NCBI RefSeq assembly: GCF_039233145.1
Contig: NZ_CP136419.1
Location: 470,001-534,000 of the forward strand
Reading direction: 5' to 3'
DNA length: 64,000 nt
Source: Moorella humiferrea
GTDB taxonomy: Bacteria; Bacillota; DSM-521; Neomoorellales; Neomoorellaceae
Part shown: one piece after another, positions 1-64,000 of the stretch
How the letters are laid out: each line of letters starts with the position of its first letter
Numbering within the stretch: position 1 is the first letter of the stretch
Notes under the pieces: model-generated
Database searches by the model: none
The model's input: only the letters and a program-made list of their open reading frames with translations
What the model was told of the DNA's origin: nothing
Made by a program: the position numbers and the translations under genes

Positions 1-297
1 TTTGCAGAAGGCAGGAACAACATCTTTCAGAATGAAGTTTTGGTATCTATAGCCAAAGAGTACGATAAAACGGTTGCCCAGGTGATTTTGCGGTGGCTGA
101 TTCAAAGAGGGATAGTCACAATCCCGAAAACTGTACACAAAGAAAGGATGATCGAAAACATTAGCATATTCGACTTCGAATTGAGTCAAGAGGATATGGA
201 AAAAATTGCAACATTAGACACAAAAAAGAGCTTGTTCTTATCGCATAATGATCCGGAAACCGTGAAATGGCTTGGCACACTTAAATTTGATGCATAG
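1..297 (+). CDS. Aldo/keto reductase, C-terminal part (5' end outside window)
   Basis: The reading frame is open from base 1 and ends in a stop at 295-297, so only the last 98 residues are present. The segment AKEYDKTVAQVILRWLIQRG followed by IPKT and ERMIENISIFDFELS is the conserved C-terminal part of the aldo/keto reductase barrel, where the IPK and the following Arg/Glu/Asn residues bind the adenosine phosphate of NADPH. The enzyme would reduce aldehydes or ketones in the cytoplasm; the substrate cannot be told. It is followed after about 50 bases by a flavodoxin and then a MerR regulator, a combination common in clostridial redox-stress clusters (inference). Base composition is AT-rich compared with the rest of the window. 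Confidence 0.9.
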   Translation, partial: FAEGRNNIFQNEVLVSIAKEYDKTVAQVILRWLIQRGIVTIPKTVHKERMIENISIFDFELSQEDMEKIATLDTKKSLFLSHNDPETVKWLGTLKFDA

Positions 298-348
298 TGG
301 GCAAATAAAAACAGTGATTTTGAAAGGAGTATGAAAGGAGTATAGGAA

Positions 349-879
349 TTGGCGTATTCAAAGATTCTTATCGCTTATTTTTCTCGTAGGGGAAATAATT
401 ATGTCAATGGCAGGATTATGAATCTGCCGATTGGGAACACAGAGGTAATAGCAAAAAAAATACAGGAACTAACTGGTGGTGATATGTTCGAAATTAAAAC
501 GGTAAAGACATATCCGGAAGATTATACAGAAACAACAGAGGTAGCAAAGGAAGAAAAATGGCAGAATGCCAGACCAGAGCTTGCAAATAAGCTAGACGAC
601 ATAAGTTCTTATGATGTGATTTTCCTCGGCTACCCCAATTGGTGGGGAACGATGCCGATGGCTGTGTTTACATTTTTAGAGTCTTATGATTTCGCGGGAA
701 AGACCATTGTTCCATTTTGCACACATGAAGGCAGTGGTATGGGAAGCAGTGAGCGCGACATCAAGAAACTTTGTCCGAATGCCAAGGTACTGCCCGGTTT
801 AGCCATTCGAGGAAGCAATGTTAACAAAGCAGACAAAGATGTTGCAGACTGGCTTAAGAGACTTGGTTTGATATCATAA
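349..879 (+). CDS. Flavodoxin-family protein
   Basis: The 176-residue product starts with ILIAYFSRRGNN, a flavodoxin FMN phosphate-binding loop (here S/R/G-rich), has GNTEVIAKKIQ after an insertion, and carries the FLGYPNWWGTMPMAVFTFLE and PFCTHEGSGMGSS loops that hold the isoalloxazine ring in the flavodoxin_4 family. It is probably a soluble electron carrier or small FMN-dependent reductase. The start is a TTG at 349 behind a GGAGT-type ribosome site; no better in-frame ATG precedes the conserved N-terminus. It lies between the aldo/keto reductase and the MerR gene on the same strand, so it may supply electrons in a redox-stress cluster, which is an inference. Confidence 0.88.
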   Translation: MAYSKILIAYFSRRGNNYVNGRIMNLPIGNTEVIAKKIQELTGGDMFEIKTVKTYPEDYTETTEVAKEEKWQNARPELANKLDDISSYDVIFLGYPNWWGTMPMAVFTFLESYDFAGKTIVPFCTHEGSGMGSSERDIKKLCPNAKVLPGLAIRGSNVNKADKDVADWLKRLGLIS

Positions 880-897
880 GCGAAAGGGGAAATAAGA

Positions 898-990
898 ATG
901 GACAAAATCGAACAAAGAAACTCAGGCAACAGAATAATTTCCCCGAAAGGGAACAAAATTACAAATGACGGTTTTATAGGAACAACTTGA
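898..990 (+). pseudogene. Truncated cupin N-terminus (30 codons), probable gene remnant
   Basis: An ATG behind GAAAGGGGAAATAAG opens a 30-codon frame reading IISPKGNKITNDGFIGTT before a stop. This resembles the N-terminal strand seen in small cupin proteins of MerR/flavodoxin clusters (family pattern FPKGxKxxNxxFxGT...), but everything after it is missing. I read it as the stub of a deleted cupin gene; a real tiny peptide cannot be excluded. Confidence 0.45.
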
Positions 991-1017
991 GTTATTGAAC
1001 ATTGGAGGTGAAACTAC

Positions 1018-1410
1018 ATGACGATTGCGGAAGTAAGTAAAAAATTTGGCCTTTCACCGGATACACTTCGCTACTATGAGCGTATAGGACTGATCCCCAG
1101 GGTAAATCGCAACGAAAGCGGTATCCTTGATTATACGGAGGAAGACTGTAAGTGGATTGAATTCATCAAATGTATGCGCAGCGCAGGTGTTCAAGTTGAA
1201 ACGCTGATTGAGTATATTACGCTGCTCCAGCAAGGCGACGAAACTATAGAGGCCAGAAAACAAATCCTTATGGAGCAACGGGAGAAACTTCTTTCCCGCA
1301 TTGAAGAAATGAAGAGAGCGCTGGAAAGGTTAAATTTTAAAATTGAAGAATATGAAACTAAGCTTATTCCGGCAGAAAACAAGTTAAAAAGATTGGCGCA
1401 CAACATCTAG
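1018..1410 (+). CDS. MerR-family transcriptional regulator
   Basis: The 130-residue protein begins MTIAEVSKKFGLSPDTLRYYERIGLIPRV, the classic MerR winged helix-turn-helix (residues 1-70, including the RYYE helix and the wing NESGILDYTEED). Residues 75-125 form a long amphipathic helix for the antiparallel dimer coiled coil. There is no C-terminal Cys metal-binding loop, so a metal sensor is unlikely; it fits the redox/stress MerR group often placed next to aldo/keto reductases and flavodoxins. ATG start with GGAGGTGAAA upstream. AT-rich like the two genes before it, and probably their regulator (inference). Confidence 0.9.
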   Translation: MTIAEVSKKFGLSPDTLRYYERIGLIPRVNRNESGILDYTEEDCKWIEFIKCMRSAGVQVETLIEYITLLQQGDETIEARKQILMEQREKLLSRIEEMKRALERLNFKIEEYETKLIPAENKLKRLAHNI

Positions 1411-1426
1411 TCTATGAAAAGACGAG

Positions 1427-1830
1427 CTAGTGTGTGATGAGTTCAAGCAGGCCCAAAGGTAGCGCTAAGGTTTGGGCCAACGGAGGCCGGCAAGTTTCAG
1501 CCGGCTCAAACAGTAATCCCGCGACGGTGGAGAGAGCAAAATAACAAGCTTTGTAGTGGGCCGGATTAAGTTCACTGACAAATTTCCTGCTCATCATAGA
1601 GCATGAGACCGTTAAGGCGGGGGGTTGCCGCCTTTTGGCCTCGATTTTTAGGGCCATCTCTTCCGTAATCCGCCGGCTTTTCCCCCGGTCGGAACGGTAA
1701 CCTGGTTTTAAACCCTCCAGGCCATGGCGGCGGTAGAGATACAACCACTTTCCACCTGGCCGTTAAGCACCGGCGCAATCAAAGAAAACTTTTTAAGGGC
1801 GATCTCTTCCCGGTCTTGAGAAGAAAGCAT
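1427..1830 (-). pseudogene. Degenerate DDE transposase, N-terminal part only
   Basis: On the minus strand an ATG at 1828-1830 starts MLSSQDREEIALKKFSLIAPVLNGQV, the typical start of an IS481-like/integrase-core transposase. The frame then breaks. A second frame continues with KWLYLYRRHGLEGLKPGY and RSDRGKSRRITEEMALKIE, and a third with PRLNGLMLYDE. About 30 codons are missing between the first two blocks, and no catalytic DDE part follows. So this is a remnant carrying an internal deletion and at least two frameshifts. It lies just downstream of the DUF6431-like gene on the same strand, an order seen in intact elements of related bacteria. Confidence 0.75.
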
Positions 1831-1998
1831 AAAGAACCCCAGCCTCCTTGAGTACTGCATGTAAAAATTTAGGAGGCCGTAAGCGCTTACAGCCTGAGGC
1901 GCCCTCAAAGTTCATGATAACATTGCCGCTAAGTAGTCCCCAGACAAAAGTTTTGTTGCCGCCATTTTTCACCTCCGGGGGTACCAGAAGGGCTCCGG

Positions 1999-2601
1999 TT
2001 ATGCTAAAATATTGGGCAAAGGAGCCATAAAAGCGTACCCCAAAGCCTCGTAAAACCTGGTACTGAAGGACTGGATGTGGGCAAATCCAGTGGTAATGAG
2101 GCGGAGTACCTTTTGGGCTCCTTCCTTTTTGGCGGGCATTTCCTCCGGTAGTTGGACCCGGGGCAGGATTTGACGTAGGCCTAACATGATAGACTTTAAG
2201 CTTGCCAGAAAGCGGCGCAGGTAAAACTGCAGGTGCGAGATGTCCCAGTAGAACTGCCGGCAGCGCCCTTTTAGAAACTTAAGGCAGCCCCGCAGGGAAA
2301 AATTGAACTCCAGCATAAGCCTGATGCCTGTAAAAATCAAATCAACACAATACTGGAAACGGGGCAGGCAAAAGGAAGGCAGGTAGGAAATGGTAGTGTG
2401 GCAGTATTGGCAGTAGTAACGCCGGATTAAGATGTGGCCGCTGAAATCAGCGGTAATAGCGTTACGGTCAAAAAAACCGTGTTTTTGGGGCGGCACCTTT
2501 ATCCGGCAGTGGGGACAATAATCGGGCTCCGGGAAAGGGAAATCTTTACCCTGGCGGCAGTACTCTTCGGGCGACACGGTGGTGTAGAATATCAGCTGCA
2601 T
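1999..2601 (-). CDS. DUF6431-like zinc-finger protein, insertion-sequence companion
   Basis: A 200-residue protein. Start chosen at the ATG at 2599-2601 (MQLIFYTTVSPEEYCRQG) because GGGAGGG lies six bases upstream; a longer in-frame version begins at 2643. Residues 25-75 hold two CxxC pairs (YCPHC and YCQYC) with a basic stretch between, suggesting a zinc ribbon, followed by a helical part with many Arg/Phe. I recognise the pattern as a DUF6431-type protein, usually coded next to a transposase-like gene in Moorella/Desulfotomaculum relatives. The molecular role is not known to me. The frame is intact although the neighbouring transposase is decayed. Confidence 0.65.
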   Translation of the reverse strand: MQLIFYTTVSPEEYCRQGKDFPFPEPDYCPHCRIKVPPQKHGFFDRNAITADFSGHILIRRYYCQYCHTTISYLPSFCLPRFQYCVDLIFTGIRLMLEFNFSLRGCLKFLKGRCRQFYWDISHLQFYLRRFLASLKSIMLGLRQILPRVQLPEEMPAKKEGAQKVLRLITTGFAHIQSFSTRFYEALGYAFMAPLPNILA

Positions 2602-2643
2602 GGCAAACCCTCCCAGCCAATATTCTACTCGATTCGCCCCCAA

Positions 2644-2841
2644 GCAGCACGCCTTCCAGAAGACGGACTAAACCCATCTATAGTTTAAATACCGGCGTAA
2701 AGTGAAATGGGATTCTCATACTCTCCTGGTATTAACTTCAGAAGCAGATTGTTCAATTTGCAACCATGGAATTATTTTGGGATGAATTAATGTGAGGATC
2801 TACACGATGGCTATGATAGCCATATCGAATATAAAATATGG
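2644..2841. other. Intergenic stretch, no gene seen
   Basis: The DNA between the insertion-sequence remnant and the kinase promoter changes from GC-rich to AT-rich at about 2690. I see no conserved reading frame, RNA fold or repeat in it. Confidence 0.5.
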
Positions 2842-2870
2842 AAAGGAAAATACTCATTTTGAAAGAATAT
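2842..2870 (+). promoter_or_regulatory. Sigma-H-type promoter upstream of the two-component system
   Basis: AAAGGAAAA, 11 bases, then AAAGAATAT: an exact fit to the Bacillus sigma-H pattern RnAGGAwWW-N11-12-RnnGAATww. It lies about 60 bases before the kinase start. Confidence 0.6.
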
Positions 2871-2927
2871 TATATATGATTAGCTTGCTGTAAATTAACA
2901 ATAAATAGCTGTCGGGGAGGGAATTTT

Positions 2928-3722
2928 TTGGGTCAGGGTGGTGTGAGTTCGTTACGAAATGATTTGTTACAACAATGTCCCAGTTTTAATAAAAAGGAAG
3001 TGTGCCCGGTAAAGGCAGAAAGTTGTCCCTGTCCGGGCCGCAAATTAAGGATAAACGTTCATCATGCCCAGGAGAGGGAATCGAAACGCTGGGCTATGGA
3101 ATTGCATGACAGTGTAGCACAAACCCTGGGTTGTATAATCTTAGATTTTGATACTTTTATTACTAGTATTTATGAAGAAAACATGATAAAAAGAGCACAT
3201 GAAATAAAATATAAATTACAGAATCTTTATGATACATTGAGAGAAATGCTTTTTGAATTACGTGCCCCGTATATGGAAGAAGGGCTTGCAAAATCCCTGG
3301 AAAATTATCTGGAAAGAGTAGCCGAGAATACTAATATTAAATTTAATGCTGAAATTACCAAGAATTTTACTGGTGTCCACCAGATGGTACAAGTAGAGAT
3401 TTTTCGTATAGTCCAGGAAGCAGTAACGAACATTAAGAAACATTCTCATGCTAGTGAAGCGACTGTTAAAGTAATTTTTAAAGGGGACTGCATACAGATT
3501 TATGTCGCTGACAACGGACGGGGATTTGACGTTAATAAGTTAAAAGGGGATAGAAATGTAGATAACAAGCATTTTGGTTTAATTTCAATTAAAGAAAGAA
3601 CACAAATGCTTGGTGGGGATTTTATCTTAAATAGTGAACCGGGTAAAGGTACTGTAATAGATATTACTATTCCCCCAATAGGAACTATGGGAAGTGGTTT
3701 AATATGGAACAGATCAGAATAG
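2928..3722 (+). CDS. Soluble NarL-type sensor histidine kinase with N-terminal Cys cluster
   Basis: The 264-residue protein has no membrane segment. Residues 48-65 (ERESKRWAMELHDSVAQTLG) form the HisKA_3 phosphoacceptor box with His60; residues 155-250 form the HATPase domain with N-box QEAVTNIKKHSHAS, G1 DNGRGFD and G2 GLISIKERTQMLGG. It would autophosphorylate and pass phosphate to the overlapping response regulator. Cys17, Cys26, Cys33 and Cys35 lie in a short N-terminal arm, which could bind an iron-sulfur cluster or zinc and sense oxygen or redox state as in NreB-like kinases; the spacing differs from NreB, so this is speculative. TTG start behind GGGAGGG. AT-rich composition suggests transfer. 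Confidence 0.88.
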   Translation: MGQGGVSSLRNDLLQQCPSFNKKEVCPVKAESCPCPGRKLRINVHHAQERESKRWAMELHDSVAQTLGCIILDFDTFITSIYEENMIKRAHEIKYKLQNLYDTLREMLFELRAPYMEEGLAKSLENYLERVAENTNIKFNAEITKNFTGVHQMVQVEIFRIVQEAVTNIKKHSHASEATVKVIFKGDCIQIYVADNGRGFDVNKLKGDRNVDNKHFGLISIKERTQMLGGDFILNSEPGKGTVIDITIPPIGTMGSGLIWNRSE

Positions 3723-4378
3723 TTCTTGCCGATGATCACCCGATTTACCGTTCAGGTTTACATGCAGCATTAGATGTTGAACCTGATTTTAACGTTATAG
3801 GTGAGGCTGGTGATCTTTCGCAATTGATAGCTACAGTTGAACAGTTACAACCTGATATTTTGTTACTCGATGTAATATTAGGTAATGAAAACAGCCTGCG
3901 AATTTTGGACTTTCTTCATGAAGTTGCACCCCGGATGCGGATAGTTATCCTTACCGCTTTTGCAGATAGGGATATAATAATTACTGCTATTAAGTCAGGT
4001 GTTCATGGATTTATCATTAAAGAGGCCGGACGAATAGAGATAGCTGCGGCTATTAGATGTGTATATCAAAATAAAGCATATCTCGATCCACGCGTTACGG
4101 GGATAGTCTTCAAGTTTATCAACAACTTTATTTGCAAGCATAATCAAGAAGCGAGAAATACTGGAGATGGAGAACAACTATTGAAAAGCGAAAAGCTGTT
4201 GTCTAAAAGGGAAAAGGAGATTTTTCTTCTGGCGAGACGGGGGTTAAAGAATAAGGAAATTGCCACGCACCTGCATATTTCCGCCCATACAGTCCATAAT
4301 CATTTGCTTAATATCTATCGCAAACTAGGTATCTCCAACCGACACCAGTTAATGATGATTGCAAATGATCACGAATGA
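3704..4378 (+). CDS. NarL/LuxR-family response regulator
   Basis: The 224-residue protein has a receiver domain (residues 3-120) with acidic pair Asp10-Asp11, phosphoacceptor Asp56 (LLLDV), a Thr in ILTAF and Lys in FIIKEA, followed by a LuxR helix-turn-helix (residues 160-220: LLSKREKEIFLLARRGLKNKEIATHL... HNHLLNIYRKLGISNRHQL). The start overlaps the kinase gene by 19 bases, so the two are translationally coupled. The next operon downstream, a membrane molybdoenzyme, is a plausible target, but a terminator lies between and no binding site is proven. Confidence 0.92.
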   Translation: MEQIRIVLADDHPIYRSGLHAALDVEPDFNVIGEAGDLSQLIATVEQLQPDILLLDVILGNENSLRILDFLHEVAPRMRIVILTAFADRDIIITAIKSGVHGFIIKEAGRIEIAAAIRCVYQNKAYLDPRVTGIVFKFINNFICKHNQEARNTGDGEQLLKSEKLLSKREKEIFLLARRGLKNKEIATHLHISAHTVHNHLLNIYRKLGISNRHQLMMIANDHE

Positions 4379-4417
4379 CTAGACTACTATAATTCCTGGG
4401 CTTAGACTATTAAGGAT

Positions 4418-4446
4418 GCCGGGCTAAACCGCCCGGCTTGTTTTTT
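4418..4446 (+). terminator. Rho-independent terminator after the response regulator
   Basis: GCCGGGC, loop TAAACC, GCCCGGC, then TTGTTTTTT. It closes the two-component operon. Confidence 0.85.
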
Positions 4447-4461
4447 CCACTGGATGGTCTA

Positions 4462-4490
4462 TTGTGTAAACTTTCACTTGATCCTAAAAT
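4462..4490 (+). promoter_or_regulatory. Promoter with overlapping Rex/Crp-Fnr-like palindrome
   Basis: TTGTGT at 4462-4467, 17 bases, then TAAAAT at 4485-4490 is a reasonable sigma-A promoter. The same -35 lies inside TTGTGTA-AACT-TTCACTT (4462-4479), which has the 7-4-7 layout of a Rex operator and also fits TGTGn-N6-TCACn of Crp/Fnr proteins, with three mismatches to a perfect Rex box. A redox-sensitive control of the molybdoenzyme operon is possible. A rex gene is present at 56780. Confidence 0.4.
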
Positions 4491-4529
4491 ATTATTATGA
4501 ATAATCTTTAACAAAAGGAGGGGGAAGAG

Positions 4530-5279
4530 TTGACACGTTTGGCAATGATCTTTGATTTAAAGAAGTGTGCCGGCTGTTATGCCTGTGTTGTTAGCTGCAA
4601 GATGGAAAACGGGACACGGCCGGGAGTTAACTGGAACCACGTGCATACAGTTGAATGGGCTGAATTTCCTAGTGCCCGCCAGACTTTCATACCCACCCAA
4701 TGTATGCATTGCGATAACCCACCCTGTGTTAAAGTATGCCCCACGGGGGCAAGTACAAAAATGGAAAACGGAATTGTTGCCGTAGATTACGACAAGTGTA
4801 TCGGATGCCGCTACTGCTTGTCTGCCTGTCCCTATGAAGCACGTATTATGAATGAACGCGAGACAACAAATTTTAAAGATAAACTTATGCCTTATGAAGA
4901 GGAATTATATAAGAACCACAGACTTAATGTGGCAGAAAAGTGCACTTTTTGTATTCATCGAGTTACCAATGGAAAACTACCGGCCTGTGTGGTCAACTGT
5001 CCGGGCAAAGCCCGCATTTTTGGTGACCTTGATGCACCTGACAGTGCTGTTAAAAAGTACATCGAGAAACATCAGGCAATAAATATTAAAGGCACCAGTA
5101 TTTATTATGTACCTCCTGCGGGGCTTGATTTAAGTAAGCTGCCACCAGATTTGCAAGAACCTGCTTTTGTCAGCTTCTGGAAGGAAGTGGTCCATCCTGC
5201 CGGCAAAGCTGTAATGGGTATTGCTGCCGTGGCTGTCGCCAGTAGTATTGTCATCCATTCAATCAGGAAGGGGGAATAG
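4530..5279 (+). CDS. Four-cluster [4Fe-4S] electron-transfer subunit (DmsB/FdnH type)
   Basis: The 249-residue protein carries sixteen Cys in four ferredoxin motifs: C13-x2-C-x2-C-x3-C, CMHCDNPPCVKVCP, CIGCRYCLSACP and CTFC...CVVNCP. This is the usual electron wire between a molybdopterin subunit and a membrane cytochrome. A single C-terminal membrane helix (about residues 223-242, VMGIAAVAVASSIVIHSI) anchors it, as in formate dehydrogenase beta subunits. There is no signal peptide, so it would be carried out by the Tat signal of the catalytic partner. TTG start behind AAAGGAGGGGGAAG. It ends four bases before the cytochrome gene. Confidence 0.92.
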   Translation: MTRLAMIFDLKKCAGCYACVVSCKMENGTRPGVNWNHVHTVEWAEFPSARQTFIPTQCMHCDNPPCVKVCPTGASTKMENGIVAVDYDKCIGCRYCLSACPYEARIMNERETTNFKDKLMPYEEELYKNHRLNVAEKCTFCIHRVTNGKLPACVVNCPGKARIFGDLDAPDSAVKKYIEKHQAINIKGTSIYYVPPAGLDLSKLPPDLQEPAFVSFWKEVVHPAGKAVMGIAAVAVASSIVIHSIRKGE

Positions 5280-5282
5280 CAA

Positions 5283-5960
5283 ATGGATAACAGGAAGCCT
5301 CTTGACAGCATTGAACGTTTCAGCCCGGCAGTGCGTCTTGGACATTGGAGTCACGCCATCTCTGTTGTAGCCCTGCTTTTGACAGGTCTGGCCCTTGTTT
5401 TCCGCGGCTTCGGTGCTACCCTTGGCAGCGAGGGGTTGAAATTTTTCCAACAAATACACCATTTTATGGCCTACCCTTTTACTTGTTTGACTTTGTTAAT
5501 TCTCGTCTTCGGTGCTCCCAGGGCAACAGCAGAATGGCTTAAAGAATGCTTCACCTGGACGAAATCCGATTGGTCGTTTATTCGTGCTTATCCTGCTAAA
5601 TTTTTCGGCCTGAAGGCGACGCTGCCGGAACAGGGAAAATATAATGCCGGTCAAAAGCTGAATTCTATCTTAACTATTATTGGTTTTCTGATAATGATCA
5701 TCACCGGCTGGCCCATGCTATACCCTGCTAAATTTTCTCCGACCTTCGTTGCCTGGTCGCGGCCGATTCACTCCCTGGGAGCGATGGTGTTAGGTGCGGT
5801 TTTAATCGGCCACGCCTATCTGGCGTTATTACATCCTTATTCTCGTGAAAGCATACAGGCTATGGTTAAAGGACGTATATCCATGGAATATGCCCGTTCC
5901 CATCATTCCTTATGGATTAAAGCTCTCTTTGACGATAAGCAGCGCCCACCGGCGGTATAA
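5283..5960 (+). CDS. Cytochrome b subunit, formate dehydrogenase gamma-like
   Basis: The 225-residue membrane protein has four predicted membrane helices (about residues 22-42, 60-80, 124-144, 160-182). His residues in the first helix region (GHWSHA), in HHFMAYPF and in the last helix (HSLGAM..IGHAYLALLHP) are candidates for binding two b hemes. KYNAGQKLNSILTIIGF is the signature loop of the formate dehydrogenase gamma family (PF01292 group). It would pass electrons between the quinone pool and the iron-sulfur subunit. The use of this cytochrome rather than an NrfD-type anchor narrows the enzyme toward the FDH-like layout, although the catalytic subunit is shorter than FdnG. Confidence 0.88.
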   Translation: MDNRKPLDSIERFSPAVRLGHWSHAISVVALLLTGLALVFRGFGATLGSEGLKFFQQIHHFMAYPFTCLTLLILVFGAPRATAEWLKECFTWTKSDWSFIRAYPAKFFGLKATLPEQGKYNAGQKLNSILTIIGFLIMIITGWPMLYPAKFSPTFVAWSRPIHSLGAMVLGAVLIGHAYLALLHPYSRESIQAMVKGRISMEYARSHHSLWIKALFDDKQRPPAV

Positions 5961-5992
5961 ACGCTTATTAAGGATAGAAGGAGGGATGGCCA

Positions 5993-8212
5993 GTGATTAA
6001 ACTTACACGACGTTCCTTTATTAAAGGGTCGGCTGCCCTGACCGGTATAACCCTGGCGACAGGAAAGGGATTTTTCCATCAAACCAGTCCGGCGTACGCC
6101 GAGGATAACAGCCGGGAAACCTTTGCTTATACCTATTGCGATATGTGCAACCAGACACCGAAATGTGGAATCAACGCTGTAATAAGAAATGGTAAAATAG
6201 TTAGGGTTGAATCTCGGGAAAATTATCCCAATGCACCGTTGTGTGCAAAAGGAATTGCCAGCCTGCAAGAGCTTTACGATCCCGAACGGCTGCTATACCC
6301 CGTTAAGCGTACCCGCCCCAAAGGCGATCCGGATCCCGGGTGGCAGCGGATATCATGGGATGAAGCCTATGACACGATTGTCAAGAAATTAAATGAAATT
6401 AAAGAACGGGAAGGGCCGGAAAAGGTTCTATTTTATGTGGGTGATCCCAAAGAGCCCCGTTCGGCTGTTCAGCGACTGGCGTACACTTTTGGATCTCCTA
6501 ACTATGGCAATGAAAGTTCGACATGCTTCCGGGCGGCTGCCCTGGCGTCGCTTTTGGTTTTTGGCCTGGTAACTCTGGGAAGTGACCCTACGCCGAAGAC
6601 CAGGACTTGTCTAATTTGGAGTAAAAACCCGGCCTGGTCTGGTCCATACGGACACTGGAAGTTGCATGAAGCCAAGGAAAGAGGCACTAAATTTATTGTT
6701 GTTGATCCCCGGGTTACGCCGACAGTAAGTGGTCTGGCGGATATTCATCTGCAGCTCAGGCCGGGTACAGACGGTGCCCTGGCATTGGGTCTAATAAATG
6801 TTATAATCCGTGAGGGGATGTATGACAGGGAATTTGTCGACAGGTGGGTCCTGGGATTCCCGGAATTAAAAGCTTATGTCCAGGAGTTTACTCCGGAAAG
6901 GGTAGAAAAAATTACTTGGGTTCCAAAGGAAAAAATTGAGACAGCAGCAAAACTTTTTGCCACTGAAAAGCCTGCCACGTGGATCGGCAGCGCCTCTCCG
7001 ACCGTTCACAGCTCCAATGCCATCCAGAACCACCGGGCGATACTTGCCCTGGTTGCTCTAACGGGCAATTTTGATGTTGAAGGGGGAGTAACCATCCCCA
7101 CGGAACCCCTTCCCTTTGATCTTTTTGCCGGTAACCCGGCGTTTAACAGGGAAACCGATATTTTCCCGCAGATTAGAGATAAACGGGTTGATAAAGAATA
7201 CTTCCCCGTATGGGCCCACTACATCAATGAAATCCAAATGAATATGCTGCCCGAATATGTTGAAAAAGGCCTGCTTAAGGCTATGGTCATGTTCGGCGGC
7301 AATGCTATGATGTGGCCCCAGACAACACAGTACCAGCAGGCTATTGCCAGGATGGAGTTTTCTGTGGCAGCCGATTACTACTTACGCCCCTGGACCCATA
7401 ACTTTATGGATATGGTGCTCCCAGCGGCTATGACCTATGAACGCATGGCACCGCTGGCTATATTCGGGCGCAAGATATACTTGCGCGAGCCGGTAATAAA
7501 GCCTTTAGGAGAAGCGCGGTCCGATTGGCGGATAGCGTTTGAACTGGGGACCCGACTGGGTTATCCGGAAGAATTCTGGCATGGCGATGAGGAAGCTGCT
7601 CTAAATGAACTGCTGAAACCTTTAAACCTTACTGTAGATGACCTGCGTAAGCACCCCGAAGGCCTGGAAATTCCTCCTAAAGGACCGAATAAATTCCGCA
7701 AATATGAACTGGGGCTTTTACGCCAGGACGGCGAGCCAGGTTTTCCAACGCCGAGTGGTAAAGTGGAAATTGCTTCTCAGATTCTGGCTCAATACAAATT
7801 TAATCCCCTGCCGGTTTACCGCGAGCCCCTGGAGAGTCCTTTAAGTACACCGGAACTGGCCAAAAAATTTCCTTTGATACTCAACACAGGTTCTCGTGTA
7901 CCCATGTATACCCACAGCAAATTGCGGGAATTGCCGTGGTTAAATCAATTTATGCCCGAGCCGGTGGTTCGTATAAATCCTAAAGATGCCGCAGCCAGGG
8001 GCATCAAAGATGGTGACGACGTTATCCTTGCTTCACCCCACGGTGAAATTAAACTAAAGGCCAGCGTCACCAATATTGTTCTCCCGGGGGTAATCGACGT
8101 ATTTCATGGCTGGCCGCAGGCCAATGTGAATATGCTTGTCCCCCGTAACTTTGATCCGATTTCCGGCTACCCGCCTTACAAGGAAGGTCTATGTGAAGTG
8201 AAAAAAACCTGA
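5993..8212 (+). CDS. Tat-exported molybdopterin oxidoreductase catalytic subunit, substrate unknown
   Basis: The 739-residue protein opens with a twin-arginine signal (TRRSFIKGSAALTG) and then a [4Fe-4S] motif C49-x2-C52-x5-C58 with the fourth Cys at 84. Molybdopterin-binding blocks follow, ending in the dinucleotide-binding domain (LILNTGSRVPMYTHS). The likely molybdenum ligand is Cys178 in NESSTCFRAA. There is no in-frame TGA, so no selenocysteine. The length (about 740) fits the PsrA/PhsA and related groups rather than the 1000-residue FdnG. With the ferredoxin and cytochrome b subunits upstream it forms a three-subunit complex facing the outside of the membrane. Whether it oxidises formate or reduces a sulfur, arsenic or other compound cannot be decided from sequence. 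Confidence 0.9.
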   Translation: MIKLTRRSFIKGSAALTGITLATGKGFFHQTSPAYAEDNSRETFAYTYCDMCNQTPKCGINAVIRNGKIVRVESRENYPNAPLCAKGIASLQELYDPERLLYPVKRTRPKGDPDPGWQRISWDEAYDTIVKKLNEIKEREGPEKVLFYVGDPKEPRSAVQRLAYTFGSPNYGNESSTCFRAAALASLLVFGLVTLGSDPTPKTRTCLIWSKNPAWSGPYGHWKLHEAKERGTKFIVVDPRVTPTVSGLADIHLQLRPGTDGALALGLINVIIREGMYDREFVDRWVLGFPELKAYVQEFTPERVEKITWVPKEKIETAAKLFATEKPATWIGSASPTVHSSNAIQNHRAILALVALTGNFDVEGGVTIPTEPLPFDLFAGNPAFNRETDIFPQIRDKRVDKEYFPVWAHYINEIQMNMLPEYVEKGLLKAMVMFGGNAMMWPQTTQYQQAIARMEFSVAADYYLRPWTHNFMDMVLPAAMTYERMAPLAIFGRKIYLREPVIKPLGEARSDWRIAFELGTRLGYPEEFWHGDEEAALNELLKPLNLTVDDLRKHPEGLEIPPKGPNKFRKYELGLLRQDGEPGFPTPSGKVEIASQILAQYKFNPLPVYREPLESPLSTPELAKKFPLILNTGSRVPMYTHSKLRELPWLNQFMPEPVVRINPKDAAARGIKDGDDVILASPHGEIKLKASVTNIVLPGVIDVFHGWPQANVNMLVPRNFDPISGYPPYKEGLCEVKKT

Positions 8213-8256
8213 ACCACAAATTTGTCAAACATGGCTGCCGCAGGGCAGTACAAATC

Positions 8257-8287
8257 AGGAGGGGCATTGTGCCTGCTCCTTTTTTTA
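8257..8287 (+). terminator. Rho-independent terminator after the molybdoenzyme operon
   Basis: AGGAG-GGGCA-TTG-TGCC-GCTCCT stem with one bulge followed by seven T. Confidence 0.75.
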
Positions 8288-8327
8288 TCTTCATTTAACG
8301 AATTTTTCTGCCATATACCTCAAAGCG

Positions 8328-8356
8328 GCAGGAAAAAACCGAAAGGCGGGGAATCT
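8328..8356 (+). promoter_or_regulatory. Sigma-H-type promoter upstream of acyl-CoA synthetase
   Basis: GCAGGAAAA, 11 bases, GGGGAATCT, fitting RnAGGAwWW-N11-RnnGAATww except for the last two positions. It lies about 40 bases before the synthetase start. Confidence 0.5.
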
Positions 8357-8394
8357 TTATATTACTTGTCTTTTTTTGGAGGAGGTTATATCTA

Positions 8395-9870
8395 ATGTTA
8401 CTCTGGCAGTTACCGCAGAAGCATCGGGAGGCGGATGCCCGGCCGGCTCTGGTTTTCCAGGATAAGAGGATATCTTACCCTGAGCTGGTTGCCTGGATAA
8501 AAGCATATGCAGGGCTGTTACAGCAAATGGGCGTCACCCCTGGGGAGAGGGTGGCTATATGTTCACCTAACTGTCCGGAATTTATTTACAGTTACCTGGG
8601 GGCCATCCAGGCCGGGGCCATCGCCGTGCCTTTGAACCTGATGCTTACCCGGGAAGAAATCGCCTTTATAATCAAAGACTCCGGTTGCAGCACCCTGGTG
8701 ATCCACAAGGCGATTTTGGAGCGAATAGGCCTTTCGCCGCAGCAGGCCTCCAGTTTAGGTCTCAAACATCTGGTGGTCCTTGACGAAAATACGGCGGCAA
8801 AGGCCCAAGCCGCACCACCGCCGGAGCCGATTGCCGCCTCGGAGGATGACATCTGCGTTTTCCTCTATACGTCCGGCACTACCGGGCGGCCGAAGGGGGC
8901 CATGTTGAGCCACAGGAATTTTATGGCCGACATTGAAGCCATGGATGCCGTTTCCCACCTCGGACCGGATAACAATTTCCTCTGTGTCTTACCTATGTTC
9001 CACAGCTTTGCCTGGACAACCTGTGTCCTTCTTCCCCTCTACCTTGGCAGTACCATTACCATAAAAGAGAGTTTTCAACCTAAAGACACTTTACGGACCC
9101 TGACCGAAGAGAACATTACTATTTTCTGCGGCGTTCCCTCCATGTATGCCGTTTTCCTGCGCCTCGGTGAAAAGGGTCAATTTAAGAGTTTGCGGTTCGC
9201 CATTTCCGGCGGTGCCCCCCTGGCGGCGGAGGTACACCGTGGTTTTGAGGAGAAATTTTCTTTTCCCCTGGTGGAAGGTTATGGCCTTTCCGAGGCGGCT
9301 CCGGTAGTCTGTCTGAATCCCCTTTACGGTGTTCGCAAGCCCGGTTCTATCGGCCTGCCCCTGCCGGGAATAGAAGTGAAAGTTGTCGACGAAAACGATC
9401 GTGAACTCCCTGTGAATGAGGTAGGGGAGCTTGTCGTGCGCGGGCCGAACGTTATGTCCGGGTATTACAACCGGCCGGAGGAAACGGCCGAAGCATTAAA
9501 GGGCGGCTGGCTTCACACCGGCGATCTGGCCCGGCGGGACGAGGACGGCTATTTTTACATTGTCGACCGCAAAAAAGACATGATCATCCTGGGAGGCTTT
9601 AACGTTTATCCCCGGGAAGTGGAGGAAGTTCTCCTGACCCATCCGGCCGTTCAGGAAGCGGCAGTGGTAGGTGTCGGCGATCCCCTGAAGGGCGAAACGG
9701 TGAAGGCGTATATTGTTTTGAAGGAAGGAGCCACCGCTGATAAACGGGATTTGCAGGAATTTTTAAAGGAGCACCTGGCCCTTTATAAGATCCCCCGCCT
9801 TTTCGAATTTGTACCCGAGCTCCCTAAGAGCCCTACGGGGAAAGTGTTGAAAAAGCTCCTTAAAGGGTAA
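8395..9870 (+). CDS. Long-chain-fatty-acid--CoA ligase-like AMP-binding enzyme
   Basis: The 491-residue protein is a full-length ANL-superfamily adenylating enzyme: P-loop YTSGTTGRPKGAMLSH (about residues 160-175), GYGLSEAAPV, TGDLARRDEDGYFYIVDRKKDMI (hinge Asp and Arg) and the C-terminal PTGKVLKK with the catalytic Lys. It would activate a carboxylic acid as the acyl-AMP and transfer it to CoA. The overall pattern fits medium/long-chain acyl-CoA ligases; the exact acid is unknown. ATG start behind GGAGGAGGT. It seems to be transcribed alone, with the HD-domain gene 58 bases downstream possibly cotranscribed. Confidence 0.9.
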   Translation: MLLWQLPQKHREADARPALVFQDKRISYPELVAWIKAYAGLLQQMGVTPGERVAICSPNCPEFIYSYLGAIQAGAIAVPLNLMLTREEIAFIIKDSGCSTLVIHKAILERIGLSPQQASSLGLKHLVVLDENTAAKAQAAPPPEPIAASEDDICVFLYTSGTTGRPKGAMLSHRNFMADIEAMDAVSHLGPDNNFLCVLPMFHSFAWTTCVLLPLYLGSTITIKESFQPKDTLRTLTEENITIFCGVPSMYAVFLRLGEKGQFKSLRFAISGGAPLAAEVHRGFEEKFSFPLVEGYGLSEAAPVVCLNPLYGVRKPGSIGLPLPGIEVKVVDENDRELPVNEVGELVVRGPNVMSGYYNRPEETAEALKGGWLHTGDLARRDEDGYFYIVDRKKDMIILGGFNVYPREVEEVLLTHPAVQEAAVVGVGDPLKGETVKAYIVLKEGATADKRDLQEFLKEHLALYKIPRLFEFVPELPKSPTGKVLKKLLKG

Positions 9871-9928
9871 AGGATTTCCTTGAGTGCTGTCTAAAAATAG
9901 TTTAAAATGGTGAAAGGCGGGAAGAGGA

Positions 9929-10519
9929 GTGGTCCCGGTGTCGCTGGCACCAGAGGTGGCGGTGCTGTTGGAGCGCCTGCGTAAGCACAGCATGACTACT
10001 TACCAGCATTCCTGCAATGTCGGTAATTTAGCCGGCGTTCTGGCGGAGGGACTGGGTTTACATCAGGAAGAGGTAAACATCATAACTTTAGGGGGCCTTT
10101 TGCACGATATAGGAAAGGTGCGGGTGCGCGCCGCCATCCTGCACAAGGCGGCCCGGTTAAGCGATCATGAATGGGAAGTAATGCGCCGGCACCCGGAATT
10201 TGGGGTGGAGATCCTGTCCGCCCAGGAGGGTTTTGAGGTCCTTGAGCCTTTGGTGGCCTACCACCATGAACGCTGGGACGGCAAGGGTTATTACGGCCTG
10301 CAGGGCAGCGATATTCCCCTGGGGGCGCGGATTATCTCCCTGGCCGACGCCTTTGATGCCATGACTTCTTCCCGGGCTTATCAGTATTCTAAAAATTTGC
10401 TGGATGGGATTAATGAACTGGTAGACGGCTCGGGCAAACAATTCGATCCTCGGTTGGTGCAGCTCTTTTTTGATATCATGCCGGCCATTTTAAAAAGGAA
10501 CAGCCGCCGGGCCGGATGA
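9929..10519 (+). CDS. HD-GYP-like phosphohydrolase with altered GYP motif
   Basis: A 196-residue single-domain protein. The HD core is complete: LLHDIGKVRV (HDIGK), RRHPEFGVEIL, YHHERWDGKGY and SLADAFDAMTSSRAY. This is the layout of HD-GYP c-di-GMP phosphodiesterases, but the GYP triplet reads GYY here, so the name-giving Pro is missing. It has no receiver or sensor domain. Metal-binding residues are intact, so it is probably active on a cyclic dinucleotide or another phosphate ester. Start GTG at 9929 with GGGAAGAGGA upstream; a second GTG at 9938 is possible. Confidence 0.82.
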   Translation: MVPVSLAPEVAVLLERLRKHSMTTYQHSCNVGNLAGVLAEGLGLHQEEVNIITLGGLLHDIGKVRVRAAILHKAARLSDHEWEVMRRHPEFGVEILSAQEGFEVLEPLVAYHHERWDGKGYYGLQGSDIPLGARIISLADAFDAMTSSRAYQYSKNLLDGINELVDGSGKQFDPRLVQLFFDIMPAILKRNSRRAG

Positions 10520-10540
10520 AAAAGGGCGAGGGAAAAATAC

Positions 10541-10573
10541 AAGCCACCGGGTAATGCTTCCGGTGGCTTTAAT
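10541..10573. terminator. Bidirectional terminator between convergent genes
   Basis: AAGCCACCGG, nine-base loop, CCGGTGGCTT, a perfect 10-bp stem followed by T-rich sequence; it can serve the HD gene and the leftward gene at 10575. Confidence 0.8.
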
Positions 10574-10574
10574 T

Positions 10575-11030
10575 TTAGCTTTCCTGTTTTTTCTTTTTAC
10601 GCTCCTGGTAGGTCGCCAGAAGGCTGCCGCCGATAGCGGGGTTATGGCGGGCGACCTGCATCAGGTAGGCGGAAACGCTGCCCTCGTAGTCGAAGTTTTC
10701 GCCCAGCAGAGCCAGCTCCAGGGCCCGCCGGGTGACGTTGATTACGCATTCCTCTTCATGGTTGTCGCGACAGTCCTGGCACTCAAGTAATACTTCTACC
10801 AGGGCGGCAATTAAATCCTGCTGGTAGTATACCCGCAAGTCGTCCTGGGGGATGAGTTCATTCCCCCGAGGAATGCGAACGGTATTTTTCTGTCGGGCGT
10901 AGGCCAGGGCTGTTTGGGCAAAACCGATTAAGCAGTGAGCTTTATTGCAGGTGCCGCATTCGGCTACCGTTTTGCAACAGCGGTCAACGGCTCCCTGGAT
11001 TTTATCCAGATCAACATTGCGGGCGCTCAT
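10575..11030 (-). CDS. Cys-rich conserved hypothetical protein next to a siroheme reductase
   Basis: The 151-residue protein has Cys residues in VDRCCKTVAECGTCNKAHC near the N-terminus and in LLECQDCRDNHEEEC in the middle, spaced like metal or cluster ligands, and otherwise predicted helices. No membrane segment or signal. I do not recognise the family. It starts 15 bases after the end of the short siroheme reductase gene on the same strand and must be cotranscribed, so it may be an accessory or electron-transfer partner (inference). ATG start with a GGAGGT ribosome site. Confidence 0.7.
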   Translation of the reverse strand: MSARNVDLDKIQGAVDRCCKTVAECGTCNKAHCLIGFAQTALAYARQKNTVRIPRGNELIPQDDLRVYYQQDLIAALVEVLLECQDCRDNHEEECVINVTRRALELALLGENFDYEGSVSAYLMQVARHNPAIGGSLLATYQERKKKKQES

Positions 11031-11045
11031 TTTTTTACCTCCAAT

Positions 11046-11756
11046 CTAAAAGCCGGCAAATTTGAGAAAGTCATCTTCTTCCGGCGGTCGGTAGCGTTGC
11101 AGAAAATCTTCAGGCGGCAGAAAGGCTTCCAGCCCGGTGCGGGCGATGGTGTTGCAGATGCGTTCCCGCGGTTGGGCCAGGGCCGCGTAACGATCTAGGA
11201 TGAAGTCTAGGAGGCTGATGACCCCCTCTCCGTTAATGCCTGTAGCGATTTGTCGGGCATGGATGGGTTTGCGGCTACCGCCCCGGCCGCCCAGATAGAC
11301 GTTATAGGTGTCACTGCCGGTGGCAATGATGCCGTAATCGGCGCAGAGGGGGTCGGTACAGCCGCGGTGACAGCCGGCTAGCGATATTTTAAAATCGCAG
11401 GGGGTGGGCCGATTCATGAACTGCTCCTGGATTTTGCTACCAAGGCTGAAAACATCGCTTAGAGAGCGCTGGCAGAGGTCTTCATTGCCGGCGCAGGCCT
11501 TGACGTTTCTTACTATTTCTCCAAATACCCCGATTTTTAAATCCAGGGCGGCAATTCCCTTCCGCAGGTCGTCGAGCCTTTCTTCCGGGATGACAAAGAT
11601 GAGGGTTTGACGCGTCGTCAATTTTAAGTACCGGCAGTCGACGTTTCGCGCCAGTTCCGCTAGGCCGACCAGCTGCTCCGGCGTAAGAACGCCGCATTTG
11701 GCAACGATGCCCACACCCAGAAAACCTGAGCGCTGCTTAAAAATAGCGTCACCCAT
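11046..11756 (-). CDS. Short nitrite/sulfite reductase-like siroheme [4Fe-4S] protein
   Basis: The 236-residue protein contains a ferredoxin-like half domain (residues 10-70, LGVGIVAKCGVLTPEQL... LKLTTRQTLIFVI) and the NIR_SIR catalytic part: CAGNEDLC and GCHRGCTDP, the four-Cys motif that bridges siroheme and a [4Fe-4S] cluster. Full assimilatory sulfite or nitrite reductases have two such repeats and about 550 residues, so this is a single-repeat small enzyme of the kind found in anaerobes. The substrate (sulfite, nitrite or a siroheme-related step) is not clear. ATG start behind GGAGGTGATAAA. First gene of a two-gene leftward operon. Confidence 0.85.
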   Translation of the reverse strand: MGDAIFKQRSGFLGVGIVAKCGVLTPEQLVGLAELARNVDCRYLKLTTRQTLIFVIPEERLDDLRKGIAALDLKIGVFGEIVRNVKACAGNEDLCQRSLSDVFSLGSKIQEQFMNRPTPCDFKISLAGCHRGCTDPLCADYGIIATGSDTYNVYLGGRGGSRKPIHARQIATGINGEGVISLLDFILDRYAALAQPRERICNTIARTGLEAFLPPEDFLQRYRPPEEDDFLKFAGF

Positions 11757-11783
11757 TTTATCACCTCCAGTAGTGATTACTAT

Positions 11784-11812
11784 TATTTCTTCATGGTTGG
11801 TAAAATTCCTGC
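11784..11812 (-). promoter_or_regulatory. Sigma-H-like promoter for the siroheme reductase operon
   Basis: Read on the minus strand: GCAGGAATT, 11 bases, GAAGAAATA. The -35 is a full match; the -10 has GAAA instead of GAAT. Confidence 0.4.
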
Positions 11813-11873
11813 TTATAAGGTAAACTCTGGCGAGCCATACTAAGGGGGAATATGTGAGGAGGGATTGGAAATC

Positions 11874-12029
11874 ATGGGTGCTGAAAATGCTCCTTTGAGC
11901 TACCGCTGCAGCCGCTGCGGCAATACCTTTAAGGTGAATCCCGGCGGCGCCAATATTTGTCCCATCTGTGGGTTCAACTGCGGCCCTGATAAGTGCCGCC
12001 AGGTAGAAGCATCTGATGAGGGCTATTAA
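11874..12029 (+). CDS. Small zinc-ribbon (rubredoxin-like) protein
   Basis: A 51-residue frame starts with ATG behind GAGGAGGGA. It reads YRCSRCGNTFKVNPGG then NICPICGFNCGPDKC: two CxxC knuckles plus two more Cys, the pattern of a small zinc ribbon or rubredoxin-like domain. It begins about 120 bases from the divergent siroheme reductase and ends 32 bases before queG, so it is likely cotranscribed with queG. The role is unknown; metal binding is the only supported statement. Confidence 0.75.
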   Translation: MGAENAPLSYRCSRCGNTFKVNPGGANICPICGFNCGPDKCRQVEASDEGY

Positions 12030-12061
12030 TCCATAATGAAGGGGGAGAGGGAAACCGGCTT

Positions 12062-13165
12062 ATGCGGGAAAAGGAGCTTAAGGAATGGGCGCTAGAGCGG
12101 GGTCTGGTCCTGGGTATAGCGCCTGCCCTTCCCTTCCAAAGGGGTTTGGCCGCTTTAAAATGGCGGGAGGAGAGGGGGATTATAACTCCCTTTGCCTGCG
12201 GCAGCCTAGAAGAACGCTGCCATCCGCGCCTTTTATACCCTATGGTCCGTTCTTTAATAGTGGTGGCTAAACCCCATCCCGACCCCGCTACCGTTTCCCT
12301 GCCGGCGAAGGAATTTATCGCCCGCTACGCCCTGGGAACCGATTACCACGATGAACTTCAAAACAGCCTTCAGGAACTGGCCCAATATTTACGGCAGAAT
12401 GGAGCGGAGTTCACGGCCGTTCAGGTGGACAGCGGCCCCCTGCTGGAAAGGGAGGCGGCCTATCTGGCCGGTCTGGGGTATTACGGTGCCAACTGCAACT
12501 TGATTATCCCGGGTATGGGTTCGGCGGTATCCCTGGGGATTTTGTTAACCGATCTGGAGCTGGAACCGGGCGTACCCGCGGAACCTGTTACCTGCGCGGA
12601 GTGCGGCCGTTGCCTAAAGGCCTGTCCCACGAAAGCTCTGGTAGCACCCGGGCGCCTGGACCCGGCGCGCTGCCTTTCCTATCTTACCCAGGCCCGGGGT
12701 GTCGTGCCATCTGATTTGCGTCCTTTTTTTAAACGCTATCTTTGGGGATGCGACGTCTGCCAGGAAGTCTGCCCGGCCGCCGGGCGGGAGCCGGCTCAAT
12801 TATGGGAGCAGGGGGCGGAGGGCAATAGCCCTGAAGGAAGCTACCGCTTTACGGAGCTGGCGGCCATTTTGGCTATGGATAATAAGCAGTTTACTAAAGT
12901 ATTCGGCACCACGCCCCTGGCCTGGCGGGGGAAAACGGTAATCCAGCGCAACGCCGTACTCCTTTTGGGAAACTGGGGCGATCTTTTTGCCCTTCCCCTT
13001 CTTGAACAGGCCCTGCGCTCGCCGTCCCCCATAGTGCGGGGGCATGCCGCCTGGGCCCTGGGTCGTCTGGGGCCGTCCGCCCGCTCGCTCCTTAATAAAG
13101 CCCGCCTTGAAGAAAAGGATGTGTTGGTGCGACGCGAGATTGATGAAGCCCTGGAAGCAATATAA
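12062..13165 (+). CDS. queG: Epoxyqueuosine reductase QueG
   Basis: The 367-residue protein fits QueG, the cobalamin-dependent iron-sulfur enzyme that reduces epoxyqueuosine to queuosine in tRNA. It has the N-terminal DUF1730 region, two [4Fe-4S] motifs CAECGRCLKACP (about residue 180) and CDVCQEVCP (about residue 230), and HEAT-like repeats at the C-terminus (residues 280-365, RNAVLLLGNWGD, RGHAAWALGRLG). ATG start after GGGGGAGAGGG. A bidirectional terminator follows directly. Confidence 0.92.
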   Translation: MREKELKEWALERGLVLGIAPALPFQRGLAALKWREERGIITPFACGSLEERCHPRLLYPMVRSLIVVAKPHPDPATVSLPAKEFIARYALGTDYHDELQNSLQELAQYLRQNGAEFTAVQVDSGPLLEREAAYLAGLGYYGANCNLIIPGMGSAVSLGILLTDLELEPGVPAEPVTCAECGRCLKACPTKALVAPGRLDPARCLSYLTQARGVVPSDLRPFFKRYLWGCDVCQEVCPAAGREPAQLWEQGAEGNSPEGSYRFTELAAILAMDNKQFTKVFGTTPLAWRGKTVIQRNAVLLLGNWGDLFALPLLEQALRSPSPIVRGHAAWALGRLGPSARSLLNKARLEEKDVLVRREIDEALEAI

Positions 13166-13210
13166 AAACCCCGGCCGTCAATATAAAAACCGGGGTTTTC
13201 CTTTATTTAA
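13165..13210. terminator. Bidirectional terminator between queG and pgi
   Basis: AAAACCCCGG at 13165-13174 pairs with CCGGGGTTTT at 13190-13199, flanked by A- and T-rich sequence on the two sides. Confidence 0.85.
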
Positions 13211-13213
13211 CCG

Positions 13214-13948
13214 TTATTTTAGAATTTTAAAGGCATCCGGCTCGGCTATAAAGGCTTCGTACAGGGATTTATTTTTTACGGCGGCGACAGGCTGGTTGAG
13301 GTTGGGCGCGGCGACCATTTTTAGCGCGACGGAGTTCTGGTAGCGGGTGTTTTTGACGAAGTCGCCTTTTCCGTCCTCGCCCTCCAGATAGTAGTAGGCG
13401 GCGCCGCGTTTATCTCGGAAGGGTCCGTAAATGGAAGAAAAGTTGCTTTCAACGAGGTTAGCCATGACCAGGGGGCGGCTGCCGGGGTTAATGGTCACGT
13501 GGCCATAAGAAGGGGGGATGAATACTTTGTCTCCCTTTTGGGCTTCCACGGCTATGATTTCTTCCACTTCGCCGCTGCGGTTGTTTTTCTGCAACAGGTA
13601 AATGGCTTCCCCATCCAGGACTTCGTAGTATTCAGGGTATGTTTCTGTCGAATGGGGCTTTAACGGGTGAAAGTGCCCGACGGTTTTTATATACTCTTTG
13701 CCTATGGTTCCCGGAAGGATCACGGTAATGTCATAGCGGATGTCATGCTGCGCATATAAATCTTTATCCTTATCCAGGCAGACGCCGCGGTACATATAAT
13801 ACAGGGGTCGATCGCTGGGCGGTACATCGGCATAAAGTACCGGTAAGGCGTCGGCAAGACGCCGTATATCCGGTTCTGGAGCTATCACCCCGTCGGTGAA
13901 AGTTAAAAGGCCACTGGGTTCCAGGGTAAAATGCTTGCCTAAAATCAT
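13214..13948 (-). CDS. Cupin-type glucose-6-phosphate isomerase (archaeal type)
   Basis: The protein (244 residues from the chosen start) is a metal-dependent phosphoglucose isomerase of the cupin fold, converting glucose 6-phosphate and fructose 6-phosphate. The metal site is visible in TVGHFHP...ETYPEYYEVLDGEAIYLLQ and YGHVTINPG. These belong to the GPI cupin family (PF06560) common in Archaea and some anaerobic Firmicutes, with an extended C-terminus. The start at 13948 (MILGKHFTLEPSG) is preferred: GGGGAGG lies about nine bases upstream, whereas a longer start at 13993 would overlap the predicted -10 element. Confidence 0.87.
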   Translation of the reverse strand: MILGKHFTLEPSGLLTFTDGVIAPEPDIRRLADALPVLYADVPPSDRPLYYMYRGVCLDKDKDLYAQHDIRYDITVILPGTIGKEYIKTVGHFHPLKPHSTETYPEYYEVLDGEAIYLLQKNNRSGEVEEIIAVEAQKGDKVFIPPSYGHVTINPGSRPLVMANLVESNFSSIYGPFRDKRGAAYYYLEGEDGKGDFVKNTRYQNSVALKMVAAPNLNQPVAAVKNKSLYEAFIAEPDAFKILK

Positions 13949-13991
13949 GGAGGTTGACCTCCCCGGAATATTTTTCTTTACCATCTTTACC

Positions 13992-14019
13992 ATTATACCC
14001 TAAAGGTACTGAAAAACAA
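13992..14019 (-). promoter_or_regulatory. Sigma-A promoter for the cupin isomerase gene
   Basis: Minus strand: TTGTTT (14014-14019), 16 bases, TATAAT (13992-13997). Confidence 0.55.
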
Positions 14020-14034
14020 CCCTCCTGCAGGCCG

Positions 14035-14409
14035 CTATCTCTGCTTTTGTCCGTACATCTCCCGGAAAATACGGGTCATAACCCTTTTTTCTTCTTCGTC
14101 GAAGAGACGGGTTACGGAAAATTCGACCACCGTCGTCATGGTGCCATCGGGAAGTTCGTAGATTTCCGACTTGACGATATGGCCGTACCCCAGGACTTCT
14201 TCGCTTTTGGTAACAATCAGGGCTTCCAAGCCTACCGGGTGGGCCAATTTATGACCCTGGCGGAAGTATCCCAGGATAATATTGCCGCTGGTTCTTTTCC
14301 ACAGGAGCAGGTTTTCTCCGTCGCCCTTTTGCTCGTTGGGTTTTTCCGGCAGTTCATCTACTGGTAAACGGATAAGCCAGGTAAACTCGTATTTGTAGCC
14401 CAAACCCAT
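14035..14409 (-). CDS. Conserved hypothetical protein, about 124 residues
   Basis: The product reads MGLGYKYEFTWLIRLPVDELP and continues with alternating beta-like stretches (NIILGYFRQGHKLAHPVGLEALIV, GYGHIVKSEIYEL, TTVVEFSVTRLF) and a C-terminal helix (EEEKRVMTRIFREMYG). No Cys, no membrane segment, no motif I know. Start is either ATG at 14409 or TTG at 14433; the ATG was taken because the family-like sequence begins there, though its GAGGTG ribosome site is very close. It is divergent from prkA and preceded by a sigma-H-type promoter, which hints at a stationary-phase role (inference). Confidence 0.65.
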   Translation of the reverse strand: MGLGYKYEFTWLIRLPVDELPEKPNEQKGDGENLLLWKRTSGNIILGYFRQGHKLAHPVGLEALIVTKSEEVLGYGHIVKSEIYELPDGTMTTVVEFSVTRLFDEEEKRVMTRIFREMYGQKQR

Positions 14410-14444
14410 CACCTCGGCGATATTTTTTGCCAATCCCTATATAA

Positions 14445-14474
14445 TCATTCGGCTTCCCATCTTATTTTTCCTGC
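14445..14474 (-). promoter_or_regulatory. Sigma-H-type promoter for the hypothetical gene at 14035-14409
   Basis: Minus strand: GCAGGAAAA, 12 bases, GCCGAATGA, one or two mismatches to RnAGGAwWW-N12-RnnGAATww. Confidence 0.5.
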
Positions 14475-14580
14475 TTCTGTCAGCAGTCTTCTTTTTCCGG
14501 TGCATGATTCATATTTATATAATACTCCTGTCTCATCGCGGCTGCCATTTACCTTTCAGGCAGAAAGGAGGAGGGTTTGG

Positions 14581-16473
14581 GTGAAAATTTTAGAGCGTTT
14601 GGAAGAATACCGCCAGGAAACCAAAAGGCTTTACTGGGAAGGGACCTTTGCCGATTACCTGGCTATGGTGGTTAAAAATCCTCGTCTGGCGCGGCTGGCC
14701 CATGCCCGGATTTATGATATGATTGCTGCCGCCGGGGTAGAAGAAGTGGATGGCGTCAAGCGCTATCGTTTCTTCAGCGACGAGATCTTCGGGCTAGATC
14801 GGACTTTGGAAAAGCTGGTGGAAGAATATTTCCATTCGGCGGCCTGCCGTCTGGATGTGCGCAAGCGCATCCTCCTTCTCATGGGCCCGGTCAGCGGCGG
14901 CAAATCCACCATTGTCACCATGTTAAAGCGCGGGCTGGAGAAATACAGCCAGACGGAAGACGGAGCCCTTTACGCCATTAAAGGTTGCCCCATGCATGAA
15001 GAACCCCTGCACCTCATTCCCCGGGAACTGCGCCCGGAATTTCAAAAGGAGTATGGTATATATGTCGAGGGCAGCCTCTGCCCGGTGTGCCAGCTGATGG
15101 TAGAAGAAAAGTATGACGGCCGGGTGGAAGAAGTGCCCGTGGAACGGATTATCCTGTCGGAAGAAAAAAGGGTGGGCATCGGCACCTTTAGCCCTTCCGA
15201 CCCCAAATCCCAGGACATCGCCGAACTCACGGGGAGTATCGATTTTTCTACCATTGCCGAATACGGTTCGGAGTCGGATCCCAGGGCTTACCGTTTCGAC
15301 GGCGAACTGAATATCGCTAACCGGGGAATCATGGAATTCCAGGAGATGTTAAAGTGTGATGAAAAGTTCCTGTACAACCTGTTGAGTCTCTCCCAGGAGG
15401 GCAATTTTAAAGCCGGCCGCTTTGCCTTGATATCGGCCGACGAGGTTATTATCGCCCACACCAATGAAGCGGAATATCGAGCCTTTATCAGCAATCCCAA
15501 AAATGAAGCCCTGCAGTCGCGGATTATGGTCATCACCATTCCCTACAACCTGAGGGTGCGGGATGAGGTAAAGATCTATCAAAAATTGATCCGCCAGAGC
15601 GATATCAACGTCCACATTGCTCCCTTTGCCCTTCAGGCGGCGGCCATCTTTTCCATTCTTTCCCGCTTGAAGGAATCAAAAAAACAGGGTATGGACCTTT
15701 TGAAGAAAATGAAGCTATATGACGGAGAGGATGTAGAGGGCTTTAAACAAAAGGACGTAGTAGAGCTAATGAACGAGGTGGAAGGCGAGGGGATGAGCGG
15801 GGTCGATCCGCGGTACGTCATCAATCGCATCTCCAGCGCCCTCATAACTTCCGACACCCGCTGCATCAATGCCCTGGACATTCTGCGGGCTTTGAAGGAA
15901 GGCCTGGATCAGCATCCTTCTATTACGAAAGAAGAAAAGGAGCGCCTCATCAATTTCATCGCCCTGGCGCGCCAGGAATACGACGAGTACGCCAAGAAGG
16001 AAGTCCAGCGGGCCTTCGTCTACTCCTATGAAGAATCGGCCCGGGCCCTGTTCAACAATTACCTGGACAATGTAGAGGCCTATGTCAATAAAACCAAGGT
16101 GCGCGATCCCATAACCGATGAAGAGCTGGACCCCGATGAGAAGCTCATGCGTTCAATTGAAGAACAGATCGGCGTAACCGAAAACGCCAAAAAGGCCTTC
16201 CGAGAGGAAATTCTCATCCGTCTTTCCTCTTATGCCCGTAAGGGTAAGACCTTTGACTATAACTCCCACGAGCGCCTGCGGGAGGCCATTGAGAAGAAGC
16301 TTTTTGCCGACATGAAGGATATCATCAAGATTACCACCTCCACCAGGACGCCGGACCCGGAGCAGTTAAAGCGCATCAATGCCGTCATCGACCGCCTTAT
16401 TTCCCAGCACGGCTACTGTCCTATTTGCGCCAACGAGCTGTTAAAATACACCGGCAGCCTCTTAAACCGCTAA
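14581..16473 (+). CDS. prkA: PrkA AAA+ serine protein kinase
   Basis: The start GTG at 14581 follows AAAGGAGGAGGG and gives 630 residues, the usual size of PrkA; an upstream in-frame ATG at 14500 lacks a ribosome site. The N-terminal AAA domain has the P-loop LLLMGPVSGGKSTIV (about residues 97-111); the C-terminal part resembles a kinase-like fold and holds two Cys in YCPICANELL at the very end. PrkA of Bacillus is a sporulation-associated protein reported to phosphorylate a 60-kDa protein, later also described as an ATP-dependent protease. It heads the conserved prkA-yhbH-spoVR set (yeaG-yeaH-ycgB in enterobacteria), with yhbH about ten bases downstream. Confidence 0.95.
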   Translation: MKILERLEEYRQETKRLYWEGTFADYLAMVVKNPRLARLAHARIYDMIAAAGVEEVDGVKRYRFFSDEIFGLDRTLEKLVEEYFHSAACRLDVRKRILLLMGPVSGGKSTIVTMLKRGLEKYSQTEDGALYAIKGCPMHEEPLHLIPRELRPEFQKEYGIYVEGSLCPVCQLMVEEKYDGRVEEVPVERIILSEEKRVGIGTFSPSDPKSQDIAELTGSIDFSTIAEYGSESDPRAYRFDGELNIANRGIMEFQEMLKCDEKFLYNLLSLSQEGNFKAGRFALISADEVIIAHTNEAEYRAFISNPKNEALQSRIMVITIPYNLRVRDEVKIYQKLIRQSDINVHIAPFALQAAAIFSILSRLKESKKQGMDLLKKMKLYDGEDVEGFKQKDVVELMNEVEGEGMSGVDPRYVINRISSALITSDTRCINALDILRALKEGLDQHPSITKEEKERLINFIALARQEYDEYAKKEVQRAFVYSYEESARALFNNYLDNVEAYVNKTKVRDPITDEELDPDEKLMRSIEEQIGVTENAKKAFREEILIRLSSYARKGKTFDYNSHERLREAIEKKLFADMKDIIKITTSTRTPDPEQLKRINAVIDRLISQHGYCPICANELLKYTGSLLNR

Positions 16474-16482
16474 AGAACCGGG

Positions 16483-17655
16483 GTGATAACCTTGGAGGAA
16501 CGTTACATCATGTCGCGGGAAGATTGGTCCCTGCACCGCAAAGGATATCTGGACCAGCAGCGGCATCAGGAAAAGGTGCGGGAAGCCTTGAGACAGAACC
16601 TACCGCAAATAATTACCGAGGAAAGCATTATCATGGGCAGGGGCAAAAAGGTGGTTCGCATACCCATCAGGAGCCTGGAGGAGTACCACTTTCGGTTCAA
16701 CTACAACCAGGGTCGCAACGTCGGCCAGGGCAGCGGTGGTACCCAAAAGGGAACGGTCATCGGCCGCGAGGCCCATGAAGGCGCCGGGAAAGGAGCGGGG
16801 GCGGGTGACCAGCCGGGAGTGGACTATTACGAGGCCGAAGTGACCCTGGAAGAAGTGGAAGAAATGCTTTTCCGCGAACTGGAACTTCCCAACCTCCAGG
16901 AAAAGAAAAAGCCCGTCCTGGCTTCCCCCACCTATGAATTTCGCGACGTCCGCCGCAAAGGCCTCATGGGTAATCTGGATAAGAAGCGGACACTGCTGGA
17001 GAACCTCAAACGCAATGCCATAAAAGGAAAGGCCGCCATCGGCGGCATTACCCTGGAGGACCTCCGCTTTAAAACCTGGGAGGAAAAAATCCGTTATGAA
17101 ACCAGCGCCGTCGTCCTGGCCATGATGGATACTTCCGGCAGCATGGGGACCTTTGAGAAATATATCGCCCGGACTTTCTTTTTCTGGATGGTACGTTTCC
17201 TGCGCCGCAAATACCAGCAGGTGGAAATTGTTTTTATCGCCCACCACACCCAGGCCAAAGAGGTTACGGAGGAAGAGTTCTTTGCCAAGGGTGAAAGCGG
17301 GGGCACCCGGTGTTCTTCAGCCTATCAACTGGCCGAAGAGATTATCGATAGACGTTATTCTCCTGCCGATTATAATATTTATCCCTTTCATTTCAGCGAT
17401 GGCGACAATCTACCCAGCGACAACGAAACCTGCCTGGAAGCAGTGCGGCGACTTTTACCAAAGGTAAATCTCCTGGGTTATGGCGAGATCGTCAACCCCT
17501 ATTACCGTACCAGCACCTTGATGAATGTACTGAAGCGTATCAAAGACGAGCGTCTGGTAACAGTTGCCCTGAAAGATAAAGACGACGTCTATCAAGCCCT
17601 GCGTACCTTTTTTTCAGGTTTGAAGTGGGGGGAGCCGGGTGGAGCAAGAATTTAA
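16483..17655 (+). CDS. yhbH: YhbH/YeaH family protein (DUF444)
   Basis: The 390-residue protein belongs to the UPF0229/DUF444 family. It starts with [22 protein letters not shown] and has a Gly-rich middle (residues 80-110, [11 protein letters not shown]), then a von Willebrand A-like domain with the metal-binding MDTSGSMG (about residue 210) and [10 protein letters not shown]. Such proteins are always found with PrkA and SpoVR and are needed for spore or stress functions in model bacteria, by an unknown mechanism. Start is uncertain: GTG 16483, TTG 16492 or ATG 16510; the last has GGAGG upstream. Ends overlapping spoVR by 17 bases. Confidence 0.93.
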
Positions 17656-19036
17656 AGTTCTGGAGCGGGCCATTAGAGAAATCCACGACCAGGCCAAAAA
17701 ATTCGGCCTGGACTTTTTTCCCATGCGCTTTGAGCTGGTGCCCGCCGACGTCATCTACGCCTTTGGCGCCTACGGCATGCCGACCAGGTTCACACATTGG
17801 ACTTTTGGCAAGCACTTCTATAAAATGAAACTCCAGTACGACTTCAATTTAAGCCGTATCTATGAGCTGGTTATTAATTCTAATCCCTGCTATGCCTTTT
17901 TACTGGAGGGCAATGATCTGATCCAGAATAAGCTGGTCATTGCCCACGTCTTTGCCCACAGCGACTTTTTTAAGAACAACATTCATTTTGTCCCTACTTC
18001 CCGCAATATGGTAGAAACCATGGCCGTCCATGCCGAAAAAATAAGGGAGTATGAGTTTAAATACGGCCGCCGCGAGGTGGAAATTTTCCTCGACGCCGCC
18101 CTGTCCATCCAGGAACATATCGAGCCGCCTTCCGTTTTCACCGGCGCCGAAGATGAACAAGAGAAGGACACGGGCCATTCCCGCCCCAAAGAAACGCCCT
18201 ATGACGACCTGTGGGCCCTGGACGGCAAACCCAGGGAAAGGCCGAAAGAGCGCGGCCGCAAAATACCGCCGCGGCCGACCAAGGATATGCTAGCCTTTAT
18301 TATGCGCCATAGCCCCGAACTGGAGGACTGGCAGCGGGATATTTTGGCCATGATCCGAGAAGAAATACGATATTTCTGGCCGCAAATGGAAACCAAGATC
18401 ATTAATGAGGGCTGGGCTACTTACTGGCATGTGCGAATTATGCGGGAACTGGATTTAACGGAAAAGGAAACCATTGATTTTGCCCACCTCCATGCCGTCG
18501 TTACTCAGCCGGGGAAGATGCAGATTAATCCCTACTATGTAGGCAGCAAAATTTTTGAGGATATTGAAAGACGCTGGGAAAACCCCTCCCCGGAAGAAAA
18601 AAAGCAGAACATCCGGCCGGGCGGGGAGGGCAGGGCCAAAATCTTTGAAGTCCGCAGCTTTGAGAACGACGTGTCCTTCCTGCGCAATTACCTGACCAAG
18701 GAACTGGTGGAAGAATTAGATCTCTTTCTTTACCAGAAAATAGGAGCGGAATGGGTAGTCGTCGAAACGGACTGGGAGAAGGTGCGGGATGACTTGGTAA
18801 GTCGCCTCACCAACTGCGGCTTCCCTTATATTGTAGTTGAGGACGGCGACTACCAGCGCCGGGGTGAGCTCTATCTTAAGCACTGCTATGAAGGGCGAGA
18901 GCTCGACGTCTACTATCTGGAGAAGACCCTGCCCTATGTTTACCTGCTATGGGGGCGGCCGGTCCATCTGGAGACAGTCATTGACGGTAAAACAACGGTG
19001 TTCAGCTATGACGGCAAGAAAAACAGCAGGCGTTAA
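17639..19036 (+). CDS. spoVR: SpoVR family protein
   Basis: The 465-residue protein matches SpoVR/YcgB. Conserved blocks are [31 protein letters not shown], the segment [40 protein letters not shown] and [17 protein letters not shown]. His and Glu residues in [12 protein letters not shown] and EGWATYWH look like a metal site. SpoVR is needed for normal spore cortex formation in Bacillus; the biochemical role is unknown. GTG start inside the end of yhbH points to translational coupling of the three-gene set. Confidence 0.94.
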
Positions 19037-19138
19037 TTCATAGGCAGGAATCCCTGTTTTAATGTGGAAATATCTTTATTATGCCCGGATGCATGGTCCC
19101 GTTTTCGGGAACATACTTTCGGGAGAAGTTTAGATTAT

Positions 19139-20452
19139 ATGGAGGAGTACGGTTTGTACTGGAACGAAAGATATGAATGTATGCCGGAAGAGGAGCTGCG
19201 GGAACTACAGCTGGAACGCCTGCAGGCGACAGTAAAAAGGGCCTTCTATAACGTCCCCTTTTACCGCAAAGCCTTTCAGGCTATAGGGTTGGAGCCGGGC
19301 GACATCAAGAGTCTGGACGATCTCCAAAAATTGCCCTTTACCACCAAACAGGATTTGCGGGACAACTATCCTTTCGGCATGTTTGCCGTGCCCATGAGCG
19401 AAGTGGTGCGCATCCACTCTTCGTCGGGCACCACCGGCAAGCCGACGGTGGTGGGTTACACCCGTCATGACATCGACGTCTGGGCCGAGCTAATGGCCCG
19501 AGCGTTGGTCTGCGGTGGGGCGACCCGCCACGACATAATCCAGAACGCGTACGGCTACGGCCTTTTTACCGGCGGTTTGGGCGTTCATTACGGCGCCGAA
19601 CGCCTGGGGGCGTCCGTCATTCCCATCTCCGGCGGCAATACCAAACGCCAGGTAATGATTATGAAGGATTACGGTAGTACGGTTTTAACTTGTACTCCTT
19701 CTTATGCCCTCCATATCGCTGAAGTCATGGCGGAAATGGGCGTTACCTCGGATGAGCTGAAATTACGTTGCGGTATTTTCGGCGCCGAACCCTGGTCGGA
19801 AAACATGCGCCAGGAAATAGAGAAACGCTTGGGGATCAGCGCCGTGGACATCTACGGCCTGAGCGAGGTTATCGGTCCGGGTGTCGCCATTGAATGCCAG
19901 GCGAAAAACGGCCTTCACATATTCGGCGATCATTTTCTCGTAGAAGTCATCGATCCGGTGACGGAAAAGCCGGTACCGCCGGGCCAGCTGGGCGAGTTGG
20001 TCATCACCTCCCTCACTAAAGAAGCCCTGCCGGTCATTCGCTATCGCACCCGGGACATTACCACCTTGATACCCGGTACCTGTTCCTGCGGTCGTACTTA
20101 TGTGCGGGTGGCCCGCTTTACCGGCCGCACCGACGACATGCTGATAATCCGTGGTGTTAACGTGTTCCCCTCCCAGGTGGAAAGCGTTCTTCTGGAAATG
20201 GGCGGGACAGAACCCCACTACCTTCTGATTGTCGACCGCCACGGTTCCCTGGATACCCTGGAAGTCAAGGTGGAAGTTTCCGAATCCCTCTTTTCTGACA
20301 AAGTACGGGGCTTGGAAGAGCTGGAGAAGAAACTGGTGGACGAACTGGAGAGCACCCTGGGTATCAGTGTGAAGGTCACCCTGGTAGAGCCGAAAACCAT
20401 CCAGCGCAGCGAAGGCAAGGCCGTCAGGGTAATCGATAAGCGGAAGATATGA
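19139..20452 (+). CDS. paaK: Phenylacetate--CoA ligase
   Basis: From ATG 19139 the product has 437 residues, close to the family length; the frame is open back to a GTG at 19064 but without a ribosome site, while GGGAGAAG precedes 19139. It has the PaaK pattern: [14 protein letters not shown] at the start, AMP-binding loop [31 protein letters not shown], and a C-terminal [21 protein letters not shown]. It makes aryl-acetyl-CoA from phenylacetate or related acids formed in anaerobic amino-acid breakdown. The ACT-domain gene follows after 12 bases, a frequent pairing in anaerobes. Confidence 0.9.
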
Positions 20453-20464
20453 GGGGGGAAATTT

Positions 20465-20896
20465 ATGAAGATCAAGCAGATCTCGGTGTTTTTAGAGAAC
20501 AAGTCGGGACGGCTGGCGGCGGTAACTCGGCTGCTGGCCGGGCGGGGAATCAACATCCGCGCCCTTTCCATTGCCGACACCTCCGATTTCGGCATTTTGC
20601 GCCTTATTGTCAACGATCCGGATGAAGCTTACAGGGCCCTGAAAGAGGCCGGCTTTACCGTCAGCCTTACCGAGGTGCTGGGGGTGGAGATGCCGGACAG
20701 GCCCGGGGGCTTGAGCCACATCCTTTCCCTGCTCGAAGAGGCGGACATCAACATCGAATATCTCTATGCCTTCATCGGTAGGGGCGAGAATGGTGCTATG
20801 GTCATCTTCCGGGTGGAAGAACTGGATAAAGCCATCGCCGTCCTCCAGCAGAAGGGTATAACCGTCCTGGAAGGCGAGAAGATTTATCAATTATAA
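20465..20896 (+). CDS. Tandem ACT-domain protein
   Basis: A 143-residue protein made of two ACT domains: residues 1-70 (ISVFLENKSGRLAAVTRLLAGRGINIRALSIAD) and 71-143 (GVEMPDRPGGLSHILSLLEEADINIEYLYAF). ACT domains bind amino acids. No catalytic domain is attached. This stand-alone form typically accompanies paaK and indolepyruvate ferredoxin oxidoreductase genes, suggesting that it senses an aromatic amino acid (inference). ATG start behind GAGGGGGGAAA. Confidence 0.9.
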   Translation: MKIKQISVFLENKSGRLAAVTRLLAGRGINIRALSIADTSDFGILRLIVNDPDEAYRALKEAGFTVSLTEVLGVEMPDRPGGLSHILSLLEEADINIEYLYAFIGRGENGAMVIFRVEELDKAIAVLQQKGITVLEGEKIYQL

Positions 20897-20926
20897 CTGT
20901 TATAACAGCGAAGGAGATGTTAAGAA

Positions 20927-22030
20927 TTGGGTACTTCTCCTGCATGTCGGGAAACTATTCTGGCCATTAAGCCCTATGTACCGGGTAAACCTATTGAGGA
21001 AGTCCAGCGGGAGCTGGGAATTAAGGACGTAATTAAACTGGCCTCCAATGAAAATCCCCTGGGGCCATCCCCTGATGCCGTCCGGGCCATCCAGGAAGCG
21101 GCTGAGAGGGTTTACCTGTATCCGGACGGGAACTGCTATTATTTAAAAAACGCCCTGGCGGAAAAACACGGCGTATCCCCGGAAAATATCATCGTGGGCA
21201 ACGGTACAGACGAGATTATCAAGATGTTGGCCGAAGCATACTTAAACCCCGGGGACGAAATAGTGGTCGCCGATCCCACCTTCTCGGAGTATGAGTTTGC
21301 TGCCCTGGTTATGGCCGGCCGAGCTGTGAAGGTGCCCTGCCGCAGCTTCCGCCACGATTTAAAGGCCATGGCCGCCGCCATAACGTCCAGGACACGGCTG
21401 GTGTTTATCTGTAATCCCAACAATCCCACGGGGACCATCGTCGGCCAGATGATGCTGGACAACTTTTTGAAAGAAATACCTCCTTCGGTCCTGGTGGTTT
21501 TAGATGAAGCCTATGCCGATTACGTTACGGCCGAACACTATCCCGACAGCCTGGCGTACGTGCGCTACGGTCGGCCCAACGTCATAGTCCTGCGCACTTT
21601 TTCCAAGATATACGGTCTGGCCGGCCTGCGGGTGGGCTATGGTGTGGCCGTTCCCGAGATCATTAAAAACTTAAACAGGGTGCGGGAACCCTTCAATGTA
21701 AACCTCGTGGCCCAGGCTGCGGCTTTCGCCGCATTAAAAGATGAAGCCCATTATCGCAAAAGCAGAGAAATAAATATAGAAGGCAAGCAGTACCTGTACG
21801 AACAGTTTGCGGCCATGGGCCTTACGTATGTGCCGACGGAGACCAACTTTATCTTCGTGGACGTCGGGCAGGACAGCCGCGGCGTCTTTCAGGAGCTGTT
21901 AAAACGGGGGGTTATCGTCCGTACGGGGGATATTTTCGGCTATGATACTTACCTCAGGGTGACCATCGGCACCCCCCGGCAGAATGAGCGCTTTATAAAG
22001 GCGCTACGGGAAGTTTTGGGTCGGGCGTAA
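20927..22030 (+). CDS. hisC: Histidinol-phosphate aminotransferase
   Basis: The 367-residue PLP enzyme converts imidazole-acetol phosphate plus glutamate to histidinol phosphate in histidine synthesis, and often also acts in Tyr/Phe synthesis. Signatures: LASNENPLGPSP, IVGNGTDEIIKML, CNPNNPTGTI, LDEAYADY and the PLP lysine in RTFSKIYGLAGLRVGYG. TTG start behind AAGGAGATG. Placed after paaK and the ACT gene rather than in a his operon, so a role in aromatic amino-acid transamination is also possible. Confidence 0.92.
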   Translation: MGTSPACRETILAIKPYVPGKPIEEVQRELGIKDVIKLASNENPLGPSPDAVRAIQEAAERVYLYPDGNCYYLKNALAEKHGVSPENIIVGNGTDEIIKMLAEAYLNPGDEIVVADPTFSEYEFAALVMAGRAVKVPCRSFRHDLKAMAAAITSRTRLVFICNPNNPTGTIVGQMMLDNFLKEIPPSVLVVLDEAYADYVTAEHYPDSLAYVRYGRPNVIVLRTFSKIYGLAGLRVGYGVAVPEIIKNLNRVREPFNVNLVAQAAAFAALKDEAHYRKSREINIEGKQYLYEQFAAMGLTYVPTETNFIFVDVGQDSRGVFQELLKRGVIVRTGDIFGYDTYLRVTIGTPRQNERFIKALREVLGRA

Positions 22031-22079
22031 AAATTAGGAATAGTTCCCTCCTTTCTTTGATATTTATGTTATAGCAGGA

Positions 22080-22706
22080 ATGAAAGGAGGGACCACCTTG
22101 CGGGTACGAAAGTGCCTGGCTGTCGCCGTAGGTTTGCTCTTTATGGTCGTAAATATCAGCGGCTGCGGGCTGGTTGACAGGTTGCGGGGCAGGACCCAGT
22201 CCCAGGTGCAGGTGCAGTTGCCGCCGCCGGAAACGGCATCGCCCCAGGCCGGGGCCGGGGAGATTAAGGAAGGCACCAAAACAACTAAAATTGTTCTCTA
22301 TTTCAGCGATCCAACCGGGAATTACCTGGTGGCCGAAGAACGCAGCATACCTTTAGTAGAAGGGATTGCCCGGGCGGCCATAGAGGAGCTTATCAAAGGA
22401 CCGAAACCGGGTTCCCAGCTTCTACCGACTATCCCCAAGGGAACGGTGCTTAAAGATATTAACATCCGTTCCGACGGCCTCTGCCGGGTAGATTTCAGCA
22501 AAGAACTGGTGAAAAACCACAGCGGCGGTTCCCTGGGAGAAAGCCTAACGGTTTATTCCATCGTCAACACCCTCACCCAGTTTCCTACGGTTAAGGAAGT
22601 CCAGTTCCTGGTGGACGGCCAATATGTTAAGACAATAGCCGGCCATGTCGACGTATCCACGGCGATAAGCCGCAATGAAAGCTTGATCAAAAAGGAAGCC
22701 CGGTAA
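22080..22706 (+). CDS. GerMN-domain lipoprotein (GerM/LpqB-like)
   Basis: The 208-residue protein has an N-terminal lipoprotein signal ending in the lipobox ISGC (about residue 24), a proline-rich linker, and one GerMN domain (residues 65-190, containing GIARAAIEELIKGPKPG and RVDFSKELV) followed by IVNTLTQFPTVKEVQFLVDG. GerM of Bacillus is a spore-envelope lipoprotein needed for engulfment and germination and has two GerMN domains; here there is only one. ATG start behind AGCAGGA; TTG at 22098 is a possible alternative. Confidence 0.88.
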   Translation: MKGGTTLRVRKCLAVAVGLLFMVVNISGCGLVDRLRGRTQSQVQVQLPPPETASPQAGAGEIKEGTKTTKIVLYFSDPTGNYLVAEERSIPLVEGIARAAIEELIKGPKPGSQLLPTIPKGTVLKDINIRSDGLCRVDFSKELVKNHSGGSLGESLTVYSIVNTLTQFPTVKEVQFLVDGQYVKTIAGHVDVSTAISRNESLIKKEAR

Positions 22707-22710
22707 GGAA

Positions 22711-22741
22711 GGTGCCTTGCCGGGCACCCTTTTTGTTTTTT
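22711..22741 (+). terminator. Rho-independent terminator after the GerMN gene
   Basis: GGTGCC, short loop, GGCACC and a T-rich tail (CTTTTTGTTTTTT). Confidence 0.8.
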
Positions 22742-22761
22742 CAACAAAAAGCGGCGGCAGG

Positions 22762-22790
22762 GAAGGAAAGAGTCGCGGCATAGCGAATAG
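22762..22790 (+). promoter_or_regulatory. Sigma-H-type promoter for the amidase gene
   Basis: GAAGGAAAG, 11 bases, AGCGAATAG; near-perfect match to RnAGGAwWW-N11-RnnGAATww. Transcription would begin at about 22795-22800, which rules out a start codon at 22793. Confidence 0.55.
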
Positions 22791-22831
22791 ATATGATAGC
22801 TTCTAAAATACGAAAGGAGAAAGGAAGGGTG

Positions 22832-24733
22832 ATGATAAGGAAAAAATTGAAAAGCCGGTGGGCTTTTTTACTGATGCTGATGTTTTTCTACATATTGGCA
22901 TGGGGCTTAAAAACCCTACCGGCTGCGGCCGATCCGGGGATTGCCCTCTTTTTGAACGGGGTCCAGGTTAAACCGGCAGTACCACCCTATATCGATGCCA
23001 ACGGTCGTACCATGGTACCATTACGCTTTATAATGGAATATATGGGTGCCAGGGTGGACTGGCTGGAAAAGGAGCGGGGCATCGTCGTTACCCGGGGGTC
23101 AATAACTTTAAAGATGTGGATCGACAGCCGTCAGGCCTATGTCAATGGACAATCCCTCACGCTGGATACCACGCCCGTTTTAAAGGGCGATACGACCATG
23201 GTACCGGTACGTTTTGTGTCCCAGGCCTTTGGCGGCCGGGTCGAATGGGAAGAAGCCACCCAGAGCGTAAAGATTACTTTGGGAGGGTCTGCTGGTAGCC
23301 AGGTGCGCCTGACGGGCAGTTATGTAAATATCCGTTCCGGGCCGGGACTAAATTATAGCATCATCACAACCCTCCCGCGGGATACGGTTTTAAGCTTTCT
23401 GGGGGAAGCCTCCGGCTGGTATAAGGTCCAATTGAAGGACGGGCGACAGGGTTGGGTTTCGGCTTCTTATGCCCAGCTGGTCGGCGGCCCTTCGGATAAC
23501 GGCGGGCCATCGGCAGGAGGACCATCGGAGGGTGATACGAAGCCGCCCGCTGAAGACAACCGGCCGCCTGACGGTGATCAACAGACCGACGGGCAGCCCC
23601 TGGGCCTGGCGGTGATCGGCAGCAGGCCTGTGGCCGTTTTGGCCGGGCCGAGCCCGGTAGAAAAACAGGTAGGTACAGCCGCTGCCGGCAGCAGGCTTCC
23701 CATTTGGGAGCAAAAGGGCGACTGGTGGCAGGTGGAGATGGACGACGGCCGGCGTGGCTGGCTGGCCAGGGCCCTGGCCACCTTTGCCCCATATGAACCT
23801 TCAGAAAAGGAGCCTAATGATTCGCAGGACAACCTCCAGATCACGGGGGTAACTGTAACGACTGTCGGTGAGGCCTTTAAGGTAACCGTTAAAGCCACCG
23901 GGGCTTTCACCTTTAAAACTTCCCGCTGGGACAATCGCCTCATTGTTGATGTACCCGGCGCCGTTTTGGCTGTTTCCTCGGGGCAGACTACGGTAGAAGT
24001 TAACCGGCCACCCCTTTTAAGGGTGCGTTTGGGACAATATACCAAAGATACAGTGCGGATAGTATTCGACCTGAACAGCAGCGTCCGGTTGCGCTCCCAG
24101 CCGGCGGCGGATCAGAAGGGTATGATTTTCCTCCTGGAGAAATCGTCCCTTAAAGGCAGCAAGATTGTCATCGATCCCGGCCACGGCACCGATCCGGAAG
24201 GACGCGATCCCGGGGCCATCGGCCCCACAGGGGTGCAGGAAAAGGACGTCAATCTAGCCATGGCCCAGAAACTTGCCGCCCTTCTGAAACAGGCGGGGGC
24301 CAACGTCTACCTCACCCGCAGTGATGAGATCTGTCCTTACACCCTTTCCGGCCGGGCCTATTATGCCAATGATATAGGCGCCGACCTCTTTATCAGCATT
24401 CACTCCAACGCTTCTTTAAGCCCGGAGGCATCCGGCACGTCGACTTATTTCTATGCTCCGGAAGGTACCGCCCTGGGGCAGCAGCGGGAGGAGCGACTGC
24501 GTTTGGCAACGGCCATTCAGAATGCCCTGGTAGCCGTCCTGGGTACAAAGGACCTGGGTGTCCGGGAAGCCAATTTCGCCGTGCTGCGCAATACGGATAT
24601 GCCTTCGGTGCTGGTGGAAACAGCCTTTATCTCCAACCCCACGGAGGAACAGCTGTTAAACAACCCCACCTTTCAGGCCAAAGTGGCCGAGGGAATCTTT
24701 AACGGGCTCAGCGCCTATTTTGCTGGTCAATAA
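22832..24733 (+). CDS. N-acetylmuramoyl-L-alanine amidase, multidomain, exported
   Basis: From ATG 22832 (AAAGGAGAAAGGAAGG upstream) the product has 633 residues. Order: signal peptide with a hydrophobic segment (WAFLLMLMFFYILAWGL), copper-amine-oxidase N-terminal-like stalk domain (VPLRFIMEYMGARVDW and VPVRFVSQAFGGRVEW), SH3 domain 1 (NIRSGPGLNYSIITTLPRD), Pro/Gly-rich linker, SH3-like domain 2, AMIN domain (VTVKATGAFTFKTSRWDNRLIVD), and Amidase_3 catalytic domain (VIDPGHGTDPEG, GVQEKDVNLAMA, ISIHSNAS, VETAFISNP) with zinc ligands His, Glu, His and catalytic Glu. It cleaves the bond between muramic acid and the stem peptide in the wall. Confidence 0.93.
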   Translation: MIRKKLKSRWAFLLMLMFFYILAWGLKTLPAAADPGIALFLNGVQVKPAVPPYIDANGRTMVPLRFIMEYMGARVDWLEKERGIVVTRGSITLKMWIDSRQAYVNGQSLTLDTTPVLKGDTTMVPVRFVSQAFGGRVEWEEATQSVKITLGGSAGSQVRLTGSYVNIRSGPGLNYSIITTLPRDTVLSFLGEASGWYKVQLKDGRQGWVSASYAQLVGGPSDNGGPSAGGPSEGDTKPPAEDNRPPDGDQQTDGQPLGLAVIGSRPVAVLAGPSPVEKQVGTAAAGSRLPIWEQKGDWWQVEMDDGRRGWLARALATFAPYEPSEKEPNDSQDNLQITGVTVTTVGEAFKVTVKATGAFTFKTSRWDNRLIVDVPGAVLAVSSGQTTVEVNRPPLLRVRLGQYTKDTVRIVFDLNSSVRLRSQPAADQKGMIFLLEKSSLKGSKIVIDPGHGTDPEGRDPGAIGPTGVQEKDVNLAMAQKLAALLKQAGANVYLTRSDEICPYTLSGRAYYANDIGADLFISIHSNASLSPEASGTSTYFYAPEGTALGQQREERLRLATAIQNALVAVLGTKDLGVREANFAVLRNTDMPSVLVETAFISNPTEEQLLNNPTFQAKVAEGIFNGLSAYFAGQ

Positions 24734-24734
24734 G

Positions 24735-24776
24735 GAAGGAGGAGCCTGTCTTACCTTGCGGGCTCCCTTCTTCTTT
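24735..24776 (+). terminator. Possible weak terminator hairpin after the amidase gene
   Basis: GGAGCC pairs with GGCTCC around a 14-base loop, with partly complementary flanks and a pyrimidine-rich tail. The T run is poor. Confidence 0.4.
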
Positions 24777-24784
24777 GCTACAAT
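24756..24784 (+). promoter_or_regulatory. Possible sigma-A promoter for the UPF0316 gene
   Basis: TTGCGG (24756-24761), 17 bases, TACAAT (24779-24784). Confidence 0.4.
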
Positions 24785-24817
24785 GGGGAGGCAGCAGTCT
24801 GGCGGGAGGGAGTACCG

Positions 24818-25345
24818 GTGCTGGCCCTGGTGGGGGGATATTTTTTAATTTTTTTGGCCCGGGTAGCCGATGTAAGCATGGCCACCATGAGGATGCTTTT
24901 TTTAGTCAGGGGCAAGCGCTTCTATGCGGCCGGGATCGGTATTTTTGAAGTAACGATTTACGTAGTGGCTTTGAAGTATGTAGTCGATCGTTTAAGCGAT
25001 CCCGTGAGTCTCATCTGCTACGCCCTGGGTTTCGCTACAGGTAATATAGTGGGCAGTTTTATTGAAGAGAAGGTGGCCCTGGGACAGGTGACGGTCCAGG
25101 TAATTACCCTCCGCGAACCTCTGGAACTGGCCGAAGCTCTGCGCACCGCAGGGTTCGGGGTCACAGTAACCGAAGGCCAGGGGCGGGACGGTTCTCATCC
25201 TATCTTAAACTTAAGCTTTCCCCGCAAACAGCTGGGTATTGTCCAGCAGATGGTCAATGATTGGGACGCCAACGCTTTTGTAGTTGTACACGAAGCAAGA
25301 ACGACCCATGGAGGGTTTTGTCATTATCGGCGTAAAGGGAAATAA
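24818..25345 (+). CDS. UPF0316 membrane protein (DUF5698 + DUF2179)
   Basis: The 175-residue protein has three membrane helices in the first 85 residues (YFLIFLARVADVSMATMRML, IFEVTIYVVALKYVV, SLICYALGFATGNIVG) and a soluble C-terminal DUF2179 domain (residues 90-170, VQVITLREPLELAEALRTAGFGVTVTEGQG) that resembles the ligand-binding tail of YitT proteins. The family is found in spore formers; the function is unknown. GTG start behind GGGAGGGAGT. Confidence 0.85.
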   Translation: MLALVGGYFLIFLARVADVSMATMRMLFLVRGKRFYAAGIGIFEVTIYVVALKYVVDRLSDPVSLICYALGFATGNIVGSFIEEKVALGQVTVQVITLREPLELAEALRTAGFGVTVTEGQGRDGSHPILNLSFPRKQLGIVQQMVNDWDANAFVVVHEARTTHGGFCHYRRKGK

Positions 25346-25416
25346 AGATTAACCTAAGACTTGCATGCATATAATTATGAAGTACTGGTTCTGCCAAAAA
25401 GGATTGGGATAAGGAG

Positions 25417-26238
25417 ATGAGGACGGTGCAGCCCGTCCAACCGGTGGGAGTTTTTGATTCCGGTGTCGGGGGTTTGACGGTGGCCCTGGAGATTTCCAGG
25501 CAACTGCCGGCAGAAACCATTGTTTACTACGGCGATACCGCCCACGTACCTTACGGTAGTCGCACCGTAGAGGAGCTTATTTTTTTTGCCGACACCATAA
25601 CCCGTTTTCTAGTTGAACAGGGGGCCAAGGCCATTGTCGATGCCTGCAATACCACATCCGCCGTGGCCCTTCCCTATTTAAAGCAGAAATATGATGTTCC
25701 CATAATCGGCGTTATTGAACCCGGCGTGAAGGAGGCACTAAAAGCCACGCGCAACGGCCGCATCGGTGTTATTGCCACGGAAGCCACCATAGCCAGCCGC
25801 GCCCATGAAAAAGCAGTGCAAGCCCACGCCGCCGATGTGCAAGTTTTCGGCCGGGCGTGCCCCAAATTGGTACCCCTGGTCGAGGCCGGCAAGGTTTCCG
25901 GACCGGAAGTAGAAGGGGCGGTGCGGGAGTATGTAGAACCCCTTGTCAACGCCGGTATTGATACTTTAATCTTAGGGTGTACCCATTATCCCTTCCTGGC
26001 CCCGGTGATACAGGAAGTGACCGGTCCGGGGGTGATCCTCGTTGATCCCGCAGCGGCAACGGTGCGGGAGTTAAAGGAAGTCCTGGCCTCCGCGGGCGGT
26101 CTGCGGGGAGCCCACGGCTCCAAGGCCCACACTTTTTATGTCAGTGGCGATCCCCAAACCTTTTATAGGGTCGGCATGCAGCTGGTGGGTTGGCCGGAGC
26201 TTAAAGGCACCAGAAAACTCTATCTACTTGGGGAGTAA
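25417..26238 (+). CDS. murI: Glutamate racemase
   Basis: The 273-residue enzyme converts L- to D-glutamate for peptidoglycan. Catalytic Cys residues are in VDACNTTSAVALP and LGCTHYPFL; FDSGVGGLTV and YYGDTAHVPYGSR form the substrate pocket. ATG start behind ATAAGGAGATG. Seven bases before rph, and the murI-rph-rdgB order is common in Firmicutes. Confidence 0.96.
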   Translation: MRTVQPVQPVGVFDSGVGGLTVALEISRQLPAETIVYYGDTAHVPYGSRTVEELIFFADTITRFLVEQGAKAIVDACNTTSAVALPYLKQKYDVPIIGVIEPGVKEALKATRNGRIGVIATEATIASRAHEKAVQAHAADVQVFGRACPKLVPLVEAGKVSGPEVEGAVREYVEPLVNAGIDTLILGCTHYPFLAPVIQEVTGPGVILVDPAAATVRELKEVLASAGGLRGAHGSKAHTFYVSGDPQTFYRVGMQLVGWPELKGTRKLYLLGE

Positions 26239-26244
26239 CGGTTT

Positions 26245-27000
26245 ATGGCTTTAACACGAGTAAATGGACGCGGCCCCCAGGAACTGCGTCCCGTAACAAT
26301 AGAGAGAAATTATCTAAAGTATGCCGAGGGTTCGGCCCTGATCTGCATAGGCGATACGCGGGTGATCTGCAGCGCCACCGTTGAAGATAAAGTGCCGCCC
26401 TTTTTACGCAACAGCGGGCGAGGCTGGATTACGGCGGAATATGCCCTGCTGCCACGTTCAACCAGGGAACGGACGGTGCGGGAGGCGACAAGGGGGAGGC
26501 CCAGTGGCCGCAGCCAGGAAATCCAACGCCTGATCGGTCGGGCTTTACGCAGCGTCGTAGATACTGCGGTTTTGGGGGAGCGTACCATTTGGGTTGACTG
26601 CGACGTCCTTCAGGCCGATGGCGGCACGAGGACCGCTGCCATAACCGGTAGTTTTGTGGCCCTGGCCGATGCCCTGGCCGGTTTGGTGGCGACCGGCGTC
26701 ATAGAAAGGCTTCCCCTCCGTGACTTTCTGGCGGCCGTAAGTATAGGTCTGGTAGACGGTGAGCTTTTACTCGATCTGGATTTTGAAGAAGATTCCCGGG
26801 CCGACACTGATATGAACGTAGTCATGACCGGTTCTGGACAATTGGTAGAGATACAAGGGACGGCGGAGAAACATCCCTTTTCCAGGGAAGAAATGACTGC
26901 CATGCTTGATTTGGCATCTGAAGGCATCGCCCAACTTATTGCCATCCAGCGTCGGGTTTTGGGTCCCCTGGCAGAGCAGGTGGGAATGGGAAATGAATAA
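26245..27000 (+). CDS. rph: Ribonuclease PH
   Basis: The 251-residue phosphorolytic 3'-5' exoribonuclease trims tRNA 3' ends. Conserved blocks: [69 protein letters not shown] and [16 protein letters not shown]. Full length. It overlaps the next gene by eight bases. Fitting place upstream of a tRNA cluster, though this may be chance. Confidence 0.97.
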
Positions 27001-27604
27001 AATAGTAGTGGCCACCGGCAATGAAGGTAAGGCAAAGGAATTCCGGGAACTGCTTAAAGGGTTAAATGTTACTATATTGACTTTGAGGGATTTTCCAGAC
27101 GTTATCATGCCGGAAGAAAATGGATACACTTTTGCCGCCAACGCCCTTTTAAAGGCACGTGCCGTGGCCGAAAGGACCGGCCTGCCTGCCCTGGGAGACG
27201 ACTCCGGCCTGGAAGTAGACTTTCTAAAAGGAGCGCCGGGGGTTTATTCCGCCCGTTTTGCCGGCGAACCCTCTAACGATTTGCTCAACAATCAAAAACT
27301 CCTGCAGCTTATGGCGGGCGTTCCTTGGGACAAGCGAACGGCTCGTTTCCGCTGCGCCCTGGCGCTGATAGAGCCAGAGGGGAAAGAGCATATTGCGGAA
27401 GGTATGGTGGAAGGCTTTATTGCATACGAACTGAAGGGTGAATACGGTTTCGGTTATGATCCCCTTTTTTATCTGCCGGCTTACGGCAAAACCTATGCCG
27501 AGCTGGGTGAAGAGCTGAAAAACGGCTTAAGCCACCGGGCGCTGGCGGTTAAAAACCTGCGGCCGGTATTAAGGGAGCTTTTCGGAGAAAAACAGGAGTT
27601 GTAA
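26993..27604 (+). CDS. rdgB: XTP/dITP diphosphatase (RdgB/HAM1)
   Basis: The 203-residue enzyme removes non-canonical purine nucleoside triphosphates. Motifs: [16 protein letters not shown] at the start, [25 protein letters not shown], and the SHR-type end [12 protein letters not shown]. Start chosen at ATG 26993, overlapping rph, because VVATGN is the family N-terminus; the frame extends further upstream only inside rph. Confidence 0.95.
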
Positions 27605-27667
27605 AGGAACGGCTTTTGGTTAAAATAAAATTGAAGGTTTTTTAAGGGTTTACGGTAAAAACTGTTT

Positions 27668-27696
27668 TTGACTTCAGGCTTTTTTTAAGGTATAAT
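27668..27696 (+). promoter_or_regulatory. Strong sigma-A promoter of the tRNA cluster
   Basis: TTGACT (27668-27673), 17 bases, TATAAT (27691-27696); the first tRNA begins 11 bases later. Confidence 0.88.
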
Positions 27697-27707
27697 ATCC
27701 ATTGCGC

Positions 27708-27781
27708 GCGGGTGTAGCTCAATGGTAGAGCCCCAGCCTTCCAAGCTGGTTACGTGGGTTCGATTCCCATCACCCGCTCCA
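27708..27781 (+). tRNA. tRNA-Gly (anticodon TCC)
   Basis: Full cloverleaf: acceptor GCGGGTG pairs with CACCCGC, anticodon stem CCAGC/GCTGG with loop CTTCCAA, T-loop GTTCGAT, and encoded CCA. Confidence 0.97.
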
Positions 27782-27788
27782 AAATTGG

Positions 27789-27865
27789 GCGCCTGTAGCT
27801 CAGCTGGATAGAGCAGCGGCCTTCTAAGCCGCGGGCCGCAGGTTCGAACCCTGCCAGGCGCGCCA
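27789..27865 (+). tRNA. tRNA-Arg (anticodon TCT)
   Basis: Acceptor GCGCCTG/CAGGCGC, anticodon stem GCGGC/GCCGC with loop CTTCTAA, T-loop GTTCGAA, encoded CCA. Confidence 0.97.
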
Positions 27866-27885
27866 TAAAAAGAGAAAAATTTTAT

Positions 27886-27963
27886 GGTGGGTGTAGCTCA
27901 GTTGGTTAGAGCACCAGGTTGTGGCCCTGGGGGTCGTGGGTTCGAGTCCCATCTCCCACCCCA
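27886..27963 (+). tRNA. tRNA-His (anticodon GTG)
   Basis: Acceptor GTGGGTG pairs with CTCCCAC (one T-T mismatch). An extra G at -1 stands opposite C73, the histidyl-tRNA identity pair. Loop TTGTGGC holds GTG. CCA is encoded. Confidence 0.97.
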
Positions 27964-27979
27964 TTTTTATCCCTTATGC

Positions 27980-28055
27980 TGGGGCGTAGCCAAGTGGTAA
28001 GGCAACGGACTTTGGATCCGTCATTTCGTTGGTTCGAATCCAGCCGCCCCAGCCA
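27980..28055 (+). tRNA. tRNA-Gln (anticodon TTG)
   Basis: Acceptor TGGGGCG/CGCCCCA, anticodon stem ACGGA/TCCGT with loop CTTTGGA, encoded CCA. Confidence 0.97.
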
Positions 28056-28063
28056 CTGCTTGT

Positions 28064-28139
28064 GAGCCATTAGCTCAGTCGGTAGAGCACCTGACTTTTA
28101 ATCAGGGTGTCCGGGGTTCGATTCCCCGATGGCTCACCA
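28064..28139 (+). tRNA. tRNA-Lys (anticodon TTT)
   Basis: Acceptor GAGCCAT/ATGGCTC, anticodon stem CCTGA/TCAGG with loop CTTTTAA, encoded CCA. Confidence 0.97.
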
Positions 28140-28147
28140 TTTTATCG

Positions 28148-28232
28148 GCGGGCGTGGCGGAACGGCAGACGCGCCAGACTTAGGATCTGGTGGAGAACAT
28201 CCGTGGAGGTTCAAGTCCTCTCGCCCGCACCA
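28148..28232 (+). tRNA. tRNA-Leu (anticodon TAG)
   Basis: Class II tRNA with a long variable arm. Acceptor GCGGGCG/CGCCCGC, anticodon stem CCAGA/TCTGG with loop CTTAGGA, encoded CCA. Confidence 0.97.
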
Positions 28233-28256
28233 CGTTTTATATCACTTTTTCGGTTT

Positions 28257-28282
28257 CCGGGTGGCAAACCCGGTTTTTTTCT
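28257..28282 (+). terminator. Terminator of the tRNA cluster
   Basis: CCGGGT, loop GGCAA, ACCCGG and seven T. Confidence 0.85.
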
Positions 28283-28314
28283 TTAAAGGTATAAAGATAC
28301 TGGGAGGATTTTTC

Positions 28315-29076
28315 GTGGATCTAGGTCCTACCATCAGGCATTTTCGCGAAGAAAGGGGTTACACCCTGGACGAACTGGCGCATAGAGCGGGGATTTCCCC
28401 TTCGTATTTAAGCGAGATAGAAAGGGGACACAAGCGCCCTTCCCTGAAAACCCTGGACAAGCTATGCAGCGCCCTTAATATCTCCCGGGAAACCCTTATA
28501 CCGGCAGAGGCGGCCCGCATTGGTCTCGGAGATAAAATTCGTATGGCCCGCCAAGAAAAAGGTCTCTCTTTAAAAGACTTAAGCGCCAAAACGGGCATCT
28601 CCTTTACCTATTTGAGTGAGATCGAGCGGGGCGTTCTCCATCCTGCCGTAGATACCTTGGGCAAAATAGCGGCCGCCCTGGAAGTACCCCTGTCCATGCT
28701 CCTCAGCCATAACGAGAACTGGATCGGAAAAAAGCTAAAAGAGGTGCGAGAAGCTCTGGGACTGACCCAGGGCGCCCTGGCGGCCCAGGCCGGCCTTTCG
28801 GCGGCGATGATCGGCCAGATCGAAGCCGGAAAAGTGCAGCCTTCCCTTAATACTATAGAAAAAATAGCCAAAGCCCTTGGTATTTCTCCTTGTTATCTGC
28901 TTATAGCCCGTGACCAGCTGGAAGAGATGCTGGCTTCCATGGGTCCGGATCTAAGGGAACTGCTTTTAAATGAAAACGTCCAGGCAGTTTTAAGGCAGAT
29001 CTGTTACTTAAACGAGAAGCAGCTGCGTTTCCTTTTGCGCTTTATTGAGGTTTTTAAGCAGGCCCAGCTGGAGTAA
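28315..29076 (+). CDS. Transcription regulator with three tandem XRE helix-turn-helix domains
   Basis: GTG at 28315 follows GGGAGG and gives 253 residues; the frame is open further upstream through tRNA-Leu and cannot be coding there. Three Cro/CI-type domains follow each other: residues 5-60 (IRHFREERGYTLDELAHRAGI...YLSEIERG), 68-123 (IRMARQEKGLSLKDLSAKTG...YLSEIERG) and 136-190 (LKEVREALGLTQGALAAQAG...IGQIEAG). The C-terminal 50 residues are helical (LNEKQLRFLLRFIEVFKQ). No sensor domain. Three domains in one chain suggest binding to repeated or extended operators. The target is unknown. Confidence 0.88.
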   Translation: MDLGPTIRHFREERGYTLDELAHRAGISPSYLSEIERGHKRPSLKTLDKLCSALNISRETLIPAEAARIGLGDKIRMARQEKGLSLKDLSAKTGISFTYLSEIERGVLHPAVDTLGKIAAALEVPLSMLLSHNENWIGKKLKEVREALGLTQGALAAQAGLSAAMIGQIEAGKVQPSLNTIEKIAKALGISPCYLLIARDQLEEMLASMGPDLRELLLNENVQAVLRQICYLNEKQLRFLLRFIEVFKQAQLE

Positions 29077-29133
29077 TTTTTTTTGCTGTCAAATTCGCCC
29101 ATTAAAATTTAAGCGAAGAAAAATAAAAGAAAA

Positions 29134-29162
29134 GGAGGAATATCATTTTTTACGGCGTATAT
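29134..29162 (+). promoter_or_regulatory. Sigma-H-like promoter for the sulfur-transfer operon
   Basis: GGAGGAATA, 11 bases, GGCGTATAT; the -35 matches fully, the -10 has one mismatch (GTAT for GAAT). No start codon follows at ribosome-site distance, so GGAGGAA here is not a Shine-Dalgarno site. Confidence 0.4.
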
Positions 29163-29235
29163 ATTTAATAAGCAAGGTGATATACGGGGCGCCCCAAAGA
29201 TTTACTTGTGAAAAATTACCGAAAGGAGAATGGTC

Positions 29236-29634
29236 ATGGATCAACCTAAATTATCCGTAATCCTTCTCTCAGGAGAGCTGGAAAAGCTGCAGGCCGGATG
29301 CCTGGTGGGTTCGGTAGCGTCCATGTCGGGGATGGAGGTCAATATTTTCGTGACTATGGAGGCTTTAAGGGCCTTTCGTAAAGACGTAATCAACGCCCGC
29401 GATTTTAAAACCGCCGGCGAAGTCGGACGGGAAATGCTCAATAAAAAAGTCGATCTCTTCTATCAGCTGCTGGAAAACGGCAAAGAAATGGGAAACTTAC
29501 GGGTCTTCGGTTGCGCCATGGCCATGGATTTAATGGGGTGGCAAAAGGAAGACCTCATCGACCTTTTTGACGACGTAATCGGGGTAACGGCCTTCCTGGG
29601 TAAGGCGGCCGGCAGCCAGGTTATTGTAATGTAA
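29236..29634 (+). CDS. DsrE/DsrF/DrsH-like sulfur-carrier protein
   Basis: The 132-residue protein (start ATG 29236, AAAGGAGA eight bases upstream) matches the DsrE-like fold: SVILLSGELEKLQAGCLVGSVASMSGMEVNIFVTMEAL, with a conserved Cys in LQAGCLVGS and another in VFGCAMAMDLMGW. Such proteins bind persulfide on Cys and pass sulfur with TusA. First gene of a four-gene module with TusA, an SQR-like flavoprotein and a DUF1641 protein, so sulfane-sulfur trafficking is likely (inference from family and neighbours). Confidence 0.85.
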   Translation: MDQPKLSVILLSGELEKLQAGCLVGSVASMSGMEVNIFVTMEALRAFRKDVINARDFKTAGEVGREMLNKKVDLFYQLLENGKEMGNLRVFGCAMAMDLMGWQKEDLIDLFDDVIGVTAFLGKAAGSQVIVM

Positions 29635-29653
29635 TTAAATCTGGAGGGATAAC

Positions 29654-29893
29654 ATGTCCGAAATTAATATTACCAAAACCATAGACGCCAGAGGCTCATA
29701 CTGTCCCGGGCCGTTGATGGAGCTTGTCAAGGCCATCAAGCGCGGCCAGGTGGGAGACGTTTACGAATTGCTGTCCGGCGACAGCGGTTCGGCGAAAGAC
29801 GTGCCCGAATGGGTCAATAAAATGGGTCACGAGCTAGTCTACTGCAAAGAAGACGAAGGTTTTTGGCGTATTGCCGTTAGGAAGACAAAATAA
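29654..29893 (+). CDS. TusA-family sulfurtransferase
   Basis: The 79-residue protein has the TusA signature DARGSYCPGPLMELVKAIK, with the persulfide-carrying Cys of CPxP (residue 18). It passes sulfur between carriers. Next to DsrE-like and SQR-like genes, it probably serves sulfide or polysulfide metabolism rather than tRNA thiolation. ATG start behind CTGGAGGGATAAC. Confidence 0.92.
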   Translation: MSEINITKTIDARGSYCPGPLMELVKAIKRGQVGDVYELLSGDSGSAKDVPEWVNKMGHELVYCKEDEGFWRIAVRKTK

Positions 29894-29985
29894 AACCTGC
29901 GGCATAAAAACGGCCGGGGGAGGTCTTAGCGGCCCGTCCCCCGGTTTTTACCCAAGTTAGGCGGTTGTTAAAGGAGTGGCATGGA

Positions 29986-31125
29986 GTGACCAGGCGCATT
30001 ATCATCCTCGGCGGCGGTGTGGCCGGTACCATGGTGGCCAACCGCCTGGCAAAATCCATGGAAGACGAGATTTACAGCGGCGCGCTGGAAGTAACGTTAA
30101 TCGGTGACACTGACAGGCATATTTATCAGCCGGGCTTCCTTTTCATGGCCTTCAATGAAGGCTTCCTGGAGCAGTTTACCAGGGAAGAAAAATATCTTTT
30201 GCATCCCAAAATTAATTTCGTTGCGGACGGCGCCGTCAATATCGACGTCGAGGGGAAGAAAATTATAACCCCAAAGCAGTCCTTTGCTTACGATTTTCTG
30301 GTGATAGCCACGGGGTCATACCCCGATATGGATTCCGTACCCGGTCTGGCGGCGGGCGGCCACACCTTCTATACGCCGGAAGGTGCGGAGAGATTACGAT
30401 ATGAGATGTTAAATTTCCAGGGCGGCACCATCATGGTCACCATCGACGTGCCCCATAAATGCCCGGTCGCTCCCCTGGAATTCATCTTTATGGCCGACGA
30501 TTATTACCGCGACATCGGTATTCGCGACAAGGTGCGATTGAAATACACCTACCCCATAGGCCGTGTTCATTCCCTGGAACCGGTGGCCAAATGGGCTGTA
30601 AAAGAATTCGAGAAGCGCGGTATCGAATATGAGGTCTTTTTTAACCTGGAAGCGGTTGATCCGGAAAAGAAAATTGCCTATAACATGGACGGCTCCGAAC
30701 ATCCTTATGATTTGCTGGTCGCCGTACCGCCCCACCGGGGGGCCAGGGTCGTTCGCGATGCCGGTCTGGGCGATGAAGACGGTTTTATCCCCACCGACCG
30801 TTACACTTTAAAGATGGAAGGGCGGGACGACGTCTACGTCATCGGCGATGCCACCAACCTGCCGGTGAGCAAAGCGGGCTCTACAGCCCATTATGAAGCG
30901 GATGTAGTGGTCAAGAATTTAATAAGCGAGCTGAAGGGGCTGCCTCCGTCCCATCGCTATAACGGCAAGGCCTTCTGCTTCATTGAAACGGGTATGAACG
31001 AAGCCACGTATATCACCTTTAACTACAAACAGCCGCCGCGGCCGGTACCGCCTTCGGAAATGCTGCACTGGTTCAAGCTCTCTTACAACGAAATGTACTG
31101 GCTGTCGGCCCGGGGAATTTTATGA
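29986..31125 (+). CDS. FAD-dependent oxidoreductase, sulfide:quinone reductase-like
   Basis: GTG 29986, nine bases after AAAGGAG, gives 379 residues; an upstream TTG at 29965 has no ribosome site. It has the FAD dinucleotide-binding start RIIILGGGVAGTMVANRL, YQPGFLFMAF, VIATGSYPDMDSVPG and the C-terminal FAD contact DVYVIGDATNLPVSKAGSTAHYEA. CPVAPLEF carries a Cys in the position of one SQR active-site Cys; a second is in NGKAFCFIETG. This fits SQR/FCSD-like proteins that oxidise sulfide or reduce polysulfide at the membrane. The neighbours (DsrE, TusA, DUF1641) are typical for this subgroup. Confidence 0.88.
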   Translation: MTRRIIILGGGVAGTMVANRLAKSMEDEIYSGALEVTLIGDTDRHIYQPGFLFMAFNEGFLEQFTREEKYLLHPKINFVADGAVNIDVEGKKIITPKQSFAYDFLVIATGSYPDMDSVPGLAAGGHTFYTPEGAERLRYEMLNFQGGTIMVTIDVPHKCPVAPLEFIFMADDYYRDIGIRDKVRLKYTYPIGRVHSLEPVAKWAVKEFEKRGIEYEVFFNLEAVDPEKKIAYNMDGSEHPYDLLVAVPPHRGARVVRDAGLGDEDGFIPTDRYTLKMEGRDDVYVIGDATNLPVSKAGSTAHYEADVVVKNLISELKGLPPSHRYNGKAFCFIETGMNEATYITFNYKQPPRPVPPSEMLHWFKLSYNEMYWLSARGIL

Positions 31126-31139
31126 GGGGGTGAAGAAGG

Positions 31140-31724
31140 ATGGCCCAACCCGCCAGGAAAATGGTAGGACCTGAGAAGTTGGAGCCGGAACTGCCCGACC
31201 GTTCCCGGAAAATTTTAGATCTCCTCAGCGCCGGCATGGATTCCCTGGAGCCATCCGTCATCCAGAACCTGGTCGGCAATCTAGTTCGCCTGGGGGAAAT
31301 TGCCGATGAATTCAGCCGGCCGGAGATGCAGGCGCTTTTGCGGGAGGTCGCTGGAGCAGGGAGTAGTCTCAGAGGATTAATAGCCGAAATTAAAGAACTG
31401 CAAGAGACGGGCACGATGGATGCCCTACTGGAGCTAGGAAGCACCCTTCAGGCCATGAAGGATTCCCTAACCCCCGGAGTGGTCGCCGGTGTTCTCCGAC
31501 AGCTAGTGAATGCCTTAGCTATGCTGGACCGGATCCAAGCGTTCCGGGGAGATAGGCTTGTAGAGGGCATGGTGGCCGCCCTGAAGGAGGCTGTTGGCGA
31601 AAATAAAGATAAATCCCCGCAGGGGTTATTAAGTATCTTACGCCAACTGAACAACCCGGAGGCCAGGAAGGGCTTGAGCATTTTTGCCTCGTTCCTGCAA
31701 AAGCTACCGGCGCATCTGAATTAG
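31140..31724 (+). CDS. DUF1641 helical protein
   Basis: The 194-residue protein is nearly all helical. The ending LLSILRQLNNPEARKGLSIFASFLQKL matches the DUF1641 domain, found next to SQR-like or formate dehydrogenase-related flavoproteins. No membrane segments and no Cys. The function is unknown; it probably works with the flavoprotein, whose gene ends 14 bases upstream. ATG start behind GAGGGGGTGAAGA. Confidence 0.85.
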   Translation: MAQPARKMVGPEKLEPELPDRSRKILDLLSAGMDSLEPSVIQNLVGNLVRLGEIADEFSRPEMQALLREVAGAGSSLRGLIAEIKELQETGTMDALLELGSTLQAMKDSLTPGVVAGVLRQLVNALAMLDRIQAFRGDRLVEGMVAALKEAVGENKDKSPQGLLSILRQLNNPEARKGLSIFASFLQKLPAHLN

Positions 31725-31741
31725 CTCTTAATTTTTAATCG

Positions 31742-31768
31742 GCTGCCGACGGGCAGCTTTTTTGTTTT
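31742..31768 (+). terminator. Terminator of the sulfur-transfer operon
   Basis: GCTGCC, loop GACG, GGCAGC and TTTTTTGTTTT. Confidence 0.88.
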
Positions 31769-31800
31769 GCCATATCAAGAATAAAAAGTTTTCCGACCAA

Positions 31801-31829
31801 GAAGGAATTTTGCTTTTAATGACGAATAG
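31801..31829 (+). promoter_or_regulatory. Sigma-H-type promoter of the hydroxy-acid operon
   Basis: GAAGGAATT, 11 bases, GACGAATAG; matches RnAGGAwWW-N11-RnnGAATww at all but the last base. About 65 bases before the aldolase gene. TGACGAA could also be read as a Spo0A-like box. Confidence 0.5.
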
Positions 31830-31894
31830 ATAAAATTAAATGACACATCAAATCACTAAATAATAAAATGATCTCATAGCAAGGAGCTGACCTT

Positions 31895-32680
31895 ATGCGG
31901 GAGAACAAGGTGAAAAAAGCCCTGGCCAATGGCGAAGTCGTCATCGGCACCATGATCTCCGAAGTGCGGGGCCCGGGGATCATTACCATGTTGGCCACGG
32001 CCGGATACGATTTCGTCTATATTGATATGGAACATTCTTCCTACAGCATTGAAACCGTGGCCGATATGATAGCGGTGTCCAAAGCCCATGACATCGTCAC
32101 CATTGTCAGGACACCGGGTCTGTCGCGGCTGGCCCTTTCCCGGCCCCTCGATGCCGGTGCGGAAGGACTTCTCATTCCCCAGGTGGAGACGGAAGAAGAA
32201 GTAAAGCAGATTGTGGAGTACACCAAGTACTATCCCCTGGGCGAGCGCGGCATGGCCCTGCGGCGTGCCCATTCCAACTTTGCTCAGGTGAAAACGGCCG
32301 ATTATATCAAACTGGCCAACGAGGAGACACTGATCGTCATCCAGATCGAAAGTGAGCGGGCCATCAACGATCTCGAGAAGCTGGTAAGGGTGGAAGGCGT
32401 GGACGCGGCCTTCATCGGGCCGGCCGACCTTAGCCAGTCCTACGGCATACCGGGCCAGACCAGTGATCCGCGGATTACCGCCGCCCTTGAGCGGTTTATC
32501 CGGGTTTGCAACGACCACGGCGTGGCGCCGGGCATCCACGTCTATGACATGGAAAGCGCCAAAAAATGGATTGATGCGGGTATGAGGCTGATAGCCTACT
32601 CCAACGATATCAGCATGATCGTCGATACCGGCAGCAAGTATACCACCGAGTTAAAGGGATACGTCGCCTCCCGACGTTAG
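31895..32680 (+). CDS. HpcH/HpaI-family aldolase (2-keto-3-deoxy acid aldolase, GarL-like)
   Basis: The 261-residue class II aldolase has GTMISEVRGPGI, YIDMEHSSYS, LIPQVETEEEVKQIV, VIQIESERAI (metal ligand Glu) and FIGPADLSQSYG (metal ligand Asp region). The family splits 2-keto-3-deoxy sugar acids or related hydroxy-keto acids into pyruvate and an aldehyde; GarL gives tartronate semialdehyde. The downstream tartronate semialdehyde reductase and hydroxypyruvate isomerase fit this product. First gene of the accessory operon. ATG start behind AAGGAGCTGA. Confidence 0.88.
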   Translation: MRENKVKKALANGEVVIGTMISEVRGPGIITMLATAGYDFVYIDMEHSSYSIETVADMIAVSKAHDIVTIVRTPGLSRLALSRPLDAGAEGLLIPQVETEEEVKQIVEYTKYYPLGERGMALRRAHSNFAQVKTADYIKLANEETLIVIQIESERAINDLEKLVRVEGVDAAFIGPADLSQSYGIPGQTSDPRITAALERFIRVCNDHGVAPGIHVYDMESAKKWIDAGMRLIAYSNDISMIVDTGSKYTTELKGYVASRR

Positions 32681-32700
32681 TAAAAATGGAGGTAAAAGAA

Positions 32701-33600
32701 ATGGCAAAATTTGTACCCCGGGGTATCATCCCGGCTATGGCCACGCCCACCGACGAGTGGGGAAATATCAATGAAGGCGCACTGCGGAAACTTGTCAATC
32801 ATTTAATCGACGGCGGCGTGCACGGCCTTTTCCCCATCGGCAGCCAGGGGGAGTTTTTCGCCCTCACCTTTGAGCAAAAGAAAAAAGTGATCGAGATAGT
32901 CATCGACGAAACCCGGGGCCGCGTTCCCGTCTATGCCGGCACGGCGGCTTTAACTACTAGGGAAGCCATAGAAACCACTAAGATGGCCCGCGATCTGGGG
33001 GTCGACGCCGTTTCCATCCTGACGCCCTTTTTCACCAACCTGAACCAGAAGGAAGTCATCCAGTTTTACCTTGATATCGCTAGGGCCGTCCCTGACCTGC
33101 CGGTACTGCTTTACTCCAATCCGGCCAGGACCAAGGTGCCAATTACGGTAGAAACCGTAAAAGAGCTGGCGGCCGTGGACAACATTGTTGGCATCAAGGA
33201 TTCCAGCGGCGACATGACCCTCACGGCCGAATATATAAGGGTCACGCGGCAAATGGATTTCTCCGTTTTGGCCGGCCGGGATACCCTCATTTACGCCACC
33301 CTCTGCTACGGCGGTACCGGCTCCATTACGGCCACGGCCAACGTGGATCCGAGCCTGGTGGTAGAAATTTATGAGGCCTTTATGGCCGGGGATCACCGCC
33401 GCGCCCTGGAGGCCCAGTACCGCCTTGCGCCCCTGCGCCTGGCCTTTGAACTCGGGACCTTCCCGGTGGTGATCAAGGAAGCTTTGAACATGATCGGCAT
33501 CGAAGCGGGGCAGGCCATTCGGCCTGTCGGGCCCCTTACGGAAGAAAACCGCGCCCGCTTAAGGCAGGTCTTGCAGGAAATGGGTATAGTCAAAGCATAG
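32701..33600 (+). CDS. DapA/NanA-family lyase
   Basis: From ATG 32701 (GGAGGT upstream) the product has 299 residues. It has the class I aldolase barrel of the dihydrodipicolinate synthase/N-acetylneuraminate lyase family: PIGSQGEFFAL (GxxGE pocket), LYSNPARTKVPI (Tyr of the proton relay) and IVGIKDSSGD (Schiff-base Lys). It is not in a lysine operon, so it is probably a lyase or dehydratase for a keto-deoxy sugar acid. It follows the HpcH aldolase by about 20 bases. Confidence 0.88.
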   Translation: MAKFVPRGIIPAMATPTDEWGNINEGALRKLVNHLIDGGVHGLFPIGSQGEFFALTFEQKKKVIEIVIDETRGRVPVYAGTAALTTREAIETTKMARDLGVDAVSILTPFFTNLNQKEVIQFYLDIARAVPDLPVLLYSNPARTKVPITVETVKELAAVDNIVGIKDSSGDMTLTAEYIRVTRQMDFSVLAGRDTLIYATLCYGGTGSITATANVDPSLVVEIYEAFMAGDHRRALEAQYRLAPLRLAFELGTFPVVIKEALNMIGIEAGQAIRPVGPLTEENRARLRQVLQEMGIVKA

Positions 33601-33618
33601 GACGGTGCAAAGAAAAGA

Positions 33619-34587
33619 ATGAAAAAGAAAGTTTTAATCGTACAGCCGATTCATGAAAGCGGCATGAAGGTATTTGATGACCGTTTCGAGGTAAAAGTGG
33701 CGCCCGACCCGTCGGTAGAAACGGTAAAAAGGGAGATTAAGGGCGTCGAAGGCGTGGTCGTCCGGACGGCGCCCTTTACCCGGGAAATAATCGCGGCGGC
33801 CGACAGCTTGAAAGTGATCGCCCGTCACGGCGTAGGCGTGGACAACATCGATGTTCGGGCGGCCACGGAAAGGGGTATCCTGGTTGTCAACACCCCCGAC
33901 GCCAATGCCGTATCGGTAGCCGAACATACCATCACCGCCATAGGAGCCCTGGCAAAAAGGTTGCTATCCATGGATCTGGCCACCCGCCGCGGCGAATGGG
34001 AAGTCAGAAACGAATACAAAGCGGTGGACCTGGACGGCAAGGTGCTGGGACTGGTGGGCCTCGGCAGGATAGGAACCATGGTAGCCAAAAAAGCAGCCGC
34101 CGCCTTCAACATGCGGGTAATTGCCTACGATCCCTATGTGCGGCCGGAAACGGCGGCAGAAAACAATATTACATTATACAGCGACCTCGACCGGATTTTC
34201 CAGGAAGCCGACGTAGTTTCCCTGCACACCCCACTCACACCGGAGACGCGGGGGTTGGTAAATGAAGAAAGATTAGCTTTGATGAAGGCTTCCGCCTTTC
34301 TTATCAATTTCTCCCGCGGCGGCGTGGTGGACGAGGACGCCCTGTATAAGGCTTTAAAGAACGGCCTTATCGCCGGTGCGGCCTTGGATGTGTTCGAAGA
34401 AGAACCTCCGCCGCACAATCATCCGCTGTTTGAACTCGATAATGTACTCCTTTCGCCCCACAGCGCGGCCCTGACCAAGGAATGCGTTGTCAGGATGGCC
34501 ACCGGCGCGGCTCAGGGAGTAGTTGATGTATTAACCGGAAAAAGGCCGCAATATGTTGTCAACCCGGAAGTGTTGCAGGAGAAATAG
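33619..34587 (+). CDS. D-2-hydroxyacid dehydrogenase (PGDH/hydroxypyruvate reductase-like)
   Basis: The 322-residue NAD-dependent enzyme has GVGVDNIDVRAATERGI, the Rossmann signature GLVGLGRIGTMVAKKA, FINFSRGGVVDEDAL and the catalytic His in LLSPHSAALTKE. It lacks the C-terminal ACT domain of biosynthetic SerA, fitting a catabolic hydroxypyruvate, glyoxylate or other 2-keto acid reductase. In this operon it could interconvert hydroxypyruvate and glycerate. Weak ribosome site (AAAGAAAAG). Confidence 0.9.
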   Translation: MKKKVLIVQPIHESGMKVFDDRFEVKVAPDPSVETVKREIKGVEGVVVRTAPFTREIIAAADSLKVIARHGVGVDNIDVRAATERGILVVNTPDANAVSVAEHTITAIGALAKRLLSMDLATRRGEWEVRNEYKAVDLDGKVLGLVGLGRIGTMVAKKAAAAFNMRVIAYDPYVRPETAAENNITLYSDLDRIFQEADVVSLHTPLTPETRGLVNEERLALMKASAFLINFSRGGVVDEDALYKALKNGLIAGAALDVFEEEPPPHNHPLFELDNVLLSPHSAALTKECVVRMATGAAQGVVDVLTGKRPQYVVNPEVLQEK

Positions 34588-34623
34588 ATAACGCGGGCGA
34601 ATATAAGGAGGATTAACCGTCCA

Positions 34624-35910
34624 GTGGCCAGGTATGCCGTCCCTAACGGGAAAAAGTTGATAGAGTTTACGATCCCGGATGGCGTTGATGTTACAGTAGT
34701 TGAGGCACGGAAGCTGCCGGTTCTTCCCGATGCGGAACGAGCCGTGCGGGAGGCCGTCGCCAATCCCATCGGCAGCCGGCGCTTACAGGCCATGGTGCGT
34801 CCGGGACAGAAAGTCGCCATAATCGTTACCGACATTACCCGTAAGCTTCCCGAGGATGTCATCCTGAGAGTTTTATTAGAAGAACTGCAAGTCGGGGGTA
34901 TACGCCGCGAGGATATAACCGTTGTCGTGGCCACCGGGACCCACAGGCCCAACACCAGGGAAGAACTTGTCGATATGTTTGGAAAAGATAATGTGTCAAG
35001 CCTCAACTTCGTCAACCATAACGCCTGGGATAAAGATGGGCTGGTTTATTTAGGCAAATCGCGGCGGGGTATACCGCTGGTAGTTAACAAACATGTCGCC
35101 GCCGCCGATATTAAAATCTCCACGGGGGTTATCGAAACTCATCTCCTTGCAGGTTATAGCGGCGGCGTAAAAAGCGTGGCCGTTGGCGTGGCCGGGGCGG
35201 AAACCATTGCCGCCACCCACAATTATCAAGTGATGGCCGAAACCCGCTTGGGAGTTGTGGAGGGCAATACCTTCCGGGACTTTTTAACTGAGGCCACCCT
35301 GGCCATAGGATTAGATTTTATCGTTAACGTGGTCCAGACGGGGAGGAAAGAACTGGTAAGGGTGGTGGCCGGTGATCCGGTGGCCGCCTTTCTGGAAGGC
35401 GTCAAAACGGCGCGGTCCATGTATGAAGTGGAGATCGATGACCAGGCGGACATCGTCATTGCCGGGGTGGGTTACCCCAAAAACCGCGATCTTTACCAGG
35501 CCACCCGGGCGGCCAACACCTCCGTCTTCGGCCCCCGGCCGGTGGTAAAAAAGGGAGGGGTGATCATCATCCCGGCCAGCTGCGAAGACGGCTTCGGCCA
35601 TCCCGGGTATGTAGAATGGATGGCCGCCTCCAATGGCCCGGAGGATATTATCGAGCACGCTGCGAAGGAGGGGTTTGCTCCGGGCGATCAAAAAGCCCTG
35701 ATACTCTCCTGGATTCTAAAACAGGCGCGGTTGGTGGTGACCGATTGTGAAATTCCTGCAGGAGAATTAAAAAAGATATATTTAGATGCCGTGCCCACTT
35801 TGCAGGAGGCAGTTAACAGGGAGCTTGCGGGCAGAACCGGCGCGAGGGTAATTATAATCCCAGATGCTCTTCTTACTCTGCCCATTTTGCGAAAACAGCA
35901 ACTCTTATAA
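34624..35910 (+). CDS. LarA-type nickel-pincer 2-hydroxyacid racemase/epimerase
   Basis: The 428-residue protein matches LarA (DUF2088 plus C-terminal domain). The catalytic residues known from Lactobacillus LarA are all present, each one position lower: His107-Arg108 in VATGTHRPNT, His173 in IETHLLAGYSGGVKS with Lys183 (nickel-pincer nucleotide attachment), and His199 in AATHN. DITRKLP is the phosphate-binding DxTR motif. LarA homologues racemise or epimerise 2-hydroxy acids. The substrate should be the hydroxy acid imported by the Tct transporter coded next. The cofactor genes larB, larC and larE are not in the window. GTG start behind AAGGAGG. Confidence 0.88.
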   Translation: MARYAVPNGKKLIEFTIPDGVDVTVVEARKLPVLPDAERAVREAVANPIGSRRLQAMVRPGQKVAIIVTDITRKLPEDVILRVLLEELQVGGIRREDITVVVATGTHRPNTREELVDMFGKDNVSSLNFVNHNAWDKDGLVYLGKSRRGIPLVVNKHVAAADIKISTGVIETHLLAGYSGGVKSVAVGVAGAETIAATHNYQVMAETRLGVVEGNTFRDFLTEATLAIGLDFIVNVVQTGRKELVRVVAGDPVAAFLEGVKTARSMYEVEIDDQADIVIAGVGYPKNRDLYQATRAANTSVFGPRPVVKKGGVIIIPASCEDGFGHPGYVEWMAASNGPEDIIEHAAKEGFAPGDQKALILSWILKQARLVVTDCEIPAGELKKIYLDAVPTLQEAVNRELAGRTGARVIIIPDALLTLPILRKQQLL

Positions 35911-35937
35911 AGTTTTAACCGGCCGGGGGTGGTGGCG

Positions 35938-36390
35938 GTGAAGAAGCATTTAAGGACGACGGGCCTCTTTTTAATCATCGTTGGCGTGGCTTTAATGGTC
36001 GATTCTGTTGTGGTGCTTAAACTCGGAAATTATCATCATCCGGATTCCGGCTTTTTGCCCTTTTGGTACAGTTTACTGCTGGTGATATTCAGCCTGGCGC
36101 TGGTAATCAGTAATTTGGGTGCCGACGGCCGGCCGCAACCTTTTTGGGGAACCCTGCAATGGGTAAAACCCTTAATAGCTGCCTTAATTATAGGGTTATA
36201 CGGCGTTATTATGGAAGAAATCGGATATATGCTTGCTACTTTTATATTTCTCCTGGCATGGGAAACGCTTCTCGAACATGAAAAATGGTTGAAAACATTA
36301 GTTATTTCCGTCATCGGGACCATATCTTTGTATTTAATTTTTGAGCATATGTTGGGAGTTCCGCTTCCGGCAGGCATTTTCGCGCTATAG
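35938..36390 (+). CDS. tctB: Tripartite tricarboxylate transporter, small membrane subunit TctB
   Basis: About 150 residues with four membrane helices (LFLIIVGVALMVDSVVVL, FWYSLLLVIFSLALVIS, LIAALIIGLYGVIMEEIGYMLATFIFLLAWE, LVISVIGTISLYLIFEHML), the size and layout of TctB. It works with TctA in the membrane and TctC outside for sodium- or proton-driven uptake of di- and tricarboxylates or related organic acids. Several GTG starts (35929, 35932, 35938) are possible. Twelve bases before tctA. Confidence 0.87.
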   Translation: MKKHLRTTGLFLIIVGVALMVDSVVVLKLGNYHHPDSGFLPFWYSLLLVIFSLALVISNLGADGRPQPFWGTLQWVKPLIAALIIGLYGVIMEEIGYMLATFIFLLAWETLLEHEKWLKTLVISVIGTISLYLIFEHMLGVPLPAGIFAL

Positions 36391-36401
36391 GAGGGCAGGT
36401 A

Positions 36402-37976
36402 ATGGGTATTTTTGAGGGTCTGATCAACGGCTTTTCCATTGCTCTACAAGGCTATAACCTTATATTTGCCTTTGTAGGTTGCCTGCTGGGTACGGCCATC
36501 GGTGTCCTTCCCGGTCTCGGCCCGGCGGCTACGATATCGCTGCTTTTGCCGGTAGTTTATAAAATGAGTTCACCGGCGACGTCGATAATTTTTTTGGCCG
36601 GAATTTATTACGGTTCGATGTACGGCGGGTCGACGACTTCGATTCTCCTTAACTTGCCGGGTGAAGCGGCATCGGTAGTTACCGCGATAGACGGCTACAA
36701 AATGGCTTTGAAAGGTCGGGCAGGAGCGGCCTTGGGAATTGCCGCCATTGGCTCCTTTATCGCCGGCACTATCGGGGTTATTGGACTAAGCTTCGTCGCC
36801 CCTCCCCTGGCCGAATTTGCCCTGCGTTTTGGGCCCCCGGAGTACTTTGCCCTCACCCTTGTGGGGCTCTTGCTGGCGGTATTTCTATCGGGATCGTCCA
36901 TAGTGAAGGGGCTTATTACCTTACTGATCGGCCTTTTGCTGGCGAGCGTCGGCCTTGATCCCATGACGGGGAAGGTCCGTTTTACCGGTGGAATTATAGG
37001 GCTCCAAAGCGGTTTTGATTTTGTTACCCTGGCCATGGGGGTATTTGGCATTGGCGAGATTTTATATACCTTGGAGCAGAGCCTAAAGGGGGAGATAGTA
37101 ACCACGAAAATCGGTAACGTCTTTCCTACCATAAAGGATTTCATTGAAGCGAAATGGGCGATTATTCGCGGTTCATTAATCGGCTTTATCGTTGGCATCC
37201 TCCCCGGCGGTGGGGCCGTAGTTGCTTCCCTGGCGTCCTATGCTGTAGAAAAAAAGTGTTCAAAAAAACCGGAAGAATTCGGCCAGGGGGCCATCTGCGG
37301 TGTAGCAGGTCCGGAATCCGCGAATAACGCTGCCTCTAGCGCCTCCTTTATACCCCTGTTAACCCTGGGTATCCCCGCCAACGCCTCTATCGCCATGATT
37401 TTTGCGGCGCTGTTGATCCAGGGGGTAACCCCCGGGCCTTTCCTGGTAAAAGAGCACGCCGACGTCTTTTGGGGAGTTATCGCTTCGATGTATATAGGTA
37501 ATCTGATGTTGTTGGCCCTTAATCTACCCCTGGTAGGTATATGGGTTCAACTTTTGAAGGTGCCTTTCGGGATCTTGGCACCGGCGGTGGTATTGTTCAC
37601 CTGTGTAGGAGTCTACAGCATAGCCAACGATACCTTTAGCATATATACCCTACTGTTCTTCGGCCTCCTGGGCTATTTTATGCGCAAACTCGAATTTGAG
37701 CCGGGTCCGTTACCTCTAGCCTTTGTACTTGCTCCTATAATTGAAAATTCTTTAAGGCAGTCTCTTTTGATGTCGGGCGGCAGTATGGCCATCTTTTTTA
37801 CCCGGCCCATAGCGGCTACTTTGTTCGGTATCTTTATAGCCCTGGTGATCGCTCAAGGTCTGCAATCGCTACGCCGGCGGAAAAGGTCGGAGGTTTCGCC
37901 GGAAATAACCACCGGCGAGTTTAATACAGCCTTCGTAAAGCTATCTACGGGAAATAAACTTAATGGAAAGGGGTAG
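36402..37976 (+). CDS. tctA: Tripartite tricarboxylate transporter, large membrane subunit TctA
   Basis: The 524-residue polytopic protein has about 11-12 helices and the TctA signatures GVLPGLGPAATISLLLP, YGSMYGGSTTSILLNLPGE (first Gly-rich ion/substrate loop) and FIVGILPGGGAVVASLASY, with GVAGPESANNAA in the second half. It forms the transport channel. The order tctB-tctA-tctC is one of the usual arrangements. ATG start behind AGGAGGGCAGG. Confidence 0.95.
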   Translation: MGIFEGLINGFSIALQGYNLIFAFVGCLLGTAIGVLPGLGPAATISLLLPVVYKMSSPATSIIFLAGIYYGSMYGGSTTSILLNLPGEAASVVTAIDGYKMALKGRAGAALGIAAIGSFIAGTIGVIGLSFVAPPLAEFALRFGPPEYFALTLVGLLLAVFLSGSSIVKGLITLLIGLLLASVGLDPMTGKVRFTGGIIGLQSGFDFVTLAMGVFGIGEILYTLEQSLKGEIVTTKIGNVFPTIKDFIEAKWAIIRGSLIGFIVGILPGGGAVVASLASYAVEKKCSKKPEEFGQGAICGVAGPESANNAASSASFIPLLTLGIPANASIAMIFAALLIQGVTPGPFLVKEHADVFWGVIASMYIGNLMLLALNLPLVGIWVQLLKVPFGILAPAVVLFTCVGVYSIANDTFSIYTLLFFGLLGYFMRKLEFEPGPLPLAFVLAPIIENSLRQSLLMSGGSMAIFFTRPIAATLFGIFIALVIAQGLQSLRRRKRSEVSPEITTGEFNTAFVKLSTGNKLNGKG

Positions 37977-37985
37977 AGGATTAAG

Positions 37986-39035
37986 ATGTATCGTAAGAAA
38001 GCCTGGAGAATATTGGGTCTGTTGATGGTCGCCCTGCTGGTGCTCCTTATCGCCGGCGGCTGCGGCGGCAAATCTGCTACCCAGAACAATGCCCCTTCTC
38101 AAGAGAAAAAAGAAGGGACTGCGGCAACAAGCGGTAAATATCCAGAAAAACCAATCACTATTATCGTTCCTTATGCGGCAGGCGGTTCTACCGATGCCCT
38201 GGCCCGGGCCATTGAAAAGGTGTGGACCAAATACTCCCCGCAGCCCGTCATGATTGTCAACAAACCGGGCGCCGGCGGTGTTGAAGGGCGGGAATTTGTC
38301 AAAACTTCCAAGCCCGACGGTTACACCTTAATGATAGGCTACGGTTCAGGCGAAGATTTAATCGGTCCTCAGCTGCAAAAAGTGCCCTACGATCCCCTGA
38401 AAGATTTTACACCCATAGCTAGAATGTCAATCCATTCCACCATTATCTGTGTGCCGGGCAACTCCCAGTTTAAATCAATGCAGGAGCTCATCAACTGGGC
38501 TAAAACGAGTAAACAGCCCGTCACCGCCAGCGTATCGACGGCTACGGGCAACGTTAATATCACCATGCGCGGTATTGGCAAAGTTACCGGCATTAACATC
38601 GTTCCCATACCCCATCAGGGTGGCGCCCAGGCCATTACCGACCTGATCGGCGGCCATACCATCGTGGGCGGCGGTTCCGGTAACGAAGTGGCGCCCCATA
38701 TTCAGGCCGGCAGGTTGCGTCCCCTGGCCGTAGATCTACCGGAGCGCGATCCCGCCTTCCCGGACGTGCCGACTTTAAAAGAACAGGGCATAAACTTCTA
38801 CAGTTGGGGTTCAGTGAAGGGTATTGCCGCTCCGGCCGGAACTCCTAAAGAAGTGGTTGATTATCTGGCCGGCGTGCTGAAAAAGGTAAGCGAAGATCCC
38901 GAGTTTAAAGAGTCGATGAAGAATCTCTATCAGCCCATCCTTTATATGGGTCCCGAAGAATATCAGAAATTCTTCAAAGAGGCCTATGACTATTTCGGCA
39001 AGCTGATTAAAGACCTGAATATAACATTGCAATAA
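37986..39035 (+). CDS. tctC: Tripartite tricarboxylate transporter solute-binding lipoprotein TctC
   Basis: The 349-residue protein has a lipoprotein signal (LGLLMVALLVLLIAGGCGG, lipobox AGGC) and the Bug/TctC domain: PITIIVPYAAGGSTDALARA, VNKPGAGGVEG, PDGYTLMIGY, YDPLKDFTPIARM and LKEQGINFYSWGSVKGIAAP. Bug proteins bind one organic acid through water-mediated contacts with the carboxylate. An aspartate or similar residue that would indicate an amino acid cannot be assigned. The likely ligand is the hydroxy or sugar acid processed by the rest of the operon. Confidence 0.94.
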   Translation: MYRKKAWRILGLLMVALLVLLIAGGCGGKSATQNNAPSQEKKEGTAATSGKYPEKPITIIVPYAAGGSTDALARAIEKVWTKYSPQPVMIVNKPGAGGVEGREFVKTSKPDGYTLMIGYGSGEDLIGPQLQKVPYDPLKDFTPIARMSIHSTIICVPGNSQFKSMQELINWAKTSKQPVTASVSTATGNVNITMRGIGKVTGINIVPIPHQGGAQAITDLIGGHTIVGGGSGNEVAPHIQAGRLRPLAVDLPERDPAFPDVPTLKEQGINFYSWGSVKGIAAPAGTPKEVVDYLAGVLKKVSEDPEFKESMKNLYQPILYMGPEEYQKFFKEAYDYFGKLIKDLNITLQ

Positions 39036-39093
39036 AAGGTTGTAACCCTTCCCTTCCCGTAGATAGCTTTATTTTTTGAAAGGAGATATTTCC

Positions 39094-40104
39094 ATGAAAC
39101 CCATGTCCTCCCGGGAAAGATTCCTTACTGCACTGAAAAGACAGCAGCCCGACAGGGTGCCGTGGTTTGAGAGTTACGTTCACCGAGGTCTCGCCGACAG
39201 GATTGTCGGGCGCAAGACCGATTTGCCGCCGGGCTGGCGTACCCCGCCGGACTTATATAAAATTCTCTGCCTTGATACCATTACGTATAACTTCAGGCCC
39301 CCCTTTTATGCCATCATGGAAAAGAACGGCGACGTAGAACAATTGAAGGAAGGCCTGCTCAAGAGCAGGGACGACTTGAAGGCTTTAAAGGAATTTCTGC
39401 CCGACCCCGAGAATCCGGATTTTTACAGGGGTGCCGAAGAACTTTTGTCCTTTGCCCGGCAAAACGGCCTGGCGGCCATTGCCGGTATCAGGGTGGGATT
39501 AAGCAACACGTACAACAGCATGGGGTATGAAAACTTCTCCTACGCCCTTTATGACGACCCCGGTTTTATCGAAGAGAGCATGGAATTGATCGGCGAGTGG
39601 TGTATTAAGGTTATTGAGCGGGTCAATGATTTAGGTTTCGATGCAGCCTATATTTCCGAAGACATAGCTTTTAAATGGGGACCGATGTTTTCTCCGGAAC
39701 ACTTCCGGAAATATATGCTGCCCCATATGAAAAAGGTCGTTGATCACATAGCTATTCCCAGGATATACCATACTGATGGCAATCCTCTGCCTATGCTTAA
39801 AGATCTGGTGGAAGAGTTAAACATCTGTGCCATTGCCAATCTAGAGCACGGTGCCGTTGATATCTTCCAGGTGAAGGAAGAATGGGGCGACAAAATCTGC
39901 CTTATCGGCAACATGGATCTGCACTACACTTTAACCATGGGCACCCCCGAAGAAACGGTTCTGGAAGCCAAAGAGAAGCTGGAGAAAGTGGGCAGGGGCG
40001 GAGGTTACGTTATTTCCAGCTCTAATGGCCTAACGGAATACTGTAAGGCCGAAAACATCCTGGCGCTAAATGGTGCGATATTGCGCTACGGCGTTTATTA
40101 TTGA
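39094..40104 (+). CDS. URO-D-family protein (uroporphyrinogen decarboxylase fold), role unknown
   Basis: From ATG 39094 (AAAGGAGATA upstream) the product has 336 residues. It starts MSSRERFLTALKRQQPDRVP, has the barrel pattern of the URO-D superfamily and the late motifs IYHTDGN, CLIGNMDLHYTL and GGGYVISSSNGL. The URO-D catalytic region of HemE is absent, and the Cys-containing zinc site of corrinoid methyltransferases (HxCG) reads HTDG here, so neither haem synthesis nor a classical MtaA-type transfer is supported. Position within a sugar-acid operon is unusual for this family. Confidence 0.8.
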   Translation: MKPMSSRERFLTALKRQQPDRVPWFESYVHRGLADRIVGRKTDLPPGWRTPPDLYKILCLDTITYNFRPPFYAIMEKNGDVEQLKEGLLKSRDDLKALKEFLPDPENPDFYRGAEELLSFARQNGLAAIAGIRVGLSNTYNSMGYENFSYALYDDPGFIEESMELIGEWCIKVIERVNDLGFDAAYISEDIAFKWGPMFSPEHFRKYMLPHMKKVVDHIAIPRIYHTDGNPLPMLKDLVEELNICAIANLEHGAVDIFQVKEEWGDKICLIGNMDLHYTLTMGTPEETVLEAKEKLEKVGRGGGYVISSSNGLTEYCKAENILALNGAILRYGVYY

Positions 40105-40121
40105 AATAAAAGGTGATTTTG

Positions 40122-41192
40122 GTGTTAACGGCATCGCAAAAAATAGAACTGCATAAAGCTTACTGGCAAAAAAATGAACTGCCGCGACCATTAATCGGCT
40201 ATCAAATCGGGAGCCAGTTGATCAGTGAAAATTTTACGGCGGCCCAAAAATTGCTGGCCGAACCGCGGGAAATAACGCCGGAGATGATCGTCGTTGAAGA
40301 TTACTATGAGGATTACCAGAGGATGTATTTAGACAGCCTTGAAATAGAGCAGGAAGCCTTTTGGGCCGCCATGCCTTTTCCGGGAATACCCTGGCTGGAA
40401 GCCATCTTGGGCTGCCCAATCTACAGCTCTGAGGGAAGTTTTTGGGCCAAACCGTGCTACGATGATATAAACCAGGTTAAAATTGCCTTTTCCCCGGGCA
40501 ATCCCTGGCTGCAAAAATTGCTGGAATTCGTAGACCGTCTGGTAGAGCTGGCACAGAATCGTTATCCAATTGGCCAGCCCATTTTAAGGGGACCGGTTGA
40601 TTTGCTTGGCTCCCTTATAGGCCAGGAAAAACTGGTTTACGCCTTTTTTGACCACCCGGAAACGGTAAAAAAGCTGGCCCGGGAGGCGGCTGAATTTTAC
40701 CGGGATGTAGTAAAGTTACTCAGGGAGAGGATACCCTCATTTTACGAGGGCTACAGTTTCGGCTGGTATCCCTTGTGGGCGCCGGATAAGTGTATGATCT
40801 TCCAGGAAGATCTGATGGCATTAGGTTCTCCGGGCATTTACAGGCAATTTTTCTATGAAGGTGACAGGTTGCTTTCTAAAGCCTTTCCGTATACGACTAT
40901 CCATGTTCACCCTAATTCTTTTTTCATAGTTGACGATCTTATTAGTATTGAAGATTTAAACGTAATTGAGATAAACTATGATGTGGGAGGGCCTTCCATT
41001 AAGGAAATGGTTCCCATGCTCCGAAGAATTTTAGAGAAAAAACATTTGATTTTAAGGGGGAAAATGCAGGAAGACGATATAGAAGTAATTAAAAAAGAGC
41101 TACCATGCCGCGGGATATTTTTACACATAGTCGTGCCGGAAATTAATAGGGGCCGCCAAATAAATTCATTTATCGATAGCTTATATAAATAG
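40122..41192 (+). CDS. Divergent URO-D-like protein
   Basis: About 356 residues from GTG 40122 (AAAGGTGA upstream; GTG 40113 also possible). The order of secondary structure and blocks such as PILRGPVDLLGSLIGQEKLVYAFFDHPETVKKLAREAAEFY and TIHVHPNSFFIVDDLISIEDLNVIEINYDVGGPSIKEM resembles a distant member of the URO-D fold, with HVHPN where the first protein has HTDGN. Many Trp and Tyr near residues 90-140 and 215-230. I cannot assign a reaction. The two genes are nine to 18 bases apart and may form a heteromer (inference). Confidence 0.65.
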   Translation: MLTASQKIELHKAYWQKNELPRPLIGYQIGSQLISENFTAAQKLLAEPREITPEMIVVEDYYEDYQRMYLDSLEIEQEAFWAAMPFPGIPWLEAILGCPIYSSEGSFWAKPCYDDINQVKIAFSPGNPWLQKLLEFVDRLVELAQNRYPIGQPILRGPVDLLGSLIGQEKLVYAFFDHPETVKKLAREAAEFYRDVVKLLRERIPSFYEGYSFGWYPLWAPDKCMIFQEDLMALGSPGIYRQFFYEGDRLLSKAFPYTTIHVHPNSFFIVDDLISIEDLNVIEINYDVGGPSIKEMVPMLRRILEKKHLILRGKMQEDDIEVIKKELPCRGIFLHIVVPEINRGRQINSFIDSLYK

Positions 41193-41211
41193 CAGCGAAG
41201 GGGAGGATTTT

Positions 41212-42000
41212 ATGCCAAAATTTGCCGCCAATCTGACTATGCTCTTTACCGAGGTCCCTTTCCTGGAGCGGTTTAAAGCCGCAAGAGAAGCCGGCTTTAA
41301 AGCCGTAGAGTTCCTCTTCCCCTATGAACACGGCATGGAAGTCGTAAAAAAAGCGGTGGAGGAAAACGGTCTTGAGGTGGTGCTCTTCAACCTGCCTGCC
41401 GGCGACTGGGCGGCGGGTGAAAGGGGTATCGCCGCCGACCCGCGGCGGAAGGATGAGTTCCGGGAAGGAGTAAAGCAGGCGGCTGACTGGGCCCGGGCTT
41501 TAGGGGTGCCGCGGTTGAACTGTTTGGCCGGCAAGAGGATAGACGCCTTCACCTTAGAAGAACAGTGGCGGGTACTAGTGGAGAACGTCCGCTACGCGGC
41601 CGAAGTTCTGGGGGAATACGGTATAAACCTTATGGTGGAACCCTTAAACTATTACGACGTACCTGGTTTCTTGCTCAACACTACCGCTCAGGTTTTGCGG
41701 CTCATTGACGAGGTCGGTCGCGCCAACGTATTTTTACAGTACGATATTTACCATGCCCAGAAGGTGGAAGGAAACCTGACGGTCATCTTGCGCGAACACC
41801 TGGCAAAGATCGGCCACATTCAGATAGCCGACAACCCCGGTAGGCATCAACCCGGAACCGGTGAAATAAATTATCCTTTCCTTTTCCGCGAACTGGATAA
41901 CGTTGGATACAAGGGATATGTATCCCTGGAGTACATCCCGCTTCCCGATACCCTTAAATCATTATCCTGGGTGACGGAGTACGGTTACACCCTGGGTTAA
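41212..42000 (+). CDS. hyi: Hydroxypyruvate isomerase
   Basis: The 262-residue TIM-barrel protein is a clear Hyi: MPKFAANLTMLFTEVPFLERFKAA, LFNLPAGDWAAGERGIA, MVEPLNYYDVPGFLL, QYDIYHAQKVEGNL and the C-terminal DNPGRHQPGTGEINYPFLF. It interconverts hydroxypyruvate and tartronate semialdehyde using a divalent metal held by Glu and Asp/His residues of these motifs. Followed after the repeat element by tartronate semialdehyde reductase, its usual partner in glyoxylate, glycerate and sugar-acid breakdown. ATG start behind GAAGGGGAGGA. Confidence 0.93.
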   Translation: MPKFAANLTMLFTEVPFLERFKAAREAGFKAVEFLFPYEHGMEVVKKAVEENGLEVVLFNLPAGDWAAGERGIAADPRRKDEFREGVKQAADWARALGVPRLNCLAGKRIDAFTLEEQWRVLVENVRYAAEVLGEYGINLMVEPLNYYDVPGFLLNTTAQVLRLIDEVGRANVFLQYDIYHAQKVEGNLTVILREHLAKIGHIQIADNPGRHQPGTGEINYPFLFRELDNVGYKGYVSLEYIPLPDTLKSLSWVTEYGYTLG

Positions 42001-42065
42001 ATGAAAGTTATTAAGGTGCGAAATTTATACCAACTTATAGCGGCACCATCAGAAGAAAAATAACG

Positions 42066-42210
42066 GGCTGGCATTTGTTTAGAGCGAGCGACTTGGTCTG
42101 AGCGATTAAACAGCCTTGGCAAAGCCGAGGAGCGAGGGCGGGCATCGAGGACAAAATGTCCAAGGCCGAATTCTAAAGGCAAGGATGCCGAAGCAAAAAC
42201 AAAGCCAGCC
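42066..42210 (+). repeat. Inverted-repeat-bounded element, copy A (145 bp)
   Basis: Left end GGCTGGCATTTGTTT, right end AAAAACAAAGCCAGCC: terminal inverted repeats of about 15-16 bp. Inside lie GAGCGAGCGACTTGGTC (42082-42098) and GGCAAGGATGCCG (42178-42190), both found in the reverse-oriented copy at 52498-52707. No transposase and no clear target-site duplication. It sits between hyi and the reductase gene inside the operon. MITE-like or REP-like (inference). Confidence 0.75.
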
Positions 42211-42262
42211 TGGAGAGAAGTAATTTTCCAGGATAGAAAACTTAAAGAAAGGGGCCAAAAAG

Positions 42263-43153
42263 ATGGGCAAAATCGGTTTTATCGGCTTGGGTATCATGGG
42301 TAAACCCATGAGCAAGAATCTTTTAAAGGCCGGCTATGAGCTGGTGGTCTATGATATCAACAAGCAGGCGGTAGACGATGTGGTTGCCGCCGGCGCGGAA
42401 CCTGCCTCTTCCTGTCGTGAAGTGGGCGAAAGATGCGATAAATTCATCACCATGCTCCCCAATTCCCCCCATGTAAAGGAGGCCGTATTAGGACCCAACG
42501 GTCTTATTGAAGGGGCCCGCCCCGGTTCTATCTTAATCGATATGAGTTCCATCGATCCTATGGTCAGCCGGGAAATAGCCGGAAAGCTGGCCGAAAAGGG
42601 CGTGCGTATGCTTGATGCGCCTGTAAGCGGCGGCGAACCCAAGGCCATCGACGGCACCCTCTCGATAATGGTGGGTGGCAGGCAGGAAGACTTTGATGAA
42701 TGCTACGATATTTTAAAGGCCATGGGTTCTTCCGTGGTCCGCACGGGTGAAATTGGCGCCGGCAATGTTACCAAGCTGGCCAACCAGATTATTGTCGCCC
42801 TGAACATCGCTGCCATGTCCGAGGCCCTGGTTTTGGCCACCAAAGCCGGAGTCGACCCGGAGCTGGTGTACCAGGCCATCCGCGGCGGTCTGGCCGGGAG
42901 CACGGTGTTGGATGCCAAAGCGCCCCTGGTGCTGGCCGGTCAGTTCAAACCCGGTTTCCGCATCAATTTACACATTAAAGACCTGGCCAATGCCCTGTCG
43001 GCCGGCCATGAGGCGGGCGTGCCCCTGCCCTTGACGGCTGTTGTTATGGAAATACTCCAGGCCTTAAAGGTTGACGGGCTGGGGGATGCCGACCACGGGG
43101 CCATCATTCGTTTCTACGAAAAGCTGGCCCAGGTGGAGGTCAGAAAGAAATAG
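42263..43153 (+). CDS. garR: 2-hydroxy-3-oxopropionate (tartronate semialdehyde) reductase
   Basis: The 296-residue beta-hydroxyacid dehydrogenase has the NAD-binding start IGFIGLGIMGKPMSKNLLKAGYELVVYD, the substrate loop DAPVSGGEPKAIDGTLSIMVGG and the catalytic Lys in GAGNVTKLANQIIVALN, with the typical end FRINLHIKDLANALSAG. It reduces tartronate semialdehyde to D-glycerate with NAD(P)H. With the HpcH aldolase and hyi it forms the lower part of a glycerate route. ATG start behind AAAGAAAGGGG. Confidence 0.92.
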   Translation: MGKIGFIGLGIMGKPMSKNLLKAGYELVVYDINKQAVDDVVAAGAEPASSCREVGERCDKFITMLPNSPHVKEAVLGPNGLIEGARPGSILIDMSSIDPMVSREIAGKLAEKGVRMLDAPVSGGEPKAIDGTLSIMVGGRQEDFDECYDILKAMGSSVVRTGEIGAGNVTKLANQIIVALNIAAMSEALVLATKAGVDPELVYQAIRGGLAGSTVLDAKAPLVLAGQFKPGFRINLHIKDLANALSAGHEAGVPLPLTAVVMEILQALKVDGLGDADHGAIIRFYEKLAQVEVRKK

Positions 43154-43278
43154 GGAAAATCAAGTCGCCGTGCGAGGTCCGGGCCGGATTTATGAAGGCC
43201 TGGACCTCGCTTTAAAAGAGATAAAAACGATTGGGCGGCAGCTATGGGAATTTATTTACAGTCAGGTACAGGTGCGTG

Positions 43279-44022
43279 ATGTTTATGAAAGAAAGGCTAG
43301 TCATCAGGAAAAAGAAAATGTATGAAGAAGTGGTGGAGCGTATTCTTCAGCTTATAAAATCAGGCGAATATAAGGTTGGCGATCGCCTGCCGCCCGTACA
43401 AGAGCTGAGTGAAATGTTCGGCGTGGGCACCCCTACATTAAGGGAGGGGCTTTCCGTCCTCTCTTCGAGCGGTATCCTGGAGATCAGGCACGGCAACGGG
43501 ATTTACATCAAGCGTTTTCCCCTGGAGGCCGAGGACGTTCTCGCCCAGATAAATGAAGTGGAGTACGAACAGCTCCTTTCCTGGGTGGAGTTTCGCCGGG
43601 CCCTGGAAGCTGAAGCCGCTGCCCTGGCGGCCGAGAGGCGTGACGAGGCAGATCTTGAGGCCATTGAGGCGGCGGAAAGAAGACTGGAAGAAGAGATAAC
43701 ACGGGGAGAAATCACCATCGAACCCGACTATCAGTTCCACAACACTATAGCCCTGGCTACCAAAAACCCCATCTTTATTCAAACCGCCAGCACCATCGAG
43801 CACATTATCAGGCAGTATTTCCATTTGAGTTTACGCTATGGTAAAACTTTTCCGTGGCATCGCGAACTCGTGGTTACGGAACACCGGAAAATCATAGAAA
43901 ACATCCGCAATAAAAAACCGCGGGAGGCGCGCAATGCCATGCTGGAGCATCTTAACAACGTGGCCGGCCGGGCCAAGCTCCTGGAGAGCATGGCAAAGGG
44001 CGAAAAATTAGATAAAAGCTAG
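43279..44022 (+). CDS. GntR/FadR (FCD)-family regulator
   Basis: The N-terminal winged helix (EEVVERILQLIKSGEYKVGDRLPPVQELSEMFGVGTPTLREGLSVLSSSGILEIRHGNGIYI) is of the GntR type and the C-terminal helical FCD domain (from about residue 90, LLSWVEFRRALEAEAAALAAERRDEADL; YQFHNTIALATKNP; EHRKIIENIRNKKPREARNAMLEHL) has the His and Glu/Asp metal-binding positions. Such proteins sense organic acids and repress catabolic operons. As the last gene of the hydroxy-acid operon it is its likely regulator. The start is uncertain: ATG 43279, 43285 or 43318. Confidence 0.88.
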   Translation: MFMKERLVIRKKKMYEEVVERILQLIKSGEYKVGDRLPPVQELSEMFGVGTPTLREGLSVLSSSGILEIRHGNGIYIKRFPLEAEDVLAQINEVEYEQLLSWVEFRRALEAEAAALAAERRDEADLEAIEAAERRLEEEITRGEITIEPDYQFHNTIALATKNPIFIQTASTIEHIIRQYFHLSLRYGKTFPWHRELVVTEHRKIIENIRNKKPREARNAMLEHLNNVAGRAKLLESMAKGEKLDKS

Positions 44023-44142
44023 ATTGCCGGGCATATATTTTAATGTATTTTTAAAGTGACGTTAATACAATTATAACTCCTGCATGTTAATATACAGGTG
44101 AGCAAAGCCCTCTGACCTCCTTTTTAAATATAAATTTCCTAC

Positions 44143-44175
44143 CACACCCGGAATTAGCCGGGTTGTTTTTTTATT
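44143..44175 (+). terminator. Terminator at the end of the hydroxy-acid operon
   Basis: ACACCCGG, loop AATTAG, CCGGGTTGT followed by a run of T. Confidence 0.82.
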
Positions 44176-44177
44176 TT

Positions 44178-44206
44178 GCAGGAAAAAAGGTATTGATGTC
44201 GAATAG
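44178..44206 (+). promoter_or_regulatory. Sigma-H-type promoter of the GEMM riboswitch transcript
   Basis: GCAGGAAAA, 11 bases, GTCGAATAG, matching RnAGGAwWW-N11-RnnGAATww except the last base. The overlapping TGTCGAA is also a perfect Spo0A-box core. Confidence 0.6.
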
Positions 44207-44224
44207 CGTAATAAAAAGTAAAAT

Positions 44225-44317
44225 GTTACCGCTAAAGGCAAACCCCACCGAAAGGGGGGGACGCAAAGCCATGGGTCTAAGGCTTTTTAAGCTATGATCG
44301 CCAGGCTGCCGGTACCT
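44225..44317 (+). promoter_or_regulatory. Cyclic di-GMP-I (GEMM-I) riboswitch aptamer
   Basis: The aptamer has the conserved GEMM core: CTAAAGGCAAAC, a CGAAAGG tetraloop hairpin (CCCC-ACCGAAAGG-GGGG), GGACGCAAAGCC, then GGGTCTAAGG, and closes with CCAGGCTGCCGGTA. P1 forms between TACCG (44227-44231) and CGGTA (44310-44314). The base equivalent to G20 of the Vibrio Vc2 aptamer appears to be G, favouring c-di-GMP over cGAMP. It is followed by a terminator, so the switch probably works by transcription attenuation of the small gene at 44427. Confidence 0.9.
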
Positions 44318-44349
44318 TGATGCTGATTTTTTATTAAGCATTGAGTTTC

Positions 44350-44388
44350 AGGGCGGCCTTAAGTTTTCGCGCCGCCCTTAATTTTTTA
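44350..44388 (+). terminator. Terminator of the riboswitch expression platform
   Basis: AGGGCGGC (44350-44357) pairs with GCCGCCCT (44371-44378), then a run of T. Confidence 0.85.
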
Positions 44389-44426
44389 GTAGCATTGGGG
44401 CCCGCTCACAGGAAGGGGATTACCGG

Positions 44427-44633
44427 ATGTCATGCAGGGAAAGGCTTATAAACCTGGAAGTATTGGAAGCCCTTTTGGACGATTACCTGTCTCGTAAAAG
44501 TGTGTCAGCGCCGTATAAACGCTTTCTTTTGCGGATGATTGAGGGTCAGGTGGAAATCCTCGTCCATAATCTTTTACAAAAGGTTGATGATACAATAATG
44601 CATAACTACAAAAATTGGCGGCAGAAAGCTTGA
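44427..44633 (+). CDS. 68-residue orphan protein controlled by the c-di-GMP riboswitch
   Basis: ATG start behind AGGAAGGGG. The product, MSCRERLINLEVLEALLDDYL through SAPYKRFLLRMIEGQVEILVHNLLQ, is predicted to be two or three amphipathic helices with no membrane segment. I do not recognise a family. The heptad-like Leu/Ile spacing suggests a small dimer or partner-binding peptide. It is the only gene between the GEMM riboswitch and the tRNA-Gly promoter, so its expression should respond to c-di-GMP and, from the promoter, to sigma-H (inference). Confidence 0.65.
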   Translation: MSCRERLINLEVLEALLDDYLSRKSVSAPYKRFLLRMIEGQVEILVHNLLQKVDDTIMHNYKNWRQKA

Positions 44634-44658
44634 CAGGACCGGTGCTATCTGCTAAGAT
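44630..44658 (+). promoter_or_regulatory. Sigma-A promoter of tRNA-Gly
   Basis: TTGACA (44630-44635), 17 bases, TAAGAT (44653-44658). The -35 overlaps the stop codon of the preceding small gene. Confidence 0.85.
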
Positions 44659-44689
44659 AACGCTACGGAAAGGGAGTACCTTATTACGG

Positions 44690-44764
44690 GCGGAAGTAGC
44701 TCAGTGGTAGAGCATCGCCTTGCCAAGGCGAGGGTCGCGGGTTCAAATCCCGTCTTCCGCTCCA
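44690..44764 (+). tRNA. tRNA-Gly (anticodon GCC)
   Basis: Acceptor GCGGAAG/CTTCCGC, anticodon stem TCGCC/GGCGA with loop TTGCCAA, T-loop GTTCAAA, encoded CCA. Confidence 0.97.
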
Positions 44765-44780
44765 TATTTTTCGCTGAGGG

Positions 44781-44809
44781 CCTCGGCACGGGTATTAACC
44801 TGTCCGAGG
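44781..44809 (+). terminator. Possible terminator after tRNA-Gly
   Basis: CCTCGG...CCGAGG stem with a bulge and a poor T tail (GTTATTCT). Confidence 0.45.
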
Positions 44810-44841
44810 TGTTATTCTAAATGCTGCTTTTTAAGGATGCG

Positions 44842-44871
44842 GCAGGAAAAGGTAATGGCAACGGCGAAATA
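44842..44871 (+). promoter_or_regulatory. Sigma-H-like promoter upstream of tig
   Basis: GCAGGAAAA, 12 bases, GGCGAAATA; full -35 match, one mismatch in the -10. Confidence 0.4.
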
Positions 44872-44910
44872 TGCTAAACGTAGTAGGGATCAGGGAGGAG
44901 CAGTTAAGTA

Positions 44911-46245
44911 ATGAAGGCAACCGTCGAGAAGCTGGATAAAAATCAGGTACTTCTGGAAGTAGAAGTGGAAGCCCCCAGGGTACAAAAGGCCATAGATCAA
45001 GCCTATCGCCGCCTGGTAAAGCGGGTAAACATACCGGGGTTCCGTAAAGGAAAGGCGCCGCGTTTTATCCTCGAGCGTTATATAGGCAAAGAGCCCATCT
45101 ATGACGAAGCGGTGGAAATTGTCGTGCCGCCGGCTTATGAAGAAGCCCTGGCCGAACACAGCCTGGAACCCATCGACCGGCCGGAAGTAGAAATAGTCAA
45201 GGTAGAAGAGGGCGAGCCTTTAATCTTTAAGGCAAAGGTCGAGGTAAAACCTGAAGTCCAGCTGGGACCCTATAAGGGGGTTGAAGTAGAAAAACCCGAG
45301 GTTCGGGTCGGCGAAGAAGACGTCGACGCCTACCTTAAAAGCATGCAGGAACGGTATGCCACCCTGAAAAACATCGAAGACGAACCCGCAGCGGTAGGTG
45401 ACATCGTCGTTATCGATTTTAAAGGTACGGTAGATGGAGAACCCCATCCCGGCCTGGAGGGCAGCAATTTTACCCTCGAATTAGGCTCGGGCACACTGGT
45501 CCCCGGCTTTGAAGAACAGCTAGTAGGTGCCAGGGTGAATGAAGAACGTACCATAAACATTACCTTTCCGTCCGACTACCATCAAAAGGATCTGGCAGGC
45601 AAGGAAGCCGTCTTTCAGGTTACCGTACGGGGAATTAAGCGAAAAGAGCTGGCGCCCTTAGACGATGAGTTCGCCAAAGACGTGAGCGAGTGCGAAACCT
45701 TAGACGAACTGCGCCAGGATATCCGCCGTCGGTTGGAGGAAAGACGGCGCCAGGAAATCGATGCCGCCGTCAGGCAGGCGGTGGTGGCCAAGGTCGTAGA
45801 TGCGGCAACAGTAGATCTCCCGGAGGTTATGGTCAGACGACGCATCGCTGCTCGCATCCGCGAACTGGAGCGCAACTTACAGATCAGAAAAATAACTCTA
45901 GATGAGTTCTTAAAAGAAAACGGGAAGAATATGGAAGATCTAGATAAAGAATTCCGGCCCGGAGCGGAACGGGAAGTAAAGACGGAGCTGGTTTTGGAGG
46001 CCATAGCAAAAGCGGAAAATATTGAGGCCACTGAAGAAGAGGTGGTGGCGGAAATCGACAAAATGGCACGCGCCTTCCGGCAGGATCCCGAAGAAGTCCG
46101 GAAAAATTTGGGCGACTTGTCTTTCCTGAAATACGATATAATGATCAAAAAGACCATTGATTTTCTGGTGGAAAACAGCGTGGCCGTTCCGCCCCGGGAA
46201 GGCGGAGTAGAGGAGAAGGGAGAAACTGCTGCTGCAGGGGAGTAA
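44911..46245 (+). CDS. tig: Trigger factor
   Basis: The 444-residue ribosome-bound chaperone and prolyl isomerase has the N-terminal ribosome-binding domain with the signature RVNIPGFRKGKAPR (about residues 34-47), the FKBP-type PPIase domain (about 155-245: VIDFKGTVDGEPHPG, FTLELGSGTLVPGFEEQLVG) and the helical C-terminal chaperone domain (DVSECETLDELRQDIRRRLEERRRQE...). Full length. ATG start behind AGGGAGGAG. Followed by clpP and clpX, the usual order. Confidence 0.97.
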   Translation: MKATVEKLDKNQVLLEVEVEAPRVQKAIDQAYRRLVKRVNIPGFRKGKAPRFILERYIGKEPIYDEAVEIVVPPAYEEALAEHSLEPIDRPEVEIVKVEEGEPLIFKAKVEVKPEVQLGPYKGVEVEKPEVRVGEEDVDAYLKSMQERYATLKNIEDEPAAVGDIVVIDFKGTVDGEPHPGLEGSNFTLELGSGTLVPGFEEQLVGARVNEERTINITFPSDYHQKDLAGKEAVFQVTVRGIKRKELAPLDDEFAKDVSECETLDELRQDIRRRLEERRRQEIDAAVRQAVVAKVVDAATVDLPEVMVRRRIAARIRELERNLQIRKITLDEFLKENGKNMEDLDKEFRPGAEREVKTELVLEAIAKAENIEATEEEVVAEIDKMARAFRQDPEEVRKNLGDLSFLKYDIMIKKTIDFLVENSVAVPPREGGVEEKGETAAAGE

Positions 46246-46272
46246 CATTTTCCTATGGAGGTGGGATAAGGA

Positions 46273-46872
46273 GTGTCTATCCTGGTACCGGTTGTCGTTG
46301 AGCAGACGAACAGGGGCGAGCGGGCCTACGATATTTACTCCCGCTTGCTAAAAGACCGTATCATTTTTTTGGGCAGCGCCATAGATGATCATGTGGCCAA
46401 CCTGGTGATTGCCCAGATGCTTTTCCTGGAAGCGGAGGATCCCGATAAAGATATCCACCTATATATCAACAGCCCCGGTGGCTCCATTTCTGCAGGGATG
46501 GCCATCTTTGACACCATGCAGTATATCCGGCCCGATGTATCTACCATTTGCGTCGGCCTGGCGGCCAGCATGGGTGCCTTTCTTTTAGCGGCCGGCGCCA
46601 AGGGCAAACGTTTCGCCCTGCCCCACAGCGAGATCATGATTCACCAGCCCATGGGCGGCACCCAGGGCCAGGCCGTAGATATCGAGATCCACGCCAAGCG
46701 TATCCTGGCCATCCGGGATACTTTAAACCGTATTTTGAGCGACATTACCGGTAAACCCGTGGAACAGATTGCCAGGGACACCGACCGCGATCATTTTATG
46801 ACGCCCCTGGAAGCCAAAGAGTACGGTTTAATCGACGAGGTGATCACCAAGCGCGAGTTGCCCCGTAAATAG
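46273..46872 (+). CDS. clpP: ATP-dependent Clp protease proteolytic subunit
   Basis: The 199-residue serine peptidase has catalytic Ser99 ([10 protein letters not shown]), His124 (MIHQPMGG) and Asp173 (DTDRDHFM), and the [14 protein letters not shown] loop. It forms the 14-mer chamber that degrades proteins unfolded by ClpX, coded directly downstream. Start GTG 46273 after GGAGGTGGGA. No unusual features. Confidence 0.98.
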
Positions 46873-46893
46873 GGACGGCGAGGTGAACTAAAC

Positions 46894-48156
46894 ATGTATA
46901 AATATACCGACGATAAGGGCCAGCTGAAGTGTTCCTTCTGCGGGAAACTTCAGGACCAGGTTAAAAAACTGGTCGCCGGCCCCGGCGTCTATATCTGCGA
47001 CGAGTGTATAGAACTGTGTAACGAGATAATCGAGGAAGAACTGAACGAGGATCTCAACCTGGAGATGGGTGAGCTGCCTAAACCCAAAGAGATCAGGGAA
47101 ATCCTCGATCAATATGTCATCGGCCAGGATAAGGCCAAAAAGGCCCTGTCCGTGGCAGTATACAACCACTATAAGCGCATCAACCTCGGTGCCAGGATGG
47201 ATGACGTTGAGCTCCAGAAGAGCAACATCATCATGCTTGGCCCCACCGGCAGCGGTAAAACCCTGCTGGCCCAGACCCTGGCGAAGATACTCAATGTACC
47301 CTTCGCCATTGCCGACGCCACCTCCCTTACGGAAGCCGGCTATGTGGGTGAGGACGTAGAAAACATCCTGCTAAAGCTCATCCAGGCGGCCGATTATGAC
47401 GTGGAGAAGGCGGAAAAGGGTATCGTCTATATCGACGAGATCGATAAAATCGCCCGCAAGTCGGAAAACCCGTCCATTACCAGGGACGTATCTGGCGAAG
47501 GTGTTCAGCAGGCCCTCTTGAAGATTCTGGAGGGGACCATTGCCAGCGTACCTCCCCAGGGAGGGCGCAAGCATCCCCATCAGGAATTCATCCAGCTGGA
47601 TACCACCAACATCCTCTTCATCTGCGGCGGCGCCTTCGACGGCCTGGATAAAATCATCAGGAACCGCATCTCCCAGAAGACCATGGGCTTTGGCGCCGAA
47701 ATCCAGGGTAAGAAGGACGTGCAGGTGGGCGACATTTTAAAACAGGTCCAGCCCGTAGACCTGTTGAAGTACGGTTTAATCCCCGAGTTTATCGGGCGGC
47801 TGCCGGTCATCGTCACCCTGGACGCCCTTGATGAGGACGCCCTAGTCCGGGTGCTTACGGAACCCCGCAATGCCCTGGTCAAACAGTATCAGAAGCTGTT
47901 CGAGATGGACGGCGTAACCCTAGAGTTCAAAGAAGACGCCATCAGGGCCATAGCCAAAGAAGCTTTGAAGCGGGAGACCGGTGCCCGGGGCTTAAGGGCC
48001 ATACTGGAAGAAATAATGCTGGATGTAATGTACGAGATACCTTCCCGCAGCAACGTCACCAAATGTATCATCACAAAAGACGTAGTCCTGCGCAAGGAAG
48101 AACCTCTGCTGCTAACGACGGTGGATCGCAAAAAGAAAAAAGAAGAAACGGCCTAA
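46894..48156 (+). CDS. clpX: ATP-dependent Clp protease ATP-binding subunit ClpX
   Basis: The 420-residue AAA+ unfoldase has the N-terminal zinc-binding domain ([14 protein letters not shown]...[10 protein letters not shown]), Walker [13 protein letters not shown], Walker [10 protein letters not shown], the RKH pore region (GGRKHPHQE) and the LGF-type loop IQGKKD nearby. It recognises and unfolds substrates for ClpP. The family C-terminus is complete. Confidence 0.98.
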
Positions 48157-48160
48157 AAGG

Positions 48161-48190
48161 AAAGGCGGTGGCACGTGCCACCGCCTTTTT
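48161..48190 (+). terminator. Terminator after clpX
   Basis: A perfect palindrome AAAGGCGGTGGCAC/GTGCCACCGCCTTT, followed by T; closes the tig-clpP-clpX group. Confidence 0.9.
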
Positions 48191-48204
48191 GGATAAAATT
48201 TTCC

Positions 48205-48242
48205 TTTCCGGATAAACTTTAAGTTATCGAGGTATCCGGAAA
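48205..48242 (+). promoter_or_regulatory. 10-bp inverted repeat upstream of lonB, possible operator or leader hairpin
   Basis: TTTCCGGATA (48205-48214) and TATCCGGAAA (48233-48242) are perfectly complementary across an 18-base spacer. The right arm runs into the lonB ribosome site (AAAGGAG). No T run follows, so it is not a terminator. Confidence 0.5.
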
Positions 48243-48254
48243 GGAGTTTTAGCG

Positions 48255-49970
48255 ATGTTTGAATGGGGACAAGGCATGGGAGGAGTCCTGGGTTTCGTCC
48301 AGGTATTTTTCGCCGTGGTGATCGGCCTTTACTTCTGGAACCTTTTGCGCAACCAGCAGGGCAACAGGGTGGCAGTGGAAAAAGAATCCCGTAAAGAGCT
48401 GGAGAAGCTGCAGCGTATGCGGGAGATTTCTTTAACAGAGCCCCTGGCGGAAAAGACGCGTCCGACCACCTTTGAGGAGATAATCGGCCAGGAAGAAGGG
48501 TTGAAGGCCCTGCGGGCCGCCCTCTGCGGCCCCAACCCCCAGCACGTCATTATTTACGGCCCGCCAGGAGTAGGCAAGACGGCGGCCGCCCGCCTCGTTT
48601 TGGAAGAGGCCAAGAAAAATCCCCTATCGCCCTTTAAAGAAACGGCCCGTTTCGTCGAAGTAGACGGGGCGACAGCGCGTTTTGATGAGCGGGGCATCGC
48701 CGACCCCCTGATTGGCTCTGTCCATGATCCCATTTATCAGGGGGCCGGCCCTTTAGGCATGGCCGGCATTCCCCAGCCGAAACCGGGCGCCGTAACCCGC
48801 GCCCATGGCGGTATTCTCTTTATAGACGAAATCGGCGAGCTGCATCCCATTCAGATAAACAAACTGCTCAAAGTCTTGGAAGACCGTAAAGTTATCCTGG
48901 AGAGCGCCTATTACAGCTCGGAAGACAGCAACATTCCCAATCACATCCATGATATCTTCAAAAACGGGTTGCCCGCCGATTTTCGCCTGGTAGGGGCGAC
49001 TACCCGTCTGCCCCAGGAAATCCCGGCGGCCATCCGTTCCCGCTGCCTGGAGGTATTTTTCCGTCCCCTGCAGGCCGAAGAAATCGCGACCATCGTCCGC
49101 AATGCCGCCCGGAAGATCGATCTGCCCATCGCTCCGGCCGCCGTGGAGCTTATTAAACAGTACGCCACCAACGGCCGGGAAGCCGTTAACATGGTGCAGC
49201 TGGCGGCGGGCCTGGCCCTCACGGAAAAAAGGCGGGAGATAAGTCGCGAAGATGTAGAATGGGTGGTAAGCAGCTGTCACTATACTCCCCGACACGACGG
49301 CAAGGTTCCTCCCGAACCCCAGGTTGGCGTGGTCAATGCCCTGGCCGTATATGGACCAAGTATGGGGCTACTCGTCGAACTGGAAGCTACCGTCAATTTT
49401 GTCGGCCAGCGCCGCGGCCAGGTTACCGTTACCGGCGTCATCGAAGAAGAAGAGAGCGGCAGCTTCGATGGCCGCCGGCTGCGGCGGCGGAGCATGGCCC
49501 GCAACGCGGTGGATAACGTCTTAACCGTTCTGCGCCGGCTGCTTCCCGTTGATGTGCGCGATTATGACATTCACCTTAATTTTCCGGGAGGTGTGCCGAT
49601 AGACGGGCCTTCCGCTGGAGTCAGCATGCTGACGGCCGTCTATTCCGCCTTTACGGAGATTCCGGTGAACAACCTGGTGGCCATAACCGGAGAAATCTCT
49701 ATTCGAGGCAGAGTCAGACCCGTGGGAGGGGTGGTCGCCAAGGTGGAAGCGGCCAGGTTGGCCGGGGCGAAAAAGGTGCTAATCCCTAAAGACAACTGGC
49801 AGGAGATTTATCGTTCTTTTAAAGATATCCAGGTAGTACCCGTGCAAACGGTGGACGAAGTCCTGGAACAGGCTCTAATACCCCGGGCAAAGGCCGGCAG
49901 CCACGAAGGCTATCAGGGGCGCACCCAGGTATTGAGCGCCAGCCCCCTGCCGTCGCGCCTGAGTTTTTAA
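48255..49970 (+). CDS. lonB: ATP-dependent protease LonB
   Basis: The 571-residue protein has one N-terminal membrane helix (VLGFVQVFFAVVIGLYFWNLL), an AAA+ module (Walker [16 protein letters not shown], Walker B GGILFIDEIGEL, sensor region GATTRLPQEIPAAIRSRC) and the Lon protease domain with the Ser of DGPSAGVSMLTAVYSA and Lys in the GGVVAKVEAARLAGAKKVLIP block. LonB of Bacillus is a forespore-associated protease. Both lonB and lonA lie together here as usual. ATG start behind AAAGGAG. Confidence 0.96.
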   Translation: MFEWGQGMGGVLGFVQVFFAVVIGLYFWNLLRNQQGNRVAVEKESRKELEKLQRMREISLTEPLAEKTRPTTFEEIIGQEEGLKALRAALCGPNPQHVIIYGPPGVGKTAAARLVLEEAKKNPLSPFKETARFVEVDGATARFDERGIADPLIGSVHDPIYQGAGPLGMAGIPQPKPGAVTRAHGGILFIDEIGELHPIQINKLLKVLEDRKVILESAYYSSEDSNIPNHIHDIFKNGLPADFRLVGATTRLPQEIPAAIRSRCLEVFFRPLQAEEIATIVRNAARKIDLPIAPAAVELIKQYATNGREAVNMVQLAAGLALTEKRREISREDVEWVVSSCHYTPRHDGKVPPEPQVGVVNALAVYGPSMGLLVELEATVNFVGQRRGQVTVTGVIEEEESGSFDGRRLRRRSMARNAVDNVLTVLRRLLPVDVRDYDIHLNFPGGVPIDGPSAGVSMLTAVYSAFTEIPVNNLVAITGEISIRGRVRPVGGVVAKVEAARLAGAKKVLIPKDNWQEIYRSFKDIQVVPVQTVDEVLEQALIPRAKAGSHEGYQGRTQVLSASPLPSRLSF

Positions 49971-49975
49971 AGCTA

Positions 49976-50004
49976 TTGCAATAAAACAGATAATGCCTTA
50001 GAAT
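49976..50004 (+). promoter_or_regulatory. Possible sigma-A promoter for lon
   Basis: TTGCAA (49976-49981), 17 bases, TAGAAT (49999-50004). Confidence 0.45.
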
Positions 50005-50068
50005 ATACTAGAATAATTACGCGGACAAATAAAAGTATATACAAGGGAGCACCGTGGAGGTGTAAAGT

Positions 50069-52399
50069 TTGAGCCGTATTCTTCCCCTGTTGCCCTTGCG
50101 CGGGGTTATTGTTTTTCCTTATACGGTAATTCATCTCGACGTCGGGCGGGAACGTTCCATCAATGCCATTGAGGAGGCCATGTTAAAGGATCGGGTCATT
50201 TTCCTGGCCATGCAGAAGGAGGCCCAGGACGACGATCCCGGAGAAGACGACATTTATGCTACTGGAACCGTAGCCGAGATCAAGCAGCTATTAAAGCTGC
50301 CGGGCGGGACTATCCGCATCTTAGTGGAGGGCATCCGGCGGGGCAAAATCAAAGAATACTTGAGCCACGACCCCTGCCTCAAGGTTGAAATCGAAGAAGC
50401 ACCCGATGCAGTGGAAACTTCGAATGAAATCGACGCTTTGATGCGGTGTTTGATCGATGAATTTGAGACCTATGTCAAGATGTCCAAGAAAATCCCGCCG
50501 GAAACGGTGGTGGCCGTCGTCAGCCTGGAAGAACCGGGTCGGCTGGCCGATGTGGTAGCCTCCCACCTTAACCTTAAATTGACGGATAAGCAGGCCGTTT
50601 TAGAAGCGGTGGACATCAAAGAACGCCTGAATCTTTTATGCGAAATCCTGGCCAGGGAAAAGGAGATCCTGGAACTGGAGCGCAAGATAAATTTACGCGT
50701 CCGCAAGCAGATGGAAAAAACCCAGAAGGAATACTACCTGCGGGAGCAAATTAAGGCTATCCAGAAGGAGCTGGGCGAAAAAGACGAACGGGCGGCGGAA
50801 GTAGAGGAACTGCGGCAGAAGATTGACGCCGCCAAGCTGCCCAAGGAGGTCCGGGAAAGGGCTTTAAAAGAGGTCGAACGCCTGGAAAAAATGCCGCCGA
50901 TGGTGGCCGAGGCCACGGTGGTGCGCAATTACCTGGACTGGCTTTTGAGTCTACCCTGGAACAAGCAGACCAGGGACCGCCTGGACATAAAGGTGGCCGA
51001 ACGCATCCTTGACGAAGACCACTACGGCCTGAAGGAAGTTAAAGACCGTATCCTGGAATACCTGGCCATCCGCCAGCTTGCCAAAAAAATGAAGGGTCCG
51101 ATTATATGTTTTGTCGGGCCGCCGGGCGTCGGCAAAACCTCCCTGGCCAAATCCATTGCCCGGGCCTTGCAGCGCAAGTTCGTACGCATCTCTCTAGGCG
51201 GCGTCCGGGATGAAGCGGAGATCCGCGGCCATCGCCGCACCTATGTGGGGGCATTGCCCGGAAGGATCATCCAGGGCATGAAGCAGGCGGGCACCAAAAA
51301 CCCGGTTTTTTTACTGGATGAAATAGACAAATTAAGCAGCGATTTTCGCGGCGATCCGGCTTCGGCCCTGCTGGAAGTGCTGGACCCGGAACAAAACCAT
51401 ATGTTCAGCGATCATTATATTGAAGCTCCCTTCGATCTTTCCCGGGTAATGTTCATCACCACCGCCAACGTAGAATACTCCATACCGCGGCCCCTCCTCG
51501 ACCGTATGGAGGTTATCCGTATACCTGGCTATACCGAAGAGGAAAAGGTGAAGATCGCCGCCCTGCACCTGGTGCCCAAGCAGCTTAAAGAACACGGGCT
51601 GAAAAAGGAACAGCTGGAGATATCGGAAAATGCCCTGCGGCGCATCGTGCGGGAGTATACCCGGGAAGCGGGAGTACGCAACCTTGAAAGACAGATAGCC
51701 ACTATCTGCCGTAAAACGGCGCGAGACATCGTCAGCGGGAAAACTAAGGCGGTAAAGATCAGCGCCGGTAATTTAGAAGACTACCTCGGCATACCGCGTT
51801 ACCGCCATACCGAAGCCCTGCAGAACGACATGGTAGGTGTGGCCAACGGTCTGGCCTGGACGGAGGCCGGCGGTGAGGTTTTGAATGTCGAGGTATCAGT
51901 AATGAAGGGCAAGGGCAACCTTACCCTGACGGGCAAACTCGGCGACGTCATGAAGGAATCGGCCTACGCCGGCTTCAGCTACATCCGTTCACGGGCCGAG
52001 GAACTGGGCCTGGAAGCGGACTTTCATGAAAAGTACGACCTGCACATCCACGTGCCCGAAGGGGCCATTCCCAAGGACGGGCCTTCGGCGGGGATCACCA
52101 TGGCCACGGCCATGGCCTCGGCCCTGACCGGCATCCCGGTAAAGGGTAATCTGGCCATGACGGGGGAGATCACCCTGCGGGGACGGGTGCTGCCGGTAGG
52201 CGGGATTAAAGAAAAAGTGCTGGCCGCCCACCGCGCCGGGGTGAAAAACGTCATCCTGCCCCGGGAAAACGAAAAGAACCTGGAAGACATCCCGCCCAAC
52301 ATTCGCCGCAAGCTCAACTTTATTTTTGTTGAGCACATGGACGAAGTCCTCAAAGAGGCCCTGGTAAGGAAGGAAGAAGAAAAAACAGACAATACTTGA
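50069..52399 (+). CDS. lon: ATP-dependent protease Lon (LonA)
   Basis: The 776-residue protein has the N-terminal LON substrate-binding domain (residues 1-190, [23 protein letters not shown]), a long coiled coil, AAA+ domain ([48 protein letters not shown]) and the peptidase domain with catalytic Ser in [17 protein letters not shown] and Lys in [14 protein letters not shown]. It degrades misfolded and regulatory proteins in the cytoplasm. TTG start behind GGAGGTG. It has its own promoter-like sequence upstream and a terminator downstream. Confidence 0.97.
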
Positions 52400-52457
52400 C
52401 AGCATGAACCAGAAATCGCTAAGATAGTACCGTAGAGAACGCCGGTTAGGCTTATCT

Positions 52458-52491
52458 CCCCTCGTCCGTTTTGGGCGGATGGGGGTTTTTT
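52458..52491 (+). terminator. Terminator after lon
   Basis: CCCC-TCG-TCCG stem pairs with CGGA-TGGGG around TTTTGGG; six T follow. The repeat element copy B begins seven bases downstream. Confidence 0.75.
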
Positions 52492-52497
52492 GTACTG

Positions 52498-52707
52498 GGC
52501 TGGCTTTGTTTTTCCTCGCTCCGTGGTCCTCGCGGAGCGGCCAGAGGCTCAGCCTTCGGCTCGGGCGGGGTTCCCGGCCTATACGGCATCCTTGCCTCAA
52601 AGGCCGGCCGAAGGCCTCGCTGTCCTCGGCCCCGCCATCGCTCTCGGCATAGCCTGTGGCCGCTAAGCCGCTCGGACCAAGTCGCTCGCTCAAAACAAAA
52701 GCCAGCC
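52498..52707 (-). repeat. Inverted-repeat-bounded element, copy B (210 bp)
   Basis: Ends GGCTGGCTTTGTTTTT and AAAACAAAAGCCAGCC form terminal inverted repeats. Read on the minus strand it shares GAGCGAGCGACTTGGTC (52675-52691) and GGCAAGGATGCCG (52584-52596) and their order with copy A at 42066-42210; the extra length lies mostly between the second block and the far end. Rich in small hairpins such as CTCAGCCTTCGGCTCG. It fills the space between lon and valS. Confidence 0.75.
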
Positions 52708-52740
52708 ACGGCAAGTAATGATTTTGGGGAGGCAAGCGTG

Positions 52741-55383
52741 TTGGCTGCGCTAGACAAGGTTTACGATCCTAAAGCTGTAGAAGAAAAATGGTACCGCTAT
52801 TGGACGGAAAAAGGCTATTTCCGCGGAACCTTACCGGCCGCAGGACAGAAAACCTTCAGCATAGTCATGCCCCCGCCCAATGTTACGGGCAGCCTGCACC
52901 TGGGGCATGCCCTGGACAACACCCTGCAGGACATCTTAACCCGCTGGCACCGGATGCGCGGGGATGCCACTCTATGGTTACCGGGAACCGATCATGCCGG
53001 CATCGCCACCCAGGCCCGGGTGGAAGAAGAACTGGCCAAAGAAGGTTTGAGCAAATACGACCTGGGCCGTGAGAAGTTTCTGGAGCGGGTCTGGGCATGG
53101 AAAAACGAGTACGGCAATCGTATTACCAAACAGCTGCGCCTTTTGGGGGCCTCCTGCGACTGGAGCCGGGAGCGCTTTACCATGGATGCGGGTTGCTCCC
53201 GGGCCGTGCGCGAGGTATTCGTACGCCTCTACGAAAAGGGATTGATCTACCGGGGTAATTATATTATAAACTGGTGCCCCCACTGCCACACCACCATTTC
53301 CGATATCGAGGTGGAACATGAAGAAGAAGCGGGCCGCCTTTGGTATGTGCGCTATCCTTTTAAGGATGGGGAAGGCGGCATTACCGTGGCCACTACCCGA
53401 CCGGAAACCATGCTGGGCGACACGGCCGTAGCCGTAAACCCCGAGGATGAGCGCTACCGCGGCATTATTGGTAAAACGGTGATTCTGCCCCTGGTCAACC
53501 GGGAAATACCCGTTATTGCCGACAGCTACGTCGATCCCTCCTTCGGTACCGGGGCCGTCAAGATAACGCCGGCCCACGATCCCAACGACTTTGAAGTGGC
53601 CTTGCGTCATAATCTACCGGCCGTGACCGTTATCGGCAAGGACGCCCGCATGACGGCGGAGGCCGGTTCCTATGCCGGCCTGGACCGGTATGCTTGCCGG
53701 GAGAAAATAGTAAGGGATCTAAAAGAACTGGGGCTTTTGGTGAAAGTGGAAGACCTTACCCATGCCGTCGGTCACTGTTACCGCTGCGGCACTGTCATTG
53801 AACCCCTGGTTTCCCCCCAATGGTTCGTCCGCATGGCACCCTTGGCGGCACCGGCGATCCGGGCGGCCCAGGAGGGCAGGGTGCGCTTTATTCCGGAGCG
53901 CTTCACCAAAATCTACCTTAACTGGCTGGAAAACATCCGCGACTGGTGCATTTCCCGTCAGCTCTGGTGGGGTCACCGTATACCCGTCTGGTACTGCCAG
54001 CAGTGCGGGGAAGAAATTTGTGCCGTGGAAGACCCTGTGGAGTGCCCCGCCTGCGGCAGTACGGCCCTGGAACAGGATCCCGACGTCCTCGACACCTGGT
54101 TCAGCTCCGCCCTATGGCCGTTTTCCACCATGGGCTGGCCGGAAAATACGCCGGAGCTTGAGACCTTTTATCCTACTTCCGTCCTGGTGACAGGACGGGA
54201 CATCATCTTTTTCTGGGTCGCCAGGATGCTCTTTATGGGCCTGGAGTTCATGGGAGATGTGCCCTTCCGGGAAGTCCTTATCCACGGTTTGGTGCTGGAC
54301 GCCCAGGGGCGAAAAATGAGCAAATCCCTGGGTAACGGTATCGATCCTATGGAAGTGATCGATAAGTACGGTGCCGACTGCCTGCGCTTTATGCTGGTGA
54401 CCGGCAACACCCCGGGCAATGACTTGCGCTTTCACCCCGAACGCCTGGAAGGAATCCGCAATTTCACCAATAAAATCTGGAACGCTGCCCGTTTTGCCCT
54501 GTTAAATCTTGAGGATTACCGGCCCGCACCCATTGAGACGGGGGAACTAGAACTGCCCGACCGCTGGATTTTGAGCCGTCTCAATCAATTGATCGCCCAG
54601 GTTACGGAAGGACTGGAAGCCTATGAAATCGGCGAAGTGGCCAGGCTCCTCTACGACTTTTTCTGGGGCGAGTTTTGCGACTGGTATATTGAGCTTATTA
54701 AGCCTCGCCTGTACGGCAAGGACCAGAAAGCCCGACATGTGGCCCAGGGAGTCTTAGTTGAAGTTTTAAGTAAAAGCCTGCAGCTTCTGCATCCCTTTAT
54801 GCCCTTTATAACTGAAGAAATCTGGCAGCATTTACCCGGCGAAAAAGAAAGCATTATGATCAGCAGCTGGCCGGTCGCCCTCCCGGAACGCCATGACCCG
54901 GAAGCAGAGAAGGCCATGGAGCTGATCATGGCCGTCATCAAGGCCGTCCGCAACCTGCGCAGCGAGATGAATGTGCCTCCCGGACGCAAAGCGGAGGTAA
55001 TTCTCGTTGCTCCCGCCGAAGAAGACCGGCAGATTCTACGCCAAGGATCTTTATATCTAGAAGTTCTGGCCGCCGCCGGCCCGGTACAGGTAGAAGGAGC
55101 CCTGGAGCGGCCGCCTGCCAGGGCGGCGACGGCCATTACCGGCACCGTACAGGTATTTCTTCCCTTGTCCGGTCTTATTGACCTGGAAAAGGAACAGGCC
55201 CGCCTGGAAAAGGAACTTAAGAACACCCGGGCCGAGCTGGAAAAGGTGGAAAAGAAACTGGCCAGGGAAGATTTTCGCACCAAGGCGCCGGCGGCCGTTG
55301 TAGCCAAAGAAGAGGCCCGCGCGGCGGAACTAAAGAATAAAGTCGCCGTTTTGAACCAGCGTTTGGGCTTCTTAAAGGACTAG
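52741..55383 (+). CDS. valS: Valyl-tRNA synthetase
   Basis: Start TTG 52741, nine bases after GGGGAGG, gives 880 residues, the normal size. The frame is open back to 52471 but runs through the repeat element, which is not part of the protein. Class I motifs: [17 protein letters not shown] (HIGH-like) and [14 protein letters not shown] (KMSKS). The editing CP1 domain ([17 protein letters not shown]) and zinc-ribbon Cys pairs (WCPHC, CPACG) are present; the C-terminal coiled-coil arm ([26 protein letters not shown]) binds the tRNA. No T-box leader is visible, which is unusual for Firmicute valS. Confidence 0.97.
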
Positions 55384-55394
55384 GAGGCGGCGGG

Positions 55395-56711
55395 GTGGAT
55401 TACCGCGAATCCCTGGAATTTCTAAAGCATTTGACTAAATTTGGCTTTAACATGGGCCTGGAGCGAATTGAAGAACTCACCCGCCGTTGCGGTCTGCCCC
55501 AGGAACGGCTGCGCTTTTTCCATATCGGCGGGACCAACGGAAAAGGGTCGGTAGCCGCCATGGTCACCGCAATCCTGGAAGAGGCGGGCTATCGTGTAGG
55601 CCTTTTCACTTCACCCCACCTTCATTCTTATACCGAAAGGATGAGAATTAACGGTAGGTCCATTCCCGAGGAGCGACTGGCAAAACTCTTAACTTGGTTT
55701 AGACCGCTCCTGGAAGAAATGGTGGCGGCGGGTTGCGAACATCCCACGGAGTTTGAAGTCCTTACGGCAGCGGCCCTGAAATATTTTGCCGATGAAGGCG
55801 TCGAACTGGTGGTGCTGGAGGTCGGCCTGGGCGGTGCCATCGACTCCACGAACGTGATACCCGCCTCGCTGGTAAGTTGCATCACCAACGTCGGCATGGA
55901 CCACATGGAGTACCTGGGGAACAGCATCGAGGCCATAGCCCGGGTGAAGGCCGGCATAATAAAAAAGGGCGGGACGGTGGTGACCGCCGCCCGTCGGCCG
56001 GAAGCCCTGGCGGTGATTGAGGACGTCTGCCGCGAAAAGGGTGCCACCCTTTATGTTGTCGGCCGGGATGTTACCTGGCAGGAAAAGGGCGTGAGTCTTT
56101 CGGGGGGGGAGCTGGATCTCAAAGGTCTCCTTAATAACTACGAAGGCCTTAAGATTTCCCTTCTGGGCAGGCACCAGCTGGAAAACGCCGCCACCGCCGT
56201 GACTGTCATTGAGGCGGCCGTACATCACCATGGCCTGATGGTATCCGAAGGAGATATCCGCCGCGGTCTGGCACGGGCCTCTTGGCCGGGACGGCTGGAA
56301 ATAATGCATCACGCCCCCATGGTAGTCATCGACGGTGCTCACAACCTCGACGGTGCCAGGAGTTTGAGCCGCTCCTTAAAAGAATTGTTCTCCTACCGGC
56401 ATTTATTTCTGGTTCTGGGCATTCTTGCCGATAAAGAACGGGAGAAGGTCGTGGCCGAGCTGGCCCCCCTGGCCGACAGGGTAATCGTCACCAGGCCGAA
56501 CAACCCCCGCGCCGGCGACTGGCAGTCCCTGGCCCTTATGGTTCGCCGCCTGGGGGTACGGGCCGAAGTTGTCGCAGATATCCCCGACGCCCTGCGGCAT
56601 GCATTAGATATTGCCGGGCCGTCCGACCTCATTTGTGTAACAGGATCGTTGTACATGGTGGCAGAAGCAAGGGAATGGCTTAAAAAGCTCAAAAAAGAGG
56701 ATTCTATTTAA
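55395..56711 (+). CDS. folC: Folylpolyglutamate/dihydrofolate synthase FolC
   Basis: The 438-residue Mur-ligase-family enzyme adds glutamate to folates. It has the P-loop IGGTNGKGSVAAM, the omega-loop region SPHLHSYTERMRING and DGAHNLDGARSLS. In acetogens and other C1-metabolising anaerobes folate polyglutamates are key cofactors. GTG start behind GGAGGCGG, 11 bases after valS. The folC after valS order is common in Firmicutes. Confidence 0.95.
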   Translation: MDYRESLEFLKHLTKFGFNMGLERIEELTRRCGLPQERLRFFHIGGTNGKGSVAAMVTAILEEAGYRVGLFTSPHLHSYTERMRINGRSIPEERLAKLLTWFRPLLEEMVAAGCEHPTEFEVLTAAALKYFADEGVELVVLEVGLGGAIDSTNVIPASLVSCITNVGMDHMEYLGNSIEAIARVKAGIIKKGGTVVTAARRPEALAVIEDVCREKGATLYVVGRDVTWQEKGVSLSGGELDLKGLLNNYEGLKISLLGRHQLENAATAVTVIEAAVHHHGLMVSEGDIRRGLARASWPGRLEIMHHAPMVVIDGAHNLDGARSLSRSLKELFSYRHLFLVLGILADKEREKVVAELAPLADRVIVTRPNNPRAGDWQSLALMVRRLGVRAEVVADIPDALRHALDIAGPSDLICVTGSLYMVAEAREWLKKLKKEDSI

Positions 56712-56779
56712 CAACAGCGAATATCTTTTAAAGGCTGTTTGTGCAAGGTCATTTCGAGCCAACGAGGGGGAATATATAG

Positions 56780-57427
56780 GTGAAAACCCTTAAAATCCCC
56801 GAAGCCACCGTCATCAGGCTGTCGGTATACTCCCGTTACCTGGCCCAGGTGGACCGGCGGGGCATTACGACCATTTCTTCCGGGGAGATAGCCGACGGAA
56901 CGGGCGTCAGCCCGGCTCAGGTACGCAAGGATCTGGCCTACTTCGGTGAATTCGGCACCAGGGGCGTAGGGTATAATGTAAAGGACCTCTACTGGCATAT
57001 CATTAAAATCCTCGGCCTCAACACCACCTGGTCGGTGGTCATCATCGGCGCCGGCAATTTGGGGACGGCCCTCTCCATGTACGGCGGCTTCCGCGAGCGC
57101 GGTTTTAAAGTGGTGGGCATTTTCGACAACGCTCCCCACAAAATCGGTTATCGCTTAAACGGCGTGGAAGTCTATCCCATGGAGCGCCTGAAGGAGATTA
57201 TCGAAAAAGAGAAGGCCCAGATAGCCATCATTGCCGTGCCGGCGGAACACGCCCAGGAAGTGGCTGATCAGCTGGCCGAGACGAGCATCCAGGGCATATT
57301 GAACTTTGCGCCCTGCGTTATTAACGTCCCCGAACGGATAGAGCTGCGCAACGTTGATCTCTCCGTCAACCTGGAGCTCATTACCTTTAACCTGGCCCTG
57401 CGCCGTAGTTTGAAGGGTGGGAAGTAA
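56780..57427 (+). CDS. rex: Redox-sensing transcriptional repressor Rex
   Basis: The 215-residue protein has an N-terminal winged helix ([54 protein letters not shown]) and a Rossmann NAD(H)-binding domain ([30 protein letters not shown]). Rex represses fermentation and respiration genes until NADH rises. The TTGTG...CAC-type palindrome before the molybdoenzyme operon at 4462 is a candidate site. GTG start behind GAGGGGGAA. Confidence 0.97.
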
Positions 57428-57435
57428 ACCTGCCA

Positions 57436-58026
57436 GTGAACAGGTTGATCCTGGCTTCGGCTTCGCCGCGCCGCCGGGAGTTGCTGGCGCGTTTGGGGCT
57501 TAGCTTTGAAGTTCATCCCAGCATGGTGGATGAAACAGCCTTTAACTACCTGCCGCCGGCCCTGAAGGTGGAACAGCTGGCCCTGGCCAAGGCCCGGGCG
57601 GTGGCCCGTACGATAAAGGAAGGCCTCATTATCGGCGCCGATACTATTGTCGTTTGTGACGGCCGGGTGCTGGAAAAGCCAAAATCCAGGGAAGAAGCCG
57701 CCGCCATGCTTTTTGCCTTGAGCGGGCGCACCCATACCGTTTATACCGGGGTGGCGGTAGTCAGGGCGCCGGGGAACGAAGCGAAATCCAGCCATGCTGT
57801 CACCGACGTGACCTTCCGGCGGCTGACCCCGGAAGTGATTGCCGCCTATGTGGCCACAGGAGAACCCATGGATAAAGCCGGGGCCTACGGCATCCAGGGA
57901 CGGGGTGCCCTCCTGGTGGAGGGTATCAACGGCGACTATTTTAACGTCGTCGGCCTCCCCCTGGTGAAAGTGACGGAGCTTTTAGAGCAATTCGGCGTAG
58001 ATATATGGGGAGGAAAGGGAGAGTGA
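57436..58026 (+). CDS. maf: Maf-family nucleotide pyrophosphatase
   Basis: The 196-residue protein opens with LILASASPRRRELLARLGL and has ADTIVVCDGRVLEKP and GAYGIQGRGALLVEGINGDYFNVVGLPL, the Maf (YhdE-type dTTP/UTP pyrophosphatase) signature. It clears modified nucleotides and is linked to septum inhibition in Bacillus. GTG start; weak ribosome site. First of the maf-radC-mreBCD run. Confidence 0.95.
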   Translation: MNRLILASASPRRRELLARLGLSFEVHPSMVDETAFNYLPPALKVEQLALAKARAVARTIKEGLIIGADTIVVCDGRVLEKPKSREEAAAMLFALSGRTHTVYTGVAVVRAPGNEAKSSHAVTDVTFRRLTPEVIAAYVATGEPMDKAGAYGIQGRGALLVEGINGDYFNVVGLPLVKVTELLEQFGVDIWGGKGE

Positions 58027-58718
58027 AGGGAGAAACGGCGAAGGGGACGACCATAAAGGAAATGCCGGCCGATTTGCGGCCCCGGGAAAGGCTTTTGACC
58101 GCCGGCCCCCAGGCCCTGTCCAACGCCGAGCTGCTGGCTATCCTCATCCGTACGGGAACGAGGACGGAAACGGCCATAGACGTGGCCCGGCGCCTCCTTT
58201 CCCGGCCCGAGGGTCTTCAGTACCTGGCGTCTGCTTCCCTGGAAGAGTTGCGGCAGGAAAAGGGCATAGGACTGGCCAAGGCGGCCGAGCTTAAGGCGGC
58301 CCTAGAGCTGGGACGGCGCCTGGCGGCTTTTAACCTATCGCGGACGGTCGTTAAAAACCCCTGGGACGTGGCGGGCCTCCTCATGGACGAGATGCGTTTC
58401 CTCGACCGCGAGAACTTCCGGACCGTCTCTTTAAATACCAAAAACCAGGTAATCGGCATCGACAACGTCTCCGTCGGCAGCCTTAATTCTTCACCGGCCC
58501 ACCCGCGGGAAGTGTTTAAAGACCCCATTCGCCGCAGCGCCGCGGCAATTATCCTGGCCCACAACCACCCCAGCGGCGATCCTACTCCCAGCCAGGAAGA
58601 CATAATGGTCACCCGGCGCTTGGTGGAGGCGGGCAGAATTCTGGGCATCGAGGTCCTCGACCATTTGATAATCGGCGACGGTCACTTTTTTAGTTTAAAG
58701 GAACGAAATTTAATATAA
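58023..58718 (+). CDS. radC: RadC-like JAB/JAMM protein
   Basis: From GTG 58023, which overlaps the maf stop codon and follows GGGGAGGAAAGGGAGA, the product has 231 residues. It has an N-terminal HhH part (GPQALSNAELLAILIRTGT) and the JAMM metalloprotease-like motif HNHPSGDPTPSQED. RadC homologues are widespread; the old DNA-repair role is not supported and the real function is uncertain. Confidence 0.94.
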   Translation: MKGETAKGTTIKEMPADLRPRERLLTAGPQALSNAELLAILIRTGTRTETAIDVARRLLSRPEGLQYLASASLEELRQEKGIGLAKAAELKAALELGRRLAAFNLSRTVVKNPWDVAGLLMDEMRFLDRENFRTVSLNTKNQVIGIDNVSVGSLNSSPAHPREVFKDPIRRSAAAIILAHNHPSGDPTPSQEDIMVTRRLVEAGRILGIEVLDHLIIGDGHFFSLKERNLI

Positions 58719-58751
58719 TGCGTGCATCGCAATAATTCTATTTTTAACCTG

Positions 58752-58780
58752 TTGCCCTGCAGAATATCATGTACTATAAT
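58752..58780 (+). promoter_or_regulatory. Sigma-A promoter of the mreBCD-pbp2 operon
   Basis: TTGCCC (58752-58757), 17 bases, TATAAT (58775-58780). Confidence 0.75.
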
Positions 58781-58812
58781 GGGTGCGAATTGAGCAGGAA
58801 GGAGTTAAAGTT

Positions 58813-59853
58813 ATGATTTTCGCCCGGGATCTCGGGATTGACCTGGGAACGGCCAACACCCTGGTCCACGTCCGCAACAAGGGTATAGTCCTTCGTGAAC
58901 CTTCGGTAGTGGCCATCCAGCGGGGGACGGGAAACGTCCTGGCCGTCGGCGAAGAAGCCAAGCGCATGATCGGCCGTACTCCAGGCAATATTGTCGCCAT
59001 TCGCCCGTTAAAAGACGGGGTTATTGCCGATTTCGATGTCACCCAGAGCATGCTGCGTTATTTTATCGAAAAATCCATTTCCAAAGGTTTCCTGGTGCGG
59101 CCGCGGGTGGTGGTGGGGGTTCCTTCCGGCGTAACGGCCGTAGAAGCGCGTGCTGTCCGGGAGGCGGCCTTCCAGGCCGGAGCCAAGGAAGCCTATCTTA
59201 TTGAAGAGCCCATGGCAGCGGCCATCGGCGCAGGGCTACCGGTATATGAGCCCACGGGTAACATGATCGTTGATATCGGCGGCGGAACCACCGAGGTGGC
59301 CGTTATTTCTTTGGGCGGGATCGTCACGAGCCGCTCCATTCGTATCGGCGGCGACGAAATGGATGAAGCCATTGCCCAGTACATCAAGCGCATGTACAAT
59401 TTGATGATCGGCGAGCGAACGGCCGAAGAGATAAAAATCGAGCTGGGAGCGGCCTTTTTCGGCGATACGGAAGAGGATCAGGCCCGCAAAAACCGTACCT
59501 ACGCCGTCCGCGGGCGGGATCTGGTCACCGGACTGCCCAAAACCGTTGAAGTTACGGCCACGGAAATTCAGGAAGCCCTGGCGGAACCGGTGGCTGCCAT
59601 CCTGGAGGCCATCAAGGTCTGTCTGGAAAGGACGCCACCCGAACTGGCCGCCGATTTGATGGATCGGGGTATCGTCCTGGCTGGCGGCGGCTCCCTCCTC
59701 TGGGGCCTGGATCGCCTGGTGAGCCAGGAAACGGGCATGCCCGTGTACATGGCCGAAGATCCTCTGACGGCCGTAGCTATAGGCACGGGTAAAGTTCTAG
59801 AAAATATTGAAGTCCTTAAACGGGTGCTAATGCCGGCGCAGCGTTTTAGTTAA
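58813..59853 (+). CDS. mreB: Rod shape-determining protein MreB
   Basis: From ATG 58813 (GGAAGGAG upstream) the product has 346 residues. Bacterial actin: phosphate loop 1 [30 protein letters not shown], phosphate loop 2 [19 protein letters not shown] and the adenosine motif [14 protein letters not shown]. It guides side-wall synthesis under the membrane. A start at 58783 is possible but lies only three bases after the -10 element. Confidence 0.97.
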
Positions 59854-59867
59854 AGGGGGGAGGAGCT

Positions 59868-60710
59868 TTGGGCCTGAAGGGGCGGAAGCTCGTCATTCCC
59901 CTCACTTTAATCCTTGTAGCTGCGGCAGGTCTTTACTTTCTCATGCGCATAACACCCCCCCAGCGGGACCGCTTAAGCAATGTAGAAGAGGGTTTAAGGG
60001 ACTTCCTGGCGCCGGTGGAAAGGGTTATTACCCTGGCGGTAAACAAAACCGGGGTATTGTTTACGGCCGTAAAGAATTACGGACGCCTTCAGGCGGAAAA
60101 CCAGGCCCTGCAGCAGGAAATAGCCGCCTTAAGGGCGGCTGCCGTCCAGATGGAAGAATACCGCCAGGAGAATGCCCGTCTGCGGGCCCTCCTGCAGTAT
60201 ACCCAGGTTAACCGCAATAACTTTGATTTTACTGTGGCCCCGGTCATCGGCCGCAGCCCCTCCAACTGGTACCATACCATAACCCTGGGCCTCGGAACCA
60301 GGGCGGGACTTATGAAGGATCAAGTGGTGGTCACTACCGCCGGGGTAGTCGGCCGCATCGTCGCCGTTACTCCCAATACGGCAGAAGTTTTGCTCCTCCT
60401 CGATCGCGAGGGCGCCGTCGGCGGCATGATCCAGGTCAACCGGACGCCGGGTGTCGTCGAGGGCAGCCCTGATTACCGCGGTTATTTGCAGATGATTCAT
60501 ATAGCCCGTGACGCCCCCGTTATGGAACATCAAGTGGTAGTGACCTCCGGCCTAGGCGGCATCTTTCCTAAAGGCCTGCCCCTGGGAACGGTGGTAAAGG
60601 TTTTGCCTGAACCCGACGGCTTGATGAAGCGGGCCATTATCGAACCGGCGGTTGATTTCGATCGGCTGGAGGAGGTTCTGGTCATTACGCGGGTCAAGGG
60701 GGGGCAATAA
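59868..60710 (+). CDS. mreC: Rod shape-determining protein MreC
   Basis: The 280-residue protein has one N-terminal membrane helix (about residues 7-26), a coiled coil (AVKNYGRLQAENQALQQEIAALRA...) and two beta-barrel domains (VAPVIGRSPSNWYHTITLGLGTRAG...). It links MreB to the wall-synthesis enzymes outside the membrane. TTG start behind GGGGGGAGGAG. Confidence 0.95.
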   Translation: MGLKGRKLVIPLTLILVAAAGLYFLMRITPPQRDRLSNVEEGLRDFLAPVERVITLAVNKTGVLFTAVKNYGRLQAENQALQQEIAALRAAAVQMEEYRQENARLRALLQYTQVNRNNFDFTVAPVIGRSPSNWYHTITLGLGTRAGLMKDQVVVTTAGVVGRIVAVTPNTAEVLLLLDREGAVGGMIQVNRTPGVVEGSPDYRGYLQMIHIARDAPVMEHQVVVTSGLGGIFPKGLPLGTVVKVLPEPDGLMKRAIIEPAVDFDRLEEVLVITRVKGGQ

Positions 60711-60713
60711 GTA

Positions 60714-61217
60714 TTGCAGTTTATGGGAATGCTGCTCTTAGGTGCAGCAGGACTTGTTTTGCAGGCCACGGTGCTGCCGGCCTTCAAAATGGCCGGAGTC
60801 AAGGCCGATCTGCTCACCGTGACCCTTATCATTTTTGCCTTCCTGAAGGGAGCCTCCCGGGGAGGTATGCTGGGTTTTTTTTACGGGCTGATGGAAGATC
60901 TTTTTTTGGCGAAATTTATAGGCCTCAATGCCCTGACCAGGATGGTGACCGGTTACCTGGTGGGTCTTAGCAAGGAATGGTTAAACCAGGAAAACCTGCT
61001 GGCGCCGGCCCTCCTCGCCTTTGCGGCAACCATCGGTCAGGGTATCTTATTTCTGCTGCTGGGGCATGCGGTGGGTTTCAAGTACCCCTGGACGGCCGGC
61101 ATATTAACCGTTATCGTACCCATGGCCTTTTATAACGCCGGCCTGGCCCTGGTTGGATACGGCCTGTATCAAGGAGGAACGGCATGGGGGATCGGGAAAA
61201 GGAAAGCTGGAAGCTGA
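60714..61217 (+). CDS. mreD: Rod shape-determining protein MreD
   Basis: The 167-residue membrane protein has five predicted helices and the family loop FLKGASRGGMLGFFYGLMEDLF. It overlaps the end region of the PBP2 gene start by 34 bases. Start TTG 60714 or ATG 60723. The last member of MreBCD, stabilising the elongation complex. Confidence 0.9.
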   Translation: MQFMGMLLLGAAGLVLQATVLPAFKMAGVKADLLTVTLIIFAFLKGASRGGMLGFFYGLMEDLFLAKFIGLNALTRMVTGYLVGLSKEWLNQENLLAPALLAFAATIGQGILFLLLGHAVGFKYPWTAGILTVIVPMAFYNAGLALVGYGLYQGGTAWGIGKRKAGS

Positions 61218-63262
61218 GGCTTTCTCAAAGGCTTAAAGGCTTTTTGGGAATTCTTATTTTTATCTTTCTCCTTTTGACTTCCCGGCTGTTTTTTCTGCAG
61301 ATTGTCAACGCCCAGGAATTCAGCAAGCAGTCGGCCGAAAATAGAATCCGCATCAATCCCATCGAGGCCCGCCGTGGCGACATCCTGGACAGGAACGGGC
61401 AGGTTTTGGCCACCAGCCAGCCGGTATATATCGTTAGCCTGCGCAGCGTCCCCAACCAGGATCTAGATACCGTTATCAACAACCTTGCCGCTTTGCTCCA
61501 GGATCCCGAACTGACGCCTGCGGCCATTAAAGAACTCATTGCCAACAATCCTTACCGTTACCAATCTACGGAAATCAAAAGGCTTCCGGCGAGCGACCCG
61601 GAAGCCATGGCCACGGTGACCCGTCTCGAGGAACACCGGCAAGAACTGCCGGGGGTAAATATTATTGAAGAACCCCAGCGCTATTATCCTTACGGCCCCC
61701 TGGCCGGCCATCTTTTAGGCTATGTAGGTCAGATCACCCAGGAGGAACTTGAAACTAGAAAAGAAGATAATTACGGCATCAACGATAAAATAGGTAAAAG
61801 CGGCATTGAGGCTTTTCTGGAATATTATAACGACGGCAATCTGGAAATGGGTCTGCGCGGTAAAAAAGGGGCCGAACAGGTAGAAGTAGACGCCGCCAAC
61901 CGCAAGGTGCGGGATCTGGTAACCCTGCCGCCTACCCCGGGCGATACCGTCCAGTTAACCATTGACTTAAAACTCCAGCAGACCCTGGAAAAGGCCATGG
62001 ACCAAGTGATTGCCGCCACCAAGAAACAGAACCCCAAGGCGGGCGGCGGGGCGGCGGTGGTCCTGGACGTAAAAAGCGGGGCCGTTCTGGCCATGGCCAG
62101 CAAACCCGATATAGATCCCAACGATTTTGTCAACGGCTCTTACGCCAAAAAGGCAAGTTATTATAACGATCCCCGCCTGAAACCCTTATTCAACCGGGCC
62201 ATTCAGGGTGTTTATCCCCCGGGTTCGACCTTTAAGCCCATTACGGCCATGGCCGCCCTGGATGCCGGGGTGGTGAAGCCCCAGGATACCATATACGATA
62301 CCGGCCGTTATTGGAAACCGGGGGGCATTACCTGCTGGGCGGTCCACGGTAACGTTAATATGTACCGGGGTATGGCCGTGTCCTGCAATACCTATTTCCA
62401 GTGGGCCGGGGAATTGGCCGGAATTGAGAAAATCGATGATGTGGCAAGGCAGTTCGGCCTGGGACAACCGACGGGGATCGTTGGCCTTCAGGGGGAAGCT
62501 AAAGGTATTTTGCCCACCCCGGAATGGAAAAAGCAAATCAACGCCCCTTACTGGGACCGCTGGTTAAAGAACCAGGAACAGCGCATCGAAAAAAAATATG
62601 TAGACCTCCTTGCCGCAGCCGCCCCCGAGGAAAGGGAAAAGCTCCTTAAACAAAAGGAACAGGAGCTGCGGCAGATCAGGGCCGAATACCAGATTAATTA
62701 CAACTTTAACACCACCTGGCAGCCCTTTAACACTTATAACACGGCCATCGGCCAGGGGGATAACAATTACACCGTCATCCAGCTGGCCAACTATATCGCC
62801 ACCCTGGCCAACGGCGGGACTCGCTGGCGTCCTTATGTGGTAGACAAAGTGATCGGCGCCGATGGTTCTTTAAAGAAGGAGTACCGGCCTGAAGTGATGG
62901 AAAGGGTGGCGGTTTCCCAGGAGGCCATGGCCCAGGTAAGGCAGGCCATGCTGGCCGTGACCCAGAGCGCCGACGGTACGGCCGCCTTTCTCTTCCGCGA
63001 TTTCCCTCCCGACATCAAGGTGGCCGCCAAAACCGGCACCGCCCAGACAGGGCTGGCCGGCGATGATAAAAACAGCGATTTTCATGGCCTTTTTGTGGCC
63101 TTTGCCCCCTACGACGACCCCGAGATTGCCATCGCCGTCATTATCGAATACGCCCGCCACGGCGGTGATTCTGCCGGCGTGGTGGCCCGGGAAGTTTTCG
63201 CCCAGTACTTTGGCCTTACAGATATTTTGAATAAACCTTTTTACGGCGTTTCCGTGGAATAA
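61184..63262 (+). CDS. mrdA: Penicillin-binding protein 2 (MrdA type)
   Basis: The 692-residue class B transpeptidase has an N-terminal membrane anchor (FLGILIFIFLLLTSRLFFLQ), the pedestal domain (INPIEARRGDILDRNGQVLATS) and the transpeptidase domain with the three active-site motifs: STFK (YPPGSTFKPITAM), SCN (AVSCNTYFQW) and KTG (AAKTGTAQTG). It crosslinks side-wall peptidoglycan with MreBCD. ATG start behind AAGGAGGAACGG. A region about residues 455-515 (KNQEQRIEKKYVDLLAAAAPEE) forms an inserted helical arm. Confidence 0.95.
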   Translation: MGDREKESWKLRLSQRLKGFLGILIFIFLLLTSRLFFLQIVNAQEFSKQSAENRIRINPIEARRGDILDRNGQVLATSQPVYIVSLRSVPNQDLDTVINNLAALLQDPELTPAAIKELIANNPYRYQSTEIKRLPASDPEAMATVTRLEEHRQELPGVNIIEEPQRYYPYGPLAGHLLGYVGQITQEELETRKEDNYGINDKIGKSGIEAFLEYYNDGNLEMGLRGKKGAEQVEVDAANRKVRDLVTLPPTPGDTVQLTIDLKLQQTLEKAMDQVIAATKKQNPKAGGGAAVVLDVKSGAVLAMASKPDIDPNDFVNGSYAKKASYYNDPRLKPLFNRAIQGVYPPGSTFKPITAMAALDAGVVKPQDTIYDTGRYWKPGGITCWAVHGNVNMYRGMAVSCNTYFQWAGELAGIEKIDDVARQFGLGQPTGIVGLQGEAKGILPTPEWKKQINAPYWDRWLKNQEQRIEKKYVDLLAAAAPEEREKLLKQKEQELRQIRAEYQINYNFNTTWQPFNTYNTAIGQGDNNYTVIQLANYIATLANGGTRWRPYVVDKVIGADGSLKKEYRPEVMERVAVSQEAMAQVRQAMLAVTQSADGTAAFLFRDFPPDIKVAAKTGTAQTGLAGDDKNSDFHGLFVAFAPYDDPEIAIAVIIEYARHGGDSAGVVAREVFAQYFGLTDILNKPFYGVSVE

Positions 63263-63289
63263 TGTCAGCCGGCGTCCCTTTTTGCTGAG

Positions 63290-63319
63290 AAGATGGGGAA
63301 AAAAGACCCCATCTTTTTT
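63290..63319 (+). terminator. Terminator after the PBP2 gene
   Basis: AAGATGGGG, short A-rich loop, CCCCATCTT and TTTT. Confidence 0.85.
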
Positions 63320-63328
63320 CCTGATGCG

Positions 63329-63357
63329 GCAGGATTTACCTCGGCAGTGTAGAAAAA
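63329..63357 (+). promoter_or_regulatory. Sigma-H-like promoter upstream of minC
   Basis: GCAGGATTT, 11 bases, GTAGAAAAA; full -35 match, GAAA instead of GAAT in the -10. Confidence 0.4.
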
Positions 63358-63408
63358 AATATAAGCCGAAGCGGATTCTGCCGCCCGGTATCGAGGAGGA
63401 GTATCGGC

Positions 63409-63852
63409 GTGTGTTCTTCAACTGGTAATGAGACCGGGGCAGGTACCCAGCAGGTGACGTATAAAACCTTTTTGGTATGCCGTACGATACGTTCCGGCCA
63501 GCGTTACGAATATCCCGGGAACGTGGTGGTCATGGGCGACGTTCATCCTGGCGGCGAGGTAGTAGCCAGCGGTCACGTTATAGTTATGGGCACATTAAGG
63601 GGAGTGGTTCATGCCGGGGCCGAAGGCGATGAAAAAGCCGTGGTTCTGGCTTTTCGGCTCCAGCCCACCCAGCTGCGCATTGCCGGTTATGTTTCCCGGG
63701 CCCCTGACAATGAAGGTCCGGGTAATGCGGAAGAACCGGAGATCGCCCGTGTGCGGGATGAAGCAGTCGTCATTGAAAAATACCAACCCGGCGGCGAAAG
63801 GCGCTGGATTTCGAGGAGCAAGATAGAAGAAGAGGAGGAACAAAATGGGTGA
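63409..63852 (+). CDS. minC: MinC reduced to its C-terminal domain
   Basis: The 147-residue protein holds only the MinC C-terminal beta-helix: [55 protein letters not shown], then an acidic tail. This domain dimerises and binds MinD. The about 100-residue N-terminal domain that blocks FtsZ polymers is missing, and the 146 bases upstream cannot code for it. GTG start behind GAGGAGGAG. It overlaps minD by eight bases, so it works with MinD. Confidence 0.9.
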
Positions 63853-64000
63853 AGTGATCGTCATCACTTCCGGTAAGGGTGGGGTTGGCAAAACGACGAC
63901 GACGGCCAACCTCGGTACCGGCCTGGCCAGCCTGGGTAAAAAGGTTGTCCTGGTGGATACGGATATCGGCTTGCGCAACCTGGACGTGGTCATGGGCCTG
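63845..64000 (+). CDS. minD: Septum site-determining ATPase MinD (3' end outside window)
   Basis: The first 52 codons are present: [20 protein letters not shown] with the deviant Walker A, and [19 protein letters not shown]. This is the MinD ParA-type ATPase that carries MinC to the membrane. ATG start inside the end of minC (GAGGAGGAAC upstream). Confidence 0.95.

Follow-up and report, generated by a model that had tools for sequence, protein, structure and literature searches.

A c-di-GMP-I riboswitch ahead of a gene for a small, Moorella-restricted protein with a predicted helical-hairpin fold

INTRODUCTION

What does a bacterium regulate when it places a gene of only 68 codons behind a riboswitch of the c-di-GMP-I (GEMM-I) class? 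This question is raised by a short interval of the window (the whole stretch of DNA that was analysed, 64,000 nucleotides), which comes from a genome assembled as a single contig of 2.67 Mb, with Moorella species as its nearest named relatives. The first-pass annotation had described the interval as a sigma-H-type promoter, a near-canonical c-di-GMP-I aptamer, a recognisable expression platform and, as the single gene ahead of the next promoter, a tiny helical protein without a known family. It had also suspected that this protein might be a new c-di-GMP effector, that the promoter contains a Spo0A box and that the gene is linked with entry into sporulation. Analysis of the locus and its relatives confirmed the described architecture; the Spo0A box and the sporulation link were not borne out.

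RESULTS AND DISCUSSION

Promoter and layout of the transcription unit

The sigma-H promoter consensus pairs AGGAWWW with RNNGAAT at a set distance, and the promoter ahead of the aptamer (Table 1) matches both elements and the distance between them. The window holds four matches to the pattern CAGGAW-N12-15-GNCGAAW, for an expectation of 0.16, and a stricter sigma-H pattern occurred six times genome-wide against none for the reversed control, in agreement with the sigma-H-type assignment. AGGA and GTCGAAT are retained together in the small-gene promoter of five of eight species. The -35 element reads AGTA in G003 and the -10 element GTAGAAT in G002, while the -35 element of G009 has been replaced and adjoins a transposase gene. 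Sigma-H control of this locus is plausible in most species. A second sigma-H-type motif, CAGGAAAAGGTAATGGCAACGGCGAAA, is located ahead of tig (window 44843–44869, + strand).

The small gene is the sole gene of its unit, because a promoter of the TTGACA-17-TAAGAT type overlaps its end. Downstream of the tRNA-Gly gene served by that promoter lie tig (identified by Pfam) and then clpP, clpX and a lon-type gene, the last three recognised by eye from the translated frames. The tRNA-Gly gene is absent from G008 and G007, in which the TTGACA..TAAGAT promoter persists and is followed by a downstream hairpin (L018 1765–1830 and L019 1930–1990).

Orthologues having the full leader carry a Shine-Dalgarno-like GGAAGGGG or GGAGGG. 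In four species, a 14-codon frame (e.g. MNKTIGLLSDGLPG) behind a strong Shine-Dalgarno sequence extends, in another reading frame, over the start of the small gene (L013, L014, L015 and L017, positions -28 to +17 relative to that start), and translational coupling to the small gene is possible. A shorter spacer in G003 brings the ATG of this frame into the frame of the small gene, and the window has no such ATG. On the other side of the sigma-H-type promoter, at 44096–44170 (+ strand) of the window, lies AGCAAAGCCCTCTGACCTCC, present as one identical copy in 10 of 11 Moorella genomes. It is flanked by conserved sequence on its 5' side and by a terminator (ACCCGG..CCGGGT followed by T7) on its 3' side, and is retained despite differing neighbours (crcB in G005, G006 and G010). 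The region has no Rfam match and is a candidate small RNA with an anti-Shine-Dalgarno-like CCUCC.

Table 1. Positions of the features discussed; coordinates refer to the window unless a locus or genome handle is given.
Feature	Position	Strand	Remarks
Sigma-H-type promoter GCAGGAAAAAAGGTATTGATGTCGAAT	44178–44204	+	-35 AGGAAAA, -10 GTCGAAT; CAGGAAAAAAGGTATTGATGTCGAAT = 44179–44204
c-di-GMP-I (GEMM-I) riboswitch aptamer	44227–44313	+	RF01051; GG at c-di-GMP-type recognition position, GAAA tetraloop
Aptamer 3' strand AGGCUGCC	44303–44310	+	Predicted antiterminator, 8 bp with the 5' arm of the terminator
GGCGGCCU	44352–44359	+	Predicted partner of the aptamer 3' strand, doubling as 5' arm of the terminator
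Intrinsic terminator	44351–44387	+	GGGCGGC 44351–44357 / GCCGCCC 44371–44377, U run TTAATTTTTT 44378–44387
Shine-Dalgarno sequence AGGAAGGGG	44410–44418	+	8 nt ahead of ATG
Orphan gene, 68 codons (68 aa)	44427–44633	+	Moorella-restricted family
Next promoter, TTGACA-17-TAAGAT	44630–44658		Sigma-A-type; serves tRNA-Gly 44690–44761
Second tiny protein	L011 1738–1935 = G000:C1:1126567–1126761		Also L138–L143

Identity of the aptamer and its probable ligand

The aptamer matched the RF01051 covariance model over its full length (model positions 1–87 of 87), scoring 82 bits where the gathering threshold is 35, with an E-value of 1.3e-14, and c-di-GMP-I was the best-scoring member of the Rfam clan. 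In the Rfam alignment, AAAGGCAAACC falls on the GG that the consensus conserves, which places a G (c-di-GMP type), not an A (cGAMP type), at the equivalent of Vc2 G20. This position is described as a factor in discriminating between cyclic dinucleotides (PMC9262584). The AAA preceding the GG had suggested an A20-type (cGAMP) aptamer; this was rejected on the alignment, which shows the conserved recognition position to be the GG.

Ten GGDEF matches were found in the genome, and the motif was readable in eight of them (GHxxGD in seven, GHxxGN in one; loci L119 and L121 had no readable GHxxGx motif). cGAMP synthases have a Ser in this motif; none of the eight readable motifs had such a Ser. The recognition GG and the Asp/Asn-type GGDEF motifs make c-di-GMP the likely ligand.

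Terminator and predicted switching

The expression platform comprises a terminator and a conserved competing antiterminator predicted from the leaders. Corresponding terminator hairpins were found by sequence and folding in the leaders of all seven species with an intact leader. A duplex can form between the aptamer 3' strand AUCGCCAGGCUGCC and the terminator's 5' arm, which reads GGCGGCCUUUGGCGAU or near it in most species. This antiterminator pairing is preserved in all seven species, including G008, in which U replaces C in the aptamer strand opposite G, and G004, in which A replaces G in the arm opposite U. For six species, only 0–30 of 500 dinucleotide-shuffled platforms reached the energy of the duplex between the aptamer 3' strand and the platform; for the window leader the figure was 92 of 500. 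Folding the seven leaders to a consensus gave the alternative state, in which the aptamer 5' strand CCGCUAAAGGC, containing the conserved GG, forms 10 pairs with the terminator arm. These comparisons suggest that the aptamer core can act as an alternative partner of the terminator 5' arm, a pattern well supported in six of the seven species and weaker in the window. The single-sequence minimum-energy fold of the window leader is the aptamer plus the terminator, with no antiterminator seen as a minimum; since, in addition, the window antiterminator is weaker than those of its relatives, its switching range is uncertain.

The polarity of the platform was judged by cross-species comparison, not from the single-sequence fold of the window, and folding predicts an OFF switch. 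It stays a prediction because the seven species are related and their covariation is small. GEMM-I riboswitches are known in either polarity and include a cGAMP subclass (PMC9262584, PMC6274999), so the RNA might instead act as an ON switch or sense 3',3'-cGAMP. Such a reading is highly improbable in view of the recognition GG, the clan assignment and the Asp/Asn-type motifs described above, and of the capture of the terminator arm itself by the free aptamer strands in the predicted folds.

A small protein family confined to Moorella

Homologues of the small protein were found in 10 of 11 Moorella genomes, including that of the window. The complete Moorella genome G010 has no homologue, though aptamers and chemoreceptors are present in it. 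No homologue was found in the 50 other genomes of the search among relatives, nor in the rest of the class, and none in plasmids, phages or viral contigs. When one genome per species was scanned, the matches came from M. mulderi, M. stamsii, M. sulfitireducens and M. thermoacetica together with one Clostridia metagenome-assembled genome (MAG). Profile matches outside Moorella (E-values of 0.03–1) fell on antisense or out-of-frame stretches of other genes and were judged to be chance. The dN/dS ratio was 0.07–0.31 for informative pairs (the first 54 codons of seven orthologues). These data indicate that the 68-codon frame is real and under purifying selection within the genus; its conservation in related genomes, which the first-pass annotation had named as a test of its reading, was confirmed. 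Ten positions are identical throughout the ten members (N9, L16, Y20, L21, L34, G40, Q41, I44, H47 and L50), and the C-terminal part is variable.

Neither Pfam nor NCBIfam has a model that matches the small protein; for Pfam, this holds for all ten members even at E-values up to 10. Matches to PHROGs had E-values of 0.056 or worse and were disregarded. AlphaFold2, run with six sequences, predicted a short helix (residues 10–22) and a long helix (28–67) with a mean pLDDT of 83 and a pTM of 0.60, a model in which the protein is a helical hairpin. Structural comparison returned generic long-helix matches: the best Foldseek E-value was 0.43, and VIA-align gave Z-scores of at most 6.4, to unrelated helical proteins. 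Neither search yielded a match above what helical proteins would be expected to give, and no family was assigned; the hairpin is too generic to indicate a function. By sequence comparison, the protein appears to represent a new family confined, as far as seen, to the genus Moorella.

c-di-GMP-I control across the genus

Comparison of the leaders revealed an aptamer directly 5' of the gene in the window genome (G000) and in six orthologues, that is, in all seven intact leaders at the tig locus, including those of M. mulderi, M. stamsii and M. sulfitireducens. In the M. thermoacetica-type genomes G005 and G006 (the latter M. thermoacetica DSM 21394), the homologue lies at another locus, where it starts inside the stop codon of a gene for a methyl-accepting chemotaxis protein (MCP) with dCache_1, HAMP and MCPsignal domains. 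The leader of this MCP gene contains a c-di-GMP-I aptamer that scores 89–90 bits, the top score in the genus, and is clearly unlike the tig-locus aptamer in sequence; the protein family has therefore met c-di-GMP-I control in two settings. The promoter of the MCP operon in M. thermoacetica is of the sigma-A type (TTGCAA-17-TATAAT). The MCP frame of the operon is frameshifted in G006 (L101 1475–3450) and intact in G005. The link with the MCP is drawn from one lineage, represented by these two closely related genomes.

The MAG G007 (84% complete, 180 contigs) lacks the 3' half of the aptamer together with the terminator; its promoter and the 5' aptamer half run directly into the gene (L019 1440–1500), a loss that would make the gene independent of c-di-GMP. 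Across the leaders compared, c-di-GMP-I control of the gene is a conserved trait.

Possible roles of the small protein

The sigma-H-type promoter and the predicted hairpin raise the question of sporulation. Sda and Spo0E have a helical hairpin topology, and a hairpin of this kind, expressed from a sigma-H promoter at low c-di-GMP, might act on a kinase or the phosphorelay as a regulator of sporulation entry. Against such a role stand the failure of all ten members to match any Pfam family even at an E-value of 10, PDB profile matches that include neither Sda nor Spo0E, the sigma-A-type promoter above the M. thermoacetica homologue and the altered -35 elements of G003 and G009. Homology to Sda or Spo0E was rejected, with no support from Pfam or PDB profiles and neither protein among the structural matches. 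The TGTCGAA suspected to be a Spo0A box belongs to the -10 element of the promoter, and five of the six sigma-H-type promoters in the genome have a T before GTCGAAT, giving TGTCGAAT; being contained in the -10 element and common to these promoters, it is not separate evidence for Spo0A. We regard the sporulation link as weak and a sporulation-entry regulator as distinctly improbable.

The other targets of the riboswitch class in this genome point elsewhere. The genome has 11 aptamers in total, and the targets of the others include four chemoreceptors, a FlgB-type rod protein, a T2SSF/PilC-type (type IV pilus) protein, two HD-domain genes, one of them preceded by a 92-codon frame for which no family was recognised, and an exported protein bearing a copper-amine-oxidase N domain. 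Another tiny protein (65–72 aa), unrelated to the first, is encoded between two c-di-GMP-I aptamers, 5' of a chemoreceptor, and its relatives in G003 and G001 also adjoin c-di-GMP-I aptamers. The aptamer targets of the genome and the chemoreceptor operon of M. thermoacetica favour, by association, a chemosensory or motility accessory as the most likely role of the small protein.

As a possible but doubtful alternative, the protein may be a factor particular to this lineage that serves a different purpose (stress, cell surface or translation), and the MCP operon of M. thermoacetica would then reflect chance relocation beside a riboswitch-controlled gene. This alternative would fit the single MCP association in two related genomes, the varying gene neighbours between species and the lack of recognisable relatives of the family; chance placement would not, however, favour a relocated copy that is once more under a c-di-GMP-I aptamer and that overlaps the stop codon of the MCP gene. 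Returning to the chemosensory or motility accessory, a more specific version would make the protein the first representative of a group of tiny c-di-GMP-gated chemosensory adaptors, expressed only at low c-di-GMP, that bind and tune a chemoreceptor or the CheA/CheW array and, in one lineage, are translationally coupled to their own receptor. So detailed a proposal is unlikely to be right in full.

Proposed mechanism

We propose that the transcript from the sigma-H-type promoter would open with the c-di-GMP-I riboswitch. At low c-di-GMP, strands of the aptamer core would seize the 5' arm of the terminator, allowing readthrough and production of the small protein. Binding of c-di-GMP would lock the aptamer and free the 5' arm, so that the terminator forms and the gene is switched off. 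The protein, as a helical hairpin, may then serve as an accessory or adaptor of the chemosensory or motility programme under the same messenger. Within this explanation, it is established what the aptamer is and that the gene, its coding frame and its c-di-GMP-I control are conserved; to the explanation as a whole, an OFF riboswitch governing a Moorella-only hairpin protein with an accessory role in chemosensing or motility, we assign a probability of about 0.5.

Comparison with known systems

Our literature search found no paper joining Moorella, c-di-GMP and riboswitches. Here, the riboswitch places a protein family that carries no annotation within the c-di-GMP response of these acetogens, and the persistence of c-di-GMP-I control after relocation beside a chemoreceptor makes its function directly testable. 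The M. thermoacetica MCP operon (L100/L101) shares the protein family and the c-di-GMP-I aptamer class with the window, and differs in that the small gene comes second after the chemoreceptor, the aptamer has another sequence and the promoter is of the sigma-A type.

GEMM control of a single tiny protein, which had seemed exceptional at first reading, has precedents in Clostridioides difficile, where five c-di-GMP-I riboswitches precede small hypothetical proteins (CD1424, CD1981.2, CD1990.3, CD2309 and CD3368.2; PMC11477304). One of them, CD2309, is repressed by c-di-GMP, its full-length RNA falling as c-di-GMP rises (PMC3649979). In Cd1 of the C. difficile flgB operon, a c-di-GMP-I aptamer followed by a terminator forms an OFF switch (PMC9262584). 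The Moorella switch resembles Cd1 and CD2309 in its predicted OFF polarity, whereas Cd1 governs a large flagellar operon and not a single small gene. It shares with the C. difficile small-protein riboswitches the aptamer class and a small uncharacterised protein downstream, but its protein appears to form a separate family, judging by the one-genome-per-species scan. In this comparison the riboswitch is ordinary, and the protein family is the new part.
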